Assembly (NCBI GenBank): GCA_003388505.1
Contig: QQVO01000015.1
Coordinates: 1-64,000 of the forward strand
From: Planctomycetota bacterium
Lineage (GTDB): Bacteria > Planctomycetota > Planctomycetia > Planctomycetales > Planctomycetaceae
DNA length: 64,000 bases
Reading direction: 5' to 3'
Notes under the pieces: generated by a model
The model's input: the letters and a program-made list of their open reading frames with translations, nothing else
Told to the model about the DNA's origin: nothing
The model's database searches: none
Translations under genes and position numbers: made by a program
Shown: positions 1-64,000 of the stretch, piece by piece
Position numbering within the stretch: the first letter of the stretch is position 1
Layout: every line of letters starts with the position of its first letter

Positions 1-159
1 AGCGGAGTGTCGTCGCCGCTCGGAACCCGTCCGCCGATCGTCACACACTGGGGAGGGGGCCCCTCCGCGCTGAGTCCCTGTCACGATCAAGAACTGCACA
101 AGCACCCGACGTGATGAATAATCCGGGTTAGCTCTAGCCGGCCCTGCCGATTGCGGTGA

Positions 160-1449
<1,290 letters not shown>

Positions 1450-1900
1450 CGAGGTGGAAGGTGCGTGGGGCGCTGAGTGTGGTGCGCAGTCTGGTGAAAT
1501 CTGGACGGTTGGTCGAGGGAAGAGCAGAGAGTTCAGAGCCGAGAGTCTGGATCTGAGAGCCACGGGTTGGGGGCCGCATGCCAATTGTGTGAATCGGGGG
1601 CGTATGACTTTCTTCTGCGGAGGGGTCTGCGTAGACTGAACGGTCCGACAATTCAGAATCTTGGAGTTGAGCGGTTCTCGCAGGAGCGCGAATCCCACAC
1701 GGTTTCGTGCGAAAGCGCAGTCCAGCCAATCCCCCATGAGAGCCCTGACAGGGCACTGAGATGTTCTGCCAACGTTGACAACCACAACCTCACGGCCATC
1801 CGCAGCGACGTCCCACAAGTCGCATTCGCAAGCGGAATGGTCGCCCGCCGGCGCTCAGCCGTCCGCCGGACCTACCCGACTGGATGCGAGGAACTGGAAC
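1450..1900. other. Intergenic region with a dispersed repeat
   Basis: This region separates the divergent transporter and cyclophilin genes. It holds copy 1 of a structured dispersed repeat (1634-1758, listed separately). An open frame crosses it on each strand, but neither has recognisable protein content. No clear promoter boxes were found. Confidence 0.5.
1634..1758. repeat. Dispersed structured repeat, copy 1
   Basis: This segment aligns along about 120 bases with 63750-63872 in the same orientation. Shared landmarks in order are ggtccg, gagcggtt, a small hairpin whose right arm is ggtttcgtgcg, and a terminal segment ctgacagggcac. In this copy the end forms a perfect hairpin, GCCCT-GAC-AGGGC. 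The two copies lie 62 kb apart and are not protein coding. Confidence 0.7.
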
Positions 1901-3010
1901 ATGCGTAGTTTGTCCCGCCACCTGACAGTTGCTTTCGTCACGCTGCTCGCCTGGCCGGTGATGGCTGCCGCACAGGACAGCCCCGAGTGGGCCAAGCTGA
2001 TTGAGCAGAGAGACACAATCTATGCGCGGCTGGGGCAGATCCAGGAGGAACTCACAGCGGCCGAGGGGGACGAGGCGGAGGAGTTGCGGACGGAAGGCCG
2101 TGACCTGATCAAGACGCTGCACGACGAGTTATTTCCTGCAATGCGGGAGGCGGCGGTGGAGGTGCTCAAGGCGGATTCGCTCGACGAAGAAACGGCCGCG
2201 AATCTGGTGGAACTGTCCTACCGCACGTATCAGGAAAACAACTTCGCCGCCGCCGCGGAGATTGCGGATGCCGTCACCGAACGCGCTCCCGAAAACGCCG
2301 ACGCCTGGAATGTCGCCGGTGTTGCGCACTTCGCGATGGAAAATTTCGAGAAGGCTGCGGAAATCCTCGAGCATGCCCAGCAGAACGACCTCCTGACACA
2401 ATTGGGAGCCCAGTACCGCGCCAGCGCGCAAAAGTACGTCGAGTACTGGGAGCGCGAGCACGCACTTCGAGAAGCGGAAGCGAAAGCGGAGGGGGATGAG
2501 GCGTTGCCACGGGTCGAACTGAATACCGCGCGGGGCACTGTCGTGGTCGAATTGTTCGAAAACCAGGCGCCGAATACGGTCGCCAACTTCATCAGCCTCA
2601 CCGAGCAGGGCTTCTACGACGGGACGACATTTCATCGAGTGATCGGGGCGTTCATGGCGCAGGGCGGTTGCCCGAACTCGAAGCCGGGCTCAGACGGGAT
2701 TCCGGGCACCGGAGGTCCGGGATACACGATCGAGTGCGAGGCCTATGCCGAGGATTCCCGCCGGCACTTTGCAGGCACACTGAGCATGGCGCACGCCGGG
2801 AAGGATACGGGAGGATCGCAATTCTTCATTACGCATCTGCCGACTCCCCACCTCGACGCCCCGCTCGCCACGGAACCGCACACGGTCTTCGGCCGGGTGA
2901 TTGAGGGGATGGACGTGGTCCGGTCGCTGAAGGCGGGCGATGCGCTCGAGTCAGCCACGGTGCTGCGGAAGCGGAACCACGAGTACCAGCCGGTCACGAT
3001 GCCCGAGTAG
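1901..3010 (+). CDS. Exported cyclophilin-type peptidyl-prolyl isomerase with TPR region
   Basis: The product is a 369-residue exported protein predicted to catalyse cis-trans isomerisation of proline bonds in the periplasm. I chose the ATG at 1901 because it starts a clean signal peptide ([18 protein letters not shown], cleavage near AAAQ); the frame is open 42 codons further upstream. Residues about 90-150 form TPR-like helices with an alanine-rich repeat. The cyclophilin domain follows from about residue 200, with FHRVI, FMAQGG, GGPGYTI and GSQFFIT, all hallmark active-site segments. The usual FMIQGGD is FMAQGGC here. It is convergent with the sigma factor gene, with only about 40 bases between. 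A chaperone-like role for the TPR part is inference. Confidence 0.92.
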
Positions 3011-3052
3011 TGGCCTCGGGGGCGTCGACGACCCGCCTCTTGGTGGCTTTGA

Positions 3053-3712
3053 TTAGTGCGTGGACGGCGGATCGGAGAGAATTGCGCGCAGACGTCGCAG
3101 GGCTCGCAGATACCGCATTCCGGCGGCCGCCGGACTGAGTCCGAGAGCTTCCGCGGTTTCTCCGTTCCCCAGGTGCTCGACGTGCCGCATGAGAATGATT
3201 TCCCGGTCGGTCTCGTCGAGCGTGGCGACCGCATCGAAGAATCTCTCGGCCAGTTCCTTGCGGATTGTGGCGGCGGCCGGCGTCAGTTCCGCGTCTTTCA
3301 ACTGTCCTGCGAGATCGAGCGATGAGCGGTCCGAGTACGGCCGGCTCCTGAGCGGCTGGTCGCGGGCGACGTCCCTCCGCTGGGCGTGATGACGCCGGTG
3401 CAGATCGATCATCCGGTCCTTCGCCAGGTGCCGCATCCAGAGATGGAACGGCATCGGCGGATCCCGAAGATACTCGGCCAGCCGCCGGTTGGCTTCGAGC
3501 ATGACGTCCTGCACAACGTCGCTGGCGTCGACTCTTCCCCGAATGGCGCGGTCCAGCCGCAGAGCGATCATCCGCCGGAGCGATTCGCGGTGTCTCTCCA
3601 GGAGGCGATTGGCCGCGTCCTCGTCACCGGCCGCGGCGCCGTCGATCAGTTCCTGGGTCTTCTCGGCGTCAGGCCACATGCGGAAATCTTGGGATCGTCG
3701 GACGGCCTCCAT
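3053..3712 (-). CDS. ECF-type RNA polymerase sigma factor, planctomycete subfamily
   Basis: A 219-residue sigma-70 family protein. The sigma-2 region is visible as ASDVVQDVMLEANRRLAEY and FHLWMRHLAKDRMIDLHRRH, which bind core polymerase and the -10 element. Region 4 is at the C-terminus (RHVEHLGNGETAEALGLSP followed by RYLRALRRLR), a helix-turn-helix for the -35 element. The length and the PMPFHLWMRHLA segment resemble the extended ECF factors expanded in planctomycetes. No anti-sigma factor gene is adjacent, so its signal is unknown. A second in-frame ATG at 3679 is an alternative start; neither has a strong ribosome site. Confidence 0.9.
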   Translation of the reverse strand: MEAVRRSQDFRMWPDAEKTQELIDGAAAGDEDAANRLLERHRESLRRMIALRLDRAIRGRVDASDVVQDVMLEANRRLAEYLRDPPMPFHLWMRHLAKDRMIDLHRRHHAQRRDVARDQPLRSRPYSDRSSLDLAGQLKDAELTPAAATIRKELAERFFDAVATLDETDREIILMRHVEHLGNGETAEALGLSPAAAGMRYLRALRRLRAILSDPPSTH

Positions 3713-3890
3713 CGGAATGGAGTCCGCTCGCCCACATAGGTTGCGGCCGTCAGGCCTCAGCCTGCGGGCTTTGGCGTATCAGGTTGCCGACTTTCTGAAA
3801 GGCTTTGAACTTAAGACACGTTCCAGCGACCAACGGGAGCGGGTTGCCGTCTCCGAGCGGCAGCTCGCATGGGGTCGAGGCACTGCCTCG

Positions 3891-4334
3891 TCAGGCGTCC
3901 TTGATTTCGAAGATGGCTTCGATCTCAACGGCGGCGCCGGTAGGAAGCGCGGCGAAGCCGAGGGCGCTGCGGGCGTGGTAGCCGTCACCTTCTTTTCCGA
4001 AGATTTCGTGCAACAGGTCGGAGGCCCCGTTGATGACCAGGTGCTGATCGGTGAAGTCGGGCGCGGAGTAAACGCAGCCGAGCAGCTTGAGCACGCGGAG
4101 CCCGTCAATGGTTCCGTGGGCATTGTGCACGGAGCGGAGAATCTTCACGGCACAATCCTTGGCGGCTGCATAGCCTTCTTCAACGGAGAGTCCGCCGCCG
4201 AGCACTCCTTTGGCGTCACTGGTGTGTCCCGACGTAATCAGGAGATTCCCGGTGCGGATGCAGAGATTGAGATAACCCGGCTTGATCGGGTCAAAGGAAA
4301 GGCCGAGTTCCTGGGCTTTTTGCGCGGGGGTCAT
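3891..4334 (-). CDS. RidA/YjgF family enamine-imine deaminase-like protein
   Basis: A 147-residue cytosolic protein of the RidA superfamily, which hydrolyses reactive enamine/imine intermediates made by PLP enzymes. Start at 4334 is supported by a GAGGAG ribosome site about six bases upstream. Family features are NLLITSGHTSD near residue 30, the central VLKLLGCVYSAPDFTDQH, and the C-terminal PTGAAVEIEAIFEI; the usual RidA arginine (YSPGR or similar) reads GYHARSALGFAALP, so R is retained. It belongs to the longer subgroup that begins KAQELGLSFDP. A SelA-like PLP enzyme lies 2 kb away on the same strand, which may be functionally relevant but is not evidence of an operon. Confidence 0.9.
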   Translation of the reverse strand: MTPAQKAQELGLSFDPIKPGYLNLCIRTGNLLITSGHTSDAKGVLGGGLSVEEGYAAAKDCAVKILRSVHNAHGTIDGLRVLKLLGCVYSAPDFTDQHLVINGASDLLHEIFGKEGDGYHARSALGFAALPTGAAVEIEAIFEIKDA

Positions 4335-4894
4335 CGTGGGCTCCTCAGTGGTTGATTGGGTCTGAGAGTGGGAAAACAAATAAAGTGGGATGCATGCTGG
4401 ATCACCGACACGTTGCAAAGCTGTCTATTGCACGCAGCTTCTGTGGAATCGTTCTTTAGTCAGTTTGCTGTCCGAAAAACTCGAATAGAACACGGAGCAG
4501 CGCGGATGGAACGGGTTTTCACGGATCGTCTGCTGCGAGTTCACAAAGTTTACGGCTGTTTCGATGCCTGCTCTGCGCTCTCGCGAATTGAGACAGGTAC
4601 TGCGAAGAAATTGCGCCGATCCGTTGCATTCACCAAGTTCGCGCACTCTTCCGGAACGCCTTTCGCGAACGACGCTGAAGGCGTCGCACAACAAAGCCGG
4701 GGGTCGCTCCGACAGGAGCGCACCCCCGGTCCATGGACCGCCGCCTTCCACGAACGCTGAAGGCGTTCGACAGGCTGCTATGTCATGGACAGGTTGGAAA
4801 ACTGACCTACTTTCTCGCGGCTCTACTGAACCGGATTCGCGGTGTCAATCGGCAGAGTATTGGAAGCGGACGGTGAGGACAAGAAGCGCCAGCG
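4335..4894. other. Intergenic region with hairpins, no gene recognised
   Basis: A 560-base gap between RidA and the creatininase-like gene. The half nearest the creatininase gene holds three hairpins (4670-4686, 4697-4729, 4751-4769; listed separately). A 108-codon open frame runs through it on the minus strand, but its sequence is compositionally odd, overlaps the hairpins and has no recognised homologue, so I do not call it. Confidence 0.5.
4670..4769. repeat. Cluster of three hairpins, possible terminator of the creatininase-like gene
   Basis: Two short palindromes share the design GACGC-TGAA-GGCGTC (4670-4686) and CGAACGC-TGAA-GGCGTTCG (4751-4769), with the same TGAA loop. Between them is a long imperfect stem at 4697-4729 (CCGGGGGT...CACCCCCGG). 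Read on the minus strand, the long stem is followed by ctttgttg, a weak U-rich run, so it may terminate the gene ending at 4895. The shared loop and stem design point to a REP-like family. Confidence 0.5.
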
Positions 4895-5959
4895 TCACCA
4901 CAGTTGCTGGCCGGCCGACTGCTCGATCGGGTTGCCGCTGAGCAGCGACTCGACGTCGGACCGCGCGACGTCGAGGGCGCGATCGAACAGTTCCCGCGAA
5001 TCGAGCGACTTGTAGTTCTCGATCTTGCCGACGATGCCGTTGCATTGCGTATCGGCGACTTCCTGGAAAAAACGCGGCAGATCGGGCGTGAGTTCGACGG
5101 CCCGCTCGAAGGACATCTGTCCGGCGGCGATGTCGTCAATTCTGTGGGGCCACCAGTCGGCGTCGAGCAGTTCGGGCGAGACATATTCGACGAAGGCGGT
5201 CTCGACGCCTCCGGCGTGCTGGTCGCCGCGCTCGCTGGAGAACTCGGCCAGCGGTTCATGCAGCCAGCGGAAGGCCCAGCGGGACGCCCTGCTCTGCTGC
5301 AGCCCCTCCACGATTGCCTGCCGATGCACGATCGAACCGTGGACGTCGACGACATAGAGCGACTCGGGACGCAACCAATCGAGGACGGCATTGGTGAAGC
5401 GGGTGACATACCGGGTCAGCAGTTCGGCGGTGAGATCGATGCTGTACCCGAACGGCAGGCCCCAGGTGAGTTGTCCATATTCAACCGGCGGTCCGGGGAC
5501 GACTCCTTTGTATTCGCGAGCGAGTTGCTGCAGGACGCCGTAGCTCTGGATGGTGTCCGTGCAGAGCGGCAGGTGCGGGCCATGCTCTTCAACGGCCGTG
5601 TCGACGCTGAAGGCCAGAACCTTCGGGGAATCACATTCCGCAGGCGTCACCGGAGAAAGTTCGACCACGCGCAGCCGCGGCAGCTTGCTGCTTCGCAGCG
5701 AAGAAAGCTCATGCTCCGGAAAGCAGCGATAAATCTGTTCCACGACCCGATGTTTCAGTTCGTCATCGAGCGCCTCATGAAAGAGCGGCGGAAGGTGGAG
5801 ATCGCCAACCGTGCTTATGGTCGAATACGCCGCTCCCAGCGAGCAGATGGGGAGGACAATCTCCGTCGACGCGTCGAGTTGCCGCAGGCGGTTGAGGGTA
5901 TACGACGTCAACCAGGGGCCGTGGTTGACGCGCCTCGGGAGGTACTCGTTGAGGTGCAT
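4895..5959 (-). CDS. Creatininase family amidohydrolase with N-terminal extension
   Basis: This cytosolic protein belongs to the creatininase/creatinine amidohydrolase family, metal-dependent hydrolases of cyclic amides or formamides. The metal-binding signature EEHGPHLPLCTDT is intact, as are GLPFGYS, DVHGSIVH and the characteristic HAGGVETAF. The canonical motif normally lies near residue 30; here it is near residue 125, so there are about 100 extra N-terminal residues. That extension includes VLPICSLGAAYS, which looks faintly like the family's own first strand (VLPVGSxEQHG), raising the possibility of a decayed duplicated half. The frame also opens at a TTG at 6010; I use the ATG at 5959. 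Substrate cannot be read from sequence. Confidence 0.8.
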   Translation of the reverse strand: MHLNEYLPRRVNHGPWLTSYTLNRLRQLDASTEIVLPICSLGAAYSTISTVGDLHLPPLFHEALDDELKHRVVEQIYRCFPEHELSSLRSSKLPRLRVVELSPVTPAECDSPKVLAFSVDTAVEEHGPHLPLCTDTIQSYGVLQQLAREYKGVVPGPPVEYGQLTWGLPFGYSIDLTAELLTRYVTRFTNAVLDWLRPESLYVVDVHGSIVHRQAIVEGLQQSRASRWAFRWLHEPLAEFSSERGDQHAGGVETAFVEYVSPELLDADWWPHRIDDIAAGQMSFERAVELTPDLPRFFQEVADTQCNGIVGKIENYKSLDSRELFDRALDVARSDVESLLSGNPIEQSAGQQLW

Positions 5960-6142
5960 GGGGAGACGGTGGGGTTGCCTAATTTTCGGGAGTCGTTCCA
6001 GTTGGATCAAGTTTGAGCGACCAAGGCGAGCGGCGCGGCGTAAGCCCGCCGATGCGTCCTTCTGAATGTAGTCGATTCGCTCCGCGAGTGGACATGCGAC
6101 TTGCGGAGAGTCGCCTACGTTGGTTGCGGTCCTCAGGCCGCG

Positions 6143-7339
6143 TTAGCAGAGTTCTGCCTTCAGCCGTTCGGCGAGTCTGCTGATCGATTCATCGTGGATG
6201 CACGTGGGGTTGATGATCAGTGCGCCTGCGTGCAGCCTGCCGTGGCCGACGTAGACCGGAGGGGAGCCGGTGCGGAGACTGCGGCAGATCTCCAGAGCCG
6301 AGCGGCCGAGGGCGGAGCAATCGGGGCGGATTTCGAGCAGCGGCCACATTTCTTTGTGAGCCGGCGTGAGGATGCGGCAGTCTGCCTTCGCGTCGGCAAG
6401 GGCGTCCTGGATGGTGGTCAGATTCGAGTGATACCGGGGCAAATCGGCGTCGTAGGCGCCGGAGGCGAACAGTTCGAGCGCCGTCAGCAGAGCAACGATC
6501 GACTCCTTGGAGACCTTGCTGCCTCGGCCGATGCCGTGCCGGGGAATGCCCTTCAGTTGCGAGCGGTCAATCAGGTTGGCCGGCGGATCCCATAACTCGA
6601 AGTGGTCGTCCATGTCGAGCATCTGAATGGCGGCCGAGGAGATCAGCGCCTTCCGACCGCAGAGGATGCCGGTGGACTGCGGACCGCGGATCGACTTGCC
6701 GCCGCTGAAGGCGACGAGATCCGCACCGGTGGCGGCGATGTCCTTCAAGTTCGAGCGGGGCGGGAGTTCGCCGGCGGCGTCGACCAGGACGGGAAGATTG
6801 TGCCGGCGGGCGACTTCAACGACGGCCGCTAGGTCCGGTTTCGAATCGGGCGCAAAGACGTAAACGATGCCGGCGGTCTGCTCGGTGACGGCGGCTTCAT
6901 ACTCCCAGGGCTCCGTCCGGCGGCCCCCTGCGCCGGCGACGATTTCATTGAACCCCACCTCGACGAACCGCGCGCCGGCGGCGCGGATGGCATGGTCGTA
7001 ACCGCTGCGCTGTTCACGGGCGATGAGAAACTGGTTGGGAAAGCCGTCACAATGCGGGAGTGATTCGATCCGCCGCAGATCGTGGCCGGCCAGGATCGCG
7101 GCCGTCCCGAGTGTCAGCGCGGCGGCAGCACCGGCGGCGACGAGCCCGGCTTCGGTTCCGGTGTGGTGGGCGATCTTGCGGGACGCGGCAGCCTGCATCT
7201 GTTCCAGGGGCACCCATTCGGCGGCGGCATCGCGAAACGCATCGAGAACTGCGGCCGGCATCGGAGAGCCGCCAAGGCGGGTCACGGCGCCGCTCGCGTT
7301 AATGATCGGTTCAAGCCCGAAGTCCTGGTAGATGCTCAT
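6143..7339 (-). CDS. SelA-like PLP-dependent aminotransferase-fold enzyme
   Basis: A 398-residue fold-type I PLP enzyme of the SelA/D-glucosaminate-6-phosphate ammonia-lyase group. The start INASGAVTRLGGSPMP is diagnostic, and the PLP lysine is K215 in FSGGKSIRGPQSTG. The cofactor aspartate lies in PVLVDAAGELPP. In this group only true SelA makes selenocysteyl-tRNA; relatives act as sugar-acid or amino-acid lyases. No selenocysteine machinery (SelB, SelC, SelD) is in the window and the protein lacks the long N-terminal domain of SelA, so a lyase role is more likely. Start ATG at 7339 was chosen over an upstream frame extension without homology. The gene lies 76 bases downstream of the DUF885 gene on the same strand. 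Confidence 0.82.
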   Translation of the reverse strand: MSIYQDFGLEPIINASGAVTRLGGSPMPAAVLDAFRDAAAEWVPLEQMQAAASRKIAHHTGTEAGLVAAGAAAALTLGTAAILAGHDLRRIESLPHCDGFPNQFLIAREQRSGYDHAIRAAGARFVEVGFNEIVAGAGGRRTEPWEYEAAVTEQTAGIVYVFAPDSKPDLAAVVEVARRHNLPVLVDAAGELPPRSNLKDIAATGADLVAFSGGKSIRGPQSTGILCGRKALISSAAIQMLDMDDHFELWDPPANLIDRSQLKGIPRHGIGRGSKVSKESIVALLTALELFASGAYDADLPRYHSNLTTIQDALADAKADCRILTPAHKEMWPLLEIRPDCSALGRSALEICRSLRTGSPPVYVGHGRLHAGALIINPTCIHDESISRLAERLKAELC

Positions 7340-7415
7340 GGTCTGATTTACGAATTTCACGGCAACGCCCACCAGTTGCAACTGGTGGGCCCTTGCGTAT
7401 GTGTGTGTGTACGCG

Positions 7416-9224
7416 CTATTCCGGAATCGGTTCGCCAAGAACAAGGCTGCGCACAAACCTCACCGGCGGCGAACCGTGCGCAGTGACCGCGTCGTTATAT
7501 CGCTTGAGCGAGAAGTCGTCGCCCCACTGCTCCCGGGCGGCTTCGCGGAGGTCGAAGTGTTGCTGGACGCCGACGAAGTAGGTGGAGAGTTGAGTCGAAG
7601 TAAGTTGGGCGCGGGTCCACTTGCCGGCGGCTTCTCGCTCCTCCTGGAAGGCGTCTTCCATCATCAGTTTCATCGCTTCGTCGCGGCGGATGCCGTCGAA
7701 GTGGATCGACTGGTCGAGAATCGCGTTGGAGATTGTCCGCAGATACCACTTGAGCGTGACGAGCCGCATCAGCGGGTCGCGATCGAGGAAGCCCTGTTCA
7801 GACATCATCTGCTCGGTGTAGCAGGCCCAGCCTTCGACGAAAACGCCCGAGGAGAGCAGCGCCCGCAAACGCGAGGGGCAGCGGTTCGAACGGGCGAGTT
7901 GCAGAAAGTGGCCCGGCATCGCCTCGTGCACGGTGAGATTGTGGATCGAGCGGATGTTGTACTCCCGCAGGAACGACGTGCACTGCTCGTCGGTCCAGTC
8001 TTCGGGAAGTGGGGCGACGGCATAATAGGTCTGCTGGCCGACTTCGAGCGGACCGGGCGAGTCGCAGTAGGCGACCGAGACGCCCCGCTGGAACTCCGGC
8101 ATGATGATGATCGTCATCGGATCGTCCGGGATCGTGATCAGGTCGTGCTCGCGGACGAAGCGGGTGGCGATCTCCATCGAATGTTCAGCCGCCGCGACGA
8201 TGCCATCGCGGGGCGGTCGGTCTGCGGCTGCCAGTTCGATGGCGGCGGCGATCGCCTGCTGCTGTTGTTCTCTGGTGGGTTCGTCGGGGAGAGCGAGTTC
8301 GGTTCGCCCGTCTTTGAGGACGTCACGGGCGATCTCATACATCTCAGCGCGGACGCGCCGCAGTTCGAATTCGGCCCGTTCGCGGACTTCCTGGCGCGAG
8401 AGGGACCCTTCGAGCGTAAATCGGAGTTTCTCGTCGTACAGTTCCGGGCCGAGGCGGAAGTCACCTTCGGCTGCGGGGACGAGTTCGTCATCGAGCCAGG
8501 TCTGATGCTGCTGGACGGCCTCTGTCGCCAACTCAATCGCCTGTTCCAGCCGTGCTTTCTCGTCCTCGTTCAGTTCATCCATCAGCGGACGGACGGCATT
8601 GTCGATGATGCTCAGGACCCCGTCGTTCTGTTTCGCGGCCGTCTCCGCGTGCACGCGCGGGACGCGGGCAGGGACGAGAGTCTGGCGGATCTGTTCGTAC
8701 AGGCGGGGAAATTGTTCGAGGCGAGATGTGACGGCGGCGAGTCGTTCGCCGGCGGGTGCGAATTCGCGCGCGGTCAGGCCGTAGATGGCGCTGCCTGCGA
8801 GTTGCGTGTAGACCACCGGGTTCCACGCCCACTCTTCGAGGCGATCGAGTCGCCATAACTGTTTGTGCAGCTCGTGACGCAGAAACGCGTAGTCGACCTG
8901 GTTGTCACGCGTGAGTTGTGCACGATCGATCTGCTCGACATCGGCCAGGAAGTCGCTCAGAAAGGTCCGGCGACGTTCGCGGGCCTCCTTGCTGATCTCG
9001 TCGAGTTCATGGTCGAAGCGGTGGTCCCCCAGCGTGGTCGCGCTGACGGGAGAGAGGGCCGGAGACTCGTCGATAAATCGTTCTGCCAGCGCCTCGAATT
9101 GCTCGTTCATCGCGTCGTTGTCTCCAGCCAGAGTTGCCGGGGCGCAGGTGTGGATGATCGTCAACAGCAATGCGGCGACGATCACAACTCGTAATCGGAG
9201 GATGTGAGGAGAGAGGGTGTTCAT
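7416..9224 (-). CDS. DUF885 family exported metallopeptidase-like protein
   Basis: A 602-residue protein of the DUF885 family, zincin-like proteins thought to be carboxypeptidases or dipeptidases. The zinc motif is HEAMPGHF, with ligands H433 and H439 and catalytic E434; the downstream glutamate is in GVFVEGWACYTEQ. Start ATG at 9224 gives a hydrophobic N-terminus (RVVIVAALLLTIIHTCAPA) fitting a signal peptide, whereas the open frame runs 84 codons further without sense. A predominantly helical body with long charged segments is typical of the family. It probably acts in the periplasm. Peptide substrate is unknown. Confidence 0.88.
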   Translation of the reverse strand: MNTLSPHILRLRVVIVAALLLTIIHTCAPATLAGDNDAMNEQFEALAERFIDESPALSPVSATTLGDHRFDHELDEISKEARERRRTFLSDFLADVEQIDRAQLTRDNQVDYAFLRHELHKQLWRLDRLEEWAWNPVVYTQLAGSAIYGLTAREFAPAGERLAAVTSRLEQFPRLYEQIRQTLVPARVPRVHAETAAKQNDGVLSIIDNAVRPLMDELNEDEKARLEQAIELATEAVQQHQTWLDDELVPAAEGDFRLGPELYDEKLRFTLEGSLSRQEVRERAEFELRRVRAEMYEIARDVLKDGRTELALPDEPTREQQQQAIAAAIELAAADRPPRDGIVAAAEHSMEIATRFVREHDLITIPDDPMTIIIMPEFQRGVSVAYCDSPGPLEVGQQTYYAVAPLPEDWTDEQCTSFLREYNIRSIHNLTVHEAMPGHFLQLARSNRCPSRLRALLSSGVFVEGWACYTEQMMSEQGFLDRDPLMRLVTLKWYLRTISNAILDQSIHFDGIRRDEAMKLMMEDAFQEEREAAGKWTRAQLTSTQLSTYFVGVQQHFDLREAAREQWGDDFSLKRYNDAVTAHGSPPVRFVRSLVLGEPIPE

Positions 9225-9399
9225 GCTGGTGGGAAACGCCCGGATGGTTCGTCGGGATTGGCACCACTGAGACACGGAGTGGCCTGCGGCCACAACGAAT
9301 GTCGCCGACTCGCTCCGCGAGTCGGTTGGAGGCAGCGATGACCGTCCATGCAGTTCACGAGTGCTCGACGACTCTCGCAGGTAAGCACTGTGCTTCTCG

Positions 9400-9462
9400 C
9401 TCGCGCCAAAATTTGCGCAGGCAACAAACAAATCACGAATTAGTAGTACAGAGTGTGCCGAG
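9400..9462. repeat. Diverged tail of the GTAGCGC repeat family (copy d)
   Basis: The segment carries cgcgccaaaatttgcgcagg, then caacaaac and tagtagtacagagtgtg. These match, in the same order and spacing, the region following the GTAGCGC palindromes at 13833, 59229 and 63403, but the palindrome itself is absent here. Confidence 0.5.
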
Positions 9463-9560
9463 AACGAAGATTCCAACGAACTTGTTGTTGTGATTCTAAA
9501 ACCACCATGTTGCGTCGCTCTCGAACAGACCGACAGCCGTCATCGAGCGTCCCCGTTTAA

Positions 9561-9590
9561 CTCCTCCGTGTCTCCGTGACTCCGTGGTGC
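9561..9590. repeat. CACAGAG/CACGGAG-type intergenic repeat
   Basis: The sequence ctcctccgtgtctccgtg followed by actccgtggtgc is the reverse complement of the phrase seen at 15250-15290, and a related phrase lies at 15477-15512. Such low-complexity CAC(A/G)GAG phrases recur between genes in this window. Confidence 0.5.
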
Positions 9591-9600
9591 ATTTTCGGAT

Positions 9601-10590
9601 CTACGTTCCCTCCAGGCTGTATTCCCGGATGGCGTTTTCGGACCACAGCAGTCGCTGCTCCGCCTCCGGACGCTCGGCGATGATCTCGCTGAGAGCGCCG
9701 ATCCAGTTCTTGAGCGGTGCCCCGAGCAGGCACACCGGCCAGTCGCCGCCGAAGACGACGCGCTTCGGTCCGAATGCGTCGAGACAGTGGTTGACGATGG
9801 GCGCCAGGTCGTCCGCCGTCCAGTCTTCCGGGGCGCGGGCGACGATCCCGGAGATCTTGCAGATGACGTTCGGCCGGTCGGCGAGGCTCTGCATGTCGCG
9901 TTTCCATTCGTCGGCGTCGTGCCAGGCTTCTTCCGCGCCGTCGCGAAGTCGCCCGAAGGCTTTGGGATCGGCGTTGCCGCAGTGGTCGACGATGAAGCGT
10001 GTGTCGGGGCAGAGTTCGGTCAGCTTCAGGCCGTCCCTGAGTTCGCCGGGCCGCATGCAGAGGTCGAAGCTGAGACCCTGCTCTCCCAGAAACTGCACGC
10101 CGTCGACGAATTCCTCTTTCAAGCAGGTTTGCGGCGGGATGTCGTCGTTGTGGAGAACCTGCCGGACCCCCTTGATGTAGGGACTGGGCATGAGCCCGTT
10201 GATGTACCTCTTGAAGCCGTGCGAATCGGGCCGTCCCCCAATGACGGCGGCGATGGTCGGGGCCTCGGAATTCTTGCAGAGACTGACGACGTGCTCAGCC
10301 TCGGCGACCTTGTCCTCGGCGGCAACGTCCACCTCCATGTAGACGCACTTCACGTTGTGCCCGCTGGTCGCATCAAGGTACTCAGCCGTGCCGTACTTGT
10401 GGTTGAGGATCTCCGGGGCCGATTCCAGCCACGGCGGCTGATACTTCTCCAGATCCCAGAGATGCTGATGCGTATCAATGATGAGCATATCCTCGCCCCG
10501 CTGTTCTGCCGCGTGTCCGATCGCACCCAGGACCGGCACCGCCGCCGCCCCTCCGGCCCACTGGACAAACTCTCGACGGGTCAGATTCAT
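9601..10590 (-). CDS. Tat-exported amidohydrolase (TIM-barrel, COG3618-like)
   Basis: A 329-residue metal-dependent hydrolase of the amidohydrolase superfamily, similar to lactonases and decarboxylases that act on ring compounds or sugar lactones. The N-terminus MNLTRREFVQWAGGAAAVP is a twin-arginine signal, so the enzyme is exported folded. Metal ligands are H41 and H43 in DTHQHLWD, a histidine in FIVDHCGN and an aspartate in VVFGGDWPVC, all in the expected order. Start ATG at 10590 was taken because it begins the Tat signal; the frame runs far upstream without homology. The DNA upstream carries the REP-like element of the RAYT locus. Confidence 0.88.
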   Translation of the reverse strand: MNLTRREFVQWAGGAAAVPVLGAIGHAAEQRGEDMLIIDTHQHLWDLEKYQPPWLESAPEILNHKYGTAEYLDATSGHNVKCVYMEVDVAAEDKVAEAEHVVSLCKNSEAPTIAAVIGGRPDSHGFKRYINGLMPSPYIKGVRQVLHNDDIPPQTCLKEEFVDGVQFLGEQGLSFDLCMRPGELRDGLKLTELCPDTRFIVDHCGNADPKAFGRLRDGAEEAWHDADEWKRDMQSLADRPNVICKISGIVARAPEDWTADDLAPIVNHCLDAFGPKRVVFGGDWPVCLLGAPLKNWIGALSEIIAERPEAEQRLLWSENAIREYSLEGT

Positions 10591-10675
10591 TGCGGTCTCC
10601 CGGATTAGCGCGAACGAGATTGATCCTGTTAACGTCAGAATATCGTGAGAGACGCGTTGATGCACGTATGTTGGA

Positions 10676-10748
10676 GTAGGGCCGGCTGTGCCGGCCGCTT
10701 CGCATGTTGACGCATATCGCAGCCGTCGGCCGGCACAGCCGGCCCTAC
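10676..10748. repeat. GTAG-type REP pair (class I, copy 1), upstream of RAYT
   Basis: The element opens with GTAGGGCCGGCTGTGCCGGC, in which GTAG precedes the hairpin GCCGGC-TGT-GCCGGC. After about 30 bases the same unit recurs inverted and closes with CCGGCCCTAC, giving a head-to-head pair like the BIMEs of enterobacteria. It lies immediately upstream of the RAYT gene. Confidence 0.85.
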
Positions 10749-10773
10749 ACGTGGTGATTGGTCGCGCGCGGTT

Positions 10774-10782
10774 TGGTATATT
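10774..10782 (+). promoter_or_regulatory. Possible extended -10 element of the RAYT gene
   Basis: TTGGTATATT lies at the end of the gap just before the RAYT start at 10789, resembling a TGn extended -10 box. No convincing -35 hexamer is seen, and the position would give an almost leaderless transcript. Confidence 0.25.
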
Positions 10783-10788
10783 GTCGTT

Positions 10789-11358
10789 ATGCCGAACTGG
10801 CGACGCGCTTATGTTCCGGGTGGGACGTTTTTCTTCACGGTCGTCACAGACCGACGGGTGCCCATCTTTGGTCATCCGGCCGCCAGAGCGATCCTCGGCA
10901 GCTTGCTGCGCCGATGCCAGTTGAAGTGGCCGTTCGAGATCAACGCGATCGTGCTTCTGCCGGAACATCTCCACGCCATCTGGTCGCTGCCTGCCGGCGA
11001 CACGGCTTATCCGAGACGCTGGGGCTGGATCAAGAAGGAGTTCACGAAGAACTGGCGGCTCATCGGCGGCGGTGAGCAGGCGGTGTCTCCCGGACGGGAA
11101 CGGGACGGACGAAGCGGCGTTTGGCAGCCGAAGTACTGGGAGCATACGCTGGAAGACGAAGACGACTTCGAGCGGCATTTCGACTATGTGCACTACAATC
11201 CGGTCAAGCACAGTCTGGTGCGTTGCCCGCACGAGTGGCCCTGGTCGAGCTTCCACCGGTGGGTTGATGCAGGCGTGTACGACCGACACTGGGCGTGTTC
11301 GGAAGACGCGCGACGGACGATGAAGTTCGACGAGATTGAATCAACGGTCGGAGAGTAG
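10789..11358 (+). CDS. REP-associated tyrosine transposase (RAYT, IS200/IS605-like)
   Basis: A 189-residue single-copy transposase-like protein of the Y1 HUH family that mobilises REP palindromes. The HUH motif is H60-L-H62 within LLPEHLHAIW, and the catalytic tyrosine is in YVHYNPVKHSL (Y133 is the likely nucleophile). WPWSSF follows, as in other RAYTs. Length is normal and the frame is intact. GTAG-led palindromes flank it on both sides (10676-10748 and 11355-11380), which is the hallmark arrangement of RAYT with its REP substrate. The gene's own TAG stop is formed by the GTAG of the downstream element. Related elements at 12155, 16319 and 19533 are probable products of its activity. Confidence 0.93.
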   Translation: MPNWRRAYVPGGTFFFTVVTDRRVPIFGHPAARAILGSLLRRCQLKWPFEINAIVLLPEHLHAIWSLPAGDTAYPRRWGWIKKEFTKNWRLIGGGEQAVSPGRERDGRSGVWQPKYWEHTLEDEDDFERHFDYVHYNPVKHSLVRCPHEWPWSSFHRWVDAGVYDRHWACSEDARRTMKFDEIESTVGE

Positions 11359-11380
11359 GGCCGGCTGTGCCGGCCGGCCC
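11355..11380. repeat. GTAG-type REP (class I, copy 2), single unit
   Basis: A single unit GTAGGGCCGGCTGTGCCGGC, followed by cggccc. Its TAG at 11356-11358 is the stop codon of the RAYT gene. Confidence 0.8.
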
Positions 11381-11395
11381 TGTGGGAGCTAAGCG

Positions 11396-12154
11396 ATGTC
11401 AGATCATTCAATCAAACTGTTTCCGCCCGGATGCCGCGACTTCGATTTCTTACGGCCGTCCGTCGAGGCGACCTTTGCAACCATCGACAGCTTCGTTGAA
11501 AAACAGACGCGTTCGACGGACATCGAATTGCCCTATTGGTCGAACGAGCGCGCGACATTGAGCCAACTAGCGGCTGGTATCTGTCGCTCGAATACGAACA
11601 ACCTCGTTGTGGAAGAGTACCAGTGCACCAAGGGGACGGTCGACGAGCCTTGGAAAGGACGGCGCGACCTGTGGTTTCGAATTGAAGATCAGATTTGCCA
11701 TGCCGAAGCGAAGCAATCCGGAATCTGTTGGCCGTGCGTGGGCCGATTCACGCAACGAGACGCAGAAAGTTGCGTGCGATTGGCCATCGAAGAGGCGCGA
11801 GCATCTGAACGAGATTCGATCTGGACAACATCACACCGAACTTACGCGACCTCAGGTGACGACGTCGAGACGGAGAGACGGAAGCCTCGTTGCTTCGGCA
11901 TCGTCTTCATTACGCCCTACGTAACGTTAGAAAACCAGCCGCAATGGGAATCAGAATTTCGTCGTTTCAGCGACGTTATTCACTCAGCGTTGGCGTCCGT
12001 AACGAAGGCGGAAGAGCATCGCTTCATGTGGGCGCGTTACTTTCGCGCGGACCTGCTGAAGAAGTCGCTCTTCTTTGATTCACCGTATTACAAGACTTGG
12101 ATTTCGATGCCGGAGCTTGACATCTTGATCTGCGAATCTGGATCAGGTCAGTGA
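11396..12154 (+). CDS. Orphan protein with PD-(D/E)xK-like motif
   Basis: I do not recognise this 252-residue protein. It has no signal peptide or membrane segment and looks globular. The stretch around residues 75-105 contains VVEEYQ, then GRRDLWFRIED and ICHAEAKQS; an acidic residue on a strand followed by (D/E)xK resembles the catalytic core of restriction-like endonucleases, with E-x-K as AEAK. The composition (fewer GC-rich codons, several cysteines and tryptophans) differs a little from its neighbours. It sits between two class I REP elements, directly after the RAYT gene, and ends in TGA immediately before the next element. A role as a cargo or defence gene is speculative. Start ATG at 11396 is the first after the repeat. 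Confidence 0.7.
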   Translation: MSDHSIKLFPPGCRDFDFLRPSVEATFATIDSFVEKQTRSTDIELPYWSNERATLSQLAAGICRSNTNNLVVEEYQCTKGTVDEPWKGRRDLWFRIEDQICHAEAKQSGICWPCVGRFTQRDAESCVRLAIEEARASERDSIWTTSHRTYATSGDDVETERRKPRCFGIVFITPYVTLENQPQWESEFRRFSDVIHSALASVTKAEEHRFMWARYFRADLLKKSLFFDSPYYKTWISMPELDILICESGSGQ

Positions 12155-12198
12155 GTCGGGCCGGCTGTAGCGGCGAGCGCCGGCCGGCACAGCCGGCC

Positions 12199-12202
<4 letters not shown>
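12155..12202. repeat. GTAG-type REP pair (class I, copy 3)
   Basis: Begins GTCGGGCCGGCTGTAGCGGC and ends with inverted CCGGCACAGCCGGCCCTAC. Its left edge abuts the TGA of the orphan gene. On the minus strand, the final CTAC contributes the TAG stop (12199-12201) of the DUF1501 gene that converges on it. Confidence 0.8.
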
Positions 12203-13656
<1,454 letters not shown>

Positions 13657-14044
13657 GATGCTCTCCATTGACGTGGAAGCTGAGGAGTGGGTCGAGTTGA
13701 AGTTTCGGGGGTGGTCGGTTTGAGTTTCGGTGGTTGAGCATTCGGTGAACGCTGCTCGGACAGGATGAAACCCCTGTCCTACTGGACGTTCCTCCGAGGA
13801 TCCAGCGCAGGCGTCGCCGGCAGCCCAACAACGTAGCGCACGCAGCCTTGCGTGCGTCCCGCTGATCGCAAAGGCCGCTGACGCACGCTGGCAGCGTGCG
13901 CTACGGACAACCGCGACAATTTTCGCAGGACGACAAACTCTCGCCAGTGAGCAGCACGGAGTGTTGTGGTACAGTCCCGCACAGCGATGTGCAATCCCCA
14001 GCCGGGAGCGCCGTGAGCGTCGGACCCAAACGGAGACAAGGGGT
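13657..14044. other. Divergent intergenic region with palindromes
   Basis: The gap between the divergent DUF1501 and M24 genes holds an inverted class II unit at 13758-13782 (ggacaggatgaaacccctgt then cctac) and a full class III element with tail (13833-13975). No promoter boxes could be assigned with confidence. Confidence 0.5.
13833..13904. repeat. GTAGCGC palindromic pair (class III, copy a)
   Basis: Starts GTAGCGCACGCAGCCTTGCG and ends CAGCGTGCGCTAC, with the shared centre cccgctgatcgca. Near-identical units lie at 59229 and 63403. Similarity with the 63403 copy extends both upstream (gcccaacaac/gcccaaccac) and about 70 bases downstream (cgcgacaatttt, gacgacaaact, gcagcac). Confidence 0.85.
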
Positions 14045-15232
14045 ATGTTTGATCTGGCGGCCGTTCAATCCGCACTGACCGACGCCAACCTCGATGGCTG
14101 GCTGCTTTATGACTTCCGTGGACTCAACGTCCTCGCCACCCGCGTGTTGCAGTTTCCGGAAGACAGCATGGGCTCGCGCCGCTGGTTTTACTGGATTCCC
14201 GCCACGGGACAGCCCCGAAAGCTCGTCCATCGCATTGAAGACTCCGCCCTCGACCATCTGCCGGGCGAAAAATCGGTCTATCTTCGCTGGCAGGAATTCG
14301 AAGCCGGCGTGGCTAACCTGGTCGATGGTGCTCAGCGGGTCGCGATGGAGTATTCGCCCCGCAATGCGAATCCCTACATCTCCCGTATCGATGCCGGGAC
14401 GTTCGAACTGGTCCGCTCCTGTGGCGTGGAGCCGGTCTCGTCAGGCGATCTGATTCAGCTCTTCGAGGCGACTTGGGACGATGCGCAATGGGAGATGCAT
14501 CTGCAGGCTGACCGCGTCACCGATTCATCGTTCGAGAAGGCCTGGGGCTTCATCGCTGAGCGCGTCCGAGCCGACGGCGGTGTGGAGGAAACCGCTGTCC
14601 GCGACCTGATCATGGACCACTTCGCCGCCCACGGCTGCGAGACCTATCATCCCCCCATCGTCGGCCGCGGATCCCACAGCGGGCTGCCGCATTATGAAAC
14701 GGGGGACGGGGACGACACGCGGATTCGTGAGGGCGAATTCGTCCTTATCGACCAGTGGTGCAAACTCAGCCAGCCCCGCTCCGTCTACAGCGACGTCACA
14801 CGCACCGGCTTCGTCGGCGAGAGCGTGCCGGAGGAATACACCAAGGTCTTCAACATCGTCGCCGCCGCACGGGATGCGGGGACTTCCTTCGTGCGCGACG
14901 CCTTCGCCGCCGGACGCGAAATTCAGGGGTGGGAAGTCGACGATGCGGTCCGCAAGGTCATCGACGACGCCGGGTACGGACAGTTCTTCAGCCATCGCAC
15001 AGGCCACAACATCGGCCAGGAAGTGCACGGCAACGGCGCCCATATGGACAACCTGGAGACCCACGAAACCCGCCGCGTCATGCCGGGCACCTGCTTCTCG
15101 ATCGAGCCGGGCATCTACCTCCCCGAATTCGGTATCCGCAGCGAAGTCGACGTCTTCGTGGGGCGCGATGGCACGGTGCACGTGACCGGCGGACCGCAGA
15201 GCGAGGTGCTGCCGATCCTGCGGCAGTATTGA
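14045..15232 (+). CDS. M24 family Xaa-Pro aminopeptidase-like protein
   Basis: A 395-residue cytosolic pita-bread-fold metalloenzyme that removes N-terminal residues next to proline or acts on related amides. The dinuclear metal ligands are visible in order: D in VLIDQWCKL, D in VYSDVTRTG, H in GHNIGQEVHG, E in SIEPGIYLP and E in IRSEVDV. The N-terminal half (SALTDANLDGWLLYDFRG) is the usual creatinase-like domain. ATG at 14045 follows a purine-rich gacaagg site; the frame opens upstream through a repeat. The tryptophan in place of the common G/A at DQW is mildly unusual. Confidence 0.92.
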   Translation: MFDLAAVQSALTDANLDGWLLYDFRGLNVLATRVLQFPEDSMGSRRWFYWIPATGQPRKLVHRIEDSALDHLPGEKSVYLRWQEFEAGVANLVDGAQRVAMEYSPRNANPYISRIDAGTFELVRSCGVEPVSSGDLIQLFEATWDDAQWEMHLQADRVTDSSFEKAWGFIAERVRADGGVEETAVRDLIMDHFAAHGCETYHPPIVGRGSHSGLPHYETGDGDDTRIREGEFVLIDQWCKLSQPRSVYSDVTRTGFVGESVPEEYTKVFNIVAAARDAGTSFVRDAFAAGREIQGWEVDDAVRKVIDDAGYGQFFSHRTGHNIGQEVHGNGAHMDNLETHETRRVMPGTCFSIEPGIYLPEFGIRSEVDVFVGRDGTVHVTGGPQSEVLPILRQY

Positions 15233-15249
15233 GCGAACTCGGCAGGATT

Positions 15250-15290
15250 CACCACAAAGGCACAGAGACACGGAGGGGGCACGGAGAGGC
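15250..15290. repeat. CACAGAG/CACGGAG-type intergenic repeat
   Basis: caccacaaaggcacagagac followed by acggagggggcacggagagg. Together with 15477-15512 (cccctctgtgtctcagtg) it brackets the gap between the M24 and dioxygenase genes. Confidence 0.5.
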
Positions 15291-15476
15291 TCTTCAGCAG
15301 TCAGCGCTCCACCTGCTTCAGCAATACAGCAGGGATCAAGGGTGCCGGTCGGGATTCAATCAGCCGAAGTCCCAATCCTCGAAACGCACTGAATTGCCTG
15401 CTGACGATTCAATCCCCCAGCGAACACTTCTGAACCGACCTTTGTTTTCTTCGCTCCCTTTTGTGATACATCTCTC

Positions 15477-15512
15477 TGTGCCCGCTCAGTGCCCCCTCTG
15501 TGTCTCAGTGTT
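15477..15512. repeat. CACAGAG-type repeat, inverted relative to 15250
   Basis: tgtgcccgctcagtgccccc followed by tctgtgtctcagtg, the opposite orientation of the phrase at 15250-15290. It touches the 3' end of the dioxygenase gene. Confidence 0.45.
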
Positions 15513-16293
15513 GAACAACCCGCGCAGCCGCCTCCCGGGCTGTCTCCAGCACGCGCGTGTCGTCCCACTGTTCGAGCGGCGAGTAGCGCGGATGCCGCGA
15601 CTCCTTGTACGGATCGTTGCGCTTTGTGTTGTAGCAGCAGATGAGAGCCCACCGCGGGTGCTCGCTGCGGTTCTGGTCGCTGCGGTGCAGCAGGTTGGCG
15701 TGGAAGAAGACGGCGTCGCCCGGTTCGAGTTCGACGTGCACCAGCTCGAATCGCTCCAGCGCGACATTCACCCGTTCCAGGTCGGCGCCGGTCTGGTCGC
15801 CTGTCTTGCCGTGGTCGATGCGGCCGATGTGGTGTGAGCCGCGGAGCACCTGCAGGCAGCCGTTCTCCTTGTTCGCCCGGTCGATCGCAACCAGACAGCT
15901 TCCCATGTCAGGCAGCAGGCAGCCGTTGTCGTACCAGTAACCGTAATCCTGATGCCACTCCCACGCCCCGCCGACGCGCGGCTCCTTCAAGATCAGCTTG
16001 TGGTGGTAGTGATAGACTTCCCCGCCGAGAAACGTCTCCATCCTCTCCACGACCCGCCGGCTGCGCGCGATCGCGGAGTAGACGTCGTCCCGCAGTTCAT
16101 TCCGCAGCGCGAGCGTCACCGGCATCCCGGTCGCGTCTTCGCGGCCGTAGGCGGAGTCCGCCAACTCCTTGTCCGCCCGCGCGATCTGGCCGAGCAGGCG
16201 GGTCTCTTCGTCGTTCAGGAGGCCGCGAACGATCACGAATCCGTCGCGATGGAATACGTCAGTGAGTTCGGAAAACGCTTGATGCGTCGACAT
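15505..16293 (-). CDS. Phytanoyl-CoA dioxygenase (PhyH) family protein
   Basis: A 262-residue Fe(II)/2-oxoglutarate-dependent oxygenase. The iron ligands are in WEWHQDYGYW (HxD) and the distal histidine in ANLLHRSDQN; an arginine that would bind 2-oxoglutarate follows shortly after (EHPRWAL). The start HRDGFVIVRGLL is the typical PhyH opening. The start ATG at 16293 has GGAG nine bases upstream. Members hydroxylate diverse small molecules, so the substrate is open. A class I REP pair lies between this gene and the divergent DUF1501 gene. Confidence 0.92.
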   Translation of the reverse strand: MSTHQAFSELTDVFHRDGFVIVRGLLNDEETRLLGQIARADKELADSAYGREDATGMPVTLALRNELRDDVYSAIARSRRVVERMETFLGGEVYHYHHKLILKEPRVGGAWEWHQDYGYWYDNGCLLPDMGSCLVAIDRANKENGCLQVLRGSHHIGRIDHGKTGDQTGADLERVNVALERFELVHVELEPGDAVFFHANLLHRSDQNRSEHPRWALICCYNTKRNDPYKESRHPRYSPLEQWDDTRVLETAREAAARVVQH

Positions 16294-16318
16294 CAGTAAC
16301 TCCGCGGGAGATGAAGTC

Positions 16319-16384
16319 GTAGGGCCGGCTGTGCCGGCCGGAATCGGTTTGCTCGCTGCCAGCGGCCGGCACAGCCGGCCCTAC
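16319..16384. repeat. GTAG-type REP pair (class I, copy 4)
   Basis: Full head-to-head pair opening GTAGGGCCGGCTGTGCCGGC and closing with its inverted copy ending CCGGCCCTAC. It lies in the intergenic space between the divergent PhyH and DUF1501 genes. Confidence 0.85.
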
Positions 16385-16527
16385 TCGCTGCCGGGATCGA
16401 CATTACACGGCGCGGCTCACACCGAACAGGGACTTGCCATCTCCTTCCCCGATCGATCACAATACATCAGCGATCGTTGATTCACGAACCGCCCGCGTTG
16501 CGTGCGGCGTTGCAGACGGAGTCCTTG

Positions 16528-17943
16528 ATGAACAGTGCGGTGGAATTCCGTGGAATCCTCCCCCGGCGCGACCTCCTGCGCGTCGGGTCGTTGAGCATTG
16601 CGGGGTCGCTGTTGCCGGGTTCGCTCGCCGCCGGCGCGATTGAACCACGCCGCCCCGCCGATTCTGTCATCTTCCTCTGGATGGGGGGCGGCGTCACGCA
16701 CATCGACTCGCTCGATCCCAAACCGGAAGCGCCCGAAGAGATCCGCGGCACGCTGACGGCCATCGATACCGCACTACCCGGCGTGCAGTTCTGCGAGACC
16801 TGCCCCAATCTCGCGAAGATGGCCGATGACCTGTGCGTCGTCCGCAGTTTTTCGCACGACAGCAACGACCACCTGCTCAGTCAGGTTTACACGCTCTCCG
16901 GCCGCAAGGTGACGCAGGCGCAGCTCTTTACCGAACCGAACATCGGGGCCATCGTCTCACATCTGCTCGGCCCGCGCAACGGCCTGCCCGGTTACATCGC
17001 CGTGCCCGGCATCACACGCCCCGGCCCGCCTCCGCACGATCTGTTCGTCGGCGGCTGGCTTGGTCGCGAGTATGCACCGTTCTGTGTCGGTGGACGGCCG
17101 GAGCAGCCCGACTTCACGGTCGGCGAGAAGGAAGACAATCCAGCGGCGCTCCATGTCGAGGATCTCCGACCGAAGGAACTCGATTACCCAACGGAATTGA
17201 CTGTCGGCCGCCTCTCCAGCCGCGCGTCGCTCAAGACCAGTCTGGAGCACGCGACGCGCGTGGCCGAAACCTCCGCCGTCCATGCCACGGCCGACGAGAA
17301 CTTTGAATCGGCCATGCACCTGCTCACGTCGCCCGACGTCCGGCAGGCCTTTGATCTCGGCGCAGAAGACGAACCGCTGCGCGAACGCTACGGCCGGACG
17401 AAGATCGGCGGCCGCTGCCTGCTCGCCCGCAGACTGGTTGAAGCCGGCGCGCGGTTTGTGATGGTCGACTACGGCTACGACCCCGACTACGGCAACCTGT
17501 GGGACATCCACAACGCCAGTTCGCAGAATTTCCCGCACGTCTCGCAGATGTGCCAGCGGGGCTACAACGTGGCGGGTATCGACAAGGCGTTCGCCGCCCT
17601 CATCGGAGACCTCAAACAACGCGGCCTCCTGGAAACCACGCTGGTCGTCTTCCTCACCGAGTTCGGCCGCACGCCCAAGATCAACGCCAACGGCGGCCGC
17701 GACCACTGGGGCATGTGCGGGTCGATGTTCTTCACGGGAGCCGGCGTCAACTCAGGCCAGGTGATCGGCGAAAGCGATGCGCAGGCCGGTTACCCCGTCA
17801 CCGAGGGATACGGCCCCGCCGACATCGCCGCCACGATGTATGCCGCCATGGGCATCGATCAAGACGCCCGCATCCGCGATCGGGAAAACCGCCCCCATCC
17901 GATCCTCGATCACGGCGGGCCCATCCCCGGCGTCCTGGCCTGA
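16528..17943 (+). CDS. DUF1501 Tat-exported protein (GRDHW subtype)
   Basis: A 471-residue DUF1501 protein. The signal PRRDLLRVGSLSIAGSLLPG is twin-arginine-like. Hallmarks are FLWMGGGVTHIDSLDPKP, VRSFSHDSNDHLL, TEFGRTPKINANGGRDHW and the C-terminal DIAATMYAAMGID. Unlike the copies at 12199 and 26884 it has GRDHW rather than GRDHH, the same subtype as the two genes near 41-43 kb. It also has an unusual internal tail of cysteines (FCETCPN). ATG at 16528 was preferred over 16477 because it starts immediately before the signal peptide. No PSD1 gene is adjacent. Confidence 0.9.
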   Translation: MNSAVEFRGILPRRDLLRVGSLSIAGSLLPGSLAAGAIEPRRPADSVIFLWMGGGVTHIDSLDPKPEAPEEIRGTLTAIDTALPGVQFCETCPNLAKMADDLCVVRSFSHDSNDHLLSQVYTLSGRKVTQAQLFTEPNIGAIVSHLLGPRNGLPGYIAVPGITRPGPPPHDLFVGGWLGREYAPFCVGGRPEQPDFTVGEKEDNPAALHVEDLRPKELDYPTELTVGRLSSRASLKTSLEHATRVAETSAVHATADENFESAMHLLTSPDVRQAFDLGAEDEPLRERYGRTKIGGRCLLARRLVEAGARFVMVDYGYDPDYGNLWDIHNASSQNFPHVSQMCQRGYNVAGIDKAFAALIGDLKQRGLLETTLVVFLTEFGRTPKINANGGRDHWGMCGSMFFTGAGVNSGQVIGESDAQAGYPVTEGYGPADIAATMYAAMGIDQDARIRDRENRPHPILDHGGPIPGVLA

Positions 17944-18051
17944 GAGACTTTCTGTGGTGCCGTCGTCCAAACCGTGTGGCTGGGGTCGCAGCGCAGCGAA
18001 GCCCCCAGCGGCGATGGTTCTCGAGAATTCTCTCCTCACTGAACACATCCA

Positions 18052-19536
18052 ATGCAGAATCCTGTCTATCGCATAGCACTCGTCCTCCCATTGCTCGGCG
18101 TTGCACCGGTGTTCGCGGAAGACAGCTCCCCTTTGGTCCAACCACTCGTTCGCGTCGTCGATCTTGACGTCGGCGAGATCGCAACCGTCGAACTGTGCGA
18201 CGGCACTGAGGCGTCGCTGCGATTGGTCGGCGTCGACGAACAGCGGGACGAAATCCGCGGCGCGATCCGTCGGTCTGTGGTCACAGTGGAAGTCAACGGC
18301 GAACAGGCGACAATCGAAACCGGCATGTACAACCTGCCGCGCGCGGTCGGAGGCGTACAGATCGACTGCACGGTCACAGCCGGTTACAACGAAAATGGTA
18401 CACCCGCGTTCTGGGGGCTGGATAAAGACGCCCGACTCAGGCTGTGGCCTGCCGACTCGCCCTGGATCCGTCCGGGCTCGTTCCGATATCCGGTCAAGCA
18501 GAAGTGGTTCGCCACCATGACCTGGTACGACAACGAACCGGTCGACGGCGGCGCCACGATTCTCCCCAGGATTTACTACCACGCCGGTCTCGACATCGGC
18601 GGGTCTGAAGCGCTGACTGAAGTGATTGCCGCCACCGATGCGCTCGTCGTCTCGGTCGGAGAAGAAGTCCTCGATAGACATGCCGACGATACTCCCGTTT
18701 CGCCGCGGTATGACGTCGTCTATCTGCTCGACGAGCGGGGCTGGTACTACCGCTACAGTCACCTGCACACGATTGACGAAGCGATCAAACCGGGCCGCAC
18801 GATCGACCAGGGCACATTGATCGGCCTCATCGGCAAGGAAGGCGCCAGCGGCGGCTGGACGCATCTGCATTTCGAGATCAAGGCGCGTCAGCCATCCGGC
18901 AAATGGGGCACGCAAGCGGGCTATGCGTTCATCTGGCAGGCGTATCTTGCCGAGCACAATCCGGACGTCATTGCCGTCGCACGGCCGCAACAGTTCGTGC
19001 GCGTGGGCGATGTCGTCACACTCGACGGTTCACGCTCCTGGTGCAGAAGCGGCGACGTCGCCAACTACGATTGGACATTCGGCGATGGAACGACCGCGAA
19101 AGGCCCGACCGTCGAACGCACCTACGACCGGCCGGGCACGTACAGCGAGATTCTCAAGGTCACCGATGCGAACGGAAACTTCGATTACGACTTCGCTATG
19201 GTCCAGGTGATCGCAAAGGACGAAACCCAGCGCTACGCACCCCGGCTCCACGCCGTCTATCACCCGACGATGAATATCCGGTCCGGTGACCCCGTCACGT
19301 TCAAAGTCCGCTCCTTCAACGTCGACGGCCCAGGCGAAGAAGTGTGGAACTTCGGCGACGGTTCCGAACCGGTGACCGTGCAATCAGACGGAAACAGCGA
19401 GCCGCGCGCGGCGAATGGTTATGCCGTGACGACGCACGCCTTCGAGAAACCGGGCGACTATCTCGTGAAGGTGGAACGCATGCGTGCTGACGGCGTCAAA
19501 GCGGTCGCCCACCTGCACGTGCGGGTCGATGAGTAG
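18052..19536 (+). CDS. Exported M23 metallopeptidase-like protein with two PKD domains
   Basis: A 494-residue exported protein. An N-terminal signal (IALVLPLLGVAPVFAE) is followed by a beta-rich region and a LytM/M23 domain at residues about 155-290 with zinc ligands H177 and D181 (YHAGLDIGG) and H271-x-H273 (THLHFEI). M23 enzymes cut peptide cross-links in peptidoglycan or other glycine-rich peptides. Two PKD-like beta domains follow (YDWTFGDGTTAKG, residues about 310-385; WNFGDGSEPV, about 415-490), probably for surface binding. The TAG stop is part of a class I REP element. Planctomycetes do have peptidoglycan, so a wall role is plausible but not shown. Confidence 0.88.
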   Translation: MQNPVYRIALVLPLLGVAPVFAEDSSPLVQPLVRVVDLDVGEIATVELCDGTEASLRLVGVDEQRDEIRGAIRRSVVTVEVNGEQATIETGMYNLPRAVGGVQIDCTVTAGYNENGTPAFWGLDKDARLRLWPADSPWIRPGSFRYPVKQKWFATMTWYDNEPVDGGATILPRIYYHAGLDIGGSEALTEVIAATDALVVSVGEEVLDRHADDTPVSPRYDVVYLLDERGWYYRYSHLHTIDEAIKPGRTIDQGTLIGLIGKEGASGGWTHLHFEIKARQPSGKWGTQAGYAFIWQAYLAEHNPDVIAVARPQQFVRVGDVVTLDGSRSWCRSGDVANYDWTFGDGTTAKGPTVERTYDRPGTYSEILKVTDANGNFDYDFAMVQVIAKDETQRYAPRLHAVYHPTMNIRSGDPVTFKVRSFNVDGPGEEVWNFGDGSEPVTVQSDGNSEPRAANGYAVTTHAFEKPGDYLVKVERMRADGVKAVAHLHVRVDE

Positions 19537-19599
19537 GGCTGGCTTTGCCGGCCGATGATCGGCGCAGAATGCGATTCCGGCCGGCACAGCCGGCTCTAC
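19533..19599. repeat. GTAG-type REP pair (class I, copy 5)
   Basis: Opens GTAGGGCTGGCTTTGCCGGC and closes inverted with CCGGCACAGCCGGCTCTAC; two bases differ from the consensus stem and are partly compensated on the other arm. The TAG at 19534-19536 is the stop codon of the M23 gene. Confidence 0.8.
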
Positions 19600-19713
19600 G
19601 TGGACGGACCAGAGCCCGAATTCCTGTAAGATTCTCTCGTCGAGTGCGAATCACCATCAGGGGGGGGGCTGCCAGATCCTGCCACCCGCCAACCCTTTTC
19701 CGGGAGACAGCCT

Positions 19714-20337
19714 GTGTTCGATCTCGCAACCAGTGTCGAAGCATCGATGGGGGTGGTCGTCGGCATCGGGTTGGCGGCCGCGTGCGGGTTCCGTGTCTTC
19801 GTCCCGATGCTGGGGACGAGCGTCGCGTCCTTGTCAGGATATCTCGATCTGGCGCCTGAGTTCGACTGGATCGGCACACCGGTCGCCGCGGTCTGTTTCG
19901 GTGTGGCGGTCGTCCTGGAGATCGCCGCCTATTACATCCCCTGGCTCGACAACCTGCTGGACACGATCGCCACCCCGGCCGCCGCGATCGCCGGCACGAT
20001 CATGACCGCATCGATGGTGGTGGAGATGTCGCCGTTCCTCAAATGGTCGCTGGCGTTGATCGCCGGGGGAGGCGTCGCCGGAACGATCCAGAGCGGAACA
20101 TCGCTGATGCGCGGTCTCTCTTCAATGACCACGGCCGGGTCCGCCAACCCGGTCTTTGCGACAATCGAATGGATCTCCTCGCTCATCATGACCATTTTGG
20201 CCGTGGTGCTGCCGATCCTCGCCGGCATGATCGCGGTCGCACTGGTCATCGCCGCCTTCATCGTGTTCCTCAAGTTCTGGAGGATCTGGCGCAACCGGCG
20301 CACCGTCACAAGTGCGGCTGGCGAGCCGGTTCGTTAA
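19714..20337 (+). CDS. DUF4126 domain integral membrane protein
   Basis: A 207-residue membrane protein of the DUF4126 family, function unknown. Six or so hydrophobic helices are apparent (for example VVVGIGLAAACGFRVFVPML and MIAVALVIAAFIVFLKF), with the family signature GFRVFVPMLGTSVAS near the start and IQSGTSLMRGLSS in the middle. The start is a GTG at 19714, supported by a GGGAGA site ten bases upstream; there is no in-frame ATG before the first helix. It stands alone. Confidence 0.88.
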   Translation: MFDLATSVEASMGVVVGIGLAAACGFRVFVPMLGTSVASLSGYLDLAPEFDWIGTPVAAVCFGVAVVLEIAAYYIPWLDNLLDTIATPAAAIAGTIMTASMVVEMSPFLKWSLALIAGGGVAGTIQSGTSLMRGLSSMTTAGSANPVFATIEWISSLIMTILAVVLPILAGMIAVALVIAAFIVFLKFWRIWRNRRTVTSAAGEPVR

Positions 20338-20423
20338 GCAATGCGCGCCGGCTCGAAGCCGCAATCTTCCAAGGGCGGTCACTTCTCACTTCCCGAATCT
20401 CGTTCAGGATTCAGAGCAGCCTG

Positions 20424-20429
20424 CTATAA
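20424..20429 (+). promoter_or_regulatory. Consensus -10 box before the DUF433 gene
   Basis: A perfect TATAAT lies 20 bases upstream of the ATG at 20450. No -35 box of comparable quality is visible at 16-18 bases further upstream, so this is only suggestive. Confidence 0.35.
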
Positions 20430-20449
20430 TTGCCGATGGAGGTGACGCC

Positions 20450-20683
20450 ATGGCGCAGGAATGGGACCGGATCACGCGCGACCCGCGAATGATGAACGGA
20501 CAGCCGTGCATTCGTGGAATGCGACTAACCGTGCGACGAGTGCTGGAGGCGATGGCTGTGTTTCCCGATCGGGAGAAGCTGTATGCCGAGTACCCGGAAC
20601 TGGATGACGAAGATCTGAGGCAAGCGTTGGAGTTCGCCGCTGCCAGTCTCGATGACCGGGTGGTGCAATTGGAATCCTCGTAG
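20450..20683 (+). CDS. DUF433 protein, antitoxin-like (solitary)
   Basis: A 77-residue protein of the DUF433 (VapB-like) family, DNA-binding antitoxins that usually precede a DUF5615 PIN-like nuclease gene. The core DPRMMNGQPCIRGMRLTV is diagnostic, followed by YPELDDEDLRQALEFAA, a winged-helix-like end. The ATG at 20450 has GGAGGTGA just upstream, an excellent ribosome site, so I reject the longer frame from 20312. No toxin-like frame follows within the next 130 bases before the amidohydrolase gene, so the partner is missing or unlinked. Confidence 0.85.
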   Translation: MAQEWDRITRDPRMMNGQPCIRGMRLTVRRVLEAMAVFPDREKLYAEYPELDDEDLRQALEFAAASLDDRVVQLESS

Positions 20684-20823
20684 TCGGTCGTCTTGGCGGA
20701 TGACTCAGGAGCATCGGCATCCGCAGACTCCCCCTTGTGTAGCAGACTCGACGTATCGCCTTCGTGCTCAGGATTAGCAAATCGCAGTTGAGCCTGTTTC
20801 GATTCGGGATGAGAGAGCTTGGC

Positions 20824-21609
20824 ATGATCTGGGACCTGCACTGCCACCTCTCCGGCGTGGACGGCAACACGCCCGACGAGAGAATCGCCCAACTCATGAC
20901 CTATGCCGACCGCATGGGCGTCGACCGGCTGGTCTTCTACATGGGTTATCCCTTCCTCGTTGATCCGACTCCCGAGCAACTCGCCCAACAGAACGATCAG
21001 GTTCTGCAGGCCCTCACCCACTGGCACGACCGCGCCTTCGGGTTCACGTACGTGAGCGCCAAGTACGCCGAAGAGAGTCTGGCCGAAATCGACCGCTGCA
21101 TCGCCAACGGTCCGATGGTCGGCATCAAGCTGTGGGTCGCCGCCAAATGCAGCGACGAGCAGATCGATCCGATCATCAAACGCTGTGCGGAACTGAAAGC
21201 CGCGATCTTTCAGCACACCTGGTACAAGGTCGGCGGCAATCTCCCGGGCGAATCGACTCCGGCCGACGTTGCCCGCATGGCGGCCCGCCACCCCGAAACG
21301 CCGCTGATCTGCGGGCACACCGGCGGCGATTGGGAACTCGGCATCCGGGCCGTTCGCGGCAGCCCGAACGTCTCAATCGGGATCGCCGGCTCCGACCCGT
21401 GCGCCGGATTCGTTGAAATGGCGGTCCGCGAACTCGGGCCGGAGAGGGTCATCTACGGCAGCGATATCGGCGGGAGGAGCTTCGCCTCGCAACTGGCGAA
21501 GGTGACCGGCGCCGCCGTACCGGAACCAGCGAAGCGACTCATCCTCGGCCAGAACCTCCGCCGCATGTTACTGCCGATCTTGCGCGAGAAAGGTGTGCGC
21601 ATCGATTAG
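20824..21609 (+). CDS. Amidohydrolase superfamily TIM-barrel protein, metal ligands intact
   Basis: A 261-residue amidohydrolase-2-type enzyme. All expected metal ligands are present: H6 and H8 in DLHCHLSG, a histidine in FQHTWYK, another in ICGHTGGDW, and the aspartate in IYGSDIGGR. It lacks a signal peptide and is likely cytosolic. ATG at 20824 is preceded by GAGAG; 20809 is an alternative in-frame ATG. It is the first gene of a three-gene unit with the small protein at 21665 and a ligand-less relative at 21897. Reaction unknown; the family includes lactonases, decarboxylases and deaminases. Confidence 0.88.
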   Translation: MIWDLHCHLSGVDGNTPDERIAQLMTYADRMGVDRLVFYMGYPFLVDPTPEQLAQQNDQVLQALTHWHDRAFGFTYVSAKYAEESLAEIDRCIANGPMVGIKLWVAAKCSDEQIDPIIKRCAELKAAIFQHTWYKVGGNLPGESTPADVARMAARHPETPLICGHTGGDWELGIRAVRGSPNVSIGIAGSDPCAGFVEMAVRELGPERVIYGSDIGGRSFASQLAKVTGAAVPEPAKRLILGQNLRRMLLPILREKGVRID

Positions 21610-21664
21610 CACGCCTTCATCGACCGCCGGGTCGCGACAGCCAGCTGCGACCTTCAAGTCCAGC

Positions 21665-21892
21665 ATGCACACAATCATCGCCATGACCCTCACAAGCGCC
21701 TGTCTCTTACAGCTTCGTACGACCCTCCGCCAGATCGAGCGGATGCTCCGCGCTCTGGAAGACTTGCAGCAGACGACACTCTCCAAAGACCCCCGCTTGT
21801 TCGCCGTCATGGCGGAGGGACCACTCGAAGACCTGGCGAGACTCAAAGAGGAAGTCGATTCATTCCTGCAGGAACTGAAGCCGGCTGGATGA
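21665..21892 (+). CDS. Small coiled-coil protein between two amidohydrolases
   Basis: I do not recognise this 75-residue protein. Most of it is predicted helical and coiled-coil (LRTTLRQIERMLRALEDLQQ and LARLKEEVDSFLQEL). Support for it being real is positional: its stop is followed by only four bases before the ATG of the next gene, and it lies in the same direction as both neighbours. The start could also be the ATG at 21683. It may tether the two amidohydrolase-fold proteins, but that is inference. Confidence 0.6.
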   Translation: MHTIIAMTLTSACLLQLRTTLRQIERMLRALEDLQQTTLSKDPRLFAVMAEGPLEDLARLKEEVDSFLQELKPAG

Positions 21893-21896
21893 ACCA

Positions 21897-22676
21897 ATGA
21901 TTGATACCAACGTCTATCTGTCACGCTGGCCCGGCAGGCGGCTCCCGCTTGACGAGCCCCTCGATCTGGTCGAGAAACTCACCGCGCTGGGCGTGACGCA
22001 GGCCTGGGCCGGCAGCTTTGACGGACTCCTGCACAAGGACATCACCGCCGTCAATCACCGGCTGGCCGAGGAGTGCATGACCCACGGGGAGGGGATGCTC
22101 GTCCCGTTCGGCAGCGTCAACCCGATGCTCCCCGACTGGCAGGAAGACCTGCAGCGATGCGACGAAGAGCACGGGATGCCGGGCGTGCGTCTGCACCCGA
22201 ATTACCACGGCTATGCGCTCGATCAACCGGAATTTGCCGAACTACTCGACCTGGCGGGCGAGCGGGACCTCATCGTGCAGATCGCGCTGAAGATGGAAGA
22301 CGACCGCACGCAGCACCCGCTGCTGGTCGTTCCGACTGTCGACGCCACTCCGCTGCCCGATCTGCTGCGCGCCCGCCCCGATCTGCAGGTCGAGCTGCTG
22401 AACGCAATGCGTACGCTCGTCGGTCAGCCGCTCGCGCCATTTGCGGCATTGCCGAATGCGTGGATCGAAATTTCGATGCTGGAAGGCGTCGGCGGCCTCG
22501 AACGGCTGATCCCCGACTTCCCCTACGAGCGCATCCTGTTCGGAACGTATGCGCCGTTCTTTATCCCCGAGTCGGCCGTCCTGAAGTTCAAGGAATCGGA
22601 ACTGGGAGCGGAGATCGAGGGGAAGATTCAATCGAGGAACGCAGAGCGGCTCCTGGCGATCGGGGGACGACTGTAA
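21897..22676 (+). CDS. Amidohydrolase-fold protein lacking metal ligands
   Basis: A 259-residue protein related to amidohydrolase-2 proteins in length, in VRLHPNYHGY and in the ending RNAERLLAI, and encoded directly after an intact relative. The metal-binding HxH of the first strand is replaced (IDTNVYLSRW), and the C-terminal aspartate region reads LFGTYAPFF instead of GSDxG. The remaining fold looks intact, so it may be a non-catalytic partner or regulator of the first protein. The gap from the small gene is four bases, a tight operon. Confidence 0.82.
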   Translation: MIDTNVYLSRWPGRRLPLDEPLDLVEKLTALGVTQAWAGSFDGLLHKDITAVNHRLAEECMTHGEGMLVPFGSVNPMLPDWQEDLQRCDEEHGMPGVRLHPNYHGYALDQPEFAELLDLAGERDLIVQIALKMEDDRTQHPLLVVPTVDATPLPDLLRARPDLQVELLNAMRTLVGQPLAPFAALPNAWIEISMLEGVGGLERLIPDFPYERILFGTYAPFFIPESAVLKFKESELGAEIEGKIQSRNAERLLAIGGRL

Positions 22677-22737
22677 TCCATCAGATCCGCGGGATCCCGA
22701 CGTGACGGAGGCAGCACGGTCCGGTTCGTTGCAACAA

Positions 22738-23367
22738 CTATTCTTCGTCCGCTGAAACATCCGCAGACCATCCTGGTCCCCATTCAACCATTCTTGCTTC
22801 AAAGACCTCCATATCCGGGCGCAGTGCGCCGATCCGCTTGATGCCCTGATCCGTCAATCGCGTCTTCCAGACTCCCAGGTACCTCAGTTCCGTGATTGTG
22901 GCGATCTCATCGATGTCTTCATCTCCGAACTCGTCGCCACACAAATGGAGCCTGCGGATTCCGCGCCCGTCAAGCATGCTGAGGTTCTCGCCAGTCACAC
23001 GCGTGTCGCACAACCATAGCCATACAATCGGGCGAAACTTTGGCAAGTGCTCAAGGCCTGCTTCGGTGATCCTCGTGTGCGAGAGATCGAAGTACACAAC
23101 CTCCTCCGCGAATCGTCCAAGCGGTTCACGAGCGGCTGCAAGCGTTGCATCATCGAAATCGGCGTCGTCGACGATAACCGTCTGATAGACGCACATCCCC
23201 AGCTCGCGCGGCCCGCGTCCCGTACATTCGAGTTCGACGCCCAGCGCCTCCAGTTCACGAAATGCGCGTCTCTCAGGGGACAACAGCGCGGCACACAAGA
23301 TCGCAGTTGCGATCGCGATGCTGCCCACACAAACGATCAACAGCAGCTTTCGCCCCTTGACGCCCAT
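22738..23367 (-). CDS. Membrane-anchored leucine-rich repeat protein
   Basis: A 209-residue protein with a single N-terminal membrane segment (LLLIVCVGSIAIATAILCAA) and a leucine-rich repeat body. Visible repeats include VVYFDLSHTRITEAGLEHLP, IVWLWLCDTRVTGENLSML and LRYLGVWKTRLTDQGIKRI, the ribonuclease-inhibitor-like pattern frequent in planctomycetes. It presumably faces the periplasm and mediates binding. Partner unknown. The gene is divergent from PSD1 at 23679. Confidence 0.8.
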   Translation of the reverse strand: MGVKGRKLLLIVCVGSIAIATAILCAALLSPERRAFRELEALGVELECTGRGPRELGMCVYQTVIVDDADFDDATLAAAREPLGRFAEEVVYFDLSHTRITEAGLEHLPKFRPIVWLWLCDTRVTGENLSMLDGRGIRRLHLCGDEFGDEDIDEIATITELRYLGVWKTRLTDQGIKRIGALRPDMEVFEARMVEWGPGWSADVSADEE

Positions 23368-23678
23368 CTCTCGTCCACGCGAACGGACTCGACATCATCC
23401 GCCGTGAGCGACTGTCCTGCGTGATAATAAGACGTCGCCCGGCTTCCACACAACGTGGTTTACCGCTGCGATAAACCGCCGGCATCGCGGCATCCTATGC
23501 CGACAGTTGACCGCCGACAACTTTATCACCCCCCTCAAAGCCCGTCGGCGACGTCCGACCGCGGCCGAATGACCGTCTCCCATTCGCCGATCCCCCCACC
23601 AAGACGCGCACCGTCCGCCCGAGATTGTTTACAATACAGCCCGTGTGAAATCCCACGGAACCCCCCGAACGCTGAATC
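23368..23678. other. Divergent intergenic region, nothing recognised
   Basis: The gap between the divergent LRR and PSD1 genes. It contains no gene, no member of the palindrome families and no clear promoter boxes. Confidence 0.4.
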
Positions 23679-26600
23679 ATGAAGCTCGGCCCACGTCTTC
23701 TCGTTGCATCGGTCTTGACGGCACTCTCCACCGCGGTCTGCCCCGCCCAGGACGCCGTCGACTTCAGTCGCGAAGTGCGGCCCATTCTCTCCGACAACTG
23801 CTTCAAATGCCACGGCCCCGACGACGACGCCCGTCAAGCCGATCTCCGGCTCGACACCCAGGAGGGATTGTTCGCCGACCGGGACGGTGCGAAAGTCGTC
23901 GCGGCCGAGAATCCCGGCGCGAGTGAACTCTTCCTCCGCATCTCCAGCAACGACCCCGACGTGCGGATGCCCCCGCCCGATTCGGGAAAGTCTCTCACCG
24001 AAGAGGAGATCGAACTTCTGCGGCGCTGGATCGAACAGGGAGCGGGCTGGGAAGAGCATTGGGCGTTTGTCCCCCCCGTTCGGCCGCCTGTCCCGGACGT
24101 CGCTGATCGCGAATGGACCGTCAATCCGATCGACTATTTCGTGCTGCACGTGCTGGAACAGCGCGATTTGACTCCTTCCTCCCAAGCCTCGCCGGAAACG
24201 CTCATCCGCCGCGTCACACTCGATCTGACCGGCTTGCCCCCCACTCCCGCGGAAGTTGACGCGTATCTGGCCGATCGATCCCCCGATCGTTACGAGCGCC
24301 TCGTCGACCGTTTGCTTGCTTCGCCCCGCTATGGCGAGCACATGGCGACCGGCTGGCTCGACGCCGCCCGTTACGCCGACACCAGCGGCTACCAGAACGA
24401 CGGCCCCCGCGAAATGTGGCGGTGGCGCGACTGGGTGATCGACGCCTACAACGCCGGCATGAGTTTCGATCAGTTCACGATCGAACAACTCGCCGGCGAC
24501 CTCCTGCCTGATCCCACTCTGGAACAGCGCATCGCCACCGGGTTCAACCGCAATCACCGCGGCAACGCCGAAGGGGGCATCATCCCGGAAGAGTACGCGG
24601 TGGAGTACGTTGTCGACCGCGTCGACACGACTGGCGCCGTCTGGCTCGGCATGACGATCGGCTGTGGTCGCTGCCACGAACACAAGTTCGACCCGGTCTC
24701 GCAGCAGGAGTACTACGGACTGTTCGCCTACTTCAACAACGTGCCCGAGCATGGACGGGCGATTAAGGAAGGCAATTCCCCGCCCTTCATCAAGGCGCCC
24801 ACCCTCGCTCAAAGGGCACAACTCGCCGAACTCGACCAGCGGATCGACGCGGCACAACAGACGTGGGACGAACTCGCCGCAGAGACCGCAGCGGCCCGGC
24901 AGGCGTGGGAAGAGTCGCTGACCGCGGGAAACACGATCGACTGGTCGCCGAGCGACGGGTTGGCGGCACACTTCGCTCTCGACGGATCGACCGCCGACAT
25001 CGTTGAACCGCAGCGGCGCGCGGGACCGGTCGGACGCAGCGTCGAATTCGTCGACGCACCGGCACGGCGGGGAATCCGGCTCGACGACGAAACGTTCCTC
25101 GACGCCGGGGACGTCGGCAACTTCGGCTACTTTGATGCCTTCAGCGTCTCGCTCTGGTTGCGGCCCGACGGACGACTCACGGGCGGAATCGTTTCGCGGA
25201 TGTCGGACGACTCAGATTCCGACGGCTGGGCCGTCCACCTCAAGGACGGGCATGTGCAGGTCAACCTCGTCAAACGCTGGCTCGACGACTCGCTGCGCGT
25301 CGAAACGGAAACGCAACTCGCAGCAGGCGAATGGCGGCACATCACCGTCGTTTACGACGGCTCGCGTGTGTCCGAAGGCGTTTCGGTCTACTTCGACGGC
25401 GAACCGCAACCGCTCCGCGTGAACCTTGACGCCATCAACCAGTCGTTCGCCAACGATCAGCCGCTCCGCATCGGATCGACCGGGACGCTCGAGCGCCTGG
25501 GCGGTTCTTTCGCCGACCTGAGAATCTACGACCGCGCCCTCTCAGCGCGCGAGGCGGCGATTCTCTCCGTCCCCCAATCGGTCGACGCTCTCGCCGCCCT
25601 CCCTGAGGGCCAGCGGAGCAGTCAGCAGGCGGCCAAAATCCAGGACTACTTCCTGCACTATGCCGCGCCGGCGCACATTCGCACGGCGCATCAGCGGCTG
25701 ACCGGATTGAAGGCGGAGCGTAAGCAACTCATGGATTCGTTTCCCACCGTGATGGTCATGGAGGAAATCGATCCCCCGCGGACCACCCACGTGTTGTTGC
25801 GCGGTGCGTACGATCGCCCCGGTGAGCCGGTGGAACCGGGCGTTCCGGCGGCGGTCTCCGGCGGAGAGCAAATTGGCGGCAACCGGCTCGATCTAGCGCG
25901 CTGGCTGGTGGACGGCGACAACCCATTAACGGCCCGAGTGGCGGTCAATCGTTACTGGCAGAGGATTTTCGGTGTCGGCCTGGTCAAGACCTCGGAGGAT
26001 TTCGGCACGCAGGGTGAACCGCCCAGCCATCCCGAACTGCTCGACTGGCTGGCGATGGAGTTCGTCCGCACCGGATGGGACGTGAAAGGCATGCAGCGGC
26101 TGATTGTGACCAGCGCGACGTATCGGCAGTCCTCGCACGTCGCACCCGATCTGAAGGCTCTCGATCCCGAAAACAGATTGCTTGCGCGAGGACCGCGATT
26201 CCGTCTCACGGCCGAGATGGTCCGCGACCAGGCGCTGGCGGTTGCCGGACTCTTGACCGAAGAGATCGGCGGACCGTCGATCAAGCCGTACCAGCCGGCC
26301 GGACTCTGGGAAGAGATCGCCACCGTCACGCAGTACGACCAGAGCACCGGCGCCGATCTCTACCGCCGTAGCGTCTACTGTTACACGAAACGAACGGTCG
26401 CCAATCCCACGCTGGCGCTGTTCGACGCCGATACGCGGGAGGCCTGCGTGCTCAAACGCGGCCGCACGAACACCCCGCTCCAGGCGCTCACGCTCCTCAA
26501 CGACGTCACTTTTGTTGAAGCAGCCCGCGTGCTGGCGACACAAGTGCTCCGTGAAGGGCATTCGAACGAGGAACAGCAGATCGACGAACTGTTCCGCCGC

Positions 26601-26819
26601 GCCGTCGGCCGCCCGGCTGAAGACGCCGAGCGAGAACTGCTGGCCGGTTCTCTCGCGGCGCACAGAACCCACTACCGAGACCATCCCGAGAGCGCAACTG
26701 AGTTGATTTCCACCGGCGAATACCCGGTCGATACCCGACTCGACCCCGCCGACCTGGCTGCTCTCACAGCCATCGCCGGCGTCGTAATGAACCTTGATGA
26801 GGTACTCACCAAAGAGTAG
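23679..26819 (+). CDS. PSD1-type cytochrome c protein with LamG domain (DUF1549/DUF1553)
   Basis: A 1046-residue exported protein, signal peptide LLVASVLTALSTAVCPAQ. It starts with a planctomycete cytochrome C domain whose haem motif is C41-F-K-C44-H45, followed by DUF1549 (IRRVTLDLTGLPPTPAEVDA), with a second CxxCH at C329-H333. A LamG-type beta sandwich (residues about 425-630, FSVSLWLRPDG and WRHITVVYDGS) suggests carbohydrate or surface binding. The C-terminal DUF1553 part contains PLTARVAVNRYWQRIFG and RTNTPLQALTLLND. It is presumed to be a membrane-surface redox protein of unknown role. Its TAG stop is part of a GTAG unit, and DUF1501 follows 64 bases later, so the two form an operon. 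Confidence 0.92.
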   Translation: MKLGPRLLVASVLTALSTAVCPAQDAVDFSREVRPILSDNCFKCHGPDDDARQADLRLDTQEGLFADRDGAKVVAAENPGASELFLRISSNDPDVRMPPPDSGKSLTEEEIELLRRWIEQGAGWEEHWAFVPPVRPPVPDVADREWTVNPIDYFVLHVLEQRDLTPSSQASPETLIRRVTLDLTGLPPTPAEVDAYLADRSPDRYERLVDRLLASPRYGEHMATGWLDAARYADTSGYQNDGPREMWRWRDWVIDAYNAGMSFDQFTIEQLAGDLLPDPTLEQRIATGFNRNHRGNAEGGIIPEEYAVEYVVDRVDTTGAVWLGMTIGCGRCHEHKFDPVSQQEYYGLFAYFNNVPEHGRAIKEGNSPPFIKAPTLAQRAQLAELDQRIDAAQQTWDELAAETAAARQAWEESLTAGNTIDWSPSDGLAAHFALDGSTADIVEPQRRAGPVGRSVEFVDAPARRGIRLDDETFLDAGDVGNFGYFDAFSVSLWLRPDGRLTGGIVSRMSDDSDSDGWAVHLKDGHVQVNLVKRWLDDSLRVETETQLAAGEWRHITVVYDGSRVSEGVSVYFDGEPQPLRVNLDAINQSFANDQPLRIGSTGTLERLGGSFADLRIYDRALSAREAAILSVPQSVDALAALPEGQRSSQQAAKIQDYFLHYAAPAHIRTAHQRLTGLKAERKQLMDSFPTVMVMEEIDPPRTTHVLLRGAYDRPGEPVEPGVPAAVSGGEQIGGNRLDLARWLVDGDNPLTARVAVNRYWQRIFGVGLVKTSEDFGTQGEPPSHPELLDWLAMEFVRTGWDVKGMQRLIVTSATYRQSSHVAPDLKALDPENRLLARGPRFRLTAEMVRDQALAVAGLLTEEIGGPSIKPYQPAGLWEEIATVTQYDQSTGADLYRRSVYCYTKRTVANPTLALFDADTREACVLKRGRTNTPLQALTLLNDVTFVEAARVLATQVLREGHSNEEQQIDELFRRAVGRPAEDAERELLAGSLAAHRTHYRDHPESATELISTGEYPVDTRLDPADLAALTAIAGVVMNLDEVLTKE

Positions 26820-26832
26820 AGCCGGCTGCGCC
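26816..26832. repeat. GTAG-type REP half-unit (class I, copy 6) at the PSD1 stop
   Basis: GTAGAGCCGGCTGCGCCG: the left half of the class I unit with a variant loop. TAG at 26817-26819 ends the PSD1 gene. It runs on into a different shared motif at 26832-26866. Confidence 0.6.
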
Positions 26833-26866
26833 GTTTAGCCGCGACCCACAGGGGAGCGCGCCCCTT
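26832..26866. repeat. Shared intergenic motif (gtttagccgcgac...caggggagcg), copy 1
   Basis: cgtttagccgcgacccacag followed by gggagcgcgcccc. The same phrase, with two changes, lies at 40388-40420, again just after the end of a gene. Confidence 0.6.
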
Positions 26867-26883
26867 TGCAACAGGAACACACC

Positions 26884-28308
26884 ATGAACATCCAGCGGAC
26901 TCCACACACCGACGACGCCACCCGCCGGCAGTGGCTCTGCGACATGTCCTCCTTCACAGGGACGGCCGCGCTCGCCACGCTGCTGAGCGCCGGCGGGAAG
27001 TCGAGCACATCGGCTGCGGACGGCCCCCCGCCGCGGGCCAAGCGCGTCATCTACCTCTTCCAATCGGGAGCGCCCTCGCAACTCGACCTGTTCGATTACA
27101 AGCCCGGCCTGGTCGACCGGCAGGGAACCGACCTCCCCGATTCGATCCGCATGGGCCAGCGCCTCACAGGCATGACGGCGACGCAGGAACGGTTCCCAAT
27201 CGCCGCCTCGAAGTTCCCTTTCCGCCAGCGCGGCGAAAGCGGCGCCTGGGTCAGCGATCTCCTCCCACACACTGCGAAGATCACCGACGAGCTGTGCTTC
27301 ATCAAGTCGATGCACACCGAGGCGATCAACCACGACCCGGCCGTCACTTTCTTTCAGACCGGCGCCCAACTGGCCGGCCGGCCCAGCATCGGCGCCTGGC
27401 TGACCTACGGCCTGGGCAGCATGAACGAAGACCTGCCCGCCTACGTCGCCATGATCTCCGGCAGCGGGGGACAGCCTCTCTACGACCGGCTCTGGGGCAG
27501 CGGATTTCTCCCCTCCCGCTACCAGGGCATTAAACTCCGCTCGCTCGGCGATCCCGTGCCGTTCCTCTCGAATCCCGAGGGCGTCGACGAAACGACCCGG
27601 CGGCGCATGCTCGACGATCTGGCCGAGTTGAACCGCCTCCGGCTGGGAACCGTCGGCGACCCGGAGATCGCCACCCGCATCTCACAATACGAGCTCGCAT
27701 TCCGCATGCAGTCGTCCGTGCCGGAACTGGTCGACATCTCCCAGGAGCCGGAGAGCACGTTTCAACTCTACGGCGAGGACGCCCGCCGGCCGGGAACCTT
27801 CGCGTATAACTGCCTGTTGTCGCGCCGCCTCGCCGAGCGCGGCGTCCGGTTCGTGCAACTCTTCCACCGGGGTTGGGACCATCACAGAAAGCTCCCGTCG
27901 ACGATCACCGAACTCTGCAACGACACCGATCAGGCGTCTGCCGCGCTCGTCACCGACCTCAAGCAACGCGGCATGCTCGACGACACGATCGTCGTCTGGG
28001 GAGGCGAATTCGGCCGCACGGTCTACTGTCAGGGAGCCCTCACCGCCACGGACTACGGACGCGACCATCACCCGCGGTGCTTTACCGTCTGGATGGCGGG
28101 CGGCGGAGTCCGGCCGGGGATGTCGTACGGCGAAACCGACGACTACGGTTACAACATCGTCGCCGATCCGCTGCACGTCCACGACTTCCACGCCACCATG
28201 CTACATCTGCTCGGGATCGATCACGAGCGGCTGACCTACCGCTTCCAGGGCCGCGACTACCGCCTCACCGACGTGCATGGAAACGTCATTGACCGGTTGC
28301 TTGCCTGA
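26884..28308 (+). CDS. DUF1501 Tat-exported protein (GRDHH subtype), PSD1 partner
   Basis: A 474-residue DUF1501 protein. Its Tat-like signal is [20 protein letters not shown]. Hallmarks are [49 protein letters not shown], and [17 protein letters not shown], with a C-terminal [17 protein letters not shown]. It is the second gene of the PSD1 operon and of the same subtype as the gene at 12199. The family adopts a phosphatase/sulfatase-like fold; the substrate is unknown. ATG at 26884 was chosen over 26866 because it starts the signal region. Confidence 0.9.
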
Positions 28309-28316
28309 CGGCTGCA

Positions 28317-29480
28317 TCACTCACCCGCCGGCATCATCCGGATGCAGACCGGCGAGGGCACTTCGATCACGTCGCCCGTCGCGTCGAGTTCGCCCGTCTC
28401 CTCGTCGATCCGGAACACGACGACCGTGTCCGACGCCTGGTTTTCTGCAAACAGGAAATTCCCGGTCGGATCGAGCGCGAAGTTCCTCGGCGTGTTGCCC
28501 TGCGTCGATTCATTTTCGACCCGCTCCAGCATTCCGGATTCTTCATCGACCCGGAAGACGACAATCGTGTCGTGCCCCCGGTTGGACCCATACACGAACT
28601 TGCCGGACGGATGCGCCACGATCTCGGCCGTGCTGAAGCCTTCCTCGACGTCGCCGGGAATTGTGGAGATCGTCTGAATCGGGTCGAGGATGCCGTGCTC
28701 GTCGTCGTAACGGAAAGCGGTGGCTGTCAGCGTAATCTCGTTGATGACGTAGGCGAACTCTCCCGAAGGATGAAACGTGAAGTGCCTCGGCCCGGAGCCC
28801 GGTTCCACCGCAGCGAACGGGGGGTCATTCGGCTTCAACTCTCCGGTCTCGGAGTCGAACTGGTAAACCAGCAGCTTATCGAGTCCCAGGTCCGCCGCGA
28901 CGGCGAAGCGATTGTTGTGATCGAGATTGATCGAATGGGCGTGCGGCGCCGCCTGCCGCTGCGGGTTCACACTCGAGCCCTCGTGTTGCACAAAGGAGAC
29001 CGCCTCCCCGACGCCGCCATCCTCCTTGATCGGAATGGAACAGACGCTGCCGCCCCCGTAGTTGGCGACGAGGACGAACCGCCCTCCGGCGTCAACCACC
29101 AGATGGCACGGCCCGCCGCCGATTGTCGACGACTTGCTGAGCGGAGACAGGTTCCCGCTGCTGTCGTCAATCGAGAACGCCGCAACAGCGCCCCCGCCCT
29201 CGGGAAGTTCGCTCACCGCGTACAAGAACTTCCGGCTGGGATGGATCGCGAGAAACGACGGATTCTTCGTTTCCGCAACCAGCCGAACCGTCGAAGCTTT
29301 GCCCGTCTCAGCGTCAAAGTCGAACGCATAAATGCCTTCACTGTCTCCACCGGTGTAGGTGCCGACAAAAGCCAGGAACTTCGTCGGCTCATCAGCGCTC
29401 TGCGCGCTGCTGTTGAATGTGCACGCGGCCAGTAGAACGGCGGCGCACGATTGGATCGGCAGGGAATTCTTTATCGACAT
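28317..29480 (-). CDS. Lactonase family lipoprotein (YbhE/6-phosphogluconolactonase-like)
   Basis: A 387-residue seven-bladed propeller protein of the lactonase (Pgl/YbhE) family. Signature segments are AFVGTYTGGDSEGIYAF at the first blade, FLAIHPSRKFLYAVSE, GSGPRHFTFHPSGEFAYVIN and GNTPRNFALDPTGNFLFAE. The N-terminus ends LLAACTFNSS, which fits a lipobox (LAAC), so this copy is probably an exported lipoprotein rather than the cytosolic enzyme. It may hydrolyse a sugar lactone. Start ATG 29480 begins the signal. It is convergent with the DUF1501 gene, eight bases apart. Confidence 0.9.
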   Translation of the reverse strand: MSIKNSLPIQSCAAVLLAACTFNSSAQSADEPTKFLAFVGTYTGGDSEGIYAFDFDAETGKASTVRLVAETKNPSFLAIHPSRKFLYAVSELPEGGGAVAAFSIDDSSGNLSPLSKSSTIGGGPCHLVVDAGGRFVLVANYGGGSVCSIPIKEDGGVGEAVSFVQHEGSSVNPQRQAAPHAHSINLDHNNRFAVAADLGLDKLLVYQFDSETGELKPNDPPFAAVEPGSGPRHFTFHPSGEFAYVINEITLTATAFRYDDEHGILDPIQTISTIPGDVEEGFSTAEIVAHPSGKFVYGSNRGHDTIVVFRVDEESGMLERVENESTQGNTPRNFALDPTGNFLFAENQASDTVVVFRIDEETGELDATGDVIEVPSPVCIRMMPAGE

Positions 29481-29864
29481 TCTCAGTTCTCCAGATGACG
29501 ACCCGAACTCTGGGTGTGTCCGCATTGAACGTCTGCGGAATCCAGCGTCCGCGGCCTTTCAAGATGAGAAACCATCAGACACGATTGACGACGCACTCGC
29601 AAGCAGCCGGACGGCAATCCGACGTTGGCGAGACTCTTTTGCTGTGAGTAAACTGCACGCCTGAAGCGGATTCAGGCAGGCCAACGGAGTCGCGTTTCCA
29701 GACGAGAGGAACGAGGTTCCATTGCGCGGTCGCGCGGGCAACGCAACCGGAGCTGCCGCAAGGGCGCGCGGAACGGCGGCCGCCGTTCGAGCAATAAGCC
29801 CTGTCGAGCGCATCGATTGGAACGGAGTCGATTCGACAGTTCGACCGGAGCAGGGTCACAACGC
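29481..29864. other. Divergent intergenic region, one hairpin
   Basis: The gap between the lactonase and kinase genes. A small hairpin CCTGAA-GCGGA-TTCAGG lies at 29667-29683. Nothing else stands out. Confidence 0.4.
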
Positions 29865-32800
29865 ATGGCAAGCCAGCATAGTTCAGACGAAAACGCCTGG
29901 AGAGATTTCCCTCTTCCACTCGCGCAGCTTTGCCGCCGGGCGGTCAACGCCAAGACGGCCATCGACGCCCACCTCACCGCCTTCTCGCTGGCCGAAGCCG
30001 GCTTGAAACTGCTCTCGATGACGGCGGTCGTGCATTACGCCGAACTTCCCGAACACGACCCCGCGCTGATCGAGTGCCTTCGCAAACTCGCCAGGCCTTC
30101 CCTCGGACACTGGTGGGAATTCGCCCGCCGTCTCACCCCCGTCCTCGCCGAGACGAACGATGAGTACGCGCTCATCAAGAAACTGCTGCTCGACCAGACG
30201 CACGAGGATTGCCCCCGCGCCGCAGGTCTCGACGAGGCAATGCGACGGGAACTGGGACGCAAGCGCCGTTCGGGAATCTCTGTCCGCTTCAACCGGCTGT
30301 TCGACCATCTCATCGAATACCGCAACAAGGTTCTCTACCACGCCGCCCCGGGAGGGCTTCCCCCCGAACTGCACGGGGAGATGTCCTCCGCACTCCTGCT
30401 AGGTATGACCGAAGTCTTCTCGAAGCTGGACGTCCTCGCCGGCAACCGGCTGATGTACGTCTCGGAAGTCCGGCCGCGCAAGGGGAACTGGGTCGTCTCA
30501 CGGTTCGATCTGTCCGGAGAAAACCCCCGCCGCCAGCCGGTCCTCGAAATCTCCCGAACCGCAGGCGGCGTCGTGTTCGACGAGGAGCGGGTCTATCTGT
30601 TCGATGAGGATGACGTCCCCCGGCCCCTGCATCCGTTTACGGTCTTCGATCTGGAGAACGAGGAGTTCCTCATGCTCAACGCCCGCCGAGGCAGCGGGCG
30701 GACCGAATACCTCTGCTACACCAGCGGACGGACGGAAGAACTGGCGGAACTGGGCGCGGAACCGCGGGAACTGCTGGCAGACGTGCTCAAGCTCGAGGTC
30801 ACGCAGCAGCAGGTCGACGATTGGGCGGCCGAAGCCGAGGAGGAAGACGATTCGTTCGACCCCGAAGAGAGCAGCTTCGGCCAGAGAATGCTGGGCGAGT
30901 TCGAACTCATCACCGAACTCGGCCGCGGCGGGATGGGCGTCGTCTACCGGGCGCGTCAGCCCTCCCTGGGACGCGAAGTCGCCCTCAAAAAGCTGCTCAA
31001 GACCGGCAGCGGCTCCGAGCAACGCTTCCTGCGCGAAATCCGCGCCCTGGGACGGGTCGAGCATCCCCATCTCGTCAAGATTCTTACGTCGGGTTCCGTC
31101 GGCGACGACTGGTACTACGCCATGGAACTGGTCGACGGCGTCCCGCTTTCCGCCGTCTGCAACAAGCTCCAGCAGCGCAAATCGGTCGTCGGCGACCTCG
31201 ACCTGGAAACCTGGGAAAACGCCCTCACCACCGCTTGCAGCGAAGTCCGCAAGTCGGAGAAAAGCGTCGGCGATTCCACGGCGTCCGACACGCACCGTGT
31301 CGTCGCCGCCTCCGTTGCCGAGATTCCACAGAAACTGCGGACCGGCAAAGGATACGTCGAGCGCATCGTCGAACTCGTCCGGCAAGCGGCCGGCGCCGCC
31401 GATTCGCTGCACGAGGCCGGCATCCTGCACCGGGACGTCAAACCCGGCAACATCATGGTGACGGCCGACGGCCGACGCGCGCTGCTGATGGATCTCGGCC
31501 TCGCCCAGTTATCCGACGAGGAAGACGGACGACTGACCAAAACCCGGCAGTTCGTGGGCACCCTCAGGTACGCCAGTCCCGAGCAGGTGCTCGCCGCAGA
31601 AAAGGTCGACCGCCGCAGCGACATCTACGGACTCGGGGCGACGCTGTGGGAACTGCTCACCCTGCAGCCGCTCTTCGCCGCGGACGAAACGGTCCCGGAG
31701 GCGGAAGTCATGCGTCGCATCCAGCTCGACGAGCCGGAAGCGGTGCGGCGACACAATCCCCGCGTCGACCGCGACCTCGACGCAATCATCGGCAAATGTC
31801 TCGAAAAGCGGGCTGATCGCCGCTACGCGACCGCCCGCGAACTCGCTGAAGACCTGCGCCGCTGGCAGCGGAACGAACCGGTGCTGGCGCGGCGGGTGAC
31901 GAACCTCGAAAAATCGATGCGGTGGTTCGCCCGCCGCCCTGCCCTCGCCGCCGCCTGCCTGCTCACCGTGCTCACTCTCATCTTCGGCGCCAGCGGCGGA
32001 CTGGCGCTGTGGCAATGGAGGGAGGCCGAGTCTGCGCGTCACTTCGCCGATCAGGCCCGTGTCGCTGCGGAAACGGTCCGCGACGAGCTGAAGATCTCCG
32101 TTGAGAACGAACGCGTCGCCCGCGACACAGCCGAAGCCGCTCTGGCCCAGGCCCGCGAGTCGGAAGCAAAGGCCCGCGCGGCACAGACCGAACTGGGCCG
32201 CCAGAACGAAGAACTCAGAGCCACGCGCATCGACCTCGCGCAAGTGGGATACGCCGATCACATGATGCTCGCACAGCACGAGTGGGATCGAGGCAACGGA
32301 TTGAGCGCGCAGGAGTTGCTGAACAATTGCGATCCGGAGTATCGCGGCTTCGAGTGGGCCCTCTTCCACTCGAAATTCTTCGAGTTCGAATCGGGCGTCA
32401 TCCCCCGCAGCGGGGGCGACAGTTGGGGCGCCATCCGGCCGGACGGTCAACGCGCGGCAACGACCGACTCGGAAAAACGGCTCAGTCTGATTGACGTCGC
32501 CGGCGGCGAATCGATCAGGGACGGAGAATTTCAGGTCGACGGAGGACGATTCGTCATCTTCAGCCCCGATGGATCACGCCTCGCCGCAGTGGATGTCGAC
32601 GGCGTCGCCCATATCTGGAATGCCGATTCGGGCGACGCCGTTCGCGAATTGCCGGCGGTTGAAGCGGCGATCTTCGATCTCAAGTTCGGTCCCGCCGGCC
32701 GTCAGTTCGCAATGGCCACGGATGACGGGCTGATTCGACTCTTCCGACCCGATGCGGGGAGCAACGCGATTTCGCTGACGGGACACGAAGACGCCGTCAA

Positions 32801-35800
32801 TGCAGTGGATTTTTCACCAGAGGGAGATCAGCTTGCCTCAGCCGGCTACGACGGCACGATCCGCATCTGGACCACCAGCACCGGCGTGCTCGAGAAAACC
32901 CTGGCCGACCCGAGCGGCGAGTCGATCAGTCACGTTGTCTTCAGTCCCGATGGTCGGTGGGTCGCAACATCGGGATTCAATGGTCCGGTCCGACTCTGGG
33001 ACGTCCAGTCGGGCGATCAACTCGCTACGTTTTCCTTCTCGGCCCCCGAACAGGAATACTCGTTCCGCTTTATCGATTTGGTCGAATTCAGTCCCGACGG
33101 CGCGTTCCTGGCGACCATGGCCTCCAAGGACGTCTCGCTGTGGCGAATCCCGTATTACTTGCGGCGCGGCGGCCCCCGGCAGCGGTCAGGCGTGTCTTCC
33201 GACGTCCCCGACTACTCGCAGGACGTCAATCTGGCCGGTCACACCGACTGGGTTTACGCCATGGCGTTCAGCCCGCATGGAGTGCGCATGGCCACCGGAG
33301 GCGACGGTCGCATCATCCGTCTGTGGGAGACCTCGACCGGAACGCTCCTCGCCACGCTGACGGGTCATCAGGCGGCCGTGACGAAACTCAGGTTCAGCGC
33401 CGACGGCCAACGGCTGACATCGCTCGATTCCGGCGGAGCCGTTCGCACCTGGGACGTTGTGTTCTCCCCGCAGCGGCGGCGATCGCAGGTTGCCTTTCTC
33501 GGCCACACCGACCGGATCAACAGTGTTCGCTTCAGTCCCGACGGCAGGCACGCCATCACCGCGGGAAACGACCAGTCGGTCCGAATCTGGGAGGCCGGGT
33601 CGGGCGCCGAGGTCGACACGATTCTGGTCACCGCCCCCGGAGCGGACGACTACTCCTACGAGTACGTGCAGCAGGCACTGCTCAGCCCCGACGGCCGCAT
33701 TCTGGGACTGGCCACCGACGAAGGCCGCGTCGAACTACGCGATCCCGCCGATGCCGCCAAAGTCGTCGCTCTCCAGGAACCGATCAAGAAGAGCAGCGAC
33801 TTCAATCTCAGCGGAATGCAGAAAACCATTGCCTTCAGTGCGGAGAAAATGCGGCTCGCGATGGCGTCCTCGGACGCGACGATCAAACTCTGGGATGCCG
33901 GCGGAAGTCCGGAACCGAGGATCTTCACCGGGCACTCGGGACAGATCAATTCTCTGACCTTCGGTCCGCACGGCACGCGCTTGGCTTCGGCCTCGAGCGA
34001 CGGCAGCGTCCGATTGTGGGACTGCGAAAGCGGCGGCAGCGCCGGAATACTCCCGCGAGCCCCGGCCGCCGTCAACGCAGTCGCGTTCAGTCCGGATGGA
34101 AAGCAGATTGCAACCGGCGGGCAGGACGGCGAAGTGCGAGTCTACAGCGCGGCCGGCAAGGAAGAACTCTGGTCGGGCGATGAACACGGAGAATCGATCG
34201 GCGTCGATCAATTGGGAATCATTTCGGTTGTCTTTGATCCCGCAGGGAAGCGGGTCGCCTCGGCGGGCGACGACGGACGAATCCTGATCTGGAACGCCCA
34301 GTCCGGGGAACTGCTGGTGAAGCTCGAAAACGGGCACACCGACATGGTTCGGGACATCGCGTTCAGCCCCGATGGAGAACGACTCGCCTCCGCAAGCGGA
34401 GACAGGACGGCGGTTCTCTGGAACGTCGCCGACGGTTCGCAGATCGCTGTGCTCCGCGACCATACCGACTGGGTCAACATGGTCGCCTTCAATCCCGAGG
34501 GGAACTATCTCGCAACCGCAGGCGACGACAATTCGGTCAACGTCTGGGACGGGCGGACCGGCGAATTACTGCATTCCCTCGACGACCACGCCGATTGGGT
34601 CCGAGCGGTCGCCTTCAGTCGGGACGGCCGGTTTCTCGCCTCCGGTTGCGACGACAGGACCGTTCGCGTCTGGGAGACCGGCGCCTGGCAGCAGGTCAGC
34701 GCCCTGGTCGGACATACCGGAATCGTCCGCTTCGTCGACTTCGGCTCGGAGGGGGGGCAAGTCCTTTCGGCGACGATGGGATATCAGGCGACGTCGCGCC
34801 TGTGGGACCGCGAAAGCGGGGAACAACTGGCGGAGTTCAGCGCCGACTTTCAAGGCACCGACTCATCGACGACAGTCACCGCCCAACTCGCCTTCAGTCC
34901 CGACGGCGCCCGCGTCGCTTCACTGGCGCTCGACAAGCGGACGATCTACGTCTGGTCGACGGAGACCAACGAGAGGCTGTTCGAACTCAGAGGTCATCCG
35001 AGAGTCGTCCAATGCCTGACCTACAGCCCCGACGGTCGTTACATCGCGAGCGCCGGACTCGACGGCGTCGTCCGCCTGTGGGACATGGAAACCGGAACGG
35101 CGGCCGCCGCACTCGAGGGACACGAACCGCTTGAGAAGGAATTTGGAAACGGCGGCGTCGGTCATCTCGCCTTCAGCGCCGACGGCTCCTTGCTGGCCTC
35201 GGCCGGTGGGGATGAAGTCGTCCGGGTCTGGGACGTCGGCAAGAAAGCGTTGCGAAACGAGTTCCGCGGGCACGACGGGTCGGTGCAGCAGGTCGCGATC
35301 AGCGGCGATCGAAAATGGGTCGCGTCCGCGTCGAACGACGAAACGGTCCGGCTCTGGCCGCTCGGGGCGACCGGAGAACAATCCGTGCTGAAGGGACACA
35401 GCGATTGGGTCCGCACCATCGCGTTCAGTCCCGATGACACCCGGCTGGCGAGCAGCGGCGATGACGGCACTGTGAGAATATGGGGCGTCAACTCCGGTCG
35501 CGCGATCGCCGTGTTTCAGCAGTTTCCGGAGACCGACTCGATCGCGCCGGTCTTTGCCTTCCATCCGGATGGAAAAAGCCTCGCGATGACCTCCAGCGGT
35601 CATGCAGTGCAGTATCTGAGTCCTGACGAAACGGACGAACAGCGCTTGGCGAGGACCATGGAGTGGCATCGCTGGTCAATCGAGGCCGGAGAACGGGCCG
35701 GCAATCCCCACGCCATGCTGTTCCACCTCGAGCCTCTCTTCGACGGCGAGCACGTGGAGTCAAAAACGTACTACCAACGCGCCACCGCTCTCGCTCTGCT

Positions 35801-36518
35801 TCGAAGGTTCGACGAGGCGGTCGTCGACTTACAGGCCGCCCGGTCGCTTGCGGAAACCCCCGCCGACGTGGCGACAGTCTCTCTCAGGCTCGGACTGGCC
35901 GAACTCGAACGCGACAACATCGCAGCCTACCGGGAAATCTGCAGCGAGATGCTGGAAACGGAAGTCAGAACTTTCAATACCAGCGAAGCGATCTACAACA
36001 ATCACATCCTCGTCGCCTGGCTCGCGACCGTTCGGCCGGACGCCGTCCCCCGGCCCGACTATCTGGTGACGCTGGCGAAAAGTGCCGTCGACTTCGCACC
36101 CGATGATCTCTTCTACCAGGAGGTCTACGCTGCCACGCTCTACCGGGCGGGCGAATACCTTGAGGCCGCCAGAACCCTTGATGAACTACAGAAGAAATCC
36201 GAAACCGGCCTCAACATCGAGAGCCAACTCCTGTTCGCGCTGGCCTGTTCCCGCGCTGGATTCGAGCAGGACGCGATGCGCTTCTACCTGGAGGCCCGGC
36301 GGCTGATGGGGGAGGGCGACCCCAAAGGAGATGACGATGAGACCGCCCCGCCGGCTCCCGGCAGCGAACCCGACCCTCCCGAACCGGACGACGCCGAAGC
36401 AGACTTCATCCCCAATCCGCTCGTCTCCTGGGAACTTCGCGCCCGCCGCAGGCATCTGCTCGCCGAGGCCGATGCGTTGATCGCCGATGAAATCGCCCCG
36501 GGAGCGCCCCCGCGATAG
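29865..36518 (+). CDS. Giant Ser/Thr protein kinase with HEPN-like N-terminus and about three WD40 propellers
   Basis: A 2217-residue protein. Residues 1-190 are helical and hold EYRNKVLYHAA, where R153 to H159 match the Rx4-6H motif of HEPN domains; a beta-rich region follows. The kinase (about 342-670) has GRGGMG at 353, K375 (VALKK), HRDVKPGN with D524, SPEQV, and DLG (D543) in place of DFG; it also has a roughly 70-residue insert after the hinge. A membrane helix lies near 695-716 (AAACLLTVLTLIFGASGG), then a coiled coil, then about 24 WD-type units (residues about 845-1920) and TPR-like helices. It is likely a membrane-bound receptor kinase. The exact start is uncertain (TTG at 29817 possible); the tail is acidic and proline-rich. 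Confidence 0.9.
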   Translation: MASQHSSDENAWRDFPLPLAQLCRRAVNAKTAIDAHLTAFSLAEAGLKLLSMTAVVHYAELPEHDPALIECLRKLARPSLGHWWEFARRLTPVLAETNDEYALIKKLLLDQTHEDCPRAAGLDEAMRRELGRKRRSGISVRFNRLFDHLIEYRNKVLYHAAPGGLPPELHGEMSSALLLGMTEVFSKLDVLAGNRLMYVSEVRPRKGNWVVSRFDLSGENPRRQPVLEISRTAGGVVFDEERVYLFDEDDVPRPLHPFTVFDLENEEFLMLNARRGSGRTEYLCYTSGRTEELAELGAEPRELLADVLKLEVTQQQVDDWAAEAEEEDDSFDPEESSFGQRMLGEFELITELGRGGMGVVYRARQPSLGREVALKKLLKTGSGSEQRFLREIRALGRVEHPHLVKILTSGSVGDDWYYAMELVDGVPLSAVCNKLQQRKSVVGDLDLETWENALTTACSEVRKSEKSVGDSTASDTHRVVAASVAEIPQKLRTGKGYVERIVELVRQAAGAADSLHEAGILHRDVKPGNIMVTADGRRALLMDLGLAQLSDEEDGRLTKTRQFVGTLRYASPEQVLAAEKVDRRSDIYGLGATLWELLTLQPLFAADETVPEAEVMRRIQLDEPEAVRRHNPRVDRDLDAIIGKCLEKRADRRYATARELAEDLRRWQRNEPVLARRVTNLEKSMRWFARRPALAAACLLTVLTLIFGASGGLALWQWREAESARHFADQARVAAETVRDELKISVENERVARDTAEAALAQARESEAKARAAQTELGRQNEELRATRIDLAQVGYADHMMLAQHEWDRGNGLSAQELLNNCDPEYRGFEWALFHSKFFEFESGVIPRSGGDSWGAIRPDGQRAATTDSEKRLSLIDVAGGESIRDGEFQVDGGRFVIFSPDGSRLAAVDVDGVAHIWNADSGDAVRELPAVEAAIFDLKFGPAGRQFAMATDDGLIRLFRPDAGSNAISLTGHEDAVNAVDFSPEGDQLASAGYDGTIRIWTTSTGVLEKTLADPSGESISHVVFSPDGRWVATSGFNGPVRLWDVQSGDQLATFSFSAPEQEYSFRFIDLVEFSPDGAFLATMASKDVSLWRIPYYLRRGGPRQRSGVSSDVPDYSQDVNLAGHTDWVYAMAFSPHGVRMATGGDGRIIRLWETSTGTLLATLTGHQAAVTKLRFSADGQRLTSLDSGGAVRTWDVVFSPQRRRSQVAFLGHTDRINSVRFSPDGRHAITAGNDQSVRIWEAGSGAEVDTILVTAPGADDYSYEYVQQALLSPDGRILGLATDEGRVELRDPADAAKVVALQEPIKKSSDFNLSGMQKTIAFSAEKMRLAMASSDATIKLWDAGGSPEPRIFTGHSGQINSLTFGPHGTRLASASSDGSVRLWDCESGGSAGILPRAPAAVNAVAFSPDGKQIATGGQDGEVRVYSAAGKEELWSGDEHGESIGVDQLGIISVVFDPAGKRVASAGDDGRILIWNAQSGELLVKLENGHTDMVRDIAFSPDGERLASASGDRTAVLWNVADGSQIAVLRDHTDWVNMVAFNPEGNYLATAGDDNSVNVWDGRTGELLHSLDDHADWVRAVAFSRDGRFLASGCDDRTVRVWETGAWQQVSALVGHTGIVRFVDFGSEGGQVLSATMGYQATSRLWDRESGEQLAEFSADFQGTDSSTTVTAQLAFSPDGARVASLALDKRTIYVWSTETNERLFELRGHPRVVQCLTYSPDGRYIASAGLDGVVRLWDMETGTAAAALEGHEPLEKEFGNGGVGHLAFSADGSLLASAGGDEVVRVWDVGKKALRNEFRGHDGSVQQVAISGDRKWVASASNDETVRLWPLGATGEQSVLKGHSDWVRTIAFSPDDTRLASSGDDGTVRIWGVNSGRAIAVFQQFPETDSIAPVFAFHPDGKSLAMTSSGHAVQYLSPDETDEQRLARTMEWHRWSIEAGERAGNPHAMLFHLEPLFDGEHVESKTYYQRATALALLRRFDEAVVDLQAARSLAETPADVATVSLRLGLAELERDNIAAYREICSEMLETEVRTFNTSEAIYNNHILVAWLATVRPDAVPRPDYLVTLAKSAVDFAPDDLFYQEVYAATLYRAGEYLEAARTLDELQKKSETGLNIESQLLFALACSRAGFEQDAMRFYLEARRLMGEGDPKGDDDETAPPAPGSEPDPPEPDDAEADFIPNPLVSWELRARRRHLLAEADALIADEIAPGAPPR

Positions 36519-36591
36519 CCCGTTGCGCCCCCCGTCGTAGACAAGAAACAATACGACGCCCCACATTCTCCGTTGCCCCGTCAGGAACAAG

Positions 36592-37713
36592 ATGCACATC
36601 ACCGCCGTCAAGACCTATCCCGTTCAGATTCCGCTCAAGCCGATCCGGCGAATGATCTCCTCCCTCGGCCAGCACGTCGTCTCCACCTATGTGCTGGTGC
36701 GCGTTGAGACCGACGCCGGCATCGACGGCGTTGGCGAGGCGACCGTCATGCCCCGCTGGAGCGGTGAGACGGTCTGGAGCGCGCTGGCCGCCATCGACAA
36801 CCTGTTCGCGCCCGCCGTGGAGGGCGTCGACCCCTCCGATCTCCAGGAGCTAAACGCCCGGATGGATGCGGCCGCACAGGACAACTGGTTCGCCAAAGCG
36901 GCCATCGAAATGGCCTGTTGGGACATCCAGGGCAAAGCGGCCGGGAAACCGGTCTACGACCTACTCGACGGACCGGTCCGAGATCGAAAGATCAAATGCC
37001 GCTTCTCCATGGGCGCTTACCCGCCCGAACGCGTACGCAACACGGTCCCCGACCTGATCGAACGTGGATTCTCAACCATCAAAGTCAAGGTCGGAACCGA
37101 CATCGCGGCCGACGTCGAGCGCGTCCGCATCGTCCGCGAGATCATCGGCCCCGACCGGGAGATCGTGATCGACGCCAATTGCGGATACAACGTCCGCAGC
37201 GCGATTGAAGCGGCCGGCCGCATGGAACTATACAGGGTGTCGCTGTTTGAGCAGCCCACCCCGCGCCACGACTATGAAGGCCTCGCCGAGGTCCGCAAGA
37301 ACGTCTCCATGCCGGTCATGGCCGACGACATCGTCTTCGACGTCGGACAGGCGGTGGAGTGCCTCCGGCACGAAGCATGCGACGTCATCAGCATCTATCC
37401 CGGCAAGTGCGCCGGTATTGCGCACTGCCGGGAGATCAGCCGGCTTGCGGAAGAGTATGGGGTCGCGTGCAGCATCGGCTCGAACCTCGAACTCGATCCC
37501 GCCAGCGCCGCCATGTGCCACCTGGTCGTCGGCACACGAAACATGCAGGTCGAAACCTATCCGGGCGACATCCTCGGACCGGACTACCACGAAACCTCGA
37601 TCGCCTCCGAGCCGCTCAAGATCGAAGGCCCCGTCATCGAAACCCCCGACCGCCCGGGACTCGGCATCGACGTCGACTGGACCGCTGTAGAAAAAGTCCG
37701 CTTCACCCCCTGA
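36592..37713 (+). CDS. Mandelate racemase/muconate lactonizing enzyme family protein
   Basis: A 373-residue enolase-superfamily enzyme. The N-terminal capping domain (MHITAVKTYPVQIPLKP) is followed by a TIM barrel with catalytic lysines in TIKVKVG, and magnesium ligands in IDANCG, FEQPTP and MADDIV. Segments such as SIYPGKCAG and IGSNLELDPASAAM complete the active site. The family abstracts an alpha proton from carboxylates; the conserved KxK is of the MLE subgroup type, so cycloisomerase or epimerase action is more likely than dehydration. A short purine-rich site (AGGAA) precedes the ATG. It stands alone. Confidence 0.92.
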   Translation: MHITAVKTYPVQIPLKPIRRMISSLGQHVVSTYVLVRVETDAGIDGVGEATVMPRWSGETVWSALAAIDNLFAPAVEGVDPSDLQELNARMDAAAQDNWFAKAAIEMACWDIQGKAAGKPVYDLLDGPVRDRKIKCRFSMGAYPPERVRNTVPDLIERGFSTIKVKVGTDIAADVERVRIVREIIGPDREIVIDANCGYNVRSAIEAAGRMELYRVSLFEQPTPRHDYEGLAEVRKNVSMPVMADDIVFDVGQAVECLRHEACDVISIYPGKCAGIAHCREISRLAEEYGVACSIGSNLELDPASAAMCHLVVGTRNMQVETYPGDILGPDYHETSIASEPLKIEGPVIETPDRPGLGIDVDWTAVEKVRFTP

Positions 37714-37757
37714 CCAACGCCCGCGGGCGTGCGTCCCCTGGGCCGCCCGAGTTCTCA

Positions 37758-38468
37758 TCACCCCTCCGGCGTCTCCGCAACCGGCTCCCCTGCCAACCGC
37801 GCCGCGCGTCGCGCCTGCCACCAGTTCTTCCCAGTCCCGATTCCCAGCGGCAGCACGCTCAGGATCACAATGCCGACCACCACCCGTTCAAAGTTCGCTT
37901 CCACCCACGGAATCCGCCCCAGCCAGTAGCCCGCCAGCGACATCGAAACCACCCACGTGATCCCGCCGATCACGTTGTAGGCCGCGAACTTCTTGTATTC
38001 CATCCGCGCCACGCCGGCCACGAACGGCACGAACGTGCGCACGAACGGCGCGAATCGTGCCAGGATGATCGCCAGCGCGCCGTGCCGCTCGTAGAACTCT
38101 TTCGCGGCCAGCAGGTGTTCCCGCTTCACGAACCGGAACCGTCCCTGCTCAAACACATGCTCCGACGCCTGCCGGCCGATGTAGTAATTCACCGCATCGC
38201 CGACGATGGCCGCCGTGCACAGGCAACCGATCAACAGCCAGATGTCGAACACGTCCTGGCTGGCGAGAAATCCCGCAGCGAACAGCAACGAGTCGCCCGG
38301 CAGGAAGAACCCGACCAGCAGACCCGTCTCGCTGAAGATGATCGCCGTCAATACTGCGTAGCTGACCCACCACGCGCCTCCGAGATTCACGAGTTCTCGC
38401 AGATTCTCCGGCTCGGCCAGGCCGATCAGCCACAGAATCTGTTCGATAAACCACTCCAGAACGGCCAC
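37758..38468 (-). CDS. DedA family (VTT domain) inner-membrane protein
   Basis: A 236-residue membrane protein of the DedA family, implicated in lipid flipping and envelope homeostasis. Signature segments are FFLPGDSLLFAAGFLA, GDAVNYYIGRQ, and the charged loop FVKREHLLAAKEFYERHGALAIILARFAPFVRTFVPFVAG (R and E residues conserved in the family). I chose the GTG at 38468 because it follows GGGGAGAA with eight bases spacing; the 72 extra codons upstream do not look like DedA and run through intergenic sequence. Confidence 0.9.
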   Translation of the reverse strand: MAVLEWFIEQILWLIGLAEPENLRELVNLGGAWWVSYAVLTAIIFSETGLLVGFFLPGDSLLFAAGFLASQDVFDIWLLIGCLCTAAIVGDAVNYYIGRQASEHVFEQGRFRFVKREHLLAAKEFYERHGALAIILARFAPFVRTFVPFVAGVARMEYKKFAAYNVIGGITWVVSMSLAGYWLGRIPWVEANFERVVVGIVILSVLPLGIGTGKNWWQARRAARLAGEPVAETPEG

Positions 38469-38982
38469 AGGCGATTCTCCCCTTTCGATCAGCCGCACGG
38501 AATGACGACCAAACGCGGGGCGCGGCGACCCCGCAGTCGCCGATTCTAGACCCCCCGCCGGACCCGCCGAAAGGCCTGGCCGATAATTCACCCGCCAAAG
38601 CCGACACCCCGTTCCGATCGAACCGATCCCATTGCTCCCGCCGACCGGTTGCAGAACCCCGCCGGCCCCTTCCAACCGGAGCAACCCCCATCACCGCCCC
38701 CCTCGGAGTTCGGCGACCAGTCGCCGCTTTCGGACTGCCGGACTTCCCGACAACCGGAAGCAATCAGCGAAAATCTGTCCGATCCGCGTTCCATTCGAGT
38801 CTCCAAACAATGAACTGAACGGAGACCGGGCGAACAGGAGTTGACAAGATACTGCGCACGGTCGGGCCTCCACGTTGGACGTTCCGCGCCGGTTCGCGCA
38901 CAATGACCCCACCCAACTGCGTCCAACCAACCCCACGCATTCGTCAACACCCGGTAAGTCCCGGAACCTCGAGGAGACCACG
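38469..38982. other. Divergent intergenic region, 514 bases
   Basis: The longest gap in this part. It carries a shared phrase, caatcagcgaaaatctgtcc at 38761, related to 46949-46976 (caatcagcgagaatccgtcc). Otherwise it is GC-rich with no gene recognised. A TTGACA lies at 38841 but has no matching -10 box. Confidence 0.45.
38761..38788. repeat. Shared intergenic motif (caatcagcga...tccgcg), copy 1
   Basis: Matches 46949-46976 along about 28 bases with four substitutions; both are in intergenic DNA and on the same strand. Confidence 0.5.
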
Positions 38983-40368
38983 ATGACTCGCTGCCTCGCC
39001 TCCGCCGTCCTCACAATCTCACTGCTGGGAACCGCCTCGCCGGCGCCGGCCGAGGACGTCATCGACGTCGGCGCTCGCAGAGAACTCTTCGCCGACCGGT
39101 TCCTGGTCGACTCCCTCTCCGGCGACGCAACTCTCCGCCTGCATCAACCCCAGCCGCAGGAAGTCGTCCTCGTCACCGACGAGCCCTGGGAAGGCAACAC
39201 CTGCGCGTATTACACCATCTTCCAGGACGGCGACCTCTACCGCATGTACTATCGCGGCTCCCACTGGGACGAAGTGGCAAAGAAGGCGACCCACAAAGAG
39301 GTTGTCTGCTATGCCGAAAGCACTGACGGCGTCAATTGGAAAAAGCCGAAGCTCGGCCTCATCGAGTTCGAAGGATCGAAGGAGAACAATATCGTCTGGA
39401 ACGCGCAGGGTTCGCACAACTTCACCGCCTTCAAGGACGAAAACCCGAACTGCCCCGACGAATCTCGCTACAAGGCGCTCGCCGGCGGCCGCAGTGGGCT
39501 GTTCGCCATCCACTCTCCCGACGGCATCCACTGGTCCCTGATGACCGATGAACCGGTGATTACCAAGGGCGCGTTCGATTCGCAGAATCTCGCCTTCTGG
39601 GATCCGCATGCCGAAATCTACCGCGAATACCACCGCGAATTCCGCGGCGTCCGCGACATCATGACCGGCACCTCCAGCGACTTCCTGCACTGGACCGAAC
39701 CGGAATTCCTTGACTACGGGGACCAGCCGCTCGAGCATCTCTACACGAATGCCATCCGCAACTACCCCCGCGCCCCCCACCTGCTGATCGGCTTCCCGAC
39801 GCGCTACCTTCCCAAAGAACAGTCCGTGGAACCGACCTTCATGGTCAGCCGCGACGGACAGAACTTCCACCGCTGGACCGAACCGGTCATTCCCCAATCC
39901 GCCCCCGAAGACCGCGCCGGCAACCGCAGCAACTACATGACCTGGGGTCTGCTCTCGCTGCCGGGCGCTGACGACGAATACTCCGTCTACGCCACCGAAG
40001 CCTACTACACCGGCCCCGACAGCCGCGTCCGCAGGTTTACGTTTCGCGTCGACGGATTCACCTCCCTCTTCGCTCCCGAATCGGGCGGCGCGCTGGTGAC
40101 AAAACCGCTCAGCTTCGACGGCAACAGCCTCGAAGTGAACTACCGCGCAACCGACGGCGGCAGCTTGAAGATCGAAATCCAGGACACAGACGGAAACCCG
40201 CTCGACGGTTACGCAGCCGACGACTGCACCCCCCTCACCGGTGATGAAACCGCCGCCATCGTGAAGTGGTCCGGCGGTTCGGACGTCACCGACCTCGCCG
40301 ACGAACCGGTCCGCCTCCGCTTCGTCTGCAACAACACCGACGTCTACTCGTTCCGCTTCACAGAATAA
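38983..40368 (+). CDS. Exported beta-propeller protein, glycosidase-like
   Basis: A 461-residue exported protein; signal MTRCLASAVLTISLLGTASP with cleavage near APAE. The body looks like a five-bladed beta propeller of the glycoside hydrolase type (GH32/GH43/GH130-like), with VVCYAESTDGVNWKKPKLGL, IHSPDGIHWSLMTD and FMVSRDGQNFHRWTEPV, recurring S/T-DG-x-x-W blades. A separate C-terminal beta domain begins near residue 370. Such proteins bind or cleave sugars; no active-site triad could be assigned, so catalysis is unproven. ATG 38983 has GAGGAGA upstream. Confidence 0.75.
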   Translation: MTRCLASAVLTISLLGTASPAPAEDVIDVGARRELFADRFLVDSLSGDATLRLHQPQPQEVVLVTDEPWEGNTCAYYTIFQDGDLYRMYYRGSHWDEVAKKATHKEVVCYAESTDGVNWKKPKLGLIEFEGSKENNIVWNAQGSHNFTAFKDENPNCPDESRYKALAGGRSGLFAIHSPDGIHWSLMTDEPVITKGAFDSQNLAFWDPHAEIYREYHREFRGVRDIMTGTSSDFLHWTEPEFLDYGDQPLEHLYTNAIRNYPRAPHLLIGFPTRYLPKEQSVEPTFMVSRDGQNFHRWTEPVIPQSAPEDRAGNRSNYMTWGLLSLPGADDEYSVYATEAYYTGPDSRVRRFTFRVDGFTSLFAPESGGALVTKPLSFDGNSLEVNYRATDGGSLKIEIQDTDGNPLDGYAADDCTPLTGDETAAIVKWSGGSDVTDLADEPVRLRFVCNNTDVYSFRFTE

Positions 40369-40387
40369 ATCAACAAAAGCCAGCCCC

Positions 40388-40420
40388 CGTTTAGCCGCGA
40401 CTCGCAGGGGAGCGCTCCGC
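40388..40420. repeat. Shared intergenic motif (gtttagccgcgac...caggggagcg), copy 2
   Basis: cgtttagccgcgactcgcag followed by gggagcgctccgc, matching 26832-26866. A hairpin follows at 40442-40477 (stem ccggggct/agccccgg). Confidence 0.6.
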
Positions 40421-40523
40421 ACTCAAAACAACGATGGGTGGCCGGGGCTGGACTGAGCGAAGCGAGGGAAGCCCCGGTTATCCGGCCGCGACCAGACGCC
40501 GCCACGATGAAGTGCCACTGGCA

Positions 40524-41939
40524 CTAGAACAGCGAAACAATCGGCCGAGAATCGGCCAGCAGGTTGTACCGCCGGCCGTCAGAGTCGATCTCCTCGAGAT
40601 CGTGTACACCCATCGCGTGGTACACGGTCCGTGTGACGTCCGCCGGCGAGACGACGTTGGCGTCGGGCCACTCCGCGAACTTGTCGCTGGCCCCGTACGT
40701 CTGTCCGCCGCGAATCCCGCCTCCGGCCAGCACGTCCGTCAGGCAATGCGTCCAGTGGTCCCGGCCGGCACCGCTCACCCCGCCCGAACGCGGGTCGCCG
40801 ATCTTCGGCTTCCGGCCCATCTCGCTGGTCACCATCAGCAGCGTCTCATCGAGCAGACCACGCTCCGAGAGGTCTTCGATCAAAGCCGAGAATCCCCGGT
40901 CGAACTCCGGCAGCAGGTAATCCTTGAGGCAGCCGAAGTTGTTCCCGTGGGTGTCCCACCCGCCGGCGCTCTTGCATTTCGAATTGAGCTGTTCATTCTC
41001 TTTCCAGAAGACGGTGACAAACGGCACGCCCGCTTCCACGAGCCGACGGGCCAGGAGCAGGCTCATCCCGTTCACCGTTTCGCCGTACCGGGCTCGCAAC
41101 TCGGCCGGTTCCGAAGCCACGTCGAACGCGGCCGTGGTCTTTGAAGACGACAGCAGCGACACAGCCCGCTCCTGCTGACGGCTCCATGTTCGCACCTGCG
41201 CATCGTGCTCAAAGTCACGCCGCGCCGCATCCACCGTGTCCAGCAGTTGCCTGCGATCCAGCAGTCGCCCGGCGTCCACGTCTGCTTCCAGCACCAGCGC
41301 CGGCGCATGAAACTCCAGCGGCTTCTCCACGCTCCCGTTCAGATAGAGCGGGTCATACTCCACGCCGAGCCTCGCGGCGAACTGGCCGGGACGGGTGTAC
41401 GGCGCCTTGCTCGGCTTGTGTGGCAGCGTCATCGCATTGGGAAGATCGCCGCCTCCGGAACGGCGGGACGCGACGACCGATCCCATAAACGGCCAGTCGT
41501 CGGGAAACGGCGTCCGATTGTTCCCCAGCGTCACGAATGACGGATCAGGCGCATGCCCCGTCAGGTTGTGATAGTACCCCCCGTGATGATCGTTCGTGTT
41601 GACCGTCCCGGCCACCGAGTTCAACAACGCCAGATGATGCGCCTGCGTCGCCAACAGCGGCAGATGCTCACACAGCGTCACTCCCGGCGCTGTTGTCGAG
41701 ATCGGGTTGAACGGACCCCGATACTCCTGCGGCGCCTTCGGCTTCAGATCCCACATGTCAATGTGCGACGCCCCGCCGCACAGAAAAAACAGAATCGTCG
41801 ACTTCGCCGTCCCCCCGGCCTGTGCGTCCACCCGGCCCTCAGCCGCTGAACTGACGCCGCGACCAAACGACATCCCGGCCAAACCGGCCGTCGATGCCAC
41901 CAGAAACGATCTGCGAGGAATACGGCGCATCTGATTCAC
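40524..41939 (-). CDS. DUF1501 Tat-exported protein (GRDHW subtype)
   Basis: A 471-residue DUF1501 protein with a twin-arginine signal (PRRSFLVASTAGLAGMSFGRG). Hallmarks are FFLCGGASHIDMWDLKPKAP, LLNSVAGTVNTNDHHGGYYH, VTSEMGRKPKIGD and GRDHWTHCLTD. Start is the GTG at 41939, preceded by GGAGAGA six bases away; the ATG at 41930 would put that site too far. It lies 78 bases downstream of the next DUF1501 gene on the same strand, so the two probably form an operon. Both belong to the GRDHW subtype. Confidence 0.9.
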   Translation of the reverse strand: MNQMRRIPRRSFLVASTAGLAGMSFGRGVSSAAEGRVDAQAGGTAKSTILFFLCGGASHIDMWDLKPKAPQEYRGPFNPISTTAPGVTLCEHLPLLATQAHHLALLNSVAGTVNTNDHHGGYYHNLTGHAPDPSFVTLGNNRTPFPDDWPFMGSVVASRRSGGGDLPNAMTLPHKPSKAPYTRPGQFAARLGVEYDPLYLNGSVEKPLEFHAPALVLEADVDAGRLLDRRQLLDTVDAARRDFEHDAQVRTWSRQQERAVSLLSSSKTTAAFDVASEPAELRARYGETVNGMSLLLARRLVEAGVPFVTVFWKENEQLNSKCKSAGGWDTHGNNFGCLKDYLLPEFDRGFSALIEDLSERGLLDETLLMVTSEMGRKPKIGDPRSGGVSGAGRDHWTHCLTDVLAGGGIRGGQTYGASDKFAEWPDANVVSPADVTRTVYHAMGVHDLEEIDSDGRRYNLLADSRPIVSLF

Positions 41940-42017
41940 TTATCTCTCCAAAGCCCGCCGGCTGCGACCGGCGGGTTCGCCACTGCTTCCCACCACCTTA
42001 ACTGATTCGACCACCAC

Positions 42018-43463
42018 TCAAGCCAGAATCCCTTCAATCGGCCTCCCCCCGTGATCAATCGGCGTGGGCCGGCCGGTCGGGTCCGGGACGCGTGTTTCGT
42101 AGTCGATTCCCAGGCAGTGGTAGATCGTCGCACAGATGTCCGACGTGCTCACAGGATTATCCGTCACGTAAGCCGCCTGGCTGTCCGACGCACCGTACAC
42201 CGTCCCGCCGCGAATGCCCGCCCCGGCGAACAGCGCACCGTAGCATTGCGTCCAGTGGTCCCGCCCTGCGTTACCGTTCACGCGCGGCGTGCGGCCCATT
42301 TCGCTCATCACCACCACCAGCGTCTCATCCAGCAGGCCGCGATCCTGCAAGTCATTAATCAGCGCCGAATACGTCTGGTCGAGTCCCGGCAGCTTGTTGT
42401 CCCGCAGGATGCTGAAGTTATTCCGATGCGTGTCCCACGCGTCGTAGTCGATGTTGACCGGCCCCCAGAACAGGTCCCACGTGACGTTGACGAATCGCAC
42501 GCCCCGCTCAACCAGCCGCCGCCCGATCAGCGAACACTCTCCGAACAGCGTGCGCCCGTAGCGGTCCCGCAGTTCGTCCGGTTCCGACTCCACGTCGAAT
42601 CCTTCCTTCAGCGCGCTCGAAGTCAGCAGGTTGTACGCCAACTGGTAATTGCGGTTCAGCCCCTCAACGGCCTGTGTCTGCTCCAGCCGGCGAATTCGAT
42701 CGTCGAACTGCGCCTGCAGCGTTCGCCGCGCATTCAGCCGATCAATCGACAGTCCTTCCAGCGGCTGCGATGACGGAATTCGTGGTGACCCATGAACCAC
42801 CTGCGGAGTGCCGGGAGCAGGAGCGGGAGCATCCGGCGCCTTGAACGGATCGCACTCCGTCGTCAGCGCGTCGTACTTGTGCCCGAGAAACCCCCCGTAA
42901 GGACCGGGCCGCCGGATTCCCTGGCCCCAGCCGAGATAGCACGGCATGTACACGTAGTCCGGCAGACCGCCATTGCCGCGGCCTTCCTTCAGCCGCAGAT
43001 ACTCGCACACCGACCCCATGCTGGGCGGGTAGCTCTCCTTGGTCGTCGTGTTGTCGGTGAGCGGGATCTCATACCCGGTGTAGGTCGGCAACGTATTGTG
43101 GCAGCCCGCCTGATGCGTCACCGAGCGGACCACCGCCGCCGTTTGCATCGTTTGTGCCATCTGTGGCAGATGCTCACAGACCTGCAATCCAGGAACCGTC
43201 GTCGAGATCGGCTTGAACTCGCTCCGCACACCGTCCGGCGCTTCCGGCTTGAGATCAAACATGTCCTGTGTCGCCGCTCCCCCGAGCAGGAACAGCAGAA
43301 TCACATTCTTCGCCGGGCCCTCCGCCTGTTGACCGGCTTCATTTGCTGAGAGCAACTGCGGCAGGCCGAAGCCCCCCAGCGCAGACAAGGCCCCCGCATG
43401 CAACGTTTCGCGCCGCGTCAAACCGTCGCAGCAACGCCTCGGGCTTCCCAGCACTGAAAACAT
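42018..43463 (-). CDS. DUF1501 Tat-exported protein (GRDHW subtype), tandem partner
   Basis: A 481-residue DUF1501 protein with signal LTRRETLHAGALSALGGFGLP. Hallmarks are LFLLGGAATQDMFDLKPEAP, VVRSVTHQAGCHNTLPTY, VMSEMGRTPRVNGNAGRDHW and TSDICATIYHCLGID. The ATG at 43463 follows GGGAA; an upstream TTG frame at 43475 is not needed. It is transcribed divergently from the second PSD1 gene (43722) and co-directionally with the DUF1501 gene at 40524. Both duplicates differ substantially from each other, so duplication is old. Confidence 0.9.
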   Translation of the reverse strand: MFSVLGSPRRCCDGLTRRETLHAGALSALGGFGLPQLLSANEAGQQAEGPAKNVILLFLLGGAATQDMFDLKPEAPDGVRSEFKPISTTVPGLQVCEHLPQMAQTMQTAAVVRSVTHQAGCHNTLPTYTGYEIPLTDNTTTKESYPPSMGSVCEYLRLKEGRGNGGLPDYVYMPCYLGWGQGIRRPGPYGGFLGHKYDALTTECDPFKAPDAPAPAPGTPQVVHGSPRIPSSQPLEGLSIDRLNARRTLQAQFDDRIRRLEQTQAVEGLNRNYQLAYNLLTSSALKEGFDVESEPDELRDRYGRTLFGECSLIGRRLVERGVRFVNVTWDLFWGPVNIDYDAWDTHRNNFSILRDNKLPGLDQTYSALINDLQDRGLLDETLVVVMSEMGRTPRVNGNAGRDHWTQCYGALFAGAGIRGGTVYGASDSQAAYVTDNPVSTSDICATIYHCLGIDYETRVPDPTGRPTPIDHGGRPIEGILA

Positions 43464-43721
43464 GATCGTTCCCAAAACAGGTTCTCGTCGACGCCTATCA
43501 TATCAGCGACAATTGATCGGTACAAAGGGATTCTGTAAATGGACAATGGTCGATGGAATTCGAATTCAGTTGGCGAGCCCCGAGGCGTCAGCCCGGGGAT
43601 CCCCCGCACCTCAATCGGCCCGCGCTCCCACACCGTTGCACGTCGCGCCGCACAGAAGCTGTAATATCAGCAGACGATAACGACAACCGGATGTCCGGAC
43701 TGACGCCACCGACAGACCATC

Positions 43722-46700
43722 ATGTCTATCAATCGACGCTCCATTCTCATCGCTGCGATCGCCCTCACCGCGATCCAACCGCTTGCAGCCGACGACGCTC
43801 CAGACTTCGCCCGCGAAGTCCGGCCGATCCTCGCGAAGAACTGCTTCAAATGTCACGGACCCGACGACGAGACGCGAGAGGCCGGCTTTCGCATCGACCT
43901 CGCCGAGAGCGTCCGCACAGAGGCCGACTCGGGCGCCGTGCCGATCACTCCCGGCGACCCGGCAGCCAGCGAAGTCATCCGCCGCATCTTCGCGGACGAT
44001 CCCGCCGAACGGATGCCTCCGGCCGACTCAAACCTTCAACTCACCGAAAATGAACAGCACACAATCCGCCGATGGGTCGCCGCCGGCGCCGAATACTCCC
44101 CGCATTGGGCCTTCGTGCGTCCCGTCAGACCCGAAATCCCCCCGGTCGCGGACGAGAACTGGCCGCGAAACCAGATCGACCACTTCATCCTCGCTCGACT
44201 GGAGCAGGAGGGTCTCGCCCCGTCACCTCCGGCCGATCGGTATACACTCATCCGCCGCGTCTCGCTCGACCTCATCGGCCTCCCGCCGACTCCCGAAGAG
44301 GTCGACGCGTTCGTCAACGATCAAACCGAGGGAGCATACCAGAGACTCGTCGACCGCCTCCTCAGATCGCCCCACTACGGTGAACGCTGGGCCCGCCGCT
44401 GGCTCGATCTCGCCCGCTACGCCGACACCAACGGCTACGAGAAAGACCGGCCCCGCTCGATCTGGCCCTACCGCGACTGGGTCATCGACGCGCTCAACGA
44501 CGACATGCCGTTCGACCGGTTCACGATCGAACAACTCGCCGGCGACATGCTCCCCGGCGCCACCGTCGAGCAGCGGATCGCCACCGGTTTCCATCGCAAC
44601 ACGATGCTCAACGAAGAGGGCGGCATCGACCCGCTCGAGTTCCGTTTCCACGCCATGACCGACCGCGTCGCAACCACCGGAACCACCTGGCTGGGACTCA
44701 CCCTGGGCTGCGCCCAATGCCATACGCACAAGTACGATCCAATCTCTCACCGCGAGTATTACCAGTTGATGGCGTTTCTCGATAACGCCGACGAACCGGA
44801 ACTCGACCTCCCCGATCCGGCCCTCGAGGAACAGTATCAACAACAACTGGAACAGGCCGATCAACTCCTCGCCGGCCTCGGTTCAACGATCGATGATCCC
44901 CGACCGGAAAACGAACGCCGCCGGGAGGCTGTCGACCGCGAGTTCGCTGCCTGGCTGGAGCAGCAGCGCGAGCAAACGGTCGACTGGACTCCGCTTACGC
45001 CCGTCGCGATGTCCTCCAACCTGCCGCTGCTCACGCTCGAAGAGGACAACGCCGTGTTCGTCTCCGGCGACACCACCAAGCTCGACACCTACCAACTCAG
45101 GTATCGACCGGAGCTGGAAGGAATCACAGCCGTTCGCCTGGAAGCGCTGCCGGACGATCGGCTGCCCGCTCACGGCCCGGGAATGACCTATTACGAAGGC
45201 ACGAAGGGAGACTTCTTCCTCGGCGAATTCGAACTCACCGCCGACGGCACTCCGGTCGTAATCGCCGATGCGAGCGAGAGCTACGCCGAAAACCGGTTCG
45301 GCGCCAACCCGGTCTCCGCCGCACTCTGCACCGACGGGAACGTGCAGACCGGCTGGTCGGTGCATGGCAGAATCGGAGAGCGCCACACCGCAGTCTTCCT
45401 GTTGCAAGAGCCGCTGGGAAAATGCGACGAACTGAAACTCAAGATGATCTTCGGCCGCCACTTCGCGAGTTCGCTCGGCAAGTTTCGGCTCTCCGCAACC
45501 ACCGATCCCCGCAGGGCACAGGCGCGCGACTTGACCGAAGAGGTCGAATCGCTGCTCGCGCTGCCTGATGGCGATCTTGACGAAGCACAACTGCAGACCC
45601 TGCGAACGGCGTTCCTCCTGCAGGCCCCCGAACTTGCCGAGCAAACGCAGCAGATCCGTCACCTCCGCAAACGCCCAGCCGCCGTCACCACTCTCGTGAT
45701 GCTTGAGCGGCCGCCGGAGAATCCACGTCCCACGCACATTCATCACCGCGGCGAATTCCTGCAGCCGACCGAGCCGGTCGTACCCGCCGTCCCCGGCTTT
45801 CTTGCCGATGACGACGCCGCCTCTGTGAAAACTCGGCTCGATTTCGCGCGCTGGATCGTCTCCTCGGACAATCCACTCACGGCGCGCGTCGCCGTCAACC
45901 GGCAGTGGGCCGCGTTCTTTGGAAGGGGCATTGTCGGCACGCAGGAGGACTTCGGCATCCAGGGCGATCCGCCGACGCACCCCCAACTGCTCGACTGGCT
46001 GGCCGTCGAACTCATGGAGGACGGCTGGTCCATGAAGCGGTTGCACAAGCTGATCGTCATGAGCGCCGCTTACCGTCAGTCATCGATCGTGTCTCCCGAA
46101 CACCTGGAGGCAGACCCCGGCAATCGCCTGCTCGGCCGCGCGCCGCGCATCCGGCTGGAAGCCGAAGTTCTTCGCGACTCGATTCTCACCGCCAGCGGAT
46201 TGCTCTCACCAAAGATCGGCGGACCGAGCGTCTACCCGCCGCAACCGGCAAGCGTCACCTCCGAAGGCACCTACGGCGCACTGCCGTGGACGGCCAGCGA
46301 AGGCGAGGACCGGTATCGCCGCAGTCTCTACACGTTCAGCAAGCGAACGGCCCCCTTCGCCATGTATGCCACCTTCGACGGGCCCAGCGGAGAGGCCTGC
46401 GTCGCACGTCGCGACAAATCGAACACTCCCCTTCAGGCGCTCACTCTCCTCAATGACCAAATGTTCATCGAAGCGTCACAGGCCCTCGGCCGCGAATTCG
46501 CAATGGCCGGCGGTCCGGTCGAGGATCGGATGACACGACTGTTCCGCCGCTGCCTCACGCGGCCGCCAGGCGCCGAAGAAGTCGCCGACCTCACGCAATT
46601 CTTTGAATCGCAACTCACCCGCTTCGAGTCCGGCGAACTCGACGCAGCAGTCGTTTCCGGCGAAGGCGAAGCCGACCCCACCACCCGCGCCGCCTGGACC

Positions 46701-46751
46701 GTCACCGCCCGAATCCTGCTCAACCTCGACGAAATGGTTATGCGCCCGTAG
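43722..46751 (+). CDS. PSD1-type cytochrome c protein (DUF1549/DUF1553), discoidin-like insert
   Basis: A 1009-residue exported protein with the same plan as the gene at 23679: haem motif C41-F-K-C44-H45, DUF1549 (IRRVSLDLIGLPPTPEEVDA), a second CxxCH at C330-H334, and DUF1553 at the C-terminus (PLTARVAVNRQWAAFFG, KSNTPLQALTLLND). It lacks the LamG domain; instead residues about 420-600 hold a different beta domain (NRFGANPVSAALCTDGNVQT, TDGNVQTGWSVHG), resembling F5/8 type C sugar-binding modules. The signal is IAAIALTAIQPLAADD. It is divergent from the two DUF1501 genes. TAG stop is provided by a class II palindrome. Confidence 0.92.
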   Translation: MSINRRSILIAAIALTAIQPLAADDAPDFAREVRPILAKNCFKCHGPDDETREAGFRIDLAESVRTEADSGAVPITPGDPAASEVIRRIFADDPAERMPPADSNLQLTENEQHTIRRWVAAGAEYSPHWAFVRPVRPEIPPVADENWPRNQIDHFILARLEQEGLAPSPPADRYTLIRRVSLDLIGLPPTPEEVDAFVNDQTEGAYQRLVDRLLRSPHYGERWARRWLDLARYADTNGYEKDRPRSIWPYRDWVIDALNDDMPFDRFTIEQLAGDMLPGATVEQRIATGFHRNTMLNEEGGIDPLEFRFHAMTDRVATTGTTWLGLTLGCAQCHTHKYDPISHREYYQLMAFLDNADEPELDLPDPALEEQYQQQLEQADQLLAGLGSTIDDPRPENERRREAVDREFAAWLEQQREQTVDWTPLTPVAMSSNLPLLTLEEDNAVFVSGDTTKLDTYQLRYRPELEGITAVRLEALPDDRLPAHGPGMTYYEGTKGDFFLGEFELTADGTPVVIADASESYAENRFGANPVSAALCTDGNVQTGWSVHGRIGERHTAVFLLQEPLGKCDELKLKMIFGRHFASSLGKFRLSATTDPRRAQARDLTEEVESLLALPDGDLDEAQLQTLRTAFLLQAPELAEQTQQIRHLRKRPAAVTTLVMLERPPENPRPTHIHHRGEFLQPTEPVVPAVPGFLADDDAASVKTRLDFARWIVSSDNPLTARVAVNRQWAAFFGRGIVGTQEDFGIQGDPPTHPQLLDWLAVELMEDGWSMKRLHKLIVMSAAYRQSSIVSPEHLEADPGNRLLGRAPRIRLEAEVLRDSILTASGLLSPKIGGPSVYPPQPASVTSEGTYGALPWTASEGEDRYRRSLYTFSKRTAPFAMYATFDGPSGEACVARRDKSNTPLQALTLLNDQMFIEASQALGREFAMAGGPVEDRMTRLFRRCLTRPPGAEEVADLTQFFESQLTRFESGELDAAVVSGEGEADPTTRAAWTVTARILLNLDEMVMRP

Positions 46752-46774
46752 GACAGGCTTTCAGCCTGTCCTAC
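46748..46774. repeat. GTAG-type palindrome (class II), perfect copy at the PSD1 stop
   Basis: A perfect palindrome: GTAGGACAGGCT, loop TTC, AGCCTGTCCTAC. TAG at 46749-46751 is the stop codon of PSD1. Same class as 13615-13638 and 13758-13782. Confidence 0.85.
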
Positions 46775-46948
46775 AGTCAAAACGCGTTCTCCGTCTTTCC
46801 CCATCGGCAGCCCTGAAGGAAGTTCGATTAGAACGCGAATGTCGCGGATCCGGCGGATGGGCGCGAATCTGATACGATTCGTTACGGGATACGGAAATAC
46901 TCGGACCGCATTCGATTCGTTGCCGGCGGCGTACAGACCATCGAAGAC

Positions 46949-46976
46949 AATCAGCGAGAATCCGTCCAATCCGCGG
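46949..46976. repeat. Shared intergenic motif (caatcagcga...tccgcg), copy 2
   Basis: Matches 38761-38788. It ends at the 3' edge of the C45 acyltransferase gene. Confidence 0.5.
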
Positions 46977-46977
46977 C

Positions 46978-48285
46978 CTATTGAGCGGCCCCCGCCACCA
47001 GCGGAATCTCCCGGCTCTCCATGTCAGGCGTGCGCTCCAGCAGTTCGCTCAACTGGAACGCGTGATAAGGCTGCTCGGCAGCAGGCTGCTTGTCGGTGGT
47101 GGCGTTGGCGACCCAGAAGCGGGTGGTCTCCGGCTCGAACAGGACGTTGTGCAGATTGGACTTCATGGCCACCCCGCGGTCCATCAACCGCAGGGCCGAC
47201 TCGGCCGTAAACGTCCCGTGACCCGCTTCGACGCGGCGGCAGAGTTCCGTGTACCGGTCGCCGGCCGAGAGCAGCGCGGCGTCCTCGACCGGGTTGGGCA
47301 GCAGCGGATGCGCTTCCCCAGGCTTGATGACGTCCATCACGTCCCACGAGGCTTCCATGCCGACCGCTTCATTCGTCTTGCCGTCGGCGACGACGTAGAA
47401 GTACTCGCAGGTGCGAGGAGTCTCGCGGTAGATCGTGAGGACTTCTTCCAGTGTGCGGCCTCGTTCGAGGGCGTCGCGGACGAGGAACGCCATCGGCATC
47501 CCCTGCCAGTGGCCGATGCCGCCGCCGCCCATCTCGCCGATCGAGACGTGCTCGGCGTTCATGCCGGTCACACTGCCGATGAACCCGGCGTAGGTGACGT
47601 TGACGAACGGGATCCCGCCTTCCGGCTCGGCCACGATCACGACGGCGTGATCCTGCAGGCCCCAGTCGATGGCGTAGTCAAGAACCCGTCCGTGGTAGAG
47701 GGTGCCGTCCTTGGTCGCGGAGTTCATGATCGCGAACCCGCTGCAGTGGAACAGTTCCGGAACGAAATTCGCGGTCTGCACGTCGCCCAGGTCCACTTCC
47801 GCGCCGGCGGCGAGGCCTTCCATCTCTTCGAAGAACCGGTCGGGGACGAACTTCCGCTGCATGGTGAGGATCGTCTGGATCGCATCGGACGGCTTCATCT
47901 CGATCGGACCGAGCTTGATCCGCTGGCCGTCGTTGACAGTGAGAATGCCTTCCAGGTTGCTGTGCACGCGTTCCTTAAGCAGCGCGCCGTGCTGGTAGCC
48001 CATCTCATAGGGCGTGCCCTTGAGGTGCAGCACGGGATAACCGTTGATCTCTTCCAGCCAGCCCTGACCGCAGCGGGCGATCGTCTCGCTCGCCGGCAAT
48101 CGCGCCGAGGCGGCGACGAGAACCAGCAGAACGAGCAGATGGGAGATCCTGAACGCCCGAATCACTGAGTGACCTGAAAGGGCTGTGCTTGCGCGTTGGC
48201 CGGAGCGCGACTCCGCACGAAACCCTGCCGGACCGGTGCTTCCGCAGGAACCGCTTAACCTGCAAACGGGTCGTTGACGAACCAT
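46978..48285 (-). CDS. C45 (AAT) family exported acyltransferase/amidohydrolase
   Basis: A 435-residue Ntn-hydrolase-fold protein of the C45/acyl-CoA:6-aminopenicillanate acyltransferase group. Family markers are GTPYEMGYQHGALL near the start and the nucleophile region LFHCSGFAIMNS, where C181 would become the N-terminal nucleophile after self-cleavage; DGTLYHGRVLDY and GFIGSVTGMNAEHVSIGEMG follow as in relatives. The ATG at 48285 has a strong GAGGAGA site five bases upstream, so an unusual 47-residue positively charged N-region before the hydrophobic signal (LLVLLVLVAASARLPA) appears genuine. Substrate unknown; family members act on amide bonds. Confidence 0.85.
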   Translation of the reverse strand: MVRQRPVCRLSGSCGSTGPAGFRAESRSGQRASTALSGHSVIRAFRISHLLVLLVLVAASARLPASETIARCGQGWLEEINGYPVLHLKGTPYEMGYQHGALLKERVHSNLEGILTVNDGQRIKLGPIEMKPSDAIQTILTMQRKFVPDRFFEEMEGLAAGAEVDLGDVQTANFVPELFHCSGFAIMNSATKDGTLYHGRVLDYAIDWGLQDHAVVIVAEPEGGIPFVNVTYAGFIGSVTGMNAEHVSIGEMGGGGIGHWQGMPMAFLVRDALERGRTLEEVLTIYRETPRTCEYFYVVADGKTNEAVGMEASWDVMDVIKPGEAHPLLPNPVEDAALLSAGDRYTELCRRVEAGHGTFTAESALRLMDRGVAMKSNLHNVLFEPETTRFWVANATTDKQPAAEQPYHAFQLSELLERTPDMESREIPLVAGAAQ

Positions 48286-48380
48286 GAGTTCTCCTCGTTA
48301 TGGCTTCTGCTGACGACCGGCCACGTCCGCGCCGGCGTCAGCAGCGATTATGCACGAGTGCCCGCAACTCCGCCAGTCGG

Positions 48381-48425
48381 AAAAAACAGTCCGCTCCCGA
48401 GATGATCGGGAGCGGACTTTCTTTC
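48381..48425 (-). terminator. Strong intrinsic terminator (bidirectional) of the pil operon
   Basis: A 13-bp perfect stem, AGTCCGCTCCCGA (48388-48400) with TCGGGAGCGGACT (48406-48418) and loop gatga. On the left is a run of six A, which is a U-tract when read on the minus strand from the pil genes; on the right is TTTCTTT. It can stop transcription in both directions and isolates the pil operon from the C45 gene. Confidence 0.9.
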
Positions 48426-48463
48426 AGGCATCGACTGTGCGCCGGTCAACCGGCGAAAGAGAC

Positions 48464-50776
48464 CTAACGGCGGCCGCGCCGATTGCCTCCGGGAGCCGCA
48501 GGCGCGGCCGGTCCCCCGGGCATTGCTCCCGCCGGTCCCCCGGGCATCGCTCCCGGCCCCATTGGGTCGTTGCCGCGCCGCAGCGAATTCCGATTGCGCC
48601 GTCCGCCGGGCATCCCCTGCATCATTTCTGCAGGCATCGCCGCCGCATCGCCGTAGATCGCGGAGTAATCGCCGATCTCGGACCCTGCGGTCGCCCTGTT
48701 CTCCTTCAGATAGGCGAAGTATTCGTTTTGCATCTCCAGGAAGTCCTCTTCCCGCTTCTTCGCCTCCGCCAGCGTGACGGGATCGATCAGCTTCAACTGC
48801 TGGTCGACAGTCGTCACCAGTGCGGCTTCGACCATCCCGGTCTCTCCTCTTGAGCCGGCGCCAGGAGGCAACCGCAACCCATCGTGCAACTTAGGATCGA
48901 ACTTCAACTCCGGCAGGGCGTCGACCAGGACATCGTCGGACTCGAAAACGTATTCGGTCTCTTCAAAGCTCCCCTTTGTCGGATCAGGCATCTCGGTCTT
49001 GGTGGTCCCGCCGATCTTCTGCCCGACCGCAACATCGACCACGTCGCGAACCGTCGTCCCGGCGTTGCGATCGTACTGAAAGATCGTCATCCGCGCTTCC
49101 GGATAGAGCCTCAGACGATGCGGCTCAACCTCGGCCAGGAAATACTTGACCGTCTCTTCAACGTACACCGGAGTGGTGGGGTCGCTCCAAGGCGTAAACC
49201 GGGTTTCTCCCTGAACGACATGAGGGAGTCCGCCCGCGGCGGCGAGCGGTTTTCCGAAGTTCGGGTTGCGAATCTCGAGACGCACGCGGTAGCGGTAGGT
49301 GCGGCCGGGTTCCACGTCGAAATCGAGGTAACGGTAAAGCAGCAGTTCTCCTTCGGCCGTGGCCCGCTCTTTCACCCAGTCTTCAATCCTCTGCTTTGCC
49401 TTGGGATCGTCGATGTCCTCCAGATTCATCTCCTCCATCAGTTCTTCGGCGAATTTCTTGAGGGCGGCGTCCATCTGCGTTGCCCCGTTGCGGCCGGCGA
49501 ACTGTCCGGCCGGTTGCGCCATGCCGGCGGGAGCGGCCGTCATTTCCATCATCGCCCGCATGTCGTACGCCGAATCCAGACCGATCAATCCCTGCTGCAG
49601 TTGCCGCGAATCGAACACCATGTCGCTGAAACCCTTCTTCTCGACGGGCGAATCGGGGAGTTGCTTCTGTTCCTCCAGAAACGCGGACAGCAGGGCCCGG
49701 TTATAGGCCATTTCCCGGTCAAGCATTTCGCCGGTCAGTTCGAAGTTCTTCAGCCGCTCATGCGTGGCCTGTTTCTGCCAGACTCCGGTGACCCGCATGG
49801 GCAACGGGCAGGTGATCGCGCTGTCGGTCACCGCGGCCGAGACGACGTCGGTTTCGATTCCATTGGCTCGACTGATGATGTCGCGCAGCACATCGATGTC
49901 CACGGCCTCCCAGTCAGTCCACTTGTCCGGGGCCTCGATGAGTCTCTGCCGCTCGAGTTCGAAATCGATGATCTCGAACGATTGCAACGCCTCCGCGTAG
50001 TTGACATTCATCGCTTCGGAGAACCGCCGCACCTGCTCCTTGAACTCGAACACGCCGCGGACGGACACGAACGGCCGCGCTTCGCCTTCGACGGTCTGCT
50101 GCTGCATGGTCTGCATCATCCCGGCCGGCGAGCCGTCCATCATTCCAGGCAGCGGGGGGACGTTGCCGGCGGGAGCGGCCCGCGTCGCCAGTTCGGGCGC
50201 CGCCATCGACCGGAAGTCGGGTTCGCCGCGCGGGGATCCGGGACTGTTGCCGCGATCGTTCCGGTCACGAAACTCGTCAGGCAGATCGCGTTGCTCCTCC
50301 TCGGCGTCCGTTTCGTCCTCCTCTTCTTCCTCCTCGTCCGCCGCAGCGACGGGATCGGGCCGCAATTCGATCAGAACGCGCGCGGATGTCGCGACCATGT
50401 CCTTCACTTTGATAAACTCCGGCTCTTCCAGCGGGTTGTCGCGATCGATGTTGTCCTTGTACATCGCTTCGGCGGTGTAGTAGTCGGGCGTGACCAGAAT
50501 GCGGCTGAACAGCCTATTGTCGATCACCTGCTCGGGACGATTCGAGTCGTCCAGCACGAATTCCTGTTTCTTGTCCTCCGGCCAGGGCAGCTCTTCGAGT
50601 TTCTGGCTCGCTTCATTCACCTTCTTCGTGATGTCTTCGGGCGCGAGATCGATCGGCGTCCACTTGGTCATTCCGAGCGCCGTCAGAACAATCACCACGA
50701 CCACGCCGAATGCAAACTTTTCGCCGTGTTGAATCATCGCCTGCTTGGCGTCGAATCCTTTGAGTTTCCCTGCCAT
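48464..50776 (-). CDS. Pilus-operon membrane-anchored protein, third gene
   Basis: A 770-residue protein I do not recognise by family. One membrane segment near residue 25 (FGVVVVIVLTALGMT) is followed by a large extra-cytoplasmic part with coiled-coil character at first, then glycine/proline/methionine-rich linkers (for example PGMMDGSPAGMMQTMQQ) and a positively charged tail (GGPAAPAAPGGNRRGRR). Position, after PilM-PilN-like and PilO-like genes and before a strong terminator, indicates a part of the same type IV pilus-like complex, perhaps in the place of PilP. The frame opens ten codons upstream; ATG 50776 is used. Function is inferred from context only. Confidence 0.7.
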   Translation of the reverse strand: MAGKLKGFDAKQAMIQHGEKFAFGVVVVIVLTALGMTKWTPIDLAPEDITKKVNEASQKLEELPWPEDKKQEFVLDDSNRPEQVIDNRLFSRILVTPDYYTAEAMYKDNIDRDNPLEEPEFIKVKDMVATSARVLIELRPDPVAAADEEEEEEDETDAEEEQRDLPDEFRDRNDRGNSPGSPRGEPDFRSMAAPELATRAAPAGNVPPLPGMMDGSPAGMMQTMQQQTVEGEARPFVSVRGVFEFKEQVRRFSEAMNVNYAEALQSFEIIDFELERQRLIEAPDKWTDWEAVDIDVLRDIISRANGIETDVVSAAVTDSAITCPLPMRVTGVWQKQATHERLKNFELTGEMLDREMAYNRALLSAFLEEQKQLPDSPVEKKGFSDMVFDSRQLQQGLIGLDSAYDMRAMMEMTAAPAGMAQPAGQFAGRNGATQMDAALKKFAEELMEEMNLEDIDDPKAKQRIEDWVKERATAEGELLLYRYLDFDVEPGRTYRYRVRLEIRNPNFGKPLAAAGGLPHVVQGETRFTPWSDPTTPVYVEETVKYFLAEVEPHRLRLYPEARMTIFQYDRNAGTTVRDVVDVAVGQKIGGTTKTEMPDPTKGSFEETEYVFESDDVLVDALPELKFDPKLHDGLRLPPGAGSRGETGMVEAALVTTVDQQLKLIDPVTLAEAKKREEDFLEMQNEYFAYLKENRATAGSEIGDYSAIYGDAAAMPAEMMQGMPGGRRNRNSLRRGNDPMGPGAMPGGPAGAMPGGPAAPAAPGGNRRGRR

Positions 50777-50905
50777 GACTAGCCTCGTTTGGTTTTCATG
50801 CCGCACCGGCGAACGTGGGGCGTTCCGGTGCGGTTTGTCCGATTAAAGTTCGCGCCAATTCTCGCGGTTTGCTGATGGTCCTGTTCCTGTCGAGCCGGGA
50901 AGAGT

Positions 50906-52435
50906 TCACTCTTCGTTCGCGGCATCGGCTGGAGGAAGTTCGCCGTCGGGGGACGACTCGTCCGGACTCGTCTCCGTTTCGACACTGTCATCTTCAACGG
51001 CAGCCGCCTCGTTCGAGTCGCTTTCCGGCTGGACGGTTTCTCCATCACTCACGCCGCTTGAGTCTGCTTCCTCTGCCTCGAGGGAAGCCAGCAGTTCTTC
51101 CGAGGGAGGATGGTAGAAGGTAATGGCGCCCGCCACGGCGAGTTGCACAAGGTCGGGATGGGTCAACAGTCCGGCGAACTCGTCCTGGGACAACATCTGT
51201 CCCGGGCCGTAGTTGCGCCCGGGGGGGGCGAACGCGTCGCCGCTATCCAGCCCGGGGACTCCCGCGCCGGCCGGTCCGGGGGCGGCCAGATCCGGGAACG
51301 CCGCATTGAGATCTCCCCCCAGCAAACCGGATTGTCCCGTCCCGGTTTCAGGATTCGGCCCCACGTGAAACCGCACGATCCGAATGGGCCACTCCGCATT
51401 CGACAATTCCACGAGGAAGTCGGCGATCTTTGTCTGATCGATCAGCACTTCCAGATAGAAGCCGCGCTCCCGGAACGGTGCGGATTCATCCAGCTTGATG
51501 TACCGGAGTTGCTCCGCCTTCGCCGGACGCGAATTGCTGGTGGCCATGGCGGCGGGGTCGCCGGCCGGCGCCGCTGAACTCGACCCGGACCCGGCCTTCT
51601 TGTCGGACCCGAATTCCTCGGACGGATCGAAACCGACCGCGCCTCCTCCACTGAAGTCGCCGCCCGGTCCATCCCGCCGACCGCCCTGATTCAGCTCTTG
51701 CATCATCGCCGCGTCGGGTCCGCCCGGCATTCCTCCGGGGATCGCAGCGTCAGCGCCACCGCCTCCACCGCCCGACTTTTTCACCGTCGATTCTCCGTCC
51801 CCGCCGACCAGACGGACTTCATAGATCTTCCGCACCACGGCCTTGGCGGCGTTTGGAGCGTCTTCGTTCACGTTGCGCACCGCTTCGAGGAGGAGCGTCA
51901 GGAACCACACGTCCTCCTCGGCGTTCCAGATGTCCTCGGAACGCATCGCCTGCTGGTCGAATTCATGCTCCGGGATCACCGAGCGGTCCAGGAAGACTTT
52001 GCCGCGCACTTCGTTGGCGGCCAGGACGATCGGCTCGGCGACGGCATACAGATCCTCGATCTCGTCGGGGTAGACCGAGCGATAAACGAACCCCGCTTCC
52101 CGTGAAAACGGACCGCGATAACCTTCTTCCGGGAGATACTGCTGCATCTCCTGCGGCCAGACCATTCGCTCCTGCTGATGGTCCCAGAGCCTGACGATCT
52201 GGGCGTTCAGTTGGCGGCGGATGACCTCGTTCTGCGCCTCGAGTCCTCCGAATTCGGCTTTGGTCCACTTCGGATTGGGCTCATTGCCGGTGGGGACATT
52301 CAGTTTCCTCAATACGTCCTCACGCGCTTGCCGCGCCTCGTTGAGCGCGGCATTCGCCTTGTAATAGCCGAAAATCGAAAGGATCGGCACCAGGGCCAGC
52401 AGAATCCAGAACCGATGCTTGATGACTTTATCCAT
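50906..52435 (-). CDS. PilO-like membrane protein of the pilus operon
   Basis: A 509-residue protein with an N-terminal membrane helix (FWILLALVPILSIFGYYKA) followed at once by a coiled coil (ALNEARQAREDVLRKL and LEAQNEVIRRQLNAQIVRL), the layout of PilO in pilus assembly platforms. The rest is much longer than PilO (about 200 residues) with glycine-rich linkers and a serine/acid-rich C-terminal tail. It is the second gene of the operon, 67 bases after the PilM-like gene and 129 bases before the third. Assignment as PilO-like rests on topology and order, not on sequence identity. Confidence 0.65.
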   Translation of the reverse strand: MDKVIKHRFWILLALVPILSIFGYYKANAALNEARQAREDVLRKLNVPTGNEPNPKWTKAEFGGLEAQNEVIRRQLNAQIVRLWDHQQERMVWPQEMQQYLPEEGYRGPFSREAGFVYRSVYPDEIEDLYAVAEPIVLAANEVRGKVFLDRSVIPEHEFDQQAMRSEDIWNAEEDVWFLTLLLEAVRNVNEDAPNAAKAVVRKIYEVRLVGGDGESTVKKSGGGGGGADAAIPGGMPGGPDAAMMQELNQGGRRDGPGGDFSGGGAVGFDPSEEFGSDKKAGSGSSSAAPAGDPAAMATSNSRPAKAEQLRYIKLDESAPFRERGFYLEVLIDQTKIADFLVELSNAEWPIRIVRFHVGPNPETGTGQSGLLGGDLNAAFPDLAAPGPAGAGVPGLDSGDAFAPPGRNYGPGQMLSQDEFAGLLTHPDLVQLAVAGAITFYHPPSEELLASLEAEEADSSGVSDGETVQPESDSNEAAAVEDDSVETETSPDESSPDGELPPADAANEE

Positions 52436-52502
52436 GGGGAAGTCTTACCGTTCTTCGGGGGTCATTCATTCTTCTCTGCGCTGATCCGACGGGTCATCGC
52501 GA

Positions 52503-54623
52503 CTAGGCCGGCGGCTCCTCCGCAGCCGGTTCGGCGGCGTCGGGCTCGGGCGATCCGTCGGTAGGCGCCGTGGTCTCTTCCTCGACAACAACATCCACCC
52601 GTTCGCTCTCGGGGATCGGCTGAAAGACGAGTTCGACCACGAAATTGAGTTGCTTGATCATCCGTGTTTCGTCGTTATCGCTGGCGGCATTGTTGCGGCG
52701 GGGAGCCGGCCGATTGCGATTCTGGCCGAACGCGGGATTCGCCGGGTTGGCGCCAAAGAACGTCGCGGCGGGACGGTTGCCGGCCAGTGGATTCTGCGCC
52801 GGCGTTCCGACGCCGTACGGGCTGTATTCGATCGTCGTGTCCTGCCATCTCACGACGGTGGGATGCGTGAGTCCCATCCGACGCACGTCGCGCGTCTCCC
52901 CGCTGTCGGGGGCCACAATCGTCTGCTGCTGCAGTTTCGCCAGGAATCGATTTTCCAGGTAGCCGATTGAGCTGTTGACGGGATCCCCCTTGGTATAGTG
53001 CCAGTGCATGCCGGCGAGCGTGATGATGTACCCTTCGCCCGAAGGGGCGTTCTCCCTGTCCTCGGGCGTCATGTAGAACTTCTGGTTGTCGTCCAGGTCG
53101 TCGTACCACTCCTTGACGTCGGCCATGTGTTCGGCCGAGAAGTGCGTAATCGAGATCATCTCCCGTTTCTCGATCTCGGTTTCGTCCTGCTCGTTCCCTT
53201 CGTCGCGGGGCAGGCAATCGAGGATCGCGTTGTAAGCCTCGAGCCAGGTGAGATCCCGGCGGCCTTCGACCAGTCCGGCTAACTCGGTTTGCACGGCTTC
53301 AAATTCGCCTTCCGCGGAATTGTAGGCGTTGCCGTATGCGGAGACTTTCTCACTCAGTTCCTTCGCCTGTTGCTCTGCTTGCTCAAATGCTTCGCTATGC
53401 GGCTTGGCGTACGTGAGGGCGTTGCCGATGGTCGAGATCGCGAACCCGAACAGCAGCACGGCGGCGGCGGCGACGGCCCACGGCTTCTTCTTGCGAATCG
53501 TGCGGGCCGTGGCGATTTCGGGCGGGAGCAACGACGTTTTCGTCGTCGTCAGTCCCAACGCCTGGACGGCGAGACCGTACGCCACGGTGAAGCTCAGGAT
53601 GTTGTCAGAGAACAGCGGCGCGTTCAGGACCGCATCGCCCGCCAGGGCGCGGTAGGTGTCGGGCCGCTCAACTTCGTACTGCAGGTTCTGCTGCAGAAAC
53701 TTCTGGAGACCGGCCAGCTTGAACCCGTTGCCGACGCCGATCACCTTTTCGATCTTCGCCTGCCGGTTGACGCTGGAAAAGAAGCCGATCGAGCGCTGGA
53801 TCTCGGCGGCGTAGTCGTTGAAGACCGGCCGCAGCGCCTGGAACACGGCTCGCGGATCGGGAGACTTGGTCGCGTTACACTTGAGGTGCTCGGCTTTGGC
53901 GAAGCTGAGCTTCATCTCCTTGGTCAGCGCCCGCGTGAAGTGGTTGCCGCCCAGCGGGACGTTGCGAATCCAGATCTTCTGCCCGTTGGAGACAAGCAGC
54001 GACGTGTTGTCGCAGCCCATGTCCAGCATGATGATGTATTCTTCGCGGTCGTCGGCCGGCTGATCCGGTCGGATTCCGAGTTCGTCGAAACCCAGCACGT
54101 TAAACAGCGCCAGCGGAGCGATCTGGATCAGCTCCACTTCCAGCTTGGCGTCCGTAAACGGTTTGAGCTGCTGTTCGACCTGGTCGCGCTTCATCGCGAA
54201 CAGTCCGACCTCGGCGTCGAGCAGATAGCCGCTCTCCTCCGCCCCGGCCCCAAGAGGCTGGTAATCCCAGATCACCTCCTCGAGGGCGAACGGAATCTGC
54301 TGGCGGGCCTCGTACTTGATGATCTCGGCCAGCTTGCCGGTCTCGACCGGCGGAAGCTGGATAAAGCGAGCCAGCGCCGACTGGCCCGGCACGCTGATGG
54401 CGATCAGATCGCCGTCGACCTCATTGCGAGAGAGAAACGTCTCCATCGCCTGGTCGATGATTTCTTCGGGAATCGCGTCGGGCTGGCTGAGGATCTTGGG
54501 ATAGGGGACGTAGTCGAAGGCGACTGCGACCGCCTGCCCGGCGTCCTCGAAGTATCGGATCTTCAGCGCCTTCAGCGCCGATTGCCCGATGTCAATGCCC
54601 CATGCTGCGCGAGTCTCAGCCAT
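52503..54623 (-). CDS. pilM: PilM-like ATPase-fold protein fused to a PilN-like domain
   Basis: A 706-residue protein. Residues 1-375 match PilM, the cytoplasmic actin-fold ring protein of type IV pilus platforms: GIDIGQSALKALKIRY at the N-terminus, DYQPLGAGAEESGYLLD, and MLDMGCDNTSLLVSNG. A membrane helix at about 380-400 (WAVAAAAVLLFGFAISTIGN) is followed by a coiled coil (AFEQAEQQAKELSEKVSAY), the layout of PilN, which is normally a separate gene. A C-terminal domain and a proline/acidic tail make the protein about twice normal length. Start ATG 54623 has GGGAGAG nine bases upstream. First gene of the operon ending at the terminator 48381-48425. Confidence 0.88.
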   Translation of the reverse strand: MAETRAAWGIDIGQSALKALKIRYFEDAGQAVAVAFDYVPYPKILSQPDAIPEEIIDQAMETFLSRNEVDGDLIAISVPGQSALARFIQLPPVETGKLAEIIKYEARQQIPFALEEVIWDYQPLGAGAEESGYLLDAEVGLFAMKRDQVEQQLKPFTDAKLEVELIQIAPLALFNVLGFDELGIRPDQPADDREEYIIMLDMGCDNTSLLVSNGQKIWIRNVPLGGNHFTRALTKEMKLSFAKAEHLKCNATKSPDPRAVFQALRPVFNDYAAEIQRSIGFFSSVNRQAKIEKVIGVGNGFKLAGLQKFLQQNLQYEVERPDTYRALAGDAVLNAPLFSDNILSFTVAYGLAVQALGLTTTKTSLLPPEIATARTIRKKKPWAVAAAAVLLFGFAISTIGNALTYAKPHSEAFEQAEQQAKELSEKVSAYGNAYNSAEGEFEAVQTELAGLVEGRRDLTWLEAYNAILDCLPRDEGNEQDETEIEKREMISITHFSAEHMADVKEWYDDLDDNQKFYMTPEDRENAPSGEGYIITLAGMHWHYTKGDPVNSSIGYLENRFLAKLQQQTIVAPDSGETRDVRRMGLTHPTVVRWQDTTIEYSPYGVGTPAQNPLAGNRPAATFFGANPANPAFGQNRNRPAPRRNNAASDNDETRMIKQLNFVVELVFQPIPESERVDVVVEEETTAPTDGSPEPDAAEPAAEEPPA

Positions 54624-55280
54624 TACGAATCACTCTCCCTGAACGAACCACGTCGTGCCTGACAGCACACTGGACACTGAAATCCGGGAAATCTCTGGAA
54701 TTGAACACTGCGTGTCGGAACGGGCGGCGATCGCGACCGCGCGTCCCCGGAGACGGAAACCGCCGCGCCGCCCGGAAAAGGCGCGCGAACAAGCTTTCTG
54801 GAAATGAATCATGCTCCCCCTGACCCGCCCCGCGCGGGGGTGGTCTCACCTGATGCCGCTTCGCGAATCAGTGTTGGCGATCTGTCGCGCGGATTCTCGG
54901 CCTCGACAGTCCAAACACCGCTCGACGCGGACACACGGTAGAGCAATTTGCTCTAAGCTACCTCGTAAGTTCCAGTTTCGTCAACCAAAATGCCGCATCC
55001 CGCCTGGAGGAAGAACGGTTTGCACCTGCCAATGCGAGGCTGCGGGCGGGACTGCGTTCGATCGTCAGCGATCGTGCCGGTCAGTCCACCTCGCCTCCGG
55101 TCTCAATCCCGCAGGCGAACACTCCGATCGCGGGATTGGATGCAACGACCTGCGCAATAGTTCCCGATTTTTTTATCGCACGGATTGCGCGTCGTACTCG
55201 GAAAAGGCCCGACAATCAATATGATGCGGCGACAGCCGCAAAGCATGCGACTCTCCGCCACGAATCATCCCGATCAATCG
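54624..55280. other. Divergent intergenic region with a GTAG palindrome
   Basis: A 657-base gap between pilM and the GH38-like gene. It holds a palindrome, GTAGAGCAATTTGCTCTA then agctac (54938-54962), again opening GTAG and closing CTAC. No gene is recognised. A T-run (gattttttta, near 55166) may be part of a promoter or leader. Confidence 0.5.
54938..54962. repeat. GTAG-to-CTAC palindrome (class IV)
   Basis: Stem AGAGCA-ATT-TGCTCT between a leading GT and a trailing aagctac. It shares the GTAG/CTAC ends with the other palindromes but has an unrelated stem. Confidence 0.55.
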
Positions 55281-58148
55281 ATGAACTACGACGAATTGCT
55301 CGTCCTCATTCCGTGCCACAGTCTGGAGGATTTTCCTTCAGAACTGGCGGAACAACCGGCCGAAGGGTTGCTGAACGCATTCGCGGTGTTGTGGCACCCC
55401 GTGCTCCTGGCCGCCGCGGAATCGCTGCCCCAATGGCGGCGGGCCGATGAATCCCAGGAGGTCCGGCCGAACTGCCTGATTCTCGTGCCGCCTCCCAGCG
55501 TCGACTGGGTTCCGCACGGATGGGGTGAACGGGCGCGGCGGGAGGGATCGCATGTCGTCACGGGCGTCACCGAGCGTCAGGAACTCCTGCAGGCCTGCCT
55601 GCAACCGCTCGAAGAGACTCCGGATGTCGACCCCGATCTCGCCGCCGATTTCATCGCGTTCGGACTGTGTTACCTCCACAGCGAACTCCTCACGCGGCAC
55701 ATGCGCAACTTCAGCCACGTGGATGAGGTGCACCTGCAGCGGGAGGCGGTGGCCGCTGCCAAAGCAGCCGTGCAGAACGACCGAGTGGCGGCTGAGACAC
55801 ACTTGCGATACTGCTACGAGATGCTGCTCGAAACGCGGGAACGATACTATCCCGTGGAGTGCTACCTCATCGATCTTTGCCTCGTGGCGCCGGACCTGGC
55901 GGACAAGCATCTCATTGATCTGCTCTCCCACCGGGCGCCCTGCAACCTGCTGGGGACGGCGGCCGACTGGGACGCAATTGCCAAACAGCAGCCCGCGGTC
56001 ATCGAGGATGCTGCGCGGGCATGTCGCGACAAGCGAATCGACCTTGTCGGGGGCGAATGGTCGGAAACCTGCAGCACACTCCTTTCCATCCAGTCCCCGA
56101 TCTGGCAGCTGCAGCGCGGGCACGAGACGTTTCGCCGCCTGTTTGACCGGGTGCCGACAATGTGGGGCCGGCGCAAGTATGGAGTCGACCCCTACCTCCC
56201 GCAGATTCTGGATCACTACGGGTACGCCGCTGCGCTGCACGTGGTGATGGATGACGGCATCTATCCCGACCAGGAACACAGCAAACTGAGGTGGTCGGGA
56301 TGCGACGGAACGACGATCGACGCCCTGAGCCGCATCCCGCTCGCCGCCGACAGCGCCGCCAGTTTTCTGCGATTTCCGCTCCGGATGTCGGAGTCGATGG
56401 ACCACGACCAGACTGCCGCCGTCGCGTTCGCGCGCTGGCCGGAACTTCGCACGCCCTGGCTGGACGATTTCCGCCGCATGACGAGATACGCCCCGGTTCT
56501 GGGAAGATTCGTCACCTTTCAGCAGTTCTTCGAAACGGGCGATCTCTCGGGGCCGCTCTGCGAATACAAAGCCGGCGAATACTTCTCGCCGACGCTGATC
56601 CAGTCGGTCGCCCGGCAGCAGGACGATCCAATCTCGCGACACATCGATTACTGGTCGAGGCGGTCGCGATTCGAGACGTTTGAGTGGTGCCGAAACGTCT
56701 CGCAGACGCTCCGGTCCGCCGCAGTCGACGAAGCGCAACACCGGATGACCGACGATCTCATTGAATCGGCCGACCCGGACGCCGATGCCGAAGTGAAGGC
56801 GTCCGCTGACGAGTGTCTCGCGGAACTGGAAAAGTCCGCCCTCCCGGCGTTGTCGGGACTGCTCGCACACGACGAATCGCGCGGACCGGGGGTACTGGTC
56901 GTGAACCCCCATTCGTTTCCACGCAACGTGCTCGCCGAATGGCCCGCAGGCGCTCCCGTTCCATCACTGTCGGATACGATTGCCGCGCGACAGTTCGACG
57001 ATTCGCAGCGTGCCGTCGTCGTCAAGACTCCCCCGTGCGGCTTTGTGTGGGTCTCCGCGCAAGACAGCGCCGCCGAACCGCCCGGCGTCGGCAAGACGCC
57101 GATGGCGGAGGAACTCGTGCTGAGAAACGATCGCTGTCAGGTCAACCTGAGCGAAGTCACCGGAGGGATCGGACGGCTCAGCGGATACGGACGCGGAACC
57201 AATCGCATCAGCCAGCAGATCGCATTTCGATTCCGGCAGGAACGAAAGGTGACATCCGGAAGCGGCGACGATGTCGAGACCTACCGGACCTACTACTCCG
57301 ACATGGTGCTTCGCGAGTCGCGGATCATCTCCCAGGGACCGGTTGTGGGAGAACTGGAGACGATCGGCGAGATTGTCGACCCTCAGGAACGCACGGTCCT
57401 CGCGGGATTCCGCCAGGTCACGCGCGTGGTGCGTTCGCGGCCGTTCGTGGAGATCGAGATTGAACTCGATCCGCAGACGCTCCCGGAAGGCGACCCCTGG
57501 ACCAGTTACTACGCCGTCCGGTTCGCCTGGAAAGAACCGACCGCAGCGCTTTCACGGTCTCTGCATGGAGGCGCGCACGCCGCGACCGGAGAACGCATCG
57601 AGGCGCCGCAGTTTATCGAACTGGCCGACGACGAAACCCGGACCACGATTCTTTCCCGGGGATTGCCGTTCCATCGCAAAACCGGGTCGCGCATGCTCGA
57701 TACGATCCTGCTGACGGCGGGTGAGACGCGGCGGCGCTTTCGGCTGGCCATTGCCCTTGATGAGCCCTACCCGATTCAGGCCGCGCTCGATGAAGCTGCC
57801 CCGGTCTTGTGCGTGCCGACCGAAGGCGGCCCACCGGGCGGCATGGACTCCGGCTGGTTGTTTCACCTTTCGAGCGGCAACGTGCAGTTGACGCGCATCC
57901 TCCCCCTCCGCACCGCGGAGTCGGAAGAGGATTCCACTCCCCCCGCCGCAGGAATGATCGTTCGCCTGTTGGAGACCGAGGGCTTGCGAACGACGACGTC
58001 GCTGCGGTGCTTCCGAACCCCCACCCTCGCGCGAGAAGTTGATTTTCAGGGCAAAGTGATGCGAACTTTGGATATCGATGACGACGCCGTTTCGATCGAA
58101 GTGGCGCCCTACGAGGTCTGCGACATCGAACTCCGGTTCGACCAGTAG
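55281..58148 (+). CDS. GH38-like (alpha-mannosidase-related) protein lacking the expected nucleophile
   Basis: A 955-residue protein. Residues about 250-330 fit the glycoside hydrolase 38 barrel: KRIDLVGGEWSE, QLQRGHETFRRLFDRVPTMW and YLPQILDHYGYAAALHV align with GGGWxE, QxxYGxxYFxxxF and LPQILxxxGI. The nucleophile region WxPDxFG is replaced by W295-GRRKYG, so the catalytic Asp appears missing. The second half contains beta domains typical of GH38 (VLVVNPHSFPRNVLAEWPAG and HAATGERIEAPQFIEL). It may be inactive, use another residue, or bind sugars. The start is uncertain (alternatives 55221, 55185); I chose MNYDELLVLIP for its hydrophobic strand. Gfo/Idh/MocA follows 85 bases later. Confidence 0.72.
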   Translation: MNYDELLVLIPCHSLEDFPSELAEQPAEGLLNAFAVLWHPVLLAAAESLPQWRRADESQEVRPNCLILVPPPSVDWVPHGWGERARREGSHVVTGVTERQELLQACLQPLEETPDVDPDLAADFIAFGLCYLHSELLTRHMRNFSHVDEVHLQREAVAAAKAAVQNDRVAAETHLRYCYEMLLETRERYYPVECYLIDLCLVAPDLADKHLIDLLSHRAPCNLLGTAADWDAIAKQQPAVIEDAARACRDKRIDLVGGEWSETCSTLLSIQSPIWQLQRGHETFRRLFDRVPTMWGRRKYGVDPYLPQILDHYGYAAALHVVMDDGIYPDQEHSKLRWSGCDGTTIDALSRIPLAADSAASFLRFPLRMSESMDHDQTAAVAFARWPELRTPWLDDFRRMTRYAPVLGRFVTFQQFFETGDLSGPLCEYKAGEYFSPTLIQSVARQQDDPISRHIDYWSRRSRFETFEWCRNVSQTLRSAAVDEAQHRMTDDLIESADPDADAEVKASADECLAELEKSALPALSGLLAHDESRGPGVLVVNPHSFPRNVLAEWPAGAPVPSLSDTIAARQFDDSQRAVVVKTPPCGFVWVSAQDSAAEPPGVGKTPMAEELVLRNDRCQVNLSEVTGGIGRLSGYGRGTNRISQQIAFRFRQERKVTSGSGDDVETYRTYYSDMVLRESRIISQGPVVGELETIGEIVDPQERTVLAGFRQVTRVVRSRPFVEIEIELDPQTLPEGDPWTSYYAVRFAWKEPTAALSRSLHGGAHAATGERIEAPQFIELADDETRTTILSRGLPFHRKTGSRMLDTILLTAGETRRRFRLAIALDEPYPIQAALDEAAPVLCVPTEGGPPGGMDSGWLFHLSSGNVQLTRILPLRTAESEEDSTPPAAGMIVRLLETEGLRTTTSLRCFRTPTLAREVDFQGKVMRTLDIDDDAVSIEVAPYEVCDIELRFDQ

Positions 58149-58188
58149 GCGAGTGGCCGAATGGCGAGCGGCCGGCGTCAGCCGGCCG
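58145..58188. repeat. Possible degenerate class I REP after the GH38-like gene
   Basis: The stop region GTAGGC (58145-58150) is followed 20 bases later by the hairpin CGGCCGGCGTCAGCCGGCCG (58169-58188). The GTAG is separated from the hairpin, so this may be a decayed copy or a coincidence. Confidence 0.4.
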
Positions 58189-58232
58189 TTGCGTCTTTCG
58201 TCCGCCCCCCTCCCGAAATTCGAGACCACACC

Positions 58233-59225
58233 ATGAGCAAGATCAAGTACGGCCAGATCGGCGTCGGCCATGCGCACGCCAGCAAGATCACCGCCTATCG
58301 AGACTCGGACGACTACGAGGTGATCGGCGTCGCGGAACCTGATGAGGAACTCCGCCGCCGGGCCGAGGAGTCGGACGCGTATCAGGGTCTCCCTTGGATG
58401 ACCGCCGAGCAATTGCTCAATGAACCGGGACTGCAAGTCGTCGGCGTCGAAACGCGCGTCCGCGATCTGCTCGATACGGCGGAACAGTGCATCGATGCGG
58501 GCAAGCACATCCATCTCGACAAGCCGGCCGGCGAGTCCCTGCCCCATTTCGAACGAATTCTGGACAAAGCCGCGCGGCAGCACCTCGCGGTCCAGATGGG
58601 TTACATGTACCGCTACAACCCCGGAGTGGTCCGCATGCGGGAGTTCCTCGAGAACGGGTGGCTCGGCGAACCGTTCGAGGTCCACACAGTGATGAGCAAA
58701 CTGGTCGGGGCCTCCACGCGGGAGAGCCTGGCCGAGTATCGCGGTGGGACGATGTTCGAACTCGGCTGCCACATCATCGATCTGGTCGTCGGCGCGCTCG
58801 GCGCTCCCGATGCGGTGCATGCGTTTCCGCGACACTCCGCGGACTCTGACGATGACCTGCTGGACAACATGCTGGCCGTCTTTGAATACCCGGCGGCGAC
58901 CGCCACCGTGCGATCGAGCGTGAACGAGGTCGAGGGCTTCGCGCGACGCCACTTCACGATCTGCGGATCGGAAGGCACGATGCACATCCAGCCGCTCGAT
59001 TCACCACGGGCCCGCGTCGCCTTCCGCACGGCACACGGGAAATACTCAGCGGGCTACCAGGAGATCGAATTCCCGCCGTACGTCCGGTACGTCGATGACG
59101 CGGCCGATCTCGCGAAGATCGTGCGCCAGGAAAAGGATCCGGACTTCTCCTACCAGCACGACCTGGCCGTTCAGGAGTGCGTGCTGAGAGCCAGTGGTCT
59201 GCCGATTGACGCATCGCCCGGATGA
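58233..59225 (+). CDS. Gfo/Idh/MocA family oxidoreductase
   Basis: A 330-residue NAD(P)-dependent sugar or inositol dehydrogenase-type protein. The Rossmann start is YGQIGVGHAHASKI (GxGxxHA, a variant of GxGxxG), the conserved lysine motif is HIHLDKPAGES (in place of EKP), and the C-terminal substrate domain shows RYNPGVVRMREFLENG and GGTMFELGCHIIDLVVGALG with the catalytic histidine pair. ATG 58233 has no long leader. It may act with the GH38-like gene in sugar metabolism; that is inferred only from adjacency. It ends three bases before a class III palindrome. Confidence 0.92.
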   Translation: MSKIKYGQIGVGHAHASKITAYRDSDDYEVIGVAEPDEELRRRAEESDAYQGLPWMTAEQLLNEPGLQVVGVETRVRDLLDTAEQCIDAGKHIHLDKPAGESLPHFERILDKAARQHLAVQMGYMYRYNPGVVRMREFLENGWLGEPFEVHTVMSKLVGASTRESLAEYRGGTMFELGCHIIDLVVGALGAPDAVHAFPRHSADSDDDLLDNMLAVFEYPAATATVRSSVNEVEGFARRHFTICGSEGTMHIQPLDSPRARVAFRTAHGKYSAGYQEIEFPPYVRYVDDAADLAKIVRQEKDPDFSYQHDLAVQECVLRASGLPIDASPG

Positions 59226-59228
59226 TTC

Positions 59229-59300
59229 GTAGCGCACGCAGCCTTGCGTGCGTCCCGCTGATCGCAGACGCGCTTGACGCACGCTGGCAGCGTGCGCTGC
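59229..59300. repeat. GTAGCGC palindromic pair (class III, copy b)
   Basis: Opens GTAGCGCACGCAGCCTTGCG, centre cccgctgatcgca, closes with CAGCGTGCGCTGC (one base off CTAC). The related tail with aatttgcgcagg and aatagtacgggagcg continues to about 59364. Confidence 0.8.
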
Positions 59301-59394
59301 GGGCCCGCGCAGGAATTTGCGCAGGACAACATGATTCGCACGTTAATAGTACGGGAGCGTTGCGCCGGGTGCGTCCGAAGCCTCACGACTTCGG

Positions 59395-60357
59395 CTACAA
59401 GCTGTTTTTTCGCCGCCGCAGGGCGTCCTCGTGCAGCAGGTCGATGCCGTAATCGCCGAGTCCCCGGGCGGACGACTTCCGCCGGTAGCATTCGCCCAGT
59501 TGCAGAGTCAGTTCCATCGCCAGAACGTCGGCGCGGATCATCACGTGCCGCGAACTGCGGGAGCCCAGGCCTTTGAGGAGCGCTTCCACCTGCTCCAGGT
59601 GAATCCGGAGCGCCGTCCTCGGGCCGACCCCGGCCACGACCAGCAGTTGCGCCAGCTTGCGGATCTCCTCCGACAGATTGCCCGATCCCATCATGACAGT
59701 CGTCCGCAACAGTTCCTGATAGAATTCGGCGACCTGACCGGGAAGACGCGAACGATCACTGTCGATCGATTCACTCTCGCCGAAGGCGCTCCAACGCGAT
59801 TCCTCCGTCAGGATGCGTCTTTGTTCGTCCAGTAGAGTCTCGGTTTCGTCTCGTTCGCGACTGGATCGCCGGCGGTCGGCGGAGGTCAAACGAATGTTCT
59901 CCTGCCCGATCTCAGCCCGCCGGATCGCACGACCAATCCAGACCGGGAGCGCAGGGGACTGCCACGGTTCGCCGTGGACCAGGATCTCGCATTCAAATGG
60001 CCCCAGCGACTCCGCCAATTCGTCGTCGATCTCCTCTGTGGTAACGAGGACCGGCTCTGCGGCGCCCCCCGCTTCAACCGCAGTCAGAAAAGAAGCCGCC
60101 GAAGCCGCAGCGCCTCGGGAGCCGATGCGTGCGGGGGCGATGAGACAATCGAACGTCTCTTCTCGCAGGAGCGACAAGGCGGCCGCGTAGCTGCCGCACC
60201 AGCGAAACTGAGGCTCCCCGCAGCCCTGCTGATCCAGCAGGAGGGCGAGCACGCTCCAGGACGGCTCACAAGAACTCACGCACAGCAGACGCAGTTCGTT
60301 CGGCAGGCCGGGCCGGCCCCGGTGCGGGTCCCGCCGGCGCGTATGAGATTCGGGCAT
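59395..60357 (-). CDS. Pseudo-receiver domain protein of unknown function
   Basis: A 320-residue protein with an N-terminal receiver-like fold (ELRLLCVSSCEPSWSVLALL and FDCLIAPARIGSRG). The phosphoacceptor Asp expected at the end of the third strand is Ala (LIAPAR), and the acidic pair at the N-terminus is not evident, so it should not be phosphorylated. The C-terminal half is charged and helical (SRLPGQVAEFYQELLRTTVM, ADVLAMELTLQLGECYRRK). I infer a signalling adaptor role. ATG 60357 was used; a TTG precedes it. Confidence 0.6.
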   Translation of the reverse strand: MPESHTRRRDPHRGRPGLPNELRLLCVSSCEPSWSVLALLLDQQGCGEPQFRWCGSYAAALSLLREETFDCLIAPARIGSRGAAASAASFLTAVEAGGAAEPVLVTTEEIDDELAESLGPFECEILVHGEPWQSPALPVWIGRAIRRAEIGQENIRLTSADRRRSSRERDETETLLDEQRRILTEESRWSAFGESESIDSDRSRLPGQVAEFYQELLRTTVMMGSGNLSEEIRKLAQLLVVAGVGPRTALRIHLEQVEALLKGLGSRSSRHVMIRADVLAMELTLQLGECYRRKSSARGLGDYGIDLLHEDALRRRKNSL

Positions 60358-60551
60358 CAACTGCAGCGACTCCGTCCAACAGGCTCCGGTAGAAGACCTT
60401 CCGTGGCCCGTATCTTCCGGGCCGGGCGAAATCGCGTCAAGACGCGATCACGCGATGCAATCGCCTGCGGAATTGCAGACCGTTCCGGGAAGCTGCTCTC
60501 TCGACGGCAGTGCTGATGAACTGCAAATCGCCGCCGGACAATGCCTTTCTT

Positions 60552-61724
60552 CTATGAGAGATCGTCCATGAATCGCAGCCATTGCACCTCGATCCAGTCG
60601 ACGTCGTCACCGAAGCACTTGCGGAAATCTTCCAGACGCTGCTCGCCTGTGTAGTCCTGCAGCGGATCCCGGTCGCGGATCGTCCTCAGGTACTTCGCGA
60701 AGTCGGCCGAGCGCCGTTCCGAAAGATAGAACGCCAGCGACCACGACTGAGCGTACGCATCGAGCGGATTCGTCGAGAACGACCGGTCGCTGGCCAGGAA
60801 CTCTCGCAGAGGCGTGATTCCGTCCGGCCCGCGCTGCACGAACCGTGTGAACCGCTCCTCGTTGATTCGACTCTTCAGCGCGCCGCCGGTCTTGCCATCG
60901 AGGTTCCGCTCGAAGAGCAGCGCAATTCCCTCGACCACCCAGTGGGGATTGCTGCCGATTCTCGTGTGCAGTCCCATGTTGAACGCCAGTTGATGCGTCG
61001 CTTCGTGGACAATCGTGTCCCGCAGATCGCCGTCAATCGCCGTGGCTCGTGCGCTGACCGGCTGCAACTGCCAGTCGCGTTCCCGCGTTCGCGGCGTCAG
61101 CAATGTCTCGAGATCAAGACGGCCGGGAGAGGCGTTCGACTCGAACTGCACGAGCGATTCCCCGGGGTCGTACAGCGCGATCCGGTTGGTCACCGGGTTG
61201 TAGTAGCCCTGCAGCGTGGGCGAATACTGCATCCCGTCGTCGCGACAGTGCTCCGCGAACGCCCGTTCATCGGGATACACGACCGCCGTCAGTGGAAACT
61301 CAGGTTGCGAGAGTCCCAGATTGCGACGCGAGAAGAACGTCTGGAATGACCGCTGCACGCGGTCGAGCAACTGCGCCAGCGGTTCCGCTTTCCCGGGCGC
61401 CGCCGCCACGACGTACCGCCCCGCCGCAGTCACCTCGAAGTCGCGGCCCATCTCGCGGGCCAGCGAGTCGCGAACTTCCGCCACCGTCCGGCTGCGAAAC
61501 ACCGGGGCCACTCTGCGATACTCGGTCACCTCAGGCAGGGCGATTTCGACCAGTCCACCGTCCCGCTCCTGGAACAGACACTGCTGCGAGTTGTGCGCCA
61601 GCGAGCGACCGATGTAGGTCTTCTGCGTGGTCTTCATCTCAATCAGCGATCCGCCCGCATGGAGGTCGGTCGCGATCAACACCGTGAGGATCATTGAGGC
61701 GGCATGGGGACGAGACCCGAGCAT
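60552..61724 (-). CDS. DUF1570 family exported zincin-like protein
   Basis: A 390-residue protein of the DUF1570 family, planctomycete-rich putative metalloproteases. The zinc motif is HEATHQLAFNMGL and the third ligand lies in HWVVEGIALLFE. An N-terminal signal (MLGSRPHAASMILTVLIATD) suggests export. N-terminal beta strands (YIGRSLAHNSQQCLFQ and VTEYRRVAPVFRS) precede it. The ATG at 61724 follows GGGAGA at seven bases, a good ribosome site, and is preferred to TTG 61730. Peptidase activity has not been shown for the family as far as I know. Confidence 0.86.
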   Translation of the reverse strand: MLGSRPHAASMILTVLIATDLHAGGSLIEMKTTQKTYIGRSLAHNSQQCLFQERDGGLVEIALPEVTEYRRVAPVFRSRTVAEVRDSLAREMGRDFEVTAAGRYVVAAAPGKAEPLAQLLDRVQRSFQTFFSRRNLGLSQPEFPLTAVVYPDERAFAEHCRDDGMQYSPTLQGYYNPVTNRIALYDPGESLVQFESNASPGRLDLETLLTPRTRERDWQLQPVSARATAIDGDLRDTIVHEATHQLAFNMGLHTRIGSNPHWVVEGIALLFERNLDGKTGGALKSRINEERFTRFVQRGPDGITPLREFLASDRSFSTNPLDAYAQSWSLAFYLSERRSADFAKYLRTIRDRDPLQDYTGEQRLEDFRKCFGDDVDWIEVQWLRFMDDLS

Positions 61725-61975
61725 TGGCAATCTCCCGGTTTGACAGCGGGGTTCCTGGCCGCGCTTGGTCAGAGGCGCGGCCGGGGCGTTCGCTCAACAT
61801 GTGGCGTGATGCGCCGCGTTTGACGCAGAGTACCGCCTGAAAATCCGGCACTTCACAACAGTAGTTCAGCGCAACGGAGCGGACGGGTGAATCGAGGAGT
61901 TTTCCGTTGAAGAATGCCCCGTTCCCGTTCGCCGGGGCCGAGAGTACACTGCAAGAGGAGGGATTGACCGCAGTC

Positions 61976-63298
61976 ATGTTGCGTTTTTGCAACACGTTTC
62001 ATCGTTCGGCCGGCGTGCTCGGCGTCAGCCTGCTGCTGCTGGCGTGCGAGCTCACCTTATGCGCTGAGCCAGCCGACGAACCGGATTTGACGGATCAGAT
62101 CGCCGGCTACGTCGAATCGCTCTCTTCAGACGCGCTCGCCGAACGGACGGCGGCGGAACGCGCTCTACTGGAGATCGGTCCCCCACTCCTCGACCTGCTC
62201 CCCCCGCCCGACCTGATCGACGACCCCGCCGCGCGGGACGCTCTCGGCAGAATCCGGCAGCAGATCGAAATCGAGGCGGCTGAGGAGTCGATCGGCGCTA
62301 CGCACGTCACGCTAGCCGGAGAGTATTCGCTGGCTGAGATCGCCGCCGAAATCTCACGGCAGACCGGGAACACCGTCGTGGTCGATCGTCTGCCGCAGGA
62401 TGTCCCGGCTCAAGTCGTCGACGTCCAGTTTGACGAGACGCCGTTCTGGGAATGCGTCGCCGAGTTAACCGCGACGACAGAACTGTCGTGGTCGATCGAC
62501 GGTGACGCACACGCCTTGGTGTTGATCGATCCAGGCCCCGACGACTCCGCTCCGATCGCTGCGGCGACTCGCGGTGCGTTTCGAGTTGAACTGGAATCGG
62601 TTGCCCCGAAACGGTCCACGCTGCGAGCGCAGATGCGGATCGTCGCGGAACCACGTCTGCGGCCGCTGTTCCTGAGCGTGACCGACGCCGATTTCAGTGC
62701 CTCCGCGGGCCACCGGGAACTTTCGTTGTTTAACCCCAACGCCCACACGGAACTGCCGATGACGTCCCGCGAGCCGGTCGAATTCGCCGTCATTTTCTCC
62801 GCCGGGAACGAACAAAGCGGCGGTGCCACCATGTCGATCGACGGTCGTGTCACCATTCATACGGCCGCGCTGCCCCGCGAGGTCCGCTTTCGTGATCTGA
62901 CGGCCGAAACGCGCGTGGCCCGCCGCCGGGGCGGCGTCACCGTGACCCTGACTCGCAGCCGTTTCGGGACAACTAACGCCGGCGACCGCACAGGGCGCTT
63001 CCGACTCACCGTCGCCTACGACACCGGCGGACCGGCGTTCGAGTCGCACCGCACGTGGATCTATCACAACGAGGTCTATCTCGAAGCGCTCGACGGCACA
63101 CGGATCGCCGTCAACGACGGCTTCGACACCACCGCCCAGGCCGACGGCGGCGTCGGCCTCGAATACCGCTTCAAGGAACTGCCCGACGTTCCCCCCCAGG
63201 AGTGGGAACTCGTCTACATCGCGTCCACGCTCCTGATCGACGTGCCGGTCGAATTTCAATTCGAGTCCGAGGCCCCATCCGCAGAGAAAACCGAGTAG
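61976..63298 (+). CDS. Exported protein with N0/STN-like domain
   Basis: A 440-residue exported protein, signal VLGVSLLLLACELTLC. Residues about 40-100 are helical, then comes a stretch (ATHVTLAGEYSLAEIAAEIS, RQTGNTVVVDRLP) similar to the N0/STN domain found at the start of secretins and TonB receptors. The remainder is a beta-rich domain without clear family. It could act in an outer-membrane or pilus-related assembly, but there is no secretin region. Start ATG 61976 was chosen because it begins the signal; the best ribosome site (gaggagg, 61955-61961) is fourteen bases away, longer than ideal. Confidence 0.68.
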   Translation: MLRFCNTFHRSAGVLGVSLLLLACELTLCAEPADEPDLTDQIAGYVESLSSDALAERTAAERALLEIGPPLLDLLPPPDLIDDPAARDALGRIRQQIEIEAAEESIGATHVTLAGEYSLAEIAAEISRQTGNTVVVDRLPQDVPAQVVDVQFDETPFWECVAELTATTELSWSIDGDAHALVLIDPGPDDSAPIAAATRGAFRVELESVAPKRSTLRAQMRIVAEPRLRPLFLSVTDADFSASAGHRELSLFNPNAHTELPMTSREPVEFAVIFSAGNEQSGGATMSIDGRVTIHTAALPREVRFRDLTAETRVARRRGGVTVTLTRSRFGTTNAGDRTGRFRLTVAYDTGGPAFESHRTWIYHNEVYLEALDGTRIAVNDGFDTTAQADGGVGLEYRFKELPDVPPQEWELVYIASTLLIDVPVEFQFESEAPSAEKTE

Positions 63299-63402
63299 CT
63301 CGGACAGATGAGTCGTCTGTCGACGACGCGGCGCCTGCCGCCGACGACATTCGCGCATGGCACGAAGAAACCCAGCACGGGCGTTGCCCGCAACCCAACC
63401 AC

Positions 63403-63473
63403 GTAGCGCACGCAGCCTTGCGTGCGTCCCGCTGATCGCAAAAACGCTGACGCACGCAGGCAGCGTGCGCTAC
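63403..63473. repeat. GTAGCGC palindromic pair (class III, copy c) with conserved tail
   Basis: Opens GTAGCGCACGCAGCCTTGCG and closes CAGCGTGCGCTAC. The following 70 bases (cgcgacaatttccgcacgac, gacaaactttcgctgg, gtagcac) match the tail of the copy at 13833 closely. Confidence 0.85.
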
Positions 63474-63641
63474 GGACAAACGCGACAATTTCCGCACGAC
63501 GACAAACTTTCGCTGGTGCGTAGCACAATATGTGTTGTGCAGAACGAGTTGACACGATGCTCGAAAGATGCGGGAATTTGCGGCTGCCGTGTGATTCTGG
63601 TTGAATGAGAAGCAAGCCTGGCGGTTGTTCGATCCTCAAGT

Positions 63642-63735
63642 GACGGGTTGGGTGCCACTGGCGTTCCGCCAGTGCATCGCGGAGTAGACGTCCTCTCTGG
63701 TTCGCACTGGCAGAGCCAGTGGCGCCCGTCAACCC
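63642..63735. repeat. Long inverted repeat
   Basis: Two arms of about 30 bases, each with its own hairpin: left gacgggttgggtgccactgg, right ccagtggcgcccgtcaaccc. The inner units are GCCACTGGC-gttc-CGCCAGTGC and GCACTGGC-aga-GCCAGTGGC. A related short phrase gtgccactggcac lies at 40512. Confidence 0.7.
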
Positions 63736-63749
63736 AGCCTCGATGAGCG

Positions 63750-63872
63750 ACTAGTGGTCCGTCAATCGAAGATTTTCGGATAGAGCGGTTCGCTCGGAAG
63801 CACGAATCCCGCAGGGTTTCGTGCGGATTGGCATTTCGGCCAACCCGAAAATAAGGCTCTGACAGGGCACCA
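63750..63872. repeat. Dispersed structured repeat, copy 2
   Basis: Matches 1634-1758 over about 120 bases; landmarks ggtccgtcaat, gagcggttcgctc, gaatcccgcagggtttcgtg and ctgacagggcac in order. The centre is a hairpin GCACGAA...TTTCGTGC. It ends 30 bases before a recombinase-like start. Confidence 0.7.
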
Positions 63873-63901
63873 GTCTCTCAACTCGCGGCGAACTGCAAGC
63901 C

Positions 63902-64000
63902 ATGACAGCCGCCACCCAGGAGCGACAAAGACCATTGGGGTTGTTCCCGAACAAGCCCGCGCCCCGGCTGTACGACCGGATCGTGGAGGTGCTGCGAGTA
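63902..64000 (+). CDS. N-terminus of a tyrosine recombinase (integrase-like), cut by the window edge
   Basis: The 33 codons from ATG 63902 to the end of the window read MTAATQERQRPLGLFPNKP and then APRLYDRIVEVLRV. The NKPxPRLYDRIVEVLR phrase resembles the start of the core-binding domain of phage- or integron-type tyrosine recombinases (Px(R/K)LxDxxRxxLR). No stop occurs before the edge, so the gene continues outside the window. The catalytic residues are out of view. Confidence is limited by the short length. Confidence 0.6.
   Translation, partial: MTAATQERQRPLGLFPNKPAPRLYDRIVEVLRV

Follow-up and report, generated by a model that had tools for sequence, protein, structure and literature searches.

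A planctomycete receptor kinase with a predicted HEPN-type RNase domain N-terminal to the kinase

Receptor Ser/Thr kinases with WD40/TPR sensors are abundant in Planctomycetota, and their outputs are mostly unknown. The locus described here raises the question of what such a receptor might control when a helical domain with a candidate RNase motif stands in front of its kinase. An earlier note on this DNA, a planctomycete stretch of 64,000 nucleotides (the window), had described a HEPN-like N-terminus, a kinase, a membrane helix and about 24 WD units in one protein. This architecture was confirmed in an open reading frame of 2217 amino acids (Table 1), which is opened by an ATG at 29865 and closed at 36518; an alternative TTG start at 29817 would add 16 residues.

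Table 1. Position of the gene and its predicted domains and motifs in the window.
Feature	Coordinates	Strand	Basis or remark
Whole gene: HEPN, beta domain, Ser/Thr kinase, transmembrane helix, WD40 array, helical tail (2217 aa)	29865..36518	+	
HEPN-type helical domain, residues 11-190	29895..30434	+	AF2 pLDDT 88; top 8 structural matches are HEPN proteins
E44-x3-K48, HEPN Ex3[KR] motif, second long helix	29994..30008	+	E44 invariant, K48 K/R; definition in PMC3710099
R153-N154-x4-H159, HEPN RNase motif, end of helix 142-157 and next loop	30321..30341	+	
Beta domain, residues 195-295, travelling with the HEPN domain	30447..30749	+	Both found together in kinase, NACHT/STAND and PCMT proteins
Ser/Thr protein kinase with G-loop, VALK lysine, HRDVKPGN and DLG	30897..31904	+	
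Hinge insert, about 45-55 aa, kept in most of the family	31170..31340	+	Boundaries approximate
Single transmembrane helix with a basic stretch before it (kinase side predicted inside)	31941..32003	+	Sequence; hydropathy
WD40 array of about 24 units (predicted extracytoplasmic)	32439..35585	+	Location by analogy with PMC11032199
C-terminal tail, TPR-like (weak)	35652..36515	+	

The candidate RNase site is the motif RNKVLYH, residues 153-159, in which the arginine is followed by a polar asparagine and which fits the HEPN Rx4-6H definition (PMC3710099). The pattern alone was rejected as evidence, since its three matches within residues 1-330 are at chance level; only the third of them is conserved in the family. 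The conservation of R153 and H159 in planctomycete relatives, on which the earlier note had made its proposal depend, held, RN-x4/5-H being kept in 51 of the 58 relatives covered, and nearly all of these 51 also carry the upstream glutamate. In fact, R153, N154, H159 and E44xxxK48 are conserved across divergent relatives within Planctomycetota, the phylum through which the family was traced and the sole one sampled in depth, and most of the HEPN-type domain is less conserved than these positions. E44xxxK48 sits in a predicted helix spanning residues 32-59, and in the model both motifs occupy the helix positions described for the superfamily (PMC3710099). The same residue set (Glu332, Arg415, Asn416 and His422) is needed for RNA cleavage by Csm6 of T. 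thermophilus (PMC4748810).

This conservation bears on the possibility that the domain no longer cuts RNA and instead binds RNA or a nucleotide, or dimerises, the output of the receptor being ordinary substrate phosphorylation. Non-catalytic HEPN families exist (many MtlR, and Roquin; PMC3710099, PMC4614863), and both types are among the structural matches given below; moreover, the kinase motifs are still present in relatives L169, L156, L161 and L143, from which R or H has been lost. Since these few members keep the kinase yet lack R or H, not every member can depend on the RNase site. Nevertheless, the retention of the arginine, asparagine, histidine and glutamate in so many relatives, at positions which vary less than most of the domain, makes a non-catalytic role quite improbable.

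With regard to the fold, a first model covering residues 1-330 gave a list of PDB matches filled by the beta domain, and the helical domain was therefore modelled and compared alone, the structure models resting on five sequences (the window gene and loci L037-L040). The AlphaFold model of this domain was confident, with predicted helices at residues 17-27 and 32-59, insert helices, a helix at 142-157 holding R153 and another at 167-187, H159 being placed in a loop. A non-HEPN fold, to which the earlier note had tied the fate of its proposal, was not what the comparison returned: the best 8 of 553 compared chains were all HEPN or HEPN-containing proteins, namely Roquin (4qik, Z 7.0), Csm6 (8jh1, 5fsh, 8jbb and 6tug, Z 6.3-5.3), PaREP1 (2jpu and 2q00, Z 6.3 and 5.2) and an MtlR-type protein (3c8g, Z 5.3). 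With Foldseek, 3c8g ranked first, but with an E of 1.4, and the individual Z-scores of 5.2-7.0 are modest, values which chance matches between helical bundles can also reach.

Sequence comparison did not link the domain to a known family. The curated HEPN families of Pfam, NCBIfam and PADLOC gave no profile match to the N-terminal domain, hhalign comparisons with planctomycete Swt1-HEPN and DUF4145 sets were not significant, a PDB sequence search found nothing meaningful, and viral predicted structures offered no usable match. Though not significant, the Swt1-HEPN comparison did bring the RN motif into register. Profiles often fail to detect homology among HEPN families, so divergent are these (PMC3710099). 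The lack of profile-level homology and structural Z-scores no higher than 5-7 would suit an unrelated helical bundle whose RNxxxxH is convergent or structural, a reading which the fact that the eight best matches are all HEPN or HEPN-containing proteins and the presence of both motifs, conserved and in the correct helices, render highly improbable. Compared with the HEPN superfamily RNases (Csm6, HepT, Abi, Swt1; PMC3710099), the domain has RN-x4/5-H, Ex3[KR] and the predicted helical fold in common, whereas it differs in a larger insert between helices 2 and 3, in its fusion to receptor kinases and in matching no curated family. The domain is described here as HEPN-type and hitherto without a name, and its predicted RNase site as intact and conserved.

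The kinase that follows carries a glycine loop at 353, VALK at 372-375, HRDVKPGN at 522 and DLG at 543. The earlier note had pointed out this DLG in place of DFG; the idea that it marks an odd or inactive kinase was rejected, DLG being the form found in most relatives. The long hinge insert claimed in the same note was borne out, since about 102 residues separate the hinge from HRD, compared with 44-61 in members devoid of the insert; most family members have it (hinge-to-HRD distance of 84-112). In PADLOC, the kinase domain resembles PD-T4-6, Mad6 and other defence kinases, a likeness which amounts to generic kinase similarity and does not extend to the HEPN part, for which no PADLOC model matched.

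Between the two domains, residues 193-255 resemble a small beta-barrel (weak structural matches, Z 4-6). Beyond the kinase, one hydrophobic stretch starts near residue 693, and the hydropathy maxima of the relatives fall at the same place. Pfam WD40 matched the window protein with an E of 3.5e-156 over 15 stretches, and a self-trained WD profile gave 24 matches within residues 859-1907, some of them weak, in line with the number of units given in the earlier note; the TPR-like character of the tail, also proposed there, received weak support (NCBIfam TPR_END_plus, E 0.009). In the searched passages of PMC11032199, planctomycete Ser/Thr kinases are predicted to have the kinase inside and the WD40/TPR part outside, and the receptors described there are like the present protein in their kinase, single transmembrane helix and C-terminal WD40/TPR array. 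The family of the window gene adds to this plan an N-terminal HEPN+beta module which Pfam does not recognise, and of which no mention was found in those passages.

The presence of kinase and RNase-like domain in one chain, on the same predicted side of the membrane helix, would also fit a kinase that restrains the HEPN domain, as MNT antitoxins silence HEPN toxins by adding AMP beside the active site; HepT is neutralised by covalent modification of a tyrosine beside the HEPN motif (PMC7641770). A conserved tyrosine directly precedes R153 in the family. Nevertheless, relative L039, which has kept HEPN and sensor and has lost the kinase C-lobe, would then carry an unrestrained toxin, unless an assembly error is involved. 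Moreover, the usual targets of such kinases are Ser/Thr and not Tyr, which counts against restraint through that residue. Restraint by the kinase is considered unlikely.

The relatives show that the parts of these proteins are exchanged and diversified. The HEPN+beta module is also present on AAA_16/NACHT/STAND-TPR proteins and on PCMT proteins, and relatives of the window gene can have TPR or FGE-sulfatase sensors. Recent paralogues share 84-100% identity in HEPN and kinase, whereas their outer parts are often down to 25-36%. L044, as assembled, carries identical HEPN-kinase modules in tandem. Five HEPN-kinase receptors of one genome (L047-L051) are targets of a diversity-generating retroelement (DGR) whose RT, Avd and template (TR) all lie on L181; the variable region is located in the FGE-sulfatase domain, and its mismatches fall at template adenines in 16/16, 20/20 and 14/15 cases in three of the five. 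The window's own genome has an RT match, and the sensor of the window gene is a WD40 array. No relatives were found in the plasmid collection.

The earlier note had also seen in this protein a resemblance to the design of NTP- or kinase-controlled conflict systems. This reading gains support from the NACHT/STAND fusions of the module and from the DGR-diversified relatives, both of which recall the conflict systems of STAND/NACHT type whose C-lectin sensors are diversified by DGRs (PMC10907252, PMC7159879); here, however, a membrane kinase takes the place of the switch and a HEPN-type domain that of the N-terminal part, and HEPN is not mentioned in PMC10907252. Against it, the neighbours of the gene in the window belong to ordinary metabolism and include no defence genes. 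At the related loci, seven of the eight neighbours examined had no defence match and the eighth was another kinase, so that a defence island was found neither at the window gene nor at its relatives.

Another parallel is offered by the eukaryotic stress sensor Ire1 and by RNase L, in which a kinase and a HEPN-type RNase domain (KEN, a circularly permuted HEPN RNase) likewise occupy one chain and the HEPN active-site R, N and H are shared; Ire1 also has one transmembrane helix and an outer sensor, and the HEPN dimer of T. thermophilus Csm6 is similar to its own (PMC4748810). As read from the sequence, the active kinase and membrane helix of Ire1 have their counterparts here, all kinase motifs and one transmembrane stretch being present. 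The order is different, KEN being C-terminal to the kinase, whereas here the HEPN-type domain is N-terminal with the beta domain in between; the protein is bacterial, and its sensor is WD40 (TPR or FGE-sulfatase in relatives). The proposed logic is Ire1-like, the protein is not an Ire1 homologue, and no sequence relationship to KEN is claimed.

The protein is probably a receptor in the membrane in which the kinase governs an effector RNase. Its WD40 array, predicted to lie outside the cytoplasmic membrane, would bind a ligand or partner and the receptors would cluster, which would switch on the cytoplasmic kinase and bring together HEPN domains, which in the superfamily form dimers sharing one active site; cytoplasmic RNA would then be cut, leading to arrest or to a stress or defence response. 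The kinase may thus activate rather than inhibit, and the purpose could be defence, kin recognition or stress. More tentatively, the family may be a new group of HEPN RNases acting as cytoplasmic effectors in an immune-receptor-like repertoire, in which a fixed HEPN-kinase core is combined with exchangeable or DGR-hypermutated sensors and the module is shared with NACHT/STAND proteins. If true, bacteria would here possess an equivalent of Ire1/RNase L and of diversified immune receptors. A linked RNase effector would supply a concrete, testable output for one branch of the planctomycete receptor kinases, and would mean that bacteria, too, have built the combination of kinase and HEPN RNase known from Ire1, with its parts in a different order. 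The DGR-diversified relatives open the question of receptor recognition to experiment.

Reading of the open reading frame reproduced exactly the gene boundaries proposed in an earlier note, and residues 153–159 are indeed RNKVLYH, which that note had matched to the RNase motif of HEPN domains. Since Rx4-6H occurs three times within the first 330 residues, a match to it says little by itself, and therefore both points on which the proposal could fall, motif conservation and fold, were tested. Relatives of the domain are scattered across Planctomycetota, where a five-sequence profile detected them in 18 of 393 genomes and a broader profile in 36 of 392, and three paralogues in the same genome share 31–43% identity with it. 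In an alignment of 17 sequences with identities down to 18%, whose numbering is offset by 7 from the residue numbers given here, the invariant positions include E44, R153, N154, H159, H36, G81 and W83, while a weighted alignment of 25 sequences left E44 and N154 invariant, with R153 at 94% and H159 at 91%. In the wider set, RN-x4/5-H is retained in 51 of 58 covered relatives, which are not independent, since many are paralogues; the other two Rx4-6H matches are not conserved. R or H has been lost in a few family members and non-catalytic HEPN domains exist, and it is possible that in some members the domain only binds, without catalysis.

As for the fold, residues 1–330 gave no Pfam match, and AlphaFold, with five input sequences, modelled them with a pLDDT of 86 (88 for the helical part alone). 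The predicted helices span residues 17–27, 32–59 (holding E44xxxK48), an inserted helical region, 142–157, with the RN motif at its end, and 167–187. In the model this order agrees with the published HEPN arrangement, in which helix 2 holds the acidic Ex3[KR] motif and Rx4-6H lies where helix 3 ends (PMC3710099). For the helical model, the best eight solved structures in VIA-align were Roquin (4qik), Csm6 (8jh1, 5fsh, 8jbb, 6tug), PaREP1-type (2jpu, 2q00) and MtlR-type (3c8g) entries, followed by two further MtlR entries. PaREP1, MtlR and Csm6 are counted as HEPN families (PMC3710099), and Roquins carry a HEPN domain flanking the ROQ domain (PMC4614863), all eight being HEPN or HEPN-containing proteins. 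Their Z scores (5.2–7.0) each lie below the level at which a helical-bundle match is safe by itself, and the evidence therefore lies in the consistency of the list; profile comparison with known HEPN families did not show membership by homology. The RNase activity of Csm6 is almost lost when Glu332, Arg415, Asn416 or His422 is replaced by alanine (PMC4748810), and these residues are alike in type to E44, R153, N154 and H159. Conservation and modelled fold taken together, the domain very probably represents a new HEPN family that has kept its active site, and it is a predicted RNase.

Coordinates of the window gene and of the retroelement in a relative's genome (G113)
Feature	Position	Details
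Window gene	29865-36518	+ strand; 2217 aa
Beta domain, unnamed, companion of the HEPN domain	30447-30749	weakly like small beta-barrels (OB/SH3-like)
Kinase glycine loop, GRGGMGVV	residue 353	window protein
Kinase VALK	residues 372-375	window protein
Kinase HRDVKPGN	residue 522	window protein
Kinase DLG	residue 543	window protein
Template, 129 bp	L181:7289-7417	G113; adjoins reverse transcriptase and Avd
Reverse transcriptase	L181:7454-8452	G113
Avd protein	L181:8452-8922	G113

Pfam matches in the window protein are to kinase and WD40 families, and a self-trained profile found 24 WD-like units, some weak, at residues 859–1907, in agreement with the number previously estimated. The DLG that the same note had read in place of DFG is present, but as an oddity of this kinase it was rejected, most relatives having DLGLA and some DFG. 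The surrounding genes encode PSD1/DUF1549, DUF1501, lactonase, enolase-superfamily and VTT-domain proteins, in a genome of 98.8% estimated completeness with several dozen kinases. The same genome also encodes a small protein of the HEPN_Swt1 type (L064, contig 17, 32961-33296), which has an RNxxAH motif and is hydrophobic over a stretch at its C-terminus; similar proteins (L065, L067, L068) occur in further genomes of the same family.

Relatives usually follow the order HEPN, beta domain, kinase, transmembrane (TM) segment and a variable C-terminus, which may be WD40, TPR-like or FGE-sulfatase. The HEPN-beta module also precedes AAA_16 STAND-type TPR proteins (L054, L056, L057, L164-L167), about one per genome throughout a clade of small genomes of around 3 Mb (group f26), as well as a NACHT protein (L158) and a NACHT-like TPR protein (L163), both with the classical Rx4H spacing, and is fused C-terminally to a PCMT-type methyltransferase domain in L157:115-2559. 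A quick tree, weakly supported in its deep branches, separates the small-genome STAND clade from the kinase proteins. An effector would be expected to shuffle in this way onto switches of both the kinase and the NTPase type. One relative (L039:1298-6160) keeps HEPN and the WD40 sensor, with its kinase cut after the N-lobe and joined directly to the TM helix, by deletion or assembly error.

Recent paralogues are 86–100% identical in the HEPN-beta module and 84–95% in the segment up to the TM, and often 25–36% beyond it, a pattern which STAND orthologues do not show. In a tandem pair of HEPN-kinase genes (L044, genome G149) about 600 codons are identical in DNA, similarity decays from about codon 660, and the outer parts share about 25% protein identity, as by gene conversion or module swap; this may be an artefact of MAG assembly, but the same pattern recurs in L146, L154/L045 and L152/L153. 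Moreover, in G113 the template is matched by the final 40-odd codons of five HEPN-kinase-TM receptors (L047-L051), in all five at the end of a C-terminal FGE-sulfatase region, assigned by Pfam except in L050, where a motif was used. Mismatches fall at template adenines in 16 of 16 cases in L049 (hypergeometric P 5.6e-12), 20 of 20 in L050 (P 1.6e-15) and 14 of 15 in L048 (P 3e-9), while L051 and L047 show the bias plus extra drift. L181:7289-8922 is a complete diversity-generating retroelement (DGR) with five identified receptor targets; it concerns relatives rather than the window gene, which has a WD40 sensor. A sixth copy of the template/variable repeat lies at L189:918-1039 (G113 contig 21), near a degraded-looking RT-like reading frame.

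A literature search on HEPN with planctomycete kinases, WD40, DGRs and receptors, covering few subscription papers or preprints, yielded no account of the family. HEPN with kinase is already known from Ire1, RNase L and AbiJ-NTD kinases (PMC3710099), HEPN with TM likewise (PMC3710099), and DGR with NACHT or kinase (PMC10907252); with each pairing known, it is the combination that appears new. Planctomycete Ser/Thr kinases with WD40/TPR have been predicted to keep the kinase on the inner side of the membrane and the repeats on the outer side (PMC11032199). By analogy, the protein is most simply read as an Ire1-like receptor with its N-terminal HEPN inside, where binding of a ligand or partner at the outer part would cluster receptors, activate the kinase and allow HEPN dimers to form and cleave RNA. 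The polarity could also be the opposite, the kinase keeping HEPN silent, as MNT enzymes silence HepT through AMPylation (PMC7641770). No evidence links the window gene specifically to phage defence, and for the putative receptor stress sensing and kin or predator recognition are equally possible roles.
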